Origin: a virus
Reading direction: 5' to 3' (one strand)
Virus record (IMG/VR): IMGVR_UViG_3300028800_000282
Span: 1-26,738 of that record
DNA length: 26,738 nucleotides
The stretch's first letter is position 1; the number at the start of each line of letters is the position of its first letter. Below are positions 1-26,738 of the stretch, piece after piece. Below the pieces are notes generated by a model, which saw nothing but the letters and a program-made list of their open reading frames with translations, was not told the origin of the DNA and did not search any database. Position numbers and translations under genes: made by a program.

Positions 1-184
1 TCGTGATGTTCAACCGATGCACACGTTTGATCTCGATATGACAACCGTCAGGACCACCAGCAAGATCCCCTCTCGCGGACTGCGCGCGCCCGTCAGACGT
101 CCGGCGGGCGTTAGGCCACCCGTAGTCCCGGAAGATGTGGACGGCCTCCAGCTCGCCGCGTTTGCCTTTCGCGCGGGAGTTCAT
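1..184 (-). CDS. Holliday-junction-resolvase-like PD-(D/E)xK nuclease, 3' end cut by window edge
   Basis: The first 61 residues are visible; the frame is open to the window edge, so the gene is partial. The N-terminus MNSRAKGKRGELEAV has the basic patch and the glutamate (E11) typical of Hjc-like resolvases and related phage PD-(D/E)xK nucleases. It is followed by R-R-T-S-D-G, G-D-L (D40) and H-I-E-I-K (E51, K53), which together give the E...D...ExK catalytic pattern. Such enzymes cleave branched DNA during phage recombination and packaging. The ATG overlaps the stop codon of the upstream HNH gene by four bases, so it is probably translationally coupled to it. It closes the visible part of the ERF recombination operon. 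A plain VRR-NUC or RecB-like nuclease is the alternative, and the missing C-terminus would help decide. Confidence 0.72.
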   Translation of the reverse strand, partial: MNSRAKGKRGELEAVHIFRDYGWPNARRTSDGRAQSARGDLAGGPDGCHIEIKRVHRLNIT

Positions 185-483
185 CGCTCGCCCCGCAGCC
201 GCCGGCGGCACTGCTCAAGACTGAGGTGCCAAGCCATGTGCGCCCGCTCCTCACGGAACTGCGCGAGAGCTAAAACAGGCTCAAGATCGACGAGACCGTG
301 ATCGAATGCTGTGTGGCACGTCCGGCACAACGGGATCACGCAGTCCGGCATATCGCAGCCGCCCTGGGATCGCGGCGTCAAATGCGCGGGGTCGCAGCCG
401 TACTCGCCGCAGTTGACGCAGCACCTATCGCGGATCTTGTCGCGCTGCGTGGAGCTCGCGAGGCTGACCGCGGATCGTCTCAT
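181..483 (-). CDS. HNH-type nuclease, probably recombination-associated
   Basis: A 100-aa basic protein. C22 and C25 form a first CxxC. A D-P-A-H-L segment (31-35) matches the beta-strand His of the HNH fold, and P-L-C-R-T-C-H (51-57) gives the second CxxC plus the final histidine before a helix. This spacing fits zinc-stabilised HNH nucleases such as the DUF968-like enzymes found next to phage recombination genes, rather than large homing endonucleases. I chose the internal ATG at 483 because it overlaps the upstream stop by four bases, as its neighbours do; a longer in-frame start exists at 567. It sits between a coiled-coil protein and a resolvase-like nuclease in the ERF operon, so processing of recombination intermediates is the likely role. 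The substrate is unknown. Confidence 0.72.
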   Translation of the reverse strand: MRRSAVSLASSTQRDKIRDRCCVNCGEYGCDPAHLTPRSQGGCDMPDCVIPLCRTCHTAFDHGLVDLEPVLALAQFREERAHMAWHLSLEQCRRRLRGER

Positions 484-803
484 ATCCGTCCCTGCGCCCG
501 AAGGATGCTCTGACCAATCGAAGCGCGAGCCTCCAAGACTCGGACGACCGCTTTTACGGCCTCCCATTCCGCCTCCTCGTTCCGGCCATCAGTAGCCGTC
601 TGCTGGTCAGCGATAGCGTTGCGCTCCGCGACAGTCCCCTGCGCGCTCAGGAACGCGACAGCGCGAGCCTTCTCCCGGTCACGCTTGCAACGGAACCATG
701 CGAGTCCGGCGCGCTCAAGCGTCCCCTGACGAGCAGCCAGGTCGTTCTCGATTACCGCGAGCCTGAACATGACAGCGCCCGGGGTCGTCAGGTCGTCACT
801 CAT
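480..803 (-). CDS. Unknown helical protein of the recombination operon
   Basis: A 107-aa protein rich in Ala, Arg and Glu, with long predicted helices (about residues 12-60 and 70-100) that look coiled-coil in character. I see no cysteine cluster, signal peptide or membrane segment. The ATG overlaps the stop of the 150-aa upstream gene by four bases and its own stop overlaps the HNH start, so it belongs firmly in the operon. Position downstream of the ERF annealing protein suggests an accessory DNA-metabolism role, but no family is recognised. Confidence 0.7.
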   Translation of the reverse strand: MSDDLTTPGAVMFRLAVIENDLAARQGTLERAGLAWFRCKRDREKARAVAFLSAQGTVAERNAIADQQTATDGRNEEAEWEAVKAVVRVLEARASIGQSILRAQGRI

Positions 804-1252
804 GCGCGCGCGACCGACACGTACCGCGTCCGCTCTGACGACGCCGCGTGAGCAGCCACCGTCTCAGCAACCCTGCCGCCAAGCTTCACCAACGCTTTCA
901 CACCCGCCGCGGAAGCCTTATAACTCACGATCATTTCAACGGCACGGTCCACAGCCTCCACCGTCAGCAGGCTCTCGTCCACGAGGTCCAGAAGCGCGTC
1001 ACGCAATGCGGGCGCGTCATACGCCACGACCGGGGCTGGGGACGGAGCCGACAGCTTCAAGCCGGGTAGATGCTCAGTCCAAGAAGCATTCGCGTCAAGT
1101 CGACGCAGGAGCTCGTCGCTGATCGCACGCTTCGTGTCCTTCAGCCCGTTCTCGTAGTCCTTCAGGTCGGCGAGCAGCCCGGCGAGGTCGACGGTCGGAC
1201 TGTAAAGCGTGAGCGCTTCCCCGGTGCGCGGGCTGACGATCAGGTCGGTCAT
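800..1252 (-). CDS. Unknown protein following the ERF annealase
   Basis: A 150-aa, mostly helical acidic/alanine-rich protein. It starts MTDLIVSPRTGE and has a central proline/alanine linker (about residues 70-78) separating two helical halves. There are no catalytic motifs that I recognise. It is coupled by ATGA overlaps to the ERF gene upstream and the 107-aa gene downstream. Genes at this position in phage ERF/Rad52-type operons often encode annealase partners or nuclease-inhibitor-like proteins, but nothing in the sequence itself proves this. Confidence 0.7.
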   Translation of the reverse strand: MTDLIVSPRTGEALTLYSPTVDLAGLLADLKDYENGLKDTKRAISDELLRRLDANASWTEHLPGLKLSAPSPAPVVAYDAPALRDALLDLVDESLLTVEAVDRAVEMIVSYKASAAGVKALVKLGGRVAETVAAHAASSERTRYVSVARA

Positions 1253-1893
1253 GCCGCCACCTTCGCGATGTTCTCCACGATCGGGTTCACCAGCCGCGCT
1301 GGCAGCTTCGGCAACGCGCGGTCAATCCACTGCTGAGCCTCCTGCTCGGTCTCGAACAGGATTGGCTCTGCGCCCGCGCTCAGGTTGATCACGTTCGCGA
1401 TCTGTCCGGCCGTGAGGTGCGCTTCGCCGGCCTTCGCGAAGATCAGTCGGCGTTGAGGCTCGGAGGCAAGCTTCGCACCGTCGCGGCGTTCCTGCACGGT
1501 CGTTGTCGCGCTGTTCCCATCGTCGTCCTCGTCGGCGACAAGGTTCAAGACTGCCATCAGCGCGTATCGGCGAGCATACGTGAGCGCGCTTCCTTGCCCT
1601 TGAGCGTCCTGCTTGGAAAGCATCAGCGGCATCGTCCCCTCGACCAGCTCACCAGTCCGGTGCAACAGCCGGTAAGACAGCGCAGGAGCGCCGTCAAGGC
1701 TCGACGGCATCGCGGACCACACGAGGCCGTGCCTGGTCAGCACCGGCCGCACAGCGTCCGTGAGACGGTCAAGCGACAGGTACTTGCTGCCGCGGAACGC
1801 TGGATTGTCCTTGTCCTTGTGGAGGTCGGGAACCTCGGATTGGAACGCGAGAAGCGCTTCGACCATCGAGCCGTGCTTCGTCTCGTCGGTCAT
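1249..1893 (-). CDS. erf: ERF-family single-strand annealing recombinase
   Basis: A 214-aa protein with the ERF signature. An N-terminal helix (MVEALLAFQSEVP) is followed by the F-R-G-S-K-Y-L-S-L-D-R-L segment (33-44) and A-V-R-P-V-L-T-R-H-G-L (47-57). The hallmark G-S-A-L-T-Y-A-R-R-Y-A-L (101-112) leads into the acidic D-E-D-D-D-G-N (121-127). ERF proteins anneal complementary single strands and promote phage recombination or genome circularisation. The C-terminal 80 residues carry a separate helical region (about 140-200) that may bind partners. Length agrees with the family. The gene is coupled by four-base overlaps on both sides and is followed by HNH and resolvase-like nucleases, which supports a dedicated phage recombination operon. 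Confidence 0.93.
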   Translation of the reverse strand: MTDETKHGSMVEALLAFQSEVPDLHKDKDNPAFRGSKYLSLDRLTDAVRPVLTRHGLVWSAMPSSLDGAPALSYRLLHRTGELVEGTMPLMLSKQDAQGQGSALTYARRYALMAVLNLVADEDDDGNSATTTVQERRDGAKLASEPQRRLIFAKAGEAHLTAGQIANVINLSAGAEPILFETEQEAQQWIDRALPKLPARLVNPIVENIAKVAA

Positions 1894-2063
1894 GCCGCGA
1901 TCCGGTCGACGTACGGCGCAGGGCTTGTCTCCACCACGAACGATCCCTTGCCGTCACACTCCCAGCAGTCCGTCGTCGCGGGAACATAAAGCCAGCTCAT
2001 CGTGAAGTGGTACACGCAGTGGCCGGTGCCGCCGCAACTCTTGCATGTCTCAGTCCTCAGCAT
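1890..2063 (-). CDS. DnaJ-type zinc-finger mini-protein
   Basis: A 57-aa protein with two CxxCxGxG-like motifs: C-K-S-C-G-G-T-G-H near residues 7-15 and C-W-E-C-D-G-K-G near 39-46. These are the zinc-binding repeats of the DnaJ cysteine-rich domain, here free-standing without a J domain. The start at 2063 (ATG) overlaps the upstream gene by 14 bases, and the stop overlaps the ERF start by four. A role in protein or nucleic-acid contacts is likely, but the actual function is unknown. Confidence 0.72.
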   Translation of the reverse strand: MLRTETCKSCGGTGHCVYHFTMSWLYVPATTDCWECDGKGSFVVETSPAPYVDRIAA

Positions 2064-2217
2064 CGTCCGTCTCCTTCTCAAATTCTGGAGTCGCGCCCAA
2101 CGGGAGCATTCCTGTGAGCAGCACCCGCTCGCATTGCGCGATCAGCGGGTCGCGCCACACCTCCCGGGGAGCGGGCCTGCTGCCAATCGCCTCCACGACG
2201 CGCCGTAAAAGGTTCAC
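2050..2217 (-). CDS. Unknown small protein (55 aa)
   Basis: Starts at a GTG that forms a GTGA overlap with the stop of the upstream zinc-ribbon gene; a longer in-frame start at 2244 exists but would run through that gene. The protein is amphipathic, with an N-terminal basic helix (NLLRRVVEAIG) and an acidic tail (EFEKETDDAED). A single cysteine is present. No family is recognised. It is supported by its position in a chain of coupled genes. Confidence 0.58.
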   Translation of the reverse strand: MNLLRRVVEAIGSRPAPREVWRDPLIAQCERVLLTGMLPLGATPEFEKETDDAED

Positions 2218-2327
2218 GCGAGCCCCCGGGCGATCCGCTCGCACAGGTCACACAGCAGCTTCCCTGACCGCAGTGACCGGAACAGGAACGCGTGGCGGCC
2301 ACAATCCCAGCATGGGCCCTTTGTCAT
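2214..2327 (-). CDS. Zinc-ribbon mini-protein (37 aa)
   Basis: A very short gene. The protein starts MTKGPCWDCGRHAF and contains C-x2-C at residues 6-9 and a second C-x2-C (C-D-L-C) near residues 26-29, a classic four-cysteine zinc ribbon. It overlaps the stop of the upstream membrane-protein gene by four bases (ATGA) and is followed by a GTGA overlap. The paired CxxC motifs and the overlaps support a real gene despite the size. Function is unknown; it may be a small nucleic-acid or protein-binding adaptor. Confidence 0.62.
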   Translation of the reverse strand: MTKGPCWDCGRHAFLFRSLRSGKLLCDLCERIARGLA

Positions 2328-2497
2328 CGCGGGTTCCGTGCTTGCAGGACCGCGAGACGACGAGCAGCGCGCCGCTCGTGAGTCCGCCAGACCAGAACGT
2401 CAACGAGGTAGCAGCCGACAATGAAGCTGATTACGCCATAGACGACAATAGCGATCAGGGCGTCTGCTACGCCGACGAGAATCGCGAGGTCGGTCAT
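2324..2497 (-). CDS. Small single-span membrane protein (57 aa)
   Basis: A long hydrophobic stretch (about residues 5-37) is followed by a strongly basic tail (WRTHERRAARR), so the C-terminus should face the cytoplasm. I chose the ATG at 2497 because it overlaps the upstream stop by four bases. It lies far from the lysis cassette, inside the early operon, so a host-membrane effect such as superinfection exclusion is possible, but this is only inference. No family is recognised. Confidence 0.62.
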   Translation of the reverse strand: MTDLAILVGVADALIAIVVYGVISFIVGCYLVDVLVWRTHERRAARRLAVLQARNPR

Positions 2498-2616
2498 TTG
2501 GCGTCTCCGCTCGGCGGCTTGGGAGGGTGGGGAGCGGGCTGGTCGAAGCGCCACGGGCCGGGCATGGTGCTGCCAGCAAGCCACCATGCGGGAGATGAGG
2601 GACGGATGAGAGTCAT
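2494..2616 (-). CDS. Unknown proline/tryptophan-rich peptide (40 aa)
   Basis: A 40-aa peptide starting at an ATG that overlaps the upstream stop by four bases; its own stop overlaps the next ATG likewise. It is rich in Pro and Trp, with a proline-rich end (DQPAPHPPKPPSGDAK) and no cysteine or clear helix. The overlaps on both sides are the main evidence that it is translated. No function can be assigned. Confidence 0.5.
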   Translation of the reverse strand: MTLIRPSSPAWWLAGSTMPGPWRFDQPAPHPPKPPSGDAK

Positions 2617-2933
2617 TCGCTGTCTCCGCTCGTCCATTCGCTGTACAGGTCGATGTACGCCTCGTGGTGCGGACCGCACAATCCAGTCCAGTCGCCATCC
2701 CACGGCGTGTCACACGCCGGCCGTTTGCACGTCCTAGCAGCCTCGTCCTTCTTGGCGATGCCGCGAGACGTGAGATCATCGTCGGCTTCGAGGAAGATCG
2801 GCGCGTCATTCTGGCCGCGAACGGCGCCATCGACCGAGCCCCAAATCGCGTCGCGTGGCGCGGCGTCGAGGATGAGCGGCGGGGCCTCGGGGGTCGAGGC
2901 GACGAGAGCCGGTGAAACGGGTGAGTGAGTCAT
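2613..2933 (-). CDS. Unknown protein with C-terminal zinc-binding motif
   Basis: A 106-aa acidic protein. The first 60 residues are low-complexity (Pro, Ala, Asp). The C-terminal third holds C69-x4-C74-x11-C86-x2-H89, a likely zinc site of treble-clef or ribbon type, in the context T-C-K-R-P-A-C and L-C-G-P-H-H. The start overlaps the upstream stop by four bases. It is one of several zinc mini-proteins in this operon. It could be a degenerate HNH-like finger, since C-G-P-H-H is similar to the second half of some HNH domains, but catalytic residues are not evident. Confidence 0.66.
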   Translation of the reverse strand: MTHSPVSPALVASTPEAPPLILDAAPRDAIWGSVDGAVRGQNDAPIFLEADDDLTSRGIAKKDEAARTCKRPACDTPWDGDWTGLCGPHHEAYIDLYSEWTSGDSE

Positions 2934-3268
2934 GCGGTCTCCTGGTCGAACATTCGCGGGCGCTGGTCCGCGATGGTTGGGAAGAGTTGGGACGCCGACC
3001 GCGAACCTGGAGAGAGTCGGTCCGCCTGCGCGTCGAGGGCGCTAGCGCATTGGTCGGCGTCCCGGGGCGTGGGGGCGCCCAGACTGCCGCTGACGCCCAA
3101 GGGCAACCCTGCGGCGGCCTGATCGGCGGGCGCGGGTTCAGCGGCTAGCACCCGATCGTTCTGAGTCAGACCCGCGGCCGGCTCAACGGGAACGGGGCGG
3201 TTCACGAGCGCGTGTGCGTACCCGTCGCCGTCCTGCGGACCCGGACGGATCGGAACGTTCTGGGTCAC
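2930..3268 (-). CDS. Unknown low-complexity protein (112 aa)
   Basis: An Ala/Pro/Asp-rich protein without recognisable domains, probably largely disordered, starting MTQNVPIRPGPQDGDG. It has one cysteine and no membrane segment. Both ends overlap neighbouring genes by four bases. Real by context; function unknown. Confidence 0.6.
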   Translation of the reverse strand: MTQNVPIRPGPQDGDGYAHALVNRPVPVEPAAGLTQNDRVLAAEPAPADQAAAGLPLGVSGSLGAPTPRDADQCASALDAQADRLSPGSRSASQLFPTIADQRPRMFDQETA

Positions 3269-3471
3269 GCCGCGTCCTCAGGCTCGGGGAACGCCTTGTC
3301 GATCTCGTCCAGACGGTCGCGGAGGGCGCGGAGATCGTCGCGGCGCAGGTACAGCGTCGACGAGTAGCGCGTGCCCGAAGTGATGTAGAGCGGGAACCAG
3401 TCAGGGCCGTGGCACGCGTCAATCCGCACGCTAACGCCGTCGATCTGGAATGCTGTCGCGAGCTCAGTCAC
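3265..3471 (-). CDS. Unknown small protein (68 aa)
   Basis: Begins at GTG in a GTGA overlap with the stop of the ribbon-helix-helix gene. The N-terminal half looks like beta strands (FQIDGVSVRIDACHG, FPLYITSGTRYSSTLYL). The C-terminal half is a charged helix (RRDDLRALRDRLDEIDKAF). Being the second gene after the putative repressor, it may be expressed early. No family is recognised. Confidence 0.66.
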   Translation of the reverse strand: MTELATAFQIDGVSVRIDACHGPDWFPLYITSGTRYSSTLYLRRDDLRALRDRLDEIDKAFPEPEDAA

Positions 3472-3644
3472 GCTGCCTCCTTGGCGCGAGCAACGGCGTC
3501 CTCCATCATCTTTCTGAGCTCTCCAGAGAGCGTCCGCTGGTTGCGTTTAGCTACAAGACGGAACTCGTCGGCGAGCGCGCGTGGGACGATGAAGGTGGCG
3601 CGCAGATCGGCGTCAGCTTGGGTGGTTTCGTTTGCTTTTCGCAT
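3468..3644 (-). CDS. Ribbon-helix-helix (Arc/MetJ-type) regulator, 58 aa
   Basis: A small basic protein beginning MRKANETTQADADLRATFIV. The beta strand (LRATFIVP, about 14-21) is followed by helix A (ALADEFRLVAKRNQ) and, after T-L-S-G, helix B (ELRKMMEDAVARAKEAA). This is the standard ribbon-helix-helix layout, whose strand inserts in the DNA major groove as a dimer. It is the first gene after a strong promoter that is surrounded by CGAAGT half-sites spaced 11 bases apart, the geometry expected for RHH operators. It therefore probably represses its own operon, which continues into ERF and nuclease genes. The leader between the predicted transcription start and ATG is only a few bases. An antitoxin is the other option, but no toxin is evident downstream. 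Confidence 0.82.
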   Translation of the reverse strand: MRKANETTQADADLRATFIVPRALADEFRLVAKRNQRTLSGELRKMMEDAVARAKEAA

Positions 3645-3646
3645 CG

Positions 3647-3681
3647 ACTTCGCCTACTGTAGTGCGAAGTGCAAACGAAGT
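3647..3681. promoter_or_regulatory. Putative RHH operator: CGAAGT repeats over the early promoter
   Basis: Three copies of CGAAGT or its reverse complement lie here: ACTTCG at 3647-3652, CGAAGT at 3665-3670 and CGAAGT at 3676-3681. The last two are direct repeats exactly 11 bases apart, about one helical turn, and the first is inverted on the other side of the -10 box. They overlap the promoter spacer, the -35 edge and the transcription start. This fits autorepression by the adjacent ribbon-helix-helix protein. Binding is inferred. Confidence 0.62.
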
Positions 3682-3684
3682 CAA
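3656..3684 (-). promoter_or_regulatory. Sigma70-type promoter of the recombination operon
   Basis: On the minus strand TTGACT (3684-3679) is separated by 17 bases from TACAGT (3661-3656), close to the TTGACA/TATAAT consensus. The predicted start lies only about five bases before the ATG at 3644, so the first gene may have a nearly leaderless mRNA. The promoter lies just downstream of the terminator of the late operon, so it starts an independent unit. Confidence 0.7.
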
Positions 3685-3702
3685 GACCTCTGAAACGCAA
3701 AA

Positions 3703-3734
3703 AGCCCCGTCCCCCTCAAGCGGGGGACGGGGCT
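3703..3734 (-). terminator. Strong rho-independent terminator of the late operon
   Basis: A perfect 13-bp stem (AGCCCCGTCCCCC at 3703-3715 with GGGGGACGGGGCT at 3722-3734) and a 6-base loop. On the minus strand it is followed by five T residues (3703-3699). It ends the long minus-strand run of structural, lysis and beta-helix genes and insulates the next promoter. Confidence 0.93.
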
Positions 3735-3753
3735 CTCGGCGAGCAACACTGAG

Positions 3754-3773
3754 GCACGTCACATGGTACGTGC
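3754..3773. other. Small hairpin between beta-helix gene and terminator
   Basis: GCACGT (3754-3759) pairs with ACGTGC (3768-3773) across an eight-base loop, directly after the beta-helix stop codon and just before the main terminator. It may assist termination or protect the mRNA end, but it is short. Confidence 0.35.
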
Positions 3774-3783
3774 TACCACGGAC

Positions 3784-5214
3784 CTACTTCGACGGGCCGT
3801 ACACCTCCGACGCGGGTGACCAGTCGATCCCGATCCCGTTCGGGTTCGACGCGAGCTCGTAGTCGTCATCAGCCCCGGCGTTCGCGTCGGTCGTGTCCGC
3901 GCCACAGTTCGTAGAGCACTTGAACGACGGCGAAGCGACCACCGAATCTGACGCGCCCCGGCTCCACGACCACGGGTCCTGCTCGAAAATGTTGTTCGAG
4001 TCGGTGTTGATCGGATAGTTCGTCGGGGTCATATTGAACTGGTCGAACAGGTTTTTCGTCAGGTTCAACGTCGGGTTTGCCGCCGAACCGCCGGGCGTGA
4101 CGTTTGACCCGCTGGTGCCGACGTACGTGTTGTTGCTGATCGTGAGGCCGGGCGTGTTCTCTTGGACGGTCATTCCGGTCACCTCACCAACGCTTGACAT
4201 GCGGACCGACAGGTTGTCGGTGATCGAGACGCTGGAGTAGTCGGCGTCCTTGAGGAACGGGACGCCCTGCGCGTCGGTCGTGTCATGAATGTAGTTCTTC
4301 GTGATCGTGACGCCGCTGACGGCGGTGCCGGCGTTGTAGAACTGCATCGTGTCGGTGTGGCACGGGCCGTCGCTACACGCGGTCTCGGACTCGACGATGT
4401 CGTAGACATCGTTCCCGGACACGGTCAGGTTCGAGATTCCGTCGAACCTGAGCGCGTCACCCTCGCTGGTGGTGCTGGTGTCGTGAACCTCGTTGTTGCT
4501 GATCACGTCGTTCGCCGAGGGGGTTCCGACGGGCGCGAGGATCGCGATCCCGTAGCCGCCCAAGTTGCTGACGTCGTTGCGGTCGATGATGTAGTTGCTA
4601 CCGGCGGTGATCGTGATTCCGCCCGTGCTGTGGATCTGGTCCACAGTGATATGGCCGCCCGAGAGACTCACGCCGCCGAGGACGACGTGTGCGCTCGGAG
4701 CCGCAGTCAGGGTCGCCTGCGAAGCGGGACTGGCCGTGATCGACAATGAACCGTATGTGCCGGCGCTGAGGCAGACGACGGCGCCTGCCGTCAGGTCCGC
4801 ATTCACGTTCGTGAGGCTCGACAGAGTCACCGTGCAGGACGGGCCGGTAACTTGGCTGGTCGCGTTACTGGACACGATGTTGCTGCCATCCGCATTGTGC
4901 GCCCGGACGGTCGACCGAATCTTATGGCCGATGTCCGTGTTGGTGAGCGTGTAGCTGCTGGCAGTCTGCCCTGTAATCTGGACGCATGCCGCACCGCTCG
5001 CATTGCAGTCATACCAGCCGTACGTGTAGCTGGTCGGACTGTTCATCCACGTCCCATTGTCAGTCGTGAGCGTCGATCCCTGCTGCGTGGTGCCAGTCAC
5101 GGCCGGCAGAACCGTATTGACGGGCGCTGCGGCAAGCGCAGCGGCCGGAAAGATCAAGCAGCAAGCAAGCACGGCGACAAGCAGCGCTCGTCGCAGGGAA
5201 CTTCTGGCGGTCAT
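3784..5214 (-). CDS. Secreted protein: signal peptide, Ig-like module, parallel beta-helix
   Basis: A 476-aa protein. Residues 1-29 form a signal peptide (basic start MTARSSLRR, hydrophobic core, A-L-A-A cleavage region). Residues about 31-123 are an Ig-like module with W67, C70, C77 and the Y-T-L...D-I-G-H-K-I-R pattern. I associate this module with secreted proteins of Solirubrobacterales and related Thermoleophilia. From about 125 to 430, repeated short N-x-V/I-x-x-N units (such as ITKNYIHDTT and LTISNNTYVG) indicate a right-handed parallel beta-helix, the fold of pectate-lyase-like enzymes and phage depolymerases. It is the last late gene, after the lysis cassette and before a strong terminator. 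The Sec signal suggests export from the infected or lysogenic cell rather than virion assembly. Catalytic residues are not evident, so enzymatic activity is unproven. Confidence 0.85.
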   Translation of the reverse strand: MTARSSLRRALLVAVLACCLIFPAAALAAAPVNTVLPAVTGTTQQGSTLTTDNGTWMNSPTSYTYGWYDCNASGAACVQITGQTASSYTLTNTDIGHKIRSTVRAHNADGSNIVSSNATSQVTGPSCTVTLSSLTNVNADLTAGAVVCLSAGTYGSLSITASPASQATLTAAPSAHVVLGGVSLSGGHITVDQIHSTGGITITAGSNYIIDRNDVSNLGGYGIAILAPVGTPSANDVISNNEVHDTSTTSEGDALRFDGISNLTVSGNDVYDIVESETACSDGPCHTDTMQFYNAGTAVSGVTITKNYIHDTTDAQGVPFLKDADYSSVSITDNLSVRMSSVGEVTGMTVQENTPGLTISNNTYVGTSGSNVTPGGSAANPTLNLTKNLFDQFNMTPTNYPINTDSNNIFEQDPWSWSRGASDSVVASPSFKCSTNCGADTTDANAGADDDYELASNPNGIGIDWSPASEVYGPSK

Positions 5215-5248
5215 CTGATCGCCCTTTCAGTCGTGTATTAGAGAGGAG

Positions 5249-5266
5249 CCGCCCAATCCCGGGCGG
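5249..5266. other. GC hairpin upstream of the beta-helix gene
   Basis: CCGCCC (5249-5254) pairs with GGGCGG (5261-5266) around AATCCC in the 67-base gap between the lysis cassette and the beta-helix gene. It has no T tract on either strand. It could attenuate read-through into the secreted-protein gene or be incidental in GC-rich DNA. A good ribosome site (GAAAGGG) precedes the ATG at 5214. Confidence 0.3.
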
Positions 5267-5281
5267 GTACTGCTACCTACG

Positions 5282-5362
5282 TCAGAGCAGTCCGGCTGCT
5301 CGCAGGATGAGCAGCAGGACCACGACAAGAATCGCGATCACAACAGCTCGCTCAACAGTCAT
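5282..5362 (-). CDS. 26-residue single-span membrane peptide
   Basis: Starts MTVERAVVIAILVVVLLLIL and ends RAAGLL. It is essentially one transmembrane helix with a short acidic/basic N-terminus. The ATG overlaps the upstream stop codon by four bases. It directly follows two membrane proteins and the endolysin, so it probably belongs to the lysis cassette as a pinholin-like or holin-modulating peptide. A longer in-frame start at 5464 would add a Pro/Arg-rich shadow sequence and is less likely. The small size limits certainty. Confidence 0.6.
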   Translation of the reverse strand: MTVERAVVIAILVVVLLLILRAAGLL

Positions 5363-5685
5363 GAGTTCTCCTTCCGCTGGCCGATGTCGGCGTGGTGGGG
5401 GTGCTGCGCAGCGTGCTCGCCGGTCAAGTGCAGGCGGATGGCCGCGAGTTCGCGCGCGGCCCACTCGTTATGCTCGTCATGGCGCTGGTGATGCGCTTCG
5501 AGGCGACGGATGCCATGCTGGATCGGTTTCAGTGGCCAGTACCGCGTCCGGGACCACAGCCAGCCGAGAGGCGCGGCGACCAGGACGACAAACACGTTGG
5601 GCCACACCGCGCCCGTCCACCATGCGCCGCCCGTCGGCGCGTAGTTGAACGCAAACCAGTGAGAAAGGAAGAACGACGCGGTCAA
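5359..5685 (-). CDS. Putative holin or lysis membrane protein (108 aa)
   Basis: Starts at TTG in a TTGA overlap with the upstream stop. The N-terminal half is aromatic and hydrophobic: FFLSHWFAFNYAP, then a membrane span at about residues 25-45 (AVWPNVFVVLVAAPLGWLW). It is followed by a basic, His-rich helical tail (HGIRRLEAHHQRHDEH and further His). Membrane proteins with a His-rich cytoplasmic tail next to lysins are common in actinobacteriophages and are often listed as holin candidates. Topology fits one or two spans. Assignment rests on position and hydrophobicity. Confidence 0.62.
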   Translation of the reverse strand: MTASFFLSHWFAFNYAPTGGAWWTGAVWPNVFVVLVAAPLGWLWSRTRYWPLKPIQHGIRRLEAHHQRHDEHNEWAARELAAIRLHLTGEHAAQHPHHADIGQRKENS

Positions 5686-6338
5686 CCGTGGATGACCAGG
5701 ACGACCAGGACCGCGAGCGCGATCAGCACCGATAAGACCGCCATCATGTCCGCGCGAGACGCGACACCCTGCTCGCTCCTACCAGCGGTACGAGCGCTAC
5801 CGCGCTCCAGCTGGCGTGTGACAGGATCGCCGACCGCGACCGCCTGACGAACCACTCCTACCTCGTCTCGAAGACTCCGCAGATCAGAAACCAGCGAAGT
5901 GTGCTGAGCCTCAGACTCCTTGCGGGGCATCATCAGGTTCGCCTGGTCTGACAGCGCGCCGCGAAACTCGTTCTGCTTCAACTCGGTCCGCAGCGCATCC
6001 TCTCGGTTCAGAGTGACAGCCTTGTCGGATGTCGCGAGCGCTACTTCTGCCGCTCTTTCAACAGAAGCAATCCGGTCGTTCACCCGCCCGACACGCTCAA
6101 GCTCGATGACGTTCGCTGACTCTAACGCGCTCTTGAGCGCGTCGACAGCCGCCTTCGCAGTCTCCTCCAGTTTGCTTTGGATCGCCGCCGCGGCTTCTCT
6201 CTCCGCGTCGCGACGCTCAGAGAGGGACGCTTGGATCGCCGCCTGGTTAGCTTCAAGCCGCGCGAGCCGGTCATCGCTCGAAAGCTGCGCTTCGATGCGG
6301 CTCAGTCGCGCCCGATCAGCGTCCGACCCCTCGGTCAC
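5682..6338 (-). CDS. Coiled-coil protein with C-terminal membrane anchor
   Basis: A 218-aa protein if started at the GTG at 6338, which makes a GTGA overlap with the endolysin stop; an in-frame ATG at 6386 would overlap the endolysin by 52 bases. Most of the protein is charged coiled coil (for example LARLEANQAAIQASLSERRD and ELKQNEFRG). The last about 22 residues are a membrane helix (MMAVLSVLIALAVLVVLVIH). A tail-anchored coiled coil in a lysis cassette could act as a spanin-like or antiholin-like protein. No family match is certain. Confidence 0.66.
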   Translation of the reverse strand: MTEGSDADRARLSRIEAQLSSDDRLARLEANQAAIQASLSERRDAEREAAAAIQSKLEETAKAAVDALKSALESANVIELERVGRVNDRIASVERAAEVALATSDKAVTLNREDALRTELKQNEFRGALSDQANLMMPRKESEAQHTSLVSDLRSLRDEVGVVRQAVAVGDPVTRQLERGSARTAGRSEQGVASRADMMAVLSVLIALAVLVVLVIHG

Positions 6339-7150
6339 ACGAGCCTCATGCCGTTCATCCGATCCCGCAGCTCCCGGAGCCTCCACGCCTGATTCGCGGT
6401 CGGCGTCTTCTCGCCGGCCATGACCCGGTCAAGCCTCCTGTAAAGCAGCCGCAGCCGAGCCCGAAGCAATGCGAGACGGACACGATGCGGATGCTTCGTC
6501 GTCGTCTGCATGGCACGCCACCGGTCATATTCCCGGACCGTCGCCCGCTCCGTAGTACCGTTGATCAGCGACCGTTTCACATTGTCAAACAGGCCATACC
6601 GCGCGTCAGGGTCAGGTCGCGGCGGCCGGAAGAAGTGCGCGGCAAACACGTTCAGGTCCGTGTTCTGACCGTGCAGCCCCTTATCGGCGTACTGCGTGCC
6701 ATCGGCCTGCGGGAAACCGCAGGCATCAGGCCCGCAGATATGCGCCCGACCGGTGTAGTGCGCGCTATGAACCAGAAACTGTGAACGTTTCCAGCCGCTG
6801 TCGAGCATGACCGACACGACCGCTGAGACGTCCGCCGCTGACGAGTACAGTCCAGGAAGCGCAAGCGTGTTCCCTACCGCAAGATTATGCTCCCGCGACC
6901 AGCCGGAAGCCTGCGCAAGCACCGCGTCCCGCGGCTCGATATCCAGAACGTCCGCGGTCGGAAAACCGCCCGTCACGTCATAGACAACATGAACCGCCAA
7001 AGGAAACGCTTCCTTGGCCGCGGTCGTGTTCGCAAACGCGCCGTTCGCGTACGACCCGATAGCGCCGCGGAACCCAGGCGACTCGGGAACGATCCGCCGC
7101 CACTCCACGGCAGAAGCAGCCACGGAATCGTAGCCAGGAACATCAGACAT
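6335..7150 (-). CDS. Endolysin, GH25/DUF1906-like muramidase
   Basis: A 271-aa protein with a TIM-barrel lysozyme pattern. D-V-L-D-I-E-P (67-73) provides the DxE catalytic acids of GH25-like enzymes. L-P-G-L-Y-S-S (98-104) and V-H-S-A-H-Y-T (127-133) are further barrel strands. G-T-Q-Y-A-D...D-L-N-V-F (151-169) matches the family's terminal WQY...DxN motif with Thr in place of Trp. The last about 90 residues are basic and helical and may bind cell wall. No signal peptide is seen, so release needs a holin, and membrane proteins flank it on both sides. A strong ribosome site (AGGAGGGG) precedes the ATG. Confidence 0.78.
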   Translation of the reverse strand: MSDVPGYDSVAASAVEWRRIVPESPGFRGAIGSYANGAFANTTAAKEAFPLAVHVVYDVTGGFPTADVLDIEPRDAVLAQASGWSREHNLAVGNTLALPGLYSSAADVSAVVSVMLDSGWKRSQFLVHSAHYTGRAHICGPDACGFPQADGTQYADKGLHGQNTDLNVFAAHFFRPPRPDPDARYGLFDNVKRSLINGTTERATVREYDRWRAMQTTTKHPHRVRLALLRARLRLLYRRLDRVMAGEKTPTANQAWRLRELRDRMNGMRLV

Positions 7151-7160
7151 GAAACCCCTC

Positions 7161-7562
7161 CTACGGGATATGGAACGTCAAATGGCCGATCCCGGCCGCC
7201 AGCAGCGAGCACGCGCCCGCCAATATCCGGAACCGCACCACCGACCGGCGCTCCGCCGCCGCGCGCCGCTCCGCCGCCGCGTGAGACGTCATCTCCGCCT
7301 GGTCACGCAACTGCCGCTCGCGCTCCACGCGCAAAACCTCCTGCTCGCGGAGCCGCTGCTCAACCGCGTCCTCGCGAGCCTCAAGCTCATCGACGCGATC
7401 AGCGAGCTTCGTGACATCCACAACGTTCGCTTTCAAGTTCATCGCCTCGCGAATCTCTCGCAGTCCAACATCCAACTTCCCGTCGATCCCTTTCAACCAT
7501 TCCAGGATCGTCGTGCTGATCGACCAGGCATGGACAGGATCGTCCTCGGGCAGTGAGCCCAT
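7161..7562 (-). CDS. Coiled-coil protein with C-terminal membrane helix (133 aa)
   Basis: An N-terminal amphipathic segment (WSISTTILEWLKGIDGKLD) is followed by a long coiled coil (about residues 45-108, very rich in Glu and Arg) and one membrane span near 110-128 (VRFRILAGACSLLAAGIGH). It lies immediately upstream of the endolysin gene. This architecture resembles holin-associated or XhlA-like haemolysin proteins, which link membrane and lysin. The assignment is by architecture and neighbourhood only. Confidence 0.68.
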   Translation of the reverse strand: MGSLPEDDPVHAWSISTTILEWLKGIDGKLDVGLREIREAMNLKANVVDVTKLADRVDELEAREDAVEQRLREQEVLRVERERQLRDQAEMTSHAAAERRAAAERRSVVRFRILAGACSLLAAGIGHLTFHIP

Positions 7563-7587
7563 CAGATCCGCCCCCTTCCGTTGATGC

Positions 7588-8094
7588 TTACGCTTCGAGT
7601 TCGGCAGGCTCGTCGGGAATCTTCAGGACGCCCTTCGCTGCGAGGCTTCGGATGATCGCTTCCGTGTCGCGATTCTCGATGATCTGCGACGGGCGCCCTG
7701 TCAACGACAGCAGCTTGTCCGTTGAAGATTGAGCAACCCGGGCGAGGTTCGCCGCCGCCCTAGCAGGGTCCTGCTCGTCGCCATCAGCGATCCGCTGCTG
7801 CGCCGCGCCGATCGCCGCGCGCTGAGCCTCAACCGCCAAGCGCGCTACATCACGAAACTCGTGCGCAAGGTTCTCCTCCATCTGCGCCGCATGATGCTCC
7901 CGCAGCTCCAAGTACCGGATCGCATGCGTCTGCTTCCAGTTGTTCAACGTCGCCGGACTGATCTCCAGCCCGTTCGCCGTCAGGTACCTGGATGCGGCGG
8001 ACGCGTTCCCAGCCCACGCGATCATCGCGAACAAGCCCCGCTCGATCTCCTCCGCAGTAAACGGGTTATGGATGGAATGGACCTGAGCCGTCAC
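7588..8094 (-). CDS. terS: Terminase small subunit
   Basis: A 168-aa protein starting at GTG. The N-terminal part (about 13-60: EEIERGLFAMIAWAGNASAA, then an L-N-N-W-K recognition-helix-like segment) looks like the helix-turn-helix of phage small terminases. A central helical region for oligomerisation follows (AHEFRDVARLAVEAQRAAIG). The D-K-L-L-S-L-T-G-R-P-S-Q-I-I-E-N-R motif (about 130-146) is typical of actinobacteriophage small terminases. The protein recognises the packaging site and recruits the large subunit. Unusually it lies beside the lysis genes, about 16 kb downstream of the portal, and no large subunit gene is in the window. Confidence 0.8.
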   Translation of the reverse strand: MTAQVHSIHNPFTAEEIERGLFAMIAWAGNASAASRYLTANGLEISPATLNNWKQTHAIRYLELREHHAAQMEENLAHEFRDVARLAVEAQRAAIGAAQQRIADGDEQDPARAAANLARVAQSSTDKLLSLTGRPSQIIENRDTEAIIRSLAAKGVLKIPDEPAELEA

Positions 8095-8103
8095 ACACGC
8101 CGC

Positions 8104-8271
8104 CTATTTCTTCTTCGCGACTACCGACGCGGGCTTGCCCTCGGCAGCAGCCTTGGCCATCGTGGACGCTCCCCAACGCTTCCGTCCGATCATCGCCGCG
8201 AGCGCTCGAGGGTCCGTCACGCCCGGACGATCCGACAGTTTTGCTGCCAACTTGTCGAAGTTACTTGCCAC
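8104..8271 (-). CDS. Small basic phage protein (55 aa)
   Basis: Starts at GTG after a GAAGGGAG ribosome site. The sequence MASNFDKLAAKLSDRPGVTD and the following A-L-A-A-M-I-G-R-K-R-W-G resemble a widespread class of tiny phage proteins encoded next to structural genes. The C-terminus is Lys-rich (VVAKKK). It overlaps the preceding gene by 11 bases. The function of the class is not known to me; a virion or DNA-binding role is possible. Confidence 0.68.
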   Translation of the reverse strand: MASNFDKLAAKLSDRPGVTDPRALAAMIGRKRWGASTMAKAAAEGKPASVVAKKK

Positions 8272-8431
8272 TCAAACCACTCCCTTCACCAGCGTTGATC
8301 ACCGGAATGTCCGCCGGATCGGTCGGCTCGTGCAACACCCACGGCGCGGGCGGCTTGTACTGCGCCTGCTGCGCCATCGCCATCTGCGCCATCACCTGAG
8401 CCAACACTTCCAACGGCTGCTTCTTTTTCAT
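8261..8431 (-). CDS. Small phage protein with Met/Gln/Ala helix (56 aa)
   Basis: Starts MKKKQPLEVLAQVMAQMAMA, then a Pro-rich half (YKPPAPWVLHEPTDPADIPV). The ATG forms a TGATG overlap with the stop of the muralytic gene, preceded by a GAAAGG ribosome site. No family is known to me; coupling to a virion enzyme gene suggests a structural accessory. Confidence 0.66.
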   Translation of the reverse strand: MKKKQPLEVLAQVMAQMAMAQQAQYKPPAPWVLHEPTDPADIPVINAGEGSGLSGK

Positions 8432-9582
8432 CACAACCCTTTCGGATGCAACGGGTAGTACCGAGCGCCGTTATCCCCCTGCGCGATCATCTGCGCCGCC
8501 ACGCTCGGAGCGATCGGCTGAATCCCCGTCCCGCCACCCGCCGACTGGAAGTACTGGCCCGCGATCTCAATGAACACGTGCCCCGAATTGCCCGGAAGCG
8601 GATTGTTATAGATCGTGATGTCCTTCCCCGCGCCGGCCTGAATACCCGGCGCGGACGCGATATCGGGAGTGGCGAGCGCGCCCTTCCAGATCCCAAGGCC
8701 GTTCGGTCCCATCAGCCACGACACAAACCCTGAGCAGTCCGTACCCCTGGACTTCAGCTCGGCTGGATTGTCGAGCAGCGCGGTCGCGTGATTCGCCTGA
8801 CTGTAAGGTCCGCCGACCGCGCCCTTCGCGAGCGCGAGGAGTTTCCCGACGACAGCCTGCGGGTGCTGATCAACCTGGACAGGCTTGGACGGGTCAGTGC
8901 TGCCCTGTGCCGCGATCTTCTGCAACGTTGTCTGAGCCGTCTGATAGTCAGCCGGGTTCGGCGCCGCGGTCGGCAGGACGCCCGACAGGCTGCTCGCGCC
9001 CTCCAACCCCGTCTTAGGAGATGCGGCCGAGTACGGGTCGTTCTTGCCGCTGCCAGCCAAGTACCGGCCGGCGATCGACGCTTTTACCGCCTGCTGATAT
9101 GCCGGCTGGTCAAGCACCATCTTCGTCGTAGACACCGTCGACGCGGGAGTCGCCGTCGCGCCAGAGCCGGGGAGGACGGTCAGCTTCCCGCCCTTCGCGC
9201 CCAAGTACGGCTGCAACTGGCCTTTCAACCGCGACGCCTCAGACATTACCTGGTTCGCGTACCCATACTGCGGGTTTCCCGGGCCGCCGTTGTACGCGCC
9301 GATTGCCCGTAGCGGATTTGACTGGTACCCGTACTGGTTCAGCAGCTTCGCCGCCCCATTGATCGCCGAGGCCGCGTTCGCCGGGTTCACGCCAAGGCCC
9401 TTCGCGGTCCCCGGCTCGAACTGCATGAGTCCCTGAGCGCCCGTCGACGACGTGGCGATATTCCCGCCGAGATTCGTCTCAACGCTCGCGATGCCCGCCA
9501 ACACCTCCGGCGGAATCTTGTTCGCCGCGCCCGCCTGCGCGAACAGGGGTCCGAGTTGGGATGAGACGTTACCGCCAGCCAT
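8431..9582 (-). CDS. Virion muralytic enzyme: lytic transglycosylase plus NlpC/P60 peptidase
   Basis: A 383-aa protein with two cell-wall domains. Residues about 15-125 form an SLT/goose-lysozyme-like domain: catalytic-type E35 in S-V-E-T-N, G-A-Q-G-L-M-Q-F (48-55) and A-Y-N-G-G (96-100). Residues about 240-350 form an NlpC/P60-type cysteine peptidase: D-C-S-G-F (282-286, nucleophile C283) and G-H-V-F-I-E-I (334-340, H335). The middle is a low-complexity linker. Such bifunctional proteins cut both glycan and peptide bonds to let DNA and internal proteins cross the cell wall. It lies directly after the large internal virion protein genes rather than with the endolysin, which favours a virion-associated role. 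Confidence 0.88.
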   Translation of the reverse strand: MAGGNVSSQLGPLFAQAGAANKIPPEVLAGIASVETNLGGNIATSSTGAQGLMQFEPGTAKGLGVNPANAASAINGAAKLLNQYGYQSNPLRAIGAYNGGPGNPQYGYANQVMSEASRLKGQLQPYLGAKGGKLTVLPGSGATATPASTVSTTKMVLDQPAYQQAVKASIAGRYLAGSGKNDPYSAASPKTGLEGASSLSGVLPTAAPNPADYQTAQTTLQKIAAQGSTDPSKPVQVDQHPQAVVGKLLALAKGAVGGPYSQANHATALLDNPAELKSRGTDCSGFVSWLMGPNGLGIWKGALATPDIASAPGIQAGAGKDITIYNNPLPGNSGHVFIEIAGQYFQSAGGGTGIQPIAPSVAAQMIAQGDNGARYYPLHPKGL

Positions 9583-9605
9583 GAAGGAGTAGCCTTTCCG
9601 GGCTC

Positions 9606-9794
9606 ATGAGAATCTGGAAAGCCCTAGCGACGCTCGCGGTCGTTGCGGTCGTCGCGCTTGGATTGTTGGCGATCGGATCAGCCCACCGGGACCGGTGTCT
9701 TCGCGCCGGGAACGCTGGATGCTCACTTATTCCTTGGAGCGGCCACGCCGTTTCCAACGGGCTCGGAGACGTCATCATCCCGGGCCGCAACTAG
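9606..9794 (+). CDS. Plus-strand small membrane or secreted peptide (62 aa)
   Basis: Fills the 208-base gap between two minus-strand genes and runs against them. The protein MRIWKALATLAVVAVVALGL has a basic N-terminus and a hydrophobic helix (about 5-23), then a polar tail with two cysteines (C31, C39). This fits either a membrane anchor or a signal peptide. No good ribosome site lies close to the ATG; AAGGAG at 9583 is too far upstream. Its stop overlaps the stop of the convergent 1170-aa gene. It resembles the other plus-strand single genes of this genome, but translation is not certain. Confidence 0.5.
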   Translation: MRIWKALATLAVVAVVALGLLAIGSAHRDRCLRAGNAGCSLIPWSGHAVSNGLGDVIIPGRN

Positions 9795-12700
9795 GGAATC
9801 ACTACCCCGGACGTCGACCCGTGACCCGGGATCGCGATGCCCGACAGGTTCCCGTGCCCCGGGATCACCACCTTCGCCGAACCGCCCGCCGCCGACGGTG
9901 CTTTGGCGCCGTACTCGCGGAACGGCCGGAACGCTTTCAACGCGCCCTGCACCGGCCCCTGACTCGGCGTTTTTGTCTGCGGACTAAACGGTGTCGCAGA
10001 GTCATACGCGCTCGCGCCACCCTGCGCGATCTGCTCCGCCTTCGAGTACAACGGGATGAACGTTGCAAGCATGCTGTTCAGGATGTACGCAGCACGCTGC
10101 CCCGCATTCGTACCACCGTAACCCTTCGGGTTCCCAGGACTCGTCAACCCTTTCCCAAGCCAGTTGTCGCCAAGTGACCCGAGCAGCCCGGATTGCATCC
10201 ATGGCTCCATGAGACTCCCCATCGTCTCGAGCGGGTCGTTCGCGACACCGAACGGGCTGTAGTAGTTCTGCGCGAGCACCTTCCCGCCCGACAGGGGGAT
10301 CGCGCCCTGCATGAACGGCGGAACCGCGCCCTTACTGAACATGTCCAGTCCGCGCGCCTGACGCTCCTTCTCAGTGCCGACCGTCGCCGCTGCAGCCACG
10401 CCCGTCTGAACAGGCCGGTCAATCGGCGACCGAGCGAGCCACTTCACGCTATTCGTCCACCACAATCCGAACGGGCTGAACATCATCGCCGACTGCCCAG
10501 CCGGCGTCAGGTCAGTCCACCGGCCGTAAATGTTCTCGACCTGAGCTCGGTACTGCCGCAGCTTCGCCTCATCCACCACGCCCCTCGCAGCACCGTCCAA
10601 CAGGTCGCCCTGCAGGCGGAGAGCTTTGAAGAACGGGCCGTGCTCCGACCCGAACTCCTGGAGCGCGGCCTTCCCAACACCAGCTGTCTGGTTCTGCTCT
10701 TCGATGTAGTGCTTAGTCCCGTTGATCGCCAGCCTGAGCCACGCTTTCCACGCGTGCCCCATCTGCCGCGGACCCGGGGTTTTCATAAACGCCTCGAACG
10801 CTTTCAACGGCCCGTGAAGGTTCGTGCCTGCAAAATGGTCAGACACCTGGCGGGTCATCATCGCTTTCGTGCTCCCAGCGACCGTCCCGCCCGTCAGTTG
10901 GATGCGAGCGTTCTTCCCGGCCTCCGGGTTCAACTGCTCCGCGCGGTTCAATAGTCGGCGTCCCGTCAGCCACGAACTGACGCCGACTCCGGAGCTGACG
11001 TCGCGGATGATCCCCTCGCTGATGATCCCCGGCACGTGCTTCGCGCTCGTACCCAACGCGACCTGACGAAACTGGTTGTTCGTCATTTTGAACGCACGCA
11101 TCGTCGGGTTAGAGCTGATCTGCGCCTTGTGCTGCTCAATCCTCCGAAGCGCCGTCTGATCAGCGAGCGCCCACCGGCCTTGACCCTGATCGTTCAACCT
11201 TGACGAAAGGTCTAGACCATGCGTCTGGGCTTCCTGCTCGAGCGTGTTCGGATGGACGCCCTCCAGCGCCTGGTCCAACGATGCTTGCGGGTGGAACGGC
11301 TCCGACAGGGCCACCGGCTGATATCCCGGGGGAGCGTCATGCAACGCCGCGCTATACGACGGCCACGCGCTCCCGTTCTTCCGCATCACCGCGAGGTTTC
11401 GCACGAGCCGGTTGACGGCCTTGTGCGCGTCCACCTTTCCTTGCATCCGGACGTGCTGCTCCAACAGAGCGTTGTGCGACGGGTCGGTGAGGCCGTGCTG
11501 GTACGCAAAATACGTGTTGGATGCGTTCTCGGGGAGTGGCCGGCGTTCTTGGCTGATGTAGAACGCGCTGCCGCGCCGCGCCTTGTCTGACGTGAACGCG
11601 AGTTCGCGGCCGCCGGCTGTCCCTTCGGGGCCGTTCATGTGCGCCTGGATTTCGCCCGTCGACAGCGGCTTGCCCGCCGCGTCAGTGAGCCCAAGGTCTG
11701 GATCGTGTGACGCGTCCATGTGCGTGATCGCGTAGTGCCCCAGCGTCCGCTTCACCAACGCGTCAGATGACCGCTGGCCGAAGTGTCCCAGCGCTGACGC
11801 CTCCGCTTCGACCGGCTTGTAATCCTGCGCGTACGCCTGTGCTGCCTTGAACAACTGTGCGACCTCAGCAGGCTTCAACGACGATGCTTCCCGCGCCGCC
11901 TCGGTGATCGTCTTGACGTACTTGTCGTGCTCCGCGAGCAGCTTCGGATTGTCGAGCAGGTCCGCGCGAGTCGACGCGACCTGCTTCGCGTGCTTCATCA
12001 GATCGGACGCCAGCGTCTCCGGACGTCGTACGGTCCCGTCAGCGATCCGAGCGAGCACCCCGGTGCCGCGGATCGCGGCCTGGTCCGGGTTGTACTTCAG
12101 CGCCGTCTTCACGCCATGCGCAGCCTTCGCCGCAAGACTCGGGGCCACGCTCTTGCCCCGGGCGGCGACGGCCGCATCCCTGTTCGCAGAGCGAACGCGC
12201 TCGTTTACGCCGACCATCCGCGACGTCTCCAACGCCGTCTGCCGCGCCTTCAACCCCTCCGATGCCGGGACGAGCTCGCCGGTCGGCGCGCGCTCGTAGG
12301 CCATCTTCTCTGCCGTGACCTGCCCGGCCTTGATCAGCGGGTACGGGCTGTATCGCGGACGGGCGTGCGTCAGCTTCCCGCTCAACTGCACCTGCGGCCT
12401 GTCGGTACTCAACGCGCGAGCAGCCGCACTATCCGGCGCTCCAGCCCGAATCGCCCCGGCGATCGGCCGCGACAGCGCATGCGCAGCACCGGTCGCCATC
12501 AGATACGTGTCCAACGGATGCTCCGTGAACGACTGGACAGGATGCTTGATCAGACTCACGTACGGGCTGACGAGATCCGACACCGCTTTCCCGGGATGCC
12601 CCGAAAGCACGTCGCTGCCGAGCGTGCCCGCCGTACTGAACGTTTCCGCTGGCAGAGTCACGACATCTTTCGCGGCGTTCCCCGCGATCTTCGCGCCCGT

Positions 12701-13303
12701 CGTCCCCGCCGCGAACGGCACGACCGTCCCAGCCCCCAACACTCCGCTACCCCCACCGCCGCCTTTCGGAAGGCCGTGAGACAGCACGTAATCCAAGCCG
12801 TGGCCTATCACGCCACCAAGCGTCGGACTGCCAACATTCTCCGCTTTGATGTACTGCTCCAGTCCGCGGCTCACGCCAGCCGACTGCTGCTGCCCGAGCG
12901 CGGGGACAGCGCGAGTAATCCCCAACGATTTGAGGATGATCTGCCCCTCGGGCGTGGACGTGCGCTGAGCGCCGCGGACGATCGCTGCCCTCGTGGCCGG
13001 CGGCTGATGATCGAACGTGTCCAAGATCGCTTTCGCGACCCCCTTCGACGTCTGCCCCCCCGAGGGACGCTGCGTGATCGCGGTGCCCCTCGGGTTCGCG
13101 CCCGTCGTCAACGTCCTCGCAGCAGTGTCGTTGACGGTCGCCTTCGGGGCCGTCCCGACGATCGCGACGCCGCGAGGGTTCGCTCCCGTCAACACGTTCG
13201 CCTTCGGCAATGTTGGAAGCGGCGTCTTCTTCGACGCTGGCTTCGGGGGGGGAAGGATCGGCGGGACCGCAGGCCCACGAACCTCCGCAACGTTCAAAGG
13301 CAT
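9791..13303 (-). CDS. Large internal virion / DNA-ejection protein (1170 aa)
   Basis: The largest gene. The N-terminal 110 residues are Pro/Lys/Thr-rich with two copies of T-G-A-N-P-R-G (near 39-45 and 72-78). A Gly-rich hydrophobic region (about 170-300) is followed by a long helical Ala/Arg/Gln-rich body to about residue 1000. The C-terminus repeats I-P-G-H-G twice between V-V-I-P-like segments. No catalytic motif is recognised. Size, composition and location between nozzle-side genes and the muralytic enzyme fit a podoviral ejection protein (comparable in role to T7 gp16 or P22 gp16). A tape measure is less likely, since no tail tube genes are present. Confidence 0.62.
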   Translation of the reverse strand: MPLNVAEVRGPAVPPILPPPKPASKKTPLPTLPKANVLTGANPRGVAIVGTAPKATVNDTAARTLTTGANPRGTAITQRPSGGQTSKGVAKAILDTFDHQPPATRAAIVRGAQRTSTPEGQIILKSLGITRAVPALGQQQSAGVSRGLEQYIKAENVGSPTLGGVIGHGLDYVLSHGLPKGGGGGSGVLGAGTVVPFAAGTTGAKIAGNAAKDVVTLPAETFSTAGTLGSDVLSGHPGKAVSDLVSPYVSLIKHPVQSFTEHPLDTYLMATGAAHALSRPIAGAIRAGAPDSAAARALSTDRPQVQLSGKLTHARPRYSPYPLIKAGQVTAEKMAYERAPTGELVPASEGLKARQTALETSRMVGVNERVRSANRDAAVAARGKSVAPSLAAKAAHGVKTALKYNPDQAAIRGTGVLARIADGTVRRPETLASDLMKHAKQVASTRADLLDNPKLLAEHDKYVKTITEAAREASSLKPAEVAQLFKAAQAYAQDYKPVEAEASALGHFGQRSSDALVKRTLGHYAITHMDASHDPDLGLTDAAGKPLSTGEIQAHMNGPEGTAGGRELAFTSDKARRGSAFYISQERRPLPENASNTYFAYQHGLTDPSHNALLEQHVRMQGKVDAHKAVNRLVRNLAVMRKNGSAWPSYSAALHDAPPGYQPVALSEPFHPQASLDQALEGVHPNTLEQEAQTHGLDLSSRLNDQGQGRWALADQTALRRIEQHKAQISSNPTMRAFKMTNNQFRQVALGTSAKHVPGIISEGIIRDVSSGVGVSSWLTGRRLLNRAEQLNPEAGKNARIQLTGGTVAGSTKAMMTRQVSDHFAGTNLHGPLKAFEAFMKTPGPRQMGHAWKAWLRLAINGTKHYIEEQNQTAGVGKAALQEFGSEHGPFFKALRLQGDLLDGAARGVVDEAKLRQYRAQVENIYGRWTDLTPAGQSAMMFSPFGLWWTNSVKWLARSPIDRPVQTGVAAAATVGTEKERQARGLDMFSKGAVPPFMQGAIPLSGGKVLAQNYYSPFGVANDPLETMGSLMEPWMQSGLLGSLGDNWLGKGLTSPGNPKGYGGTNAGQRAAYILNSMLATFIPLYSKAEQIAQGGASAYDSATPFSPQTKTPSQGPVQGALKAFRPFREYGAKAPSAAGGSAKVVIPGHGNLSGIAIPGHGSTSGVVIP

Positions 13304-13304
13304 C

Positions 13305-14843
13305 CTAGAGCCCGAGCGCCTTCGCCGCGCCAGAGATAGCAGCGCCCGTCTGATCCTTCACCACGACCGGCCGCCCACGGAACGTCGTGTTACGGACGCC
13401 CATGTTATGCAACGCCTGAGCCGTCCCGGGCGTCAACGCGCCCCAGCCCAACAGGTCAAACGCAGCCTCAACCAAAGGACTGTCATAGGAGCCGCCCAAC
13501 ACCTGACGCATCTGCGCGTCAGTGGGATGCGGAACCTGGACGACACCCTTGCTGTTCTTCATCCCGTCCTTCTGCCACGCCTGGATTGCCGAGACGATCT
13601 CACCAATCTTCGTGTTCGCGAGATTGTTCGACGCGAGCGGCAACGGCTTCACCGGCTGGCCGCTCTTCGCCGCCGCTGCGGCCTGGCGGATCTGCTGGTT
13701 CGCGGCATCGTTCTGCTGCGTGATCTTCAACGACTGCTCACGCAAACCCTGGTTCGCCATGTTGTTCTGCTGCGTGATCTGCTGGCCCCGCAGCGTCGCC
13801 GCGACACGCGCAGCATTGTCCTGAGCCGTGACCTTCTGCCCGGACGCGGTCAGAGCGTTCTTCGCCGCATCGTTCGCGGCGGTCGTCTGCGCCGCCGCTG
13901 TCTTCACCCCGAGTCCTTCCTGCGCGATCTGATAGTTACGTTCCTGCGTCCGCAACTGCCCCAACGCGGTAGCGGTCAGCGCGCCGCGCTGCGCCTCCTC
14001 CGCCGCGATCTTCGCGTTGATCGGCTCGTTAGCCAGCGTCCCAGCGCGTCCGAGCGCGCCGATCGCCTGCGTGCCCGCCAATCCCTGTGTCGCGCCGAGG
14101 TTCGCGCCGTACGCCACATTGTTCGCCGAGTTCGCCGCCCCGAAGTTCTGCGCGGTCTGATTGTTCAACAATCCCGTCTGGCCGAGCTGCGCTGTCTGCG
14201 CCTGCAACTGCCCTGTCTGGCCGCCGTCCAGTCCGAGCGCTTGCATCCGGCCGACCGCGCCGCCCGTCGCCTGCGCGCCCAACTGCTGGATGCCCTGTTG
14301 CGTCTGATCTGACGTCGCCTGCAACTGAGCTGGAAGCGCAGCACCCGCGGCCTGCCCCTGAGCGACGCTAGCCCTCGCTGCCGCAGCCAACTGCATGTAG
14401 TAGTTGAAATCCTGCTGCTGCTCACTGTTCGTGTTGCTGTTATTCGTCGCCATCTGCGACCTGAGCTCCGACACGGGGCCGTTGATCTGCGCGTCCGCGA
14501 CCGACGATGCGGCGTTCTTCAACGCCGTCCCCGACAACGTCTGCGACGGGTCATACAACGGGTTAGCCTTCACAGCCTTCGGCTTCGGCGTCGACAGTTT
14601 CGCGGAAGGCAGCTTCGCGGTCTTCACCGTCGCGCTCTTCGGAGCGGCGGTCCCCTTCTGCCCGACCTTCACAGCCTTCTGCGCTGGCGCTTTCACAGTC
14701 CTAGCCATCGGCGCCTCGAGGTTCGCCTGGCTGCCGCCCAGCCGGCCGCCGGACACCTTCGGGCCGACACTCAGGATCTTCTGGTTCGGGACTGGCAGCA
14801 CCCTGGGGGCGGGCGCGGGACGGTTCGCCTGGCTGAACACCAT
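13305..14843 (-). CDS. Ala/Gln-rich helical virion protein, probable ejection protein (512 aa)
   Basis: The N-terminal 110 residues are basic and Lys/Pro/Ala-rich (for example KAPAQKAVKVGQKG), suited to DNA contact. Residues about 115-400 are long helices dominated by Ala, Gln, Asn and Thr. The C-terminal about 90 residues form a compact helical end (AIQAWQKDGMKNSKG, VEAAFDLLGWGALTPG). One base separates it from the 1170-aa gene, and its start overlaps the upstream stop (TGATG). The composition matches podoviral internal virion proteins. No enzyme motif. Confidence 0.65.
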   Translation of the reverse strand: MVFSQANRPAPAPRVLPVPNQKILSVGPKVSGGRLGGSQANLEAPMARTVKAPAQKAVKVGQKGTAAPKSATVKTAKLPSAKLSTPKPKAVKANPLYDPSQTLSGTALKNAASSVADAQINGPVSELRSQMATNNSNTNSEQQQDFNYYMQLAAAARASVAQGQAAGAALPAQLQATSDQTQQGIQQLGAQATGGAVGRMQALGLDGGQTGQLQAQTAQLGQTGLLNNQTAQNFGAANSANNVAYGANLGATQGLAGTQAIGALGRAGTLANEPINAKIAAEEAQRGALTATALGQLRTQERNYQIAQEGLGVKTAAAQTTAANDAAKNALTASGQKVTAQDNAARVAATLRGQQITQQNNMANQGLREQSLKITQQNDAANQQIRQAAAAAKSGQPVKPLPLASNNLANTKIGEIVSAIQAWQKDGMKNSKGVVQVPHPTDAQMRQVLGGSYDSPLVEAAFDLLGWGALTPGTAQALHNMGVRNTTFRGRPVVVKDQTGAAISGAAKALGL

Positions 14844-15670
14844 CAGAACGTCAGCGCTCCACCGCGGTTACGCCCCTGCTTCTGCGCCTGCTGCGCCACC
14901 CGCTGATTCTGCTTCGCTTGTGCCGCGCGCTGCGCCGACTGCAACTGCGCGATGTTCTGCCGTGCCGCGACCGCCGACTGCTGATCGTTCGCGGGGACCG
15001 CGCCCGCCGCGCCAAGCGTCCCGCCGCTCTTAGCGACGTTCGCTGCCGCCCTAGCGCCAGCAGCAAGCTGCAACGCGATCGTCTCATCCGACAACCCCTG
15101 GTTGACGGCAGTGATCGCGTTCTGCCAGTTCTGCGCGTCCTGCTGATATTTCAGCGTGTCCGCCCCCGATGTCTGCTGCGCCGCATGAGCGATCTGCCCG
15201 ACCGTCGTACCAAGAGCCCCGAGAGCGAACCCGCCCCGAGCGTTCTCCGCGTCCTGCGCGCGCGTCGTCTGAAGTCCCTGGTTGTACGTGATCTGCGCGA
15301 GCGCGTTCTGCAACGCCGTCCGCCCGTTCGCGAGGTCAGCGTTGTACGTGTTGATCTTCGAGTTCGCGGCGTGGGTCGCGTTCGCCAAGTCCGCGTAGTA
15401 CGTCGCGTCATACGGCGAAGCGCCCGGCGCGGGAGCTGGTGCTGCCGGAGGGGTAGCCGGCGCGGGTGCCGGCCCGGTCCCGCCGACCACCTTCGCCGCG
15501 CCAGCCAACCCTCCCGTCAACGTCGGCAACCCCTCAGTCACTGAGGGTTTCGGAAATGACAGGGTCGCGCCACCCTTCGGCGGCTTCGGAGGAGCCGTAA
15601 CCTTCGGAGGCTTCCAGCCCGTCGTATTCCCGAACGTTGTCGGCGTGGAGCCGAGATGCGTGAAACTCAC
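14843..15670 (-). CDS. Ala/Gln-rich virion protein (275 aa)
   Basis: Starts at GTG behind a near-perfect ribosome site (AGGTGATCC). Residues 1-85 are Pro/Lys/Ala-rich and probably disordered. Residues about 88-275 are helical, with Tyr/Ala/Asn repeats (YDATYYADLANATHAANSKI) and a Gln/Arg-rich basic end. It shares general design with the following 512-aa protein: disordered basic head, then Ala/Gln helices. The two may be partners in an ejection complex. Confidence 0.65.
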   Translation of the reverse strand: MSFTHLGSTPTTFGNTTGWKPPKVTAPPKPPKGGATLSFPKPSVTEGLPTLTGGLAGAAKVVGGTGPAPAPATPPAAPAPAPGASPYDATYYADLANATHAANSKINTYNADLANGRTALQNALAQITYNQGLQTTRAQDAENARGGFALGALGTTVGQIAHAAQQTSGADTLKYQQDAQNWQNAITAVNQGLSDETIALQLAAGARAAANVAKSGGTLGAAGAVPANDQQSAVAARQNIAQLQSAQRAAQAKQNQRVAQQAQKQGRNRGGALTF

Positions 15671-15679
15671 AGGATCACC

Positions 15680-15874
15680 TCACGAGTAGTGCCATGCCAA
15701 AGCCACCGGGTTCCACGTCCCCAGCTTTGAAAGGGTCGTGTCGTAGTACTGCTGCCCCGGCGCCGGGTTCGGGGGAGCAACCGCCAATACGGGGACGCAG
15801 AACGCTGATTGGATCTGCTCAAAGTTCGCGGTAGCGTCCTCGAACGCCTCAACGGTCGGATACTGAAACCGCAC
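15680..15874 (-). CDS. Small structural-type protein (64 aa)
   Basis: Starts at GTG after AAGGTGG. The sequence MRFQYPTVEAFEDATANFEQ is followed by a C-terminal segment G-Q-Q-Y-Y-D-T-T-L-S-K-L-G-T-W-N-P-V-A-L-A-W-H-Y. Such a motif (x-Y-D-T...K-x-W-N-x-x-x-W) resembles short beta units often found in phage fibre or tail proteins. It ends ten bases before the next gene. Function is uncertain. Confidence 0.6.
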   Translation of the reverse strand: MRFQYPTVEAFEDATANFEQIQSAFCVPVLAVAPPNPAPGQQYYDTTLSKLGTWNPVALAWHYS

Positions 15875-15883
15875 TTTGCCACC

Positions 15884-15912
15884 TTGCTTTCCACGGTCAG
15901 TGGGTGTACGGT
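15884..15912 (+). promoter_or_regulatory. Possible plus-strand promoter of the secreted-protein gene
   Basis: TTGCTT (15884-15889) is followed after 17 bases by TACGGT (15907-15912), a moderate sigma70-like match. It lies in the only gap upstream of the plus-strand gene, and the leader hairpin follows about where transcription would begin. Confidence 0.42.
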
Positions 15913-15925
15913 CCGCGCAAATAGC

Positions 15926-15955
15926 GGCCCGGCAGCGATTGGAGCGCCCCGGGCC
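15926..15955 (+). promoter_or_regulatory. 5' leader hairpin of the secreted-protein gene
   Basis: GGCCCGG (15926-15932) pairs with CCGGGCC (15949-15955) across 16 bases. The flanks AGCGGCCC and AGCGCC recur at similar spacing in the leader of the plus-strand HNH gene (20441-20472). The shared arrangement of hairpin, then ribosome site, then ATG suggests a common leader design of the plus-strand accessory genes. Confidence 0.5.
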
Positions 15956-15982
15956 CGGCCAAACCTCCTTGGAAGGTTCAGC

Positions 15983-16312
15983 ATGCGCAAGCTTACCGTC
16001 ATTCTCGCTGTCAGCCTCACCCTGCCCGCGTCGGCGTCAGCGCTCGGCGGCGCGTTCGCCGACTACGCGATGCGCGGCACGCGCGACCTTGCCGCCGCCC
16101 GCCACGCCATCCACGCGTACGACCAGTCCAACTACGGCGGACTCTTGCCCGCCAAGAACGTTCACGCGCGATCCTGCCGGCTTGTTCGCCTTGGCGCCGT
16201 CCGCTGCCAGATGCACCTGCGAGCCCTGTTCGGCAACTACGCGCTCGTGTCAGACTGGACCGACAACGTCACGCTCCACAATGATGCATGGCGCGTCCGT
16301 GAGATCGGCTAG
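15983..16312 (+). CDS. Plus-strand secreted small protein (109 aa)
   Basis: MRKLTVILAVSLTLPASASA is a clear signal peptide with an A-S-A cleavage site near residue 20. The mature part has two cysteines (C65, C75) in R-S-C-R-L-V-R-L-G-A-V-R-C, a pattern similar to short secreted actinobacterial domains, and ends in beta-like segments (NVTLHNDAWRVREIG). I chose the ATG at 15983 because GGAAGG lies seven bases before it and the signal peptide starts there. It is the only annotated secreted gene opposite to the late operon and has its own promoter-like site and leader hairpin, so it behaves like a moron gene that can be expressed independently. Function is unknown; cell-surface modification or exclusion is possible. 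Confidence 0.75.
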   Translation: MRKLTVILAVSLTLPASASALGGAFADYAMRGTRDLAAARHAIHAYDQSNYGGLLPAKNVHARSCRLVRLGAVRCQMHLRALFGNYALVSDWTDNVTLHNDAWRVREIG

Positions 16313-16313
16313 T
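16286..16313 (+). repeat. 28-bp direct repeat, copy 1 (3' end of secreted-protein gene)
   Basis: Perfectly repeated at 16516-16543, 230 bases away. This copy encodes the last residues and stop codon of the secreted protein (A-W-R-V-R-E-I-G and TAG). Confidence 0.9.
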
Positions 16314-16317
16314 GCTA

Positions 16318-16356
16318 GCCAGCTCGGCTGGCAGGTCGCTACAGTGGGCTAGCGAC
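16318..16356 (+). terminator. Tandem hairpins after the secreted-protein gene
   Basis: Two hairpins follow the stop codon. GCCAGC (16318-16323) pairs with GCTGGC (16327-16332) around TCG, and GTCGCTA (16335-16341) pairs with TAGCGAC (16350-16356). There is no U tract, so these would be GC-type or read-through-limiting terminators. Confidence 0.45.
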
Positions 16357-16388
16357 ATGGACTGGCGCTGCGCTCGATAAGGAGAGCT

Positions 16389-16505
16389 ATGATAACCCGA
16401 CTGCTTGCCGCGCTGTCGACCTATCGACATTGGCGACGACAGGGGAACCAGACGCGTCGCACTGCATTGCGTGCCGCCGCTAGCCGGTTCCGCTGTGCTC
16501 GATAG
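16389..16505 (+). CDS. Plus-strand basic micro-protein (38 aa)
   Basis: Preceded by AAGGAG five bases before the ATG. The peptide starts MITRLLAALSTYRHWRRQGN and continues as an Arg/Ala-rich basic helix. It sits entirely between the two 28-bp repeats. The good ribosome site favours translation; the short length and GC-rich context argue for caution. No known family. Confidence 0.42.
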   Translation: MITRLLAALSTYRHWRRQGNQTRRTALRAAASRFRCAR

Positions 16506-16515
16506 TCACCCGAAA

Positions 16516-16543
16516 GCATGGCGCGTCCGTGAGATCGGCTAGT
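16516..16543 (+). repeat. 28-bp direct repeat, copy 2 (overlaps 3' end of minus-strand structural gene)
   Basis: Identical to 16286-16313. This copy includes the stop codon of the minus-strand 234-aa gene (16539-16541). It is a detached copy of the secreted gene's 3' end, so the 202 bases between the repeats look inserted or duplicated. Confidence 0.9.
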
Positions 16544-17243
16544 CGAAACTGAGCGCCTGCACGTACAAGCGACGATTCTTCGCGGTCACAGACCCGCTCG
16601 AAGCCGCATACTGCACGCTCACCGTGTACGACCCGGCCGTCGCAAACGCGTAGCACGGACCGCCAGTCCGCTGGTTGAACCCGCCGTTGTCGTTCGTGAC
16701 CGCCAGCACCTGACCCAACGCCACGTCCCCCGTGTACGGCAACGCCGCAGACGCCGACTGGACGCTGCACAAGCCCCCGTTATACGTGGCGAGCATCATG
16801 TCCTGGTTCGGGGATGCTACGCCGCCAGTGACCGCAACCTGCGCGATCGGCGAAGCGAAACTCTCGTCGTACGTGGAGAGCTGTACAGCGTTGAGAAAGA
16901 TCGCGGCCTGCCCATGCCCCGCGGAACTCTCCTGCCACGTCGCGTGGTACCAGATCGCAAGCATCCCATTAGCCGCAAGCTGGATGCCGGTCACCTGATC
17001 AGGGGTCGTCAACGTCCCAAACGCCGTGTTCGTCCGCGTCTCGGTCGTCGCGATGATCGACGCGCCCTTCACCTTCGTCCCAGAGTTGATGCCCGCCGAC
17101 GTCAACACCGACGCTGCGAGATTGCTGGAATCCAAGTTCCCGTTGATCACCGTCTGGATCGTCGTCAACCCCGAAGCGATCTTCGGGTCCTCCGTCGAAT
17201 TGGGGTTCCCGACCGTAGGAATCTGAATCGCGATCGTGCCCAT
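16539..17243 (-). CDS. Virion-type protein following the nozzle gene (234 aa)
   Basis: Mostly beta-rich and Ala/Ser/Thr-rich. An N-terminal region of parallel-stacked type (TIQTVINGNLDSSNLAASVL) resembles the shaft of fibre proteins. The C-terminal region (about 100-230) has Gly/Thr-rich strands and the segment P-C-Y-A-F-A-T-A-G-S-Y-T-V-S-V-Q-Y-A-A-S-S-G typical of phage tail appendage domains. The ATG overlaps the nozzle gene's stop (TGATG). It is probably a tail fibre, spike or distal tail component. No enzymatic motif seen. Confidence 0.66.
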   Translation of the reverse strand: MGTIAIQIPTVGNPNSTEDPKIASGLTTIQTVINGNLDSSNLAASVLTSAGINSGTKVKGASIIATTETRTNTAFGTLTTPDQVTGIQLAANGMLAIWYHATWQESSAGHGQAAIFLNAVQLSTYDESFASPIAQVAVTGGVASPNQDMMLATYNGGLCSVQSASAALPYTGDVALGQVLAVTNDNGGFNQRTGGPCYAFATAGSYTVSVQYAASSGSVTAKNRRLYVQALSFD

Positions 17244-18749
17244 CAGCTGACCACCAAGTCCTTTCTATCCTCCACCATGAGCACGTAGCTCGCTACCAGG
17301 TCCGCTGTCGTGGATGTGCTGCTAAACACGATGCTGACCGCGTTATGCACTCCCAGGCTATAAGCGCGAGCGCGGCTGATGCTTGGCGTGTCCCCGAACA
17401 GTCCCGCCCCGCCGAACGTTGACCCGTCCGCCGCCCCAAAGTTTGATCCGCCCTGCGCGAACGCGTCCGTGAGCCACGTGACCTCACCGCCAGCAAAGTC
17501 GGTGCCGATGCCGAAGTCAACCGTCCCGTACCCGTCAAACCGGATCTGACGGAACCGCTTACGGAAGTACGGGGTCGGGAACCGGCGACGCCGATAGAAC
17601 GTTGGGGACTGCCACGGTCCTCGCCACCGCCACGTGAACGGCGTCCCATTGTCCGTGTAGACGCCCGGGACGAAGCACTGATCAACGATCGCTGACCCGG
17701 ACGATTTCGCGCTGTACAGGCCCGGACTTGCGGATGGATGCCAGATCGCGAACTGGCTGCTCCCGAACGTGTGCAGCCACCACGAATTCAACGCGCTGTC
17801 AAAGTCAAGAGTGCTCTCGTTCGATCCGACGCCGTCAGACAGGTCGACGCTCAAATAGTAGTGGCCGTTGAAATACGTGCCGACCGCCGCAGTCCGCGTC
17901 TGAATCGCGTTGATTGTCGGCTGGATCTGATCGCTGATTGGCGTCAGTTTCGACCCGTTCGTCAAATAGACGCCGCGGTCCTCAGCGAGAAAGTACGTGC
18001 CCTCTGGCGCCTGAGCGATACTCCGGTTAGACACGCATCCGATGTTGTCGCTGAGCCGGCGCGCGTCGCCCGTGTTGAAATCCGTGATCACATATAACTT
18101 CCGGCGCTTCGTGACGAGAATGTACGGTCCGACGTGCCCGAGGCCGGTGATCGGCTCGCCGTCATTCTCGTCGAACACGGCAACGTTCGCTGCAGGCCAC
18201 GTCACAGGCCCGCTGTTCTCCGGGATTAGATCGCTGAAGTACACGCGCGCTGGGGAACTCGCGACCCCGGAAACCCAGATGCGGTTGCCCGCCAACACCA
18301 TGTACTTCCCGTTCTGAAGCGTCCCCGATGTGGCTGTCCACGCGGTTGTTGACCCAGACCCGGACCATTGCTGCGGAGCGTCAACCCCGTTCATGCCGTA
18401 GAGAGGACCGCTGCCGGTCACGCTCTGAGACTGAACCCACTCCCACGGGCTATTAGCCGTCAATCCCGTCTTGATCGCGGTGGCTGTCCCGCCCGTCGTG
18501 ATGCTGTAAAGGCTCGTGCCGCCCGCACCGATCAGGAACGGTGTTGCGGCCTCATACCCGTACAGGCTGTTCAGCGCGTCCGCGGGAGTGCTGAACGTGA
18601 CCAGTCCGGAGCGTTTGACGATCGCTCCAGCGACCGTCCCCTGAACGTTCTGTAGGTCGCGCGCCTGGTCATCCGTGACAAGGTACGGGGCGTCCCGCGT
18701 GTTGAGCCCGCCGTGAAAGTCAGTGTAGTCGAAAAGGCAAGCTGGTCAT
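17243..18749 (-). CDS. Nozzle/tail-hub-like protein, frame change near 5' end
   Basis: With the ATG at 18749 behind GCAGGAGG, frame zero reads M-T-S-L-P-F then stops after nine codons. Removing one T from the TTTT at 18735-18732 (or a +1 shift there) joins it to the long frame and gives 501 residues starting MTSLPFDYTDFHGGLNTRDA. The D-F-x-G-G-L-N-x-R-D-A-P opening is typical of podoviral tail-hub proteins analogous to the P22 gp10 nozzle. The body has repeated beta units with W and Y (propeller-like: NGKYMVLAGNRIWVSG, EGTYFLAEDRGVYLTNG). Without the frame change the first usable start is a TTG at 18463 with no ribosome site, and that would remove the conserved N-terminus. It follows the connector adaptor gene, as expected for the head-to-tail order. 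Confidence 0.74.
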
Positions 18750-18771
18750 CAGCTACGCCGACCTCCTGCGG

Positions 18772-19428
18772 CTACCATCCGGCGCCGTAGAGCGTCCATT
18801 GGTTCGCAGGCCCCAACGTCTTACCGTCATCCCACATCGAGCTCGACTGCGTAGGACCATCCGCCGAGGGGAACTTCGCGTCCGCGGCGAACTGTGCGAG
18901 CTCCGTGTTCCACCGGTTCATCCAGTACTGCCCCATGACCGGGTCGTCATCCGCCTCGAAAGCCATCCATGTCGCGTACACGATCAGTGCGTGATGCCAG
19001 TCCGTCGGCAGGTTCGGTGTGTCCGTGTCCACCGACAGGATCGACGGCATCTTCCAGTACCGCATCTCGAGCGTGTACACGTTGTCTGGTGTTGGCCACA
19101 GTCGAATGTTGTTCGCGACGAGCGCGTAGAAGCACGGCGCGCCGTTGCTCATCCCGGACCGGTCGATGTCTCGGACGCTGACGTACTCCATCTCGACGCG
19201 GCGGAACACGTCAAAGAGGGATTCCATCCGGCCGAAATCCGCCGGCCATAGGTACGTGTCAACCCCCGAAGTGGTGTTGAACGGATTGTTTGTCTGGTCG
19301 GCGTAGTAGTCGACGCGACGGGCGATCAACGCTGCAGCATCGTTGATCCACTGAGTGATCCGCGATCCGTACTGCACGCTATCGAACCCGCGATCTAGCA
19401 CCTCGGTACGCATCTGCAGAAGGTTCAA
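18772..19428 (-). CDS. Head-tail connector adaptor (SU10/P22 gp4-like)
   Basis: A 218-aa protein starting at TTG in a TTGA overlap with the zinc-ribbon gene. The N-terminus (NLLQMRTEVLDRGFDSVQYG, then I-T-Q-W-I-N-D-A) and the middle W-P-A-D-F, I-R-L-W-P-T-P-D and L-E-M-R-Y-W-K-M-P segments match the helical-bundle adaptor family that sits below the portal in podoviruses. A Trp-rich C-terminal region (M-G-Q-Y-W-M-N-R-W-N) fits too. The adaptor ring links portal to nozzle, and gene order agrees. Confidence 0.76.
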   Translation of the reverse strand: MNLLQMRTEVLDRGFDSVQYGSRITQWINDAAALIARRVDYYADQTNNPFNTTSGVDTYLWPADFGRMESLFDVFRRVEMEYVSVRDIDRSGMSNGAPCFYALVANNIRLWPTPDNVYTLEMRYWKMPSILSVDTDTPNLPTDWHHALIVYATWMAFEADDDPVMGQYWMNRWNTELAQFAADAKFPSADGPTQSSSMWDDGKTLGPANQWTLYGAGW

Positions 19429-19631
19429 GGGTTCCGTCCTTTCATCCGGCGGGCGGACCTGAGCACGCGGTTCATGTCAGCCCTCGTCATCTTCACGCCC
19501 GACGGTCGAGGTCCCGTCTTCACGATCAGCCGAATCGGACGCTCGCACGATGAGCACTTCAGCAGATCAAACCCGGGGAACACGGAAACGACAACGGTCA
19601 TGCTGCCGCCGCACGCCCGACAGTCGCTCAC
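19425..19631 (-). CDS. Zinc-ribbon protein in head module (68 aa)
   Basis: Starts at GTG overlapping the upstream stop by four bases. C4-x2-C7 and C26-x2-C29 form a compact zinc ribbon (CRACGGS and CSSCERP). The C-terminal half is a basic helix (ADMNRVLRSARRMKGRNP). Encoded between a head-completion-type gene and the connector adaptor, it may be a minor structural or assembly factor. Confidence 0.68.
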   Translation of the reverse strand: MSDCRACGGSMTVVVSVFPGFDLLKCSSCERPIRLIVKTGPRPSGVKMTRADMNRVLRSARRMKGRNP

Positions 19632-20083
19632 GGCCGGAACGCCCGACCCTTATACCGGACGCCCAGGTCCTTCCGGATCGCGTGCGCCGCCTGCTCCGCG
19701 ATCGGACCGACCCGCTCCCGGAACGCTTCCCTTGCGGACGCCTTCGCCTGAGCGTTCTTCCGCTCAACCTCCGCCGCGTAATCGTACGTGCTTGACCCGA
19801 CCTCCATCACCTTCCGGACAACACGCTGATCCAACCCAGACCACGTCCCCGACCGAGTCTGGTGAGCCTGGACGGTCAGGACCAGGTACGTGTCCCGACC
19901 GTCCTCGCTCTCGTGGTACACCGCCCAGAACGGCGGACTGCCGTTCTCCGCGAACCGAACCCGCAGATGAGGGTCGATCCGCTTCAGGTCAGCGGCGACA
20001 CCGCCGGCATCCTCGCTGATCTCCACCATCCGGCCGTCCCTAGCCCGAAGGATCTGACTGACGTGAGCCGGTTCGACGCGCAT
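19628..20083 (-). CDS. Head-module protein of unknown function (151 aa)
   Basis: The N-terminus MRVEPAHVSQILRARDGRMV, a middle with F-W-A-V-Y-H-E and Y-L-V-L-T-V-Q, and a helical C-terminus with Y-D-Y-A-A-E-V-E-R-K and G-P-I-A-E-Q-A-A-H-A-I-R-K-D-L-G. This layout recurs in phage head modules just after the capsid gene. The ATG overlaps the preceding stop (TGATG). The precise role (head completion or minor virion component) is not known. Confidence 0.68.
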   Translation of the reverse strand: MRVEPAHVSQILRARDGRMVEISEDAGGVAADLKRIDPHLRVRFAENGSPPFWAVYHESEDGRDTYLVLTVQAHQTRSGTWSGLDQRVVRKVMEVGSSTYDYAAEVERKNAQAKASAREAFRERVGPIAEQAAHAIRKDLGVRYKGRAFRP

Positions 20084-20403
20084 CAGAACGTAGGGAAGCC
20101 CTTGCCGTGAGCAACAATCCGGACGACGACAGCGCTCAGATCCGTCGCGTTCGACACTTCCGTCCCGCCGCTGTACGCCTTCAGCTTCGAGTTCGCGTAG
20201 TCGTACGCGAACGTGTGCCCCGTCGTCGTCGCAAACGCAACGATGAAATCCAGGCTCATGTCCACGCCCAACGTCGCCGCCGTCAACGCATACCCGTTCG
20301 TGGGGTACGAGTTGTCGAGCGTCGCATCAACGCACACCTCGCGGCGGTTCCCGATGACGTGGTTTCGGGAATCGACGTTCACCTTGGCGATCGTGATAGC
20401 CAC
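20083..20403 (-). CDS. Small capsid-associated beta protein (106 aa)
   Basis: Starts at GTG behind AGGAGG. Two beta-rich halves: MAITIAKVNVDSRNHVIGNR, Y-P-T-N-G-Y-A-L-T-A-A-T-L-G-V, then F-A-Y-D-Y-A-N-S-K-L-K-A-Y-S-G-G-T-E-V. The P-T-G/N-G-Y-A-L plus Y-D-Y-x-N-x-K-L-K-A-Y pattern is common among small phage proteins encoded right after the major capsid protein, often considered head decoration or minor structural proteins. It would normally follow the capsid gene directly, but here the plus-strand HNH gene intervenes. Confidence 0.72.
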   Translation of the reverse strand: MAITIAKVNVDSRNHVIGNRREVCVDATLDNSYPTNGYALTAATLGVDMSLDFIVAFATTTGHTFAYDYANSKLKAYSGGTEVSNATDLSAVVVRIVAHGKGFPTF

Positions 20404-20418
20404 AGGGTTTCCTCCTGT
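20402..20418 (-). promoter_or_regulatory. Hairpin presenting the ribosome site of the 106-aa gene
   Basis: On the minus strand ACAGG and CCTGT pair around AGGAAAC; the GTG start codon overlaps the 3' arm. The Shine-Dalgarno sequence is partly in the stem and loop. It is one of three short hairpins at ribosome sites in this window. Confidence 0.4.
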
Positions 20419-20443
20419 ATCATTCAGGGTTCATTACGAAAGC

Positions 20444-20472
20444 GGCCCCGCGACGTGTCAGCGCCCGGGGCC
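20444..20472 (+). promoter_or_regulatory. 5' leader hairpin of the HNH gene
   Basis: GGCCCCG (20444-20450) pairs with CGGGGCC (20466-20472). An alternative pairing of GTGTCA (20455-20460) with TGACAC (20474-20479) is possible. Flanks (AGCGGCCC, AGCGCC) resemble the leader of the plus-strand secreted gene at 15923-15955. Confidence 0.5.
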
Positions 20473-20479
20473 ATGACAC

Positions 20480-20495
20480 CAGGAGGAAAGTCCTG
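20480..20495 (+). promoter_or_regulatory. Hairpin over the HNH ribosome-binding site
   Basis: CAGGA (20480-20484) pairs with TCCTG (20491-20495) around GGAAAG, so part of the AGGAGGAAAG ribosome site lies in the stem immediately before the ATG at 20496. It could limit translation of a potentially harmful nuclease. Confidence 0.42.
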
Positions 20496-21065
20496 ATGCA
20501 GCCAGAAGGCTACTGCGAATGCGAGTGCGGCGGCAAGACCGAAATCGCGACGCGCACCGATGCATCATGCGGCTGGGTCAAAGGCAAGCCCAAGCGGTTC
20601 ATCTTCAACCACCACAGACGCAAGCGCGCGAGCAGCTACTACACCGAACAAGATCTCGGCTACACAAGCCCGTGCTGGGTATGGACTGGAACGACCCGCG
20701 ACGGCTACGGCCGGATCGGTCGTGACGGGAGGCTATGGAATGCTCACGTCTGGTACTACGTTCAGGTGCACGGACCGGTGCCGGACGGCCTTGAGGTTGA
20801 CCATCTCTGCCACCAGAATTGCGTTGGCGGCTCAACGTGCCCGCACCGCGCGTGCGTCAACCCCGACCACCTCGAAGCGGTCCCGAAGATCGTCAACAAT
20901 CGTCGAGGCGTGAAGTCGCGCCCGCAGAAAACCCACTGCAAGCACGGGCACGAGTTCACGCCCGAGAACACGATAAGACGAGCGGATGGCACTAGGAAGT
21001 GCCGGGTGTGCCAGAACCGGATGATGCTCGCCTACTACTACAGGAGAAAGGCCGACCAGAAGTAA
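20496..21065 (+). CDS. Free-standing HNH homing-type endonuclease
   Basis: A 189-aa protein on the plus strand inside the minus-strand head module. N-terminal C-E-C-E-C-G-G (7-13) is a zinc-binding start. The S-P-C-W-V-W-T-G...D-G-Y-G-R-I (58-74) unit leads into the HNH core: A-H-V-W-Y-Y (83-88), V-D-H-L-C (101-105), cysteines C109/C115/C120, and V-N-P-D-H-L-E (121-127). The C-terminal zinc finger C-K-H-G-H-E-F-T-P-E-N (148-158) plus C-R-V-C (169-172) is typical of phage HNH proteins. AGGAGGAAAG precedes the ATG. It lies between the capsid gene and its usual follower, so it is probably a selfish insertion. Two hairpins in the leader may control expression. Confidence 0.93.
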   Translation: MQPEGYCECECGGKTEIATRTDASCGWVKGKPKRFIFNHHRRKRASSYYTEQDLGYTSPCWVWTGTTRDGYGRIGRDGRLWNAHVWYYVQVHGPVPDGLEVDHLCHQNCVGGSTCPHRACVNPDHLEAVPKIVNNRRGVKSRPQKTHCKHGHEFTPENTIRRADGTRKCRVCQNRMMLAYYYRRKADQK

Positions 21066-21079
21066 ACTCCGGTCGGCCT
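21049..21079 (-). terminator. Hairpin between convergent HNH and capsid genes
   Basis: AGGCCGACC (21049-21057) pairs perfectly with GGTCGGCCT (21071-21079), loop 13 bases containing the HNH stop codon. On the minus strand it is followed by TTTCTCC, so it could stop or attenuate capsid transcription. On the plus strand there is no T tract. Confidence 0.6.
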
Positions 21080-21091
21080 CTCTCCACCAAT

Positions 21092-22372
21092 CTACAAGCG
21101 GGCCACTGGGATGTCGTCAGCGATCTGATTCACCTGACCGTTGCGGTGAGGTGCCACGCAAACCAGAGTCGCGTACCAAACCATCCAGGCTTGCCAGATA
21201 GCGAGCTTCTGGCCGGCGGTTGAGCCGTCCTTGAGGTGAAGGATCGAGCCTTTCCCGTCGGGGGCTTCGAGCCAGTCGGGCTTCGCGACCTCAGCCCACG
21301 CGAACGATGCCTTGTTGAGCTCGAACGCGCAGCCGACAGGGCAGTCGACGTCCGCGATGACGGGAACGGGGTTGTTCCCGGCCGCGATCATGATCGCGCT
21401 GTACCCGCCGTCGACGTCAACAACGTCGGCGTTCGTCCACCGCTTCTGCGACGCGTACGTGTTCGCAAGCCTGCGCTGCACGCCGAGGCTGCTGAGGATG
21501 CAGTCGATCGACTTGCCGGACCGCTGCCGGATCGTCTGCGACTGCCGCATGAACAGGTCCTCGGACGGGTTCGCGTAGCCGTTGCTGATCAGGTTCGAGT
21601 CCCAGATCGAGTTGGTGCTTGAGTTGATCTGGTGGAGCGTCCGGCCGGTGTTGCAAATGTTCCGGAGGCCGTCTGACTCATTGTTGCGGTCCCCAGACAC
21701 GTACACGCCGTACAGGTTGCTGGTCGCACCGGAGGTCGTGGCGCTGATCGTCAGCGTCGCGTTCGCCTGCGTGCTCGACCCGGCCGTCCCGGTGTAGCTG
21801 ACGGCGGTGACGGTCACGCCGGTCACGCCGTTGGTGGTCGCGCCGCTGGACTTCACGATGATGTCGACCGTGTCGCCAACGGCGATGTACTGGCCCGAGT
21901 CGACGGTGATGCTCGTGCCGGCGCCGGGCGTGCCCGTGACGGTAGCGAGAAGACCGTCGCCGGTCCCGTACGCCATGCGGGCAATGTCCTTCCGCAGGTC
22001 GGTCGTGGCGCCTTCCATCTCCGACGTCATCGCGCGAACGAACGCGCCCTCGTCGGTGACGGACTGCTTGATCACCATGTCCGACAGTTCGATGCCGGTA
22101 TCGAAGTACCGGATGCTGACGATCCCGTCGAGGTAGCCCTGCGCCCCGGCGGTCGCGAGGCCCCCGCCGTCAGTCGTTGCTCCTCGGCCGCGGTTACGGC
22201 TGACGTGGACGGGGAACACCAGCTGCCGGCCGGTGAACGCGCCGAGATTGTTGACATTGGACTTCTCGACCTGGTCGATCAGGTACGTCTCCTGGTTCAG
22301 GAGCTCGACGATCGGCCCTCGATACACGTTCTTGAGGAGTGCATCGAAGGTCGTGAGTGTCTGCGTAGCCAC
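21092..22372 (-). CDS. Major capsid protein (HK97-like fold)
   Basis: A 426-aa protein starting at GTG (MATQTLTTFDALLKNVYRGP) after AAAGGG. The segment F-P-V-H-V-S-R-N-R-G-R-G and the acidic S-V-T-D-E-G-A-F-V-R-A-M-T-S-E-M-E spine-like helix (104-120) fit HK97-type capsids of podoviruses. Residues about 140-230 are a Thr/Ser/Gly-rich beta insertion (LLATVTGTPGAG to NLYGVYVSG) that is likely a surface domain. The C-terminal region (D-S-N-L-I-S-N-G-Y, S-L-G-V-Q-R-R-L-A-N-T-Y) is typical as well. It follows the scaffold-like gene with a 146-base untranslated gap that holds no gene and only weak promoter-like sequence, suggesting separate control of capsid expression. Confidence 0.85.
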   Translation of the reverse strand: MATQTLTTFDALLKNVYRGPIVELLNQETYLIDQVEKSNVNNLGAFTGRQLVFPVHVSRNRGRGATTDGGGLATAGAQGYLDGIVSIRYFDTGIELSDMVIKQSVTDEGAFVRAMTSEMEGATTDLRKDIARMAYGTGDGLLATVTGTPGAGTSITVDSGQYIAVGDTVDIIVKSSGATTNGVTGVTVTAVSYTGTAGSSTQANATLTISATTSGATSNLYGVYVSGDRNNESDGLRNICNTGRTLHQINSSTNSIWDSNLISNGYANPSEDLFMRQSQTIRQRSGKSIDCILSSLGVQRRLANTYASQKRWTNADVVDVDGGYSAIMIAAGNNPVPVIADVDCPVGCAFELNKASFAWAEVAKPDWLEAPDGKGSILHLKDGSTAGQKLAIWQAWMVWYATLVCVAPHRNGQVNQIADDIPVARL

Positions 22373-22518
22373 TTTGGACCCTTTCGTGCTGCGTGTTTGG
22401 GGGAATGAACTTCTGGTGTTGCCGTTCCGCCCTCAACGCTGTACGTGAAGATCCCCTGGCCACAATTTGGTGGCTGTAGATCCGCCCTGGCGTCCTGGCT
22501 GGTACTACGGTCCTGCTT

Positions 22519-23304
22519 CTACCCGCGGCCGGCCCTCAGCTGTTCGAGGGCCTGCGCGGTCGCCCACTTCAACGCCTCCCCGCGGGGGGGCGGATCAGGC
22601 GCGCCGTTACCCGAACCGCCGCTCACGGCGCCCGGAGGCATGTCAGCCTTGCCTTGCAGCGTCTCCCGCTCAATCTGAGCGCGAACCATCTGCCAGTCCT
22701 TGAACGCGAGGTTGACCGCGTTCTGCGGGTCGTCCATGTGCGCCGGAATGAACTTGTCGATCATCTCGCGGTTGAAATCGTCCGGGTGCTGACTCTTGAT
22801 CGACTCCAGCTGCGACTCGATCTGAGCGGCTGCTTCCTGCTGCGCGCGGGATTGTTCCTGACTGTCGCGCCACTGCGCGAGCTCCGCGAGCTGACTCGCG
22901 TACGGGTTCAACGCTGCCTGTAGCTGCTGCTCAACGAGCTGCTGTACTGACGGGTCAACCCAGTCCTGCTCCGCTGCGGCTTTCTCAGCCGGCGTGAGGT
23001 TGTGCTGCTGCGCGTACTCCTGAAACCATTCTTGGATCGCGGCGGGGTTGTCCTGAGCGACCTGAGCGAACTGCAACGCCCACTCGACGGTTCCGGGGTC
23101 CTGCTTGTTGACACCCAGCTGCTCGTACGGTTCCCACTGCTTCCGGTACTCCGACGACTCCTGGAACCGTTTCGTCGTGCCGGCGTCCCATTCGCGGAAC
23201 GCTTCCTCGGCGACTAATCTGGCTTCGTCGTCGGTGATCCGTTCGAGGTACTGCGCGTACGGCGTCTCGCCCTGGCCCTCGGGGGGCTGTACGGGATCGT
23301 CCAT
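22519..23304 (-). CDS. Scaffold / capsid assembly protein (261 aa)
   Basis: A highly acidic, Gln/Glu-rich helical protein starting MDDPVQPPEGQGETPYAQYL. Long helices run about residues 20-60, 75-105 and 115-170 (AELAQWRDSQEQSRAQQEAA). The C-terminus is flexible (Gly/Pro-rich) and ends in a helix with basic residues (EALKWATAQALEQLRAGRG), a common capsid-binding tail in scaffolds. It lies directly before the major capsid gene. No protease motif is seen. Ribosome site AAGGGAG. Confidence 0.75.
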   Translation of the reverse strand: MDDPVQPPEGQGETPYAQYLERITDDEARLVAEEAFREWDAGTTKRFQESSEYRKQWEPYEQLGVNKQDPGTVEWALQFAQVAQDNPAAIQEWFQEYAQQHNLTPAEKAAAEQDWVDPSVQQLVEQQLQAALNPYASQLAELAQWRDSQEQSRAQQEAAAQIESQLESIKSQHPDDFNREMIDKFIPAHMDDPQNAVNLAFKDWQMVRAQIERETLQGKADMPPGAVSGGSGNGAPDPPPRGEALKWATAQALEQLRAGRG

Positions 23305-23361
23305 GCTGCTCCCTTGTCTTATCTGCCCCTGGCCCGCGGGCTGTAGCAGACGGTTGGTTGG

Positions 23362-23604
23362 TTACTTCTCGTCGCCGTCGCGGTCGCTCTTGCGCCGCGC
23401 AGCAAACTGCGAGCGGGCCCTGTCTGTCGCCTGCTTCAACGTCCGCGGCTCGTCGCCGTCATTGTCGTTGGCGGCGGACGCTTCGGCAGCCTTGTCGCAC
23501 GCGTCACACGCGGCGATCAACGTCTTGTACTCCGGGCCCGTGCATTGCTCCTTGACCGTTTCGATCGCGGTCTGAAGGAGACGGATCGCGGTCTGGTCGC
23601 TCAT
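23362..23604 (-). CDS. Small helical protein between portal and scaffold (80 aa)
   Basis: I chose the ATG at 23604, which overlaps the stop of the upstream gene (ATGA); an in-frame start at 23685 would run through that gene. The protein starts MSDQTAIRLLQTAIETVKEQ and has three cysteines (C25 and C37-D-A-C40-like). The C-terminal half is highly charged (RARSQFAARRKSDRDGDEK). The role is unknown; perhaps a minor head component. Confidence 0.64.
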   Translation of the reverse strand: MSDQTAIRLLQTAIETVKEQCTGPEYKTLIAACDACDKAAEASAANDNDGDEPRTLKQATDRARSQFAARRKSDRDGDEK

Positions 23605-23993
23605 CTGCCGGCGTGCGTCGGCCGCAGGTGCTCGTACGCGACCGACAGAAGCTGGTTCATCGCGTCGCGGGTCCGGATGATGCACCGGGTTGGGTACCCG
23701 TCAGCGCCGCGCTCCTCGACGTGAAGGAGCGCGCCGCGCCGGCCGGCGTGCTCGCCGTCGACGACTCGGACCCAGCCGCCTTCGAGCGCGTCATCGTCAG
23801 ACCGCTTGGTGCGTCCGTCGACGATCACTGGTAGCGACGGCGTGGATTGCGCGACGATCGCCTCCGCGATAGTCGCCTTCGTCGCGCCGGACGGAATGTC
23901 AACGCCCTGCACTTCTGCGAGTGCTTGAAGTTCAGGCTTCTTGAGGTCGCTCGCCAGCTTCTCGGCATCCGGAGCGTCAGGACTGTCGGTCAT
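23601..23993 (-). CDS. HeH/SAP-like protein with C-terminal beta domain (130 aa)
   Basis: Residues about 10-45 (KLASDLKKPELQALAEVQGV, then D-I-P-S-G-A-T-K-A-T-I-A-E-A-I) have the helix-extension-helix pattern of HeH/LEM/SAP-like domains, frequent in small phage head proteins. Residues about 70-126 form a beta-rich domain of KOW/SH3 type (GGWVRVVDGEHAGRRGALLH). The ATG overlaps the portal stop by four bases. A nucleic-acid or head-assembly role is plausible but unproven. Confidence 0.68.
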   Translation of the reverse strand: MTDSPDAPDAEKLASDLKKPELQALAEVQGVDIPSGATKATIAEAIVAQSTPSLPVIVDGRTKRSDDDALEGGWVRVVDGEHAGRRGALLHVEERGADGYPTRCIIRTRDAMNQLLSVAYEHLRPTHAGR

Positions 23994-26229
23994 TGTTTCG
24001 GTTGTCCTCTCTGCGGCTGCTGCCGCTGTTGGGCTCGAGCGGCAAGCCCGGCTTGATGCTGCTCCTCCAAGTGCCTGAGCTTCTGCTGATGCAACTCTTC
24101 GGCCTGACGGTGCTGCGCGGCGGTCCCCGCGGCCTGCTGCTGCGCCTGCACGCCACTCAACGACGTCTGATGCTGCGCCTGCGCCGCCTGGATTGCCTGC
24201 TGGAGTTGTCCTTGCTGCGCCTGCTGGTCCTGCTGCTGCGCCTGCCCTGCGAGGCCGAGCGCGCCCTGAGCGGCCTGCGCGCCCGGGTCCTGCTGAGGCT
24301 GTCCTTGAGTCTGGGCTTGGGCTTGTAGTTGCGCTGCCTGGTTCTGCGCCATCCGCTGCTTATGCGCCGCAACGTGCGCCGCGAAGATCGCTTGCGCGTT
24401 CGGGCTGAGCGTCTGATACTGCTGCTGCTTCTGAAAGTCCTGGTGAACGTCAACGTGCGTTGGGTCGTCGTCGTAATCGTTGATGTTGACGGGAACGTCC
24501 ATCGCCATCTTCGTGTTCTCCCGCTGCGCCTGCTCCTCATTGATTGTGTACTCGCTGATGAGCCGGTCCGCGCCGCCAACATCCCAATCCTTGAGGAACT
24601 GCGCGAGCTGCCGGCCGTGCGGCGGGTTCCCGGACTGCACGAAGAACGTCAACAAGTCCTGCATTGCGGCCTGCTTCGCTGCCTTGCTTTGAGGAAACGC
24701 GCTGCCTGCCTGGACTTCGACGTGCGTGTTGTCGCGGAGCATCGCGCCGCGGAACGGGAATATCTGCCATGCGCCGTTATCGCCGCTGATACGGATCGTC
24801 CGCTGGTCCGTGTAGTAGTGCGCCGCCAGCTTCAAAATCTTCTGGCCGAGCCGCCCAAGCTGCGTCTCATAGTCCGTCATCGCGGGACCAAGCCTGGTGT
24901 CGTCAGCCTCAAGGAGAAGGTTGATCGCGGACGCCGCGGTGACCCCGGGCGGGACGTTCGCGCTCGTGACCTCATGCTGGCCGCTGATCTCCTGGATGCT
25001 CTCCTCGATACGCGCTATCTCGTCAATCACGTACTGCGGGAGTGGGGGCGCCTGCAAGTACGTGGGGACCGTGTTCGGCGATCCGAGATCATCGAAGAAG
25101 TAGATGCCGCCCGGCATCGTCGTCGAGTCCGCGAACTTGTCGGGGTCCTGGACCGCCTGCTTGGAAGCGAGGATCGTCGGGTTCCCAACCCGGTTGCGGT
25201 TCTCCGCGATCTGACTCTTGACCTTGTTGAGCTCCGTCTGCGGTCCCCGAAGCTGCTCAGTGATCGACGTGGGCCACAAGCGTCCGGGGATCGGGATGCC
25301 GGACAGCATGACGTACGGGAACGGGTCAAACGGCCCGTCGTCCTCAAACAGCAGGCGTTTTGCGCTCCACACCGCATGCCGGCCGTTCGGATGCTGCGGA
25401 CTCGGCTTGCTCCAGTACTCCCGGATCTTCACGCCCCGGTACGAGCCCGTACCGGGCATGAACACCGCACCCATCCTCGATTCGATCAGGCCCGGGTTGC
25501 CGATCGTGTCCGCGTCCAACGTCACGCCATACCGTCGCAGGAGACTGTCGACGGACTGGACGGACTCCTCGACCAGCCACTCACACTCCGGGAAACTGTC
25601 CGCGAGCGGGTCAATGAACATTTGAAACGGAGACCGCGCCTCCACTTTGATGTCGCCCTGGTTCACGCGCTTGGACTGGACCTGAACGCCCAGAGCCGCC
25701 GAAAGCTGTCTGGGGTCGTGCTGCCCGGCGCGTAACGGCTTTCCGCTCGTGTCCGTCAACACCTTCCCGTCCGGCCCGACCACGCAATCAGTCCCATCAC
25801 CGAGCGTCGGGTCCCAGAAACATTTCAAGAACCCAGCGCCCGTAATCCGCGACCACAGGAGGGCTTTCGTGGTGATCTCCTGCAAGCTCAAGTGCTTCCA
25901 CAGGTACCGCATCAGCTGCTCGCCCATCTCCGACGCGTGCTGATCCTGCTCATCCGCCGTTCTTGGGCTGACGGTGAACACGGGCCGTGTCTTCGTCATC
26001 TTCGCAACCTCGGTGCGGACGCACGGCTGGATACGGTTGTCGACGATCGTGATCCGGTTCGGCTTCAGGCGAGGCCGGAACAGACCCCGTCCGTCCCACG
26101 CAATCCATTGTTCACCAACATAGTAGGCAAGGTTAAGGTGGGTCTGTACCACACCGGTTCAAGTTTCGCTCGGGCGCTTTTGGCCTTGCGGTGCAGATCG
26201 TCGAGATCCGCAATCGTTGAATCCAGCAT
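23990..26229 (-). CDS. Portal protein (P22-like), frame change near 5' end
   Basis: The reading frame from ATG 26229 lies behind an almost perfect ribosome site (AAAGGGGGTGATG) and encodes MLDSTIADLDDLHRKAKSAR, then A-K-L-E-P-V-W-Y-R. One missing base at the CCC run (26142-26140) is needed to join the main frame, P/T-H-L-N-L-A-Y-Y-V-G-E-Q-W, giving 746 residues. The joined sequence reads as a typical P22-type portal N-terminus (E-P-x-W...N-x-x-Y-x-x-G-x-Q-W). The body includes V-D-N-R-I-Q-P-C-V-R-T-E-V-A-K and a long wing/stem core. The last about 140 residues are extremely Gln-rich and helical, fitting an extended portal barrel. The portal forms the dodecameric DNA gate. The GTG at 26152 is an alternative start but lacks a ribosome site and would remove the conserved N-terminus. 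Confidence 0.88.
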
Positions 26230-26230
26230 G

Positions 26231-26256
26231 GTAGTGACATCACCCCCTTTCACTAC
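26231..26256 (-). promoter_or_regulatory. Hairpin presenting the portal ribosome site in its loop
   Basis: On the minus strand GTAGTGA pairs perfectly with TCACTAC around a 12-base loop that holds the strong ribosome site AAGGGGGTGATG; the ATG follows one base after the stem. Loop exposure would keep the site accessible, or protein binding could repress it. Confidence 0.55.
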
Positions 26257-26268
26257 GTCGATGGTTCA

Positions 26269-26738
26269 TTACGGGAGCCAGACGATGTCGATGCGGCCGG
26301 AGCCGCCCTTGCCGCCAGCGCCGCCGGCGCCCTGGCCCGAACCTGCGTTGTATGACCCGGCTCCGCCACCGTCGCCGCCCTGCCCCGTGTTCGCGGGCGC
26401 GTCAGATGGTGTTACCCCTGTCGTCGTCCCGGATGTGCCAGCGCCGATGGTGCTCACGCCACCTCCGCCGCCGCCGAGCGTGGCTGACGCTGGCCCTCCA
26501 GCGCCGCCACCACGGCCAGACGCGCCGATCGGCGCCCCTGCTCCATCGCCAGCGGTCGTTAGCGCCTGGCCGCCGCCGCCAGGCAGGTATGGGCTTGAGA
26601 AAGACCCGCTGGTGGTTGACATCCCGTACACGCCGCCCACAACAGACGCGATCGAGTTGGCAAGCGCGCCCCGGCCGAACGAGCCGCCGTTAGCGACAAC
26701 ACTGATCCCGGTGCCGGTGACGGTCGTGTTACCGACCG
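26269..26738 (-). CDS. Glycine-rich tail/fibre-type protein, 5' end outside window
   Basis: The frame is open to the right edge of the window (156 codons visible), so the start is not seen; a GTG at 26640 is internal. The visible part ends in long Gly runs (GGGGQALTTAGDGAGAPIGA, GGAGGPASATLGGGGGG), then G-G-K-G-G-S-G-R-I-D-I-V-W-L-P. Such C-terminal Gly-rich domains ending in S-G-x-I-x-I-x-W/Y are typical of phage tail fibre or receptor-binding proteins. Its position just upstream of the portal is unusual. Confidence 0.72.
   Translation of the reverse strand, partial: VGNTTVTGTGISVVANGGSFGRGALANSIASVVGGVYGMSTTSGSFSSPYLPGGGGQALTTAGDGAGAPIGASGRGGGAGGPASATLGGGGGGVSTIGAGTSGTTTGVTPSDAPANTGQGGDGGGAGSYNAGSGQGAGGAGGKGGSGRIDIVWLP

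Follow-up and report, generated by a model that had tools for sequence, protein, structure and literature searches.

Small regulators encoded by the first gene of an early operon are known from phage P22, where the gene for the small ribbon-helix-helix (RHH) protein Arc comes first in an early operon whose promoter Arc itself represses (PMC12111858), and from the CI/Cro switch of PY54, where the cro and cI mRNAs are leaderless (PMC4488713). In SPbeta, the phage Arc-type RHH protein YosL is tied to the lytic side of the prophage switch, and the study that reports this leaves its action open (PMC10516654). Leaderless genes with a TANNNT box are also common in Actinobacteria (PMC3160421). Given the PY54 mRNAs and the actinobacterial genes, the near-leaderless part of the locus described below is therefore not new. 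Among the papers searched, none brought together an RHH protein, a prophage, the lytic side, and an early promoter.

The locus lies in IMGVR_UViG_3300028800_000282, a viral record of 26,738 bp that was taken whole and is called the window here. Since the record has no end repeats, it is probably a fragment. Its structural genes, which PHROGs identifies as coding for portal, capsid, internal virion, and tail proteins, are read on the minus strand in the direction of decreasing coordinates. Next come, in this order, a gene resembling those of lytic transglycosylases, one for a beta-helix protein, and the early operon. Some thirty records of the same family were found by capsid searches and then searched in turn; many of them encode integrases or resolvases, and the family is mostly temperate, uncultivated, and podovirus-like. 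The capsid profile had no matches in bacterial genomes, and we therefore assign no host. A search with the 1170-aa virion protein found no relatives, and Rfam and tRNA searches of the window gave no matches. Amid the structural genes, an HNH protein is encoded on the opposite strand (20496-21065, +); relative G006 has a counterpart at a like place, and the protein is possibly a homing endonuclease.

On the minus strand, the early operon covers positions 3644 to 181, with mostly 4-bp overlaps between genes and one stretch (~2612-2245) without a clear gene. Its first gene (3468..3644, -) encodes a 58-aa Arc/Mnt/CopG-like protein. The second (3265..3471, -; 68 aa) shares 4 bp with the first and is preceded by a strong Shine-Dalgarno sequence; its product is DUF7304-like, with a sub-threshold score. 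The remainder of the operon (181..3268, -) encodes an ERF ssDNA-annealing protein (recombinase; 1893-1249, -), the products of two family-conserved genes (1252-800 and 803-480, -), and an HNH protein (567-181, -). The original prediction that the RHH gene heads the whole recombination operon thus holds in layout, ERF included. A 63-aa protein that resembles the DnaJ cysteine-rich zinc domain is encoded next to ERF (1890-2081, -). Between the early operon and the beta-helix gene lies a strong intrinsic terminator (3700..3737, -) with a 16-bp stem and a T run (-40.4 kcal/mol, z = -6.4 for 3737-3700). The beta-helix gene (3784..5214, -) encodes 476 aa with a signal-peptide-like N-terminus, has its own strong terminator, and sits where relatives have a divergent CI-like gene; it is possibly a cargo gene.

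A consensus-like promoter had been proposed directly before the 58-aa gene, and we find TTGACT-17-TACAGT at 3684-3656 on the minus strand, comprising a -35-like element (TTGACT, 3679..3684) and a -10-like element (TACAGT, 3656..3661). With 9 of 12 consensus matches, this sequence is by itself ordinary (1 found in 20 kb, 2.4 expected), and the promoter is believable because of its position and its relatives, not because of its match score. Five relatives, whose capsid proteins are 63-83% identical to that of the window, have a like promoter with an equivalent -10 (TTGAC-17/18-TANNNT) and a start codon 9-15 nt past it. In the window, the ATG lies 11 nt past the -10, and an in-frame TAG 12 nt 5' of the ATG rules out an earlier start and fixes this ATG. 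Judged from the position of the -10, transcription would start at A3649, the seventh base past it, which gives an expected leader of about 5 nt (AGTCG, 3645..3649, -), as was first proposed.

Across the family, an ORF of 50 codons or more begins 5-12 nt past 9 of 24 TTGAC/TANNNT sites, as compared with 46 of 386 (12%) for permuted -35 words (Fisher P = 0.002). In the sample examined, near-leaderless starts look like a trait of this phage family, as far as sequence can tell. The arrangement resembles that of the leaderless genes of Actinobacteria (PMC3160421), where, in high-GC genomes, a TANNNT box precedes the start codon by about 12 bp, although that survey concerned bacterial genomes and the present one a phage with no host assigned to it. 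The predicted near-leaderless starts suggest that the host of this phage group translates leaderless mRNAs well, which offers a hint to its identity.

The assignment of the 58-aa product (ORF 3644-3468, -) to the RHH family, made originally from the letters, is borne out by its predicted fold. The AlphaFold model has an extended stretch followed by helices at residues 22-34 and 39-57, with pLDDT >80 from residue 21 onward. The top Foldseek matches include Arc, and nearly every VIA match is an RHH protein (PutA, CopASO, Arc, CopG, omega, and NikR), the best structural matches having Z of 5-6.6. The model has the beta-alpha-alpha arrangement of the RHH monomer fold, two copies of which make up the dimer of the family, with DSSP assigning no strand in the lone monomer. 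At the sequence level, the PDB matches are Mnt and Arc only and are weak (E = 0.77 and 1), with the RTLSGEL segment aligned to RSMNSEL of Mnt; Pfam RHH_5 scores 17.2 bits, below its cut-off of 26, and the RHH_1 profile gives no match. By predicted fold, the protein appears to be a distant RHH member of the Arc/CopG type. It has a homologue in relative G010 (46% over 39 residues), in which the predicted beta-strand contact residues R15, T17, and I19 are unchanged; these residues, picked by analogy with Arc, may contact DNA. Searches with the protein alone found no relatives in viral contigs and only a match of E = 7 among phages, while the two-sequence alignment found no relatives in viral and genome contigs and, as a profile against the PDB, only an unrelated weak match. 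A scan with ERF returned distant phages only, none with an RHH homologue.

The first gene behind the like promoter is of the XRE/Cro type in four of the five relatives (G001, G005, G006, and G013) and is the RHH homologue in the fifth (G010). In G001, G006, and G013, this gene is XRE by profile (PF01381, E 2e-15 to 1e-9) and heads an operon with family-specific early genes; in G010, the RHH homologue comes first, just upstream of ERF, and its ATG follows TTGACT-17-TAACTT at a distance of 10 nt. In G001, G006, G013, and G010, the first gene is flanked by a divergent CI-like gene of the HTH_3 type. Since relatives with either an XRE or an RHH first gene have this divergent neighbor, the RHH protein fills the Cro position, and the Cro-like or RHH regulators that relatives have at this place support, by position, a regulatory role for the RHH protein of the window. 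In terms of gene order, the layout is that of a CI/Cro switch in which the Cro position is filled by either fold. A search for an HTH_3/CI-like gene in the 26,738-bp record, a fragment, found no match. With a small regulator as its first gene and a divergent CI-like neighbor found only in the relatives, the record is not classed, on its sequence, as a complete CI/Cro switch.

Compared with the described systems, the locus shares with the PY54 switch the small first-gene regulator, by prediction the near-leaderless start and, through four of its relatives, the divergent repressor gene; it differs in that the slot protein is RHH rather than XRE and that a CI-like gene was not found in the record. 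It shares with P22 Arc at Pant (immI) an RHH protein as the first gene of an early operon, with a fold match and a weak sequence match. However, the target of Arc is the antirepressor gene ant, which belongs to a separate region, whereas the gene for the RHH protein of the window occupies the Cro slot and is followed by recombination genes. The likeness to SPbeta YosL is that of an Arc-type phage RHH protein on the lytic side. Altogether, the locus is probably a swapped-in version of a familiar phage early switch, a kind of switch already known. Of the compact switch for recombination genes that had been envisaged, the regulatory role stands by position; the layout is the known CI/Cro type with its regulator exchanged, and the CI-like partner was not found here.

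Our preferred reading, with a probability of roughly 0.55, is that this is an early (PR-like) promoter with an Arc-like RHH protein in a Cro-type slot and that this protein autorepresses the early recombination operon via CGAAGT half-sites. Host RNA polymerase would start about 5 nt before the ATG, and the regulator would be made from a near-leaderless mRNA; the Shine-Dalgarno sequence of the second gene and its overlap with the regulator gene are both seen in the sequence. An RHH dimer would bind the repeated half-sites across the -35, the spacer, and the start site, and once enough of it had been made, the operon would be turned down by negative autoregulation, much as with Arc at Pant or Cro at its operators. 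In G010, with its divergent CI-like gene, the RHH protein would be the lytic-side partner. In the window record, where the CI-like gene is missing from its expected place, an autorepressed early promoter without a lysogenic arm would be left, unless the repressor lies in an unseen part of the genome.

The candidate half-sites are present as first described. The first (ACTTCG, 3676..3681, -) overlaps the -35 and is conserved in G006, the second (ACTTCG, 3665..3670, -) lies in the spacer at 11 bp from the first, start to start, and the third (inverted CGAAGT, 3647..3652, -) lies at the predicted transcription start. Together with adjoining bases, they complete two 7-bp dyads without mismatches: one, ACTTCGC-N10-GCGAAGT, covers the -10, and the other, GACTTCG-N23-CGAAGTC, extends between the -35 and the start region. 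Across the window, CGAAGT words are not enriched (14 found, 15.6 expected), and three copies fell within 35 nt in 22 of 20,000 random placements of 14 sites. The repeats could be incidental, in which case the promoter would be constitutive, early, and near-leaderless, with a chance triple of which one copy is part of the -35, and the RHH protein would act elsewhere. The length of the longest repeat at the promoter is indeed ordinary (P = 0.33), and some 6-mer occurs three times in 447 of the record's 26,688 51-nt windows (1.7%); the longest-repeat test across six promoters is weak as well (combined P = 0.04, driven by G001). However, dinucleotide shuffles of the 51-nt promoter region yielded any 6-mer three times in only 33 of 20,000 cases, and in 10 of 20,000 together with a 7-bp dyad, and the first genes of the early operons of relatives encode small DNA-binding proteins. 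We regard a purely incidental triple as unlikely. As the clustering is unusual and the repeat length ordinary, the operator claim rests on the position and number of the repeats rather than on their length, and the triple is only modestly beyond chance.

A further reading concerns which protein binds. The window promoter and the first coding bases align with those of G006 (46 of 60, E = 0.003 in 685 kb; none of 2000 shuffles was as good), the homologous stretches being 3644-3684 of the window and 3393-3450 of G006 L097, with the first ACTTCG included. A 20-base promoter core had no matches in viral contigs. The genes behind the two promoters are unrelated and are read in different frames from start codons offset by 2 nt, as expected if an exchange fell just after the promoter. 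Since the -35 half-site is common to XRE-headed G006, the repeat may serve another protein or just be part of the promoter, and with repeats only modestly beyond chance, the RHH protein is a candidate binder only. The CGAAGT repeats might then have come along with the promoter as the operator for a CI-like XRE repressor, with the RHH gene recombined in beneath and its product regulating elsewhere or weakly. Such an origin, which we consider possible but rather unlikely, would agree with the homology to G006, which has a divergent CI-like gene and has CGAAG-type sites of its own, among them ACGAAG-N6-CTTCGT around its -35. Against it, G006 has altered versions of half-sites 2 and 3, which the window has in exact form, so the exact triple was not simply inherited; the CI-like gene was not found in the window record; and one-mismatch CGAAGT sites are in excess in RHH-headed G010 (5 against 1.65 expected), whereas XRE-headed G001 and G013 show no excess. 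Such sites are above expectation only in G006 (P = 0.027) and G010 (P = 0.026), both uncorrected among six tests. Despite its matching predicted contact residues, G010 has no exact CGAAGT, a point against the preferred reading. Taken as sequence evidence, the excess fits either the RHH protein or an inherited repressor as the binder. The original prediction also raised further CGAAGT pairs elsewhere, and here the window gave a negative answer, with no exact pairs and no more near matches than chance would give.

RHH antitoxins are encoded by the first gene of two-gene operons, and several of the VIA matches are antitoxins, so that the RHH gene might instead belong to a type II toxin-antitoxin pair, as its antitoxin gene. 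We rejected this reading as highly improbable, since the next gene (3471-3265) has no toxin match. Moreover, the relative of this next gene in G013 sits in an XRE-headed operon, and the next gene of G010 is unrelated.

Returning to autorepression by the RHH protein in the Cro slot, we tentatively extend it: the Cro-slot protein may have been swapped between unrelated folds (XRE and RHH) just past a conserved near-leaderless promoter, and the window may contain a one-regulator switch in which, once the CI-like gene had been lost, early expression came to be set by the RHH protein alone. If confirmed, the lytic-side regulator of a phage switch would be replaceable by a protein of another fold with promoter and operon kept in place, a natural test of how immunity systems shift specificity.

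In other relatives, different repeats occupy the corresponding region. In G001 (L090 13819-13890, -), the Cro-like gene has an inverted repeat that spans both its -35 and its start codon; the 14-bp arms, GGCTTGACTCGTCA ... TGACGAGTCAAGCC, match perfectly and are separated by 28 bases. In G005, the palindrome GATACGATTCGTATC lies over the -10. Each phage therefore seems to have its own operator. Other TTGAC/TANNNT promoters with an ATG 5-7 nt past the -10 occur in G001 at 44435, G002 at 6996, G006 at 38299, and G022 at 23836 (all +), ahead of small genes with no function assigned. Finally, the CI-like gene of G006 is followed downstream by one for a small RHH-like protein whose tail resembles a coiled coil (L097 4241-4441, +), and similar RHH proteins are present in several other relatives.
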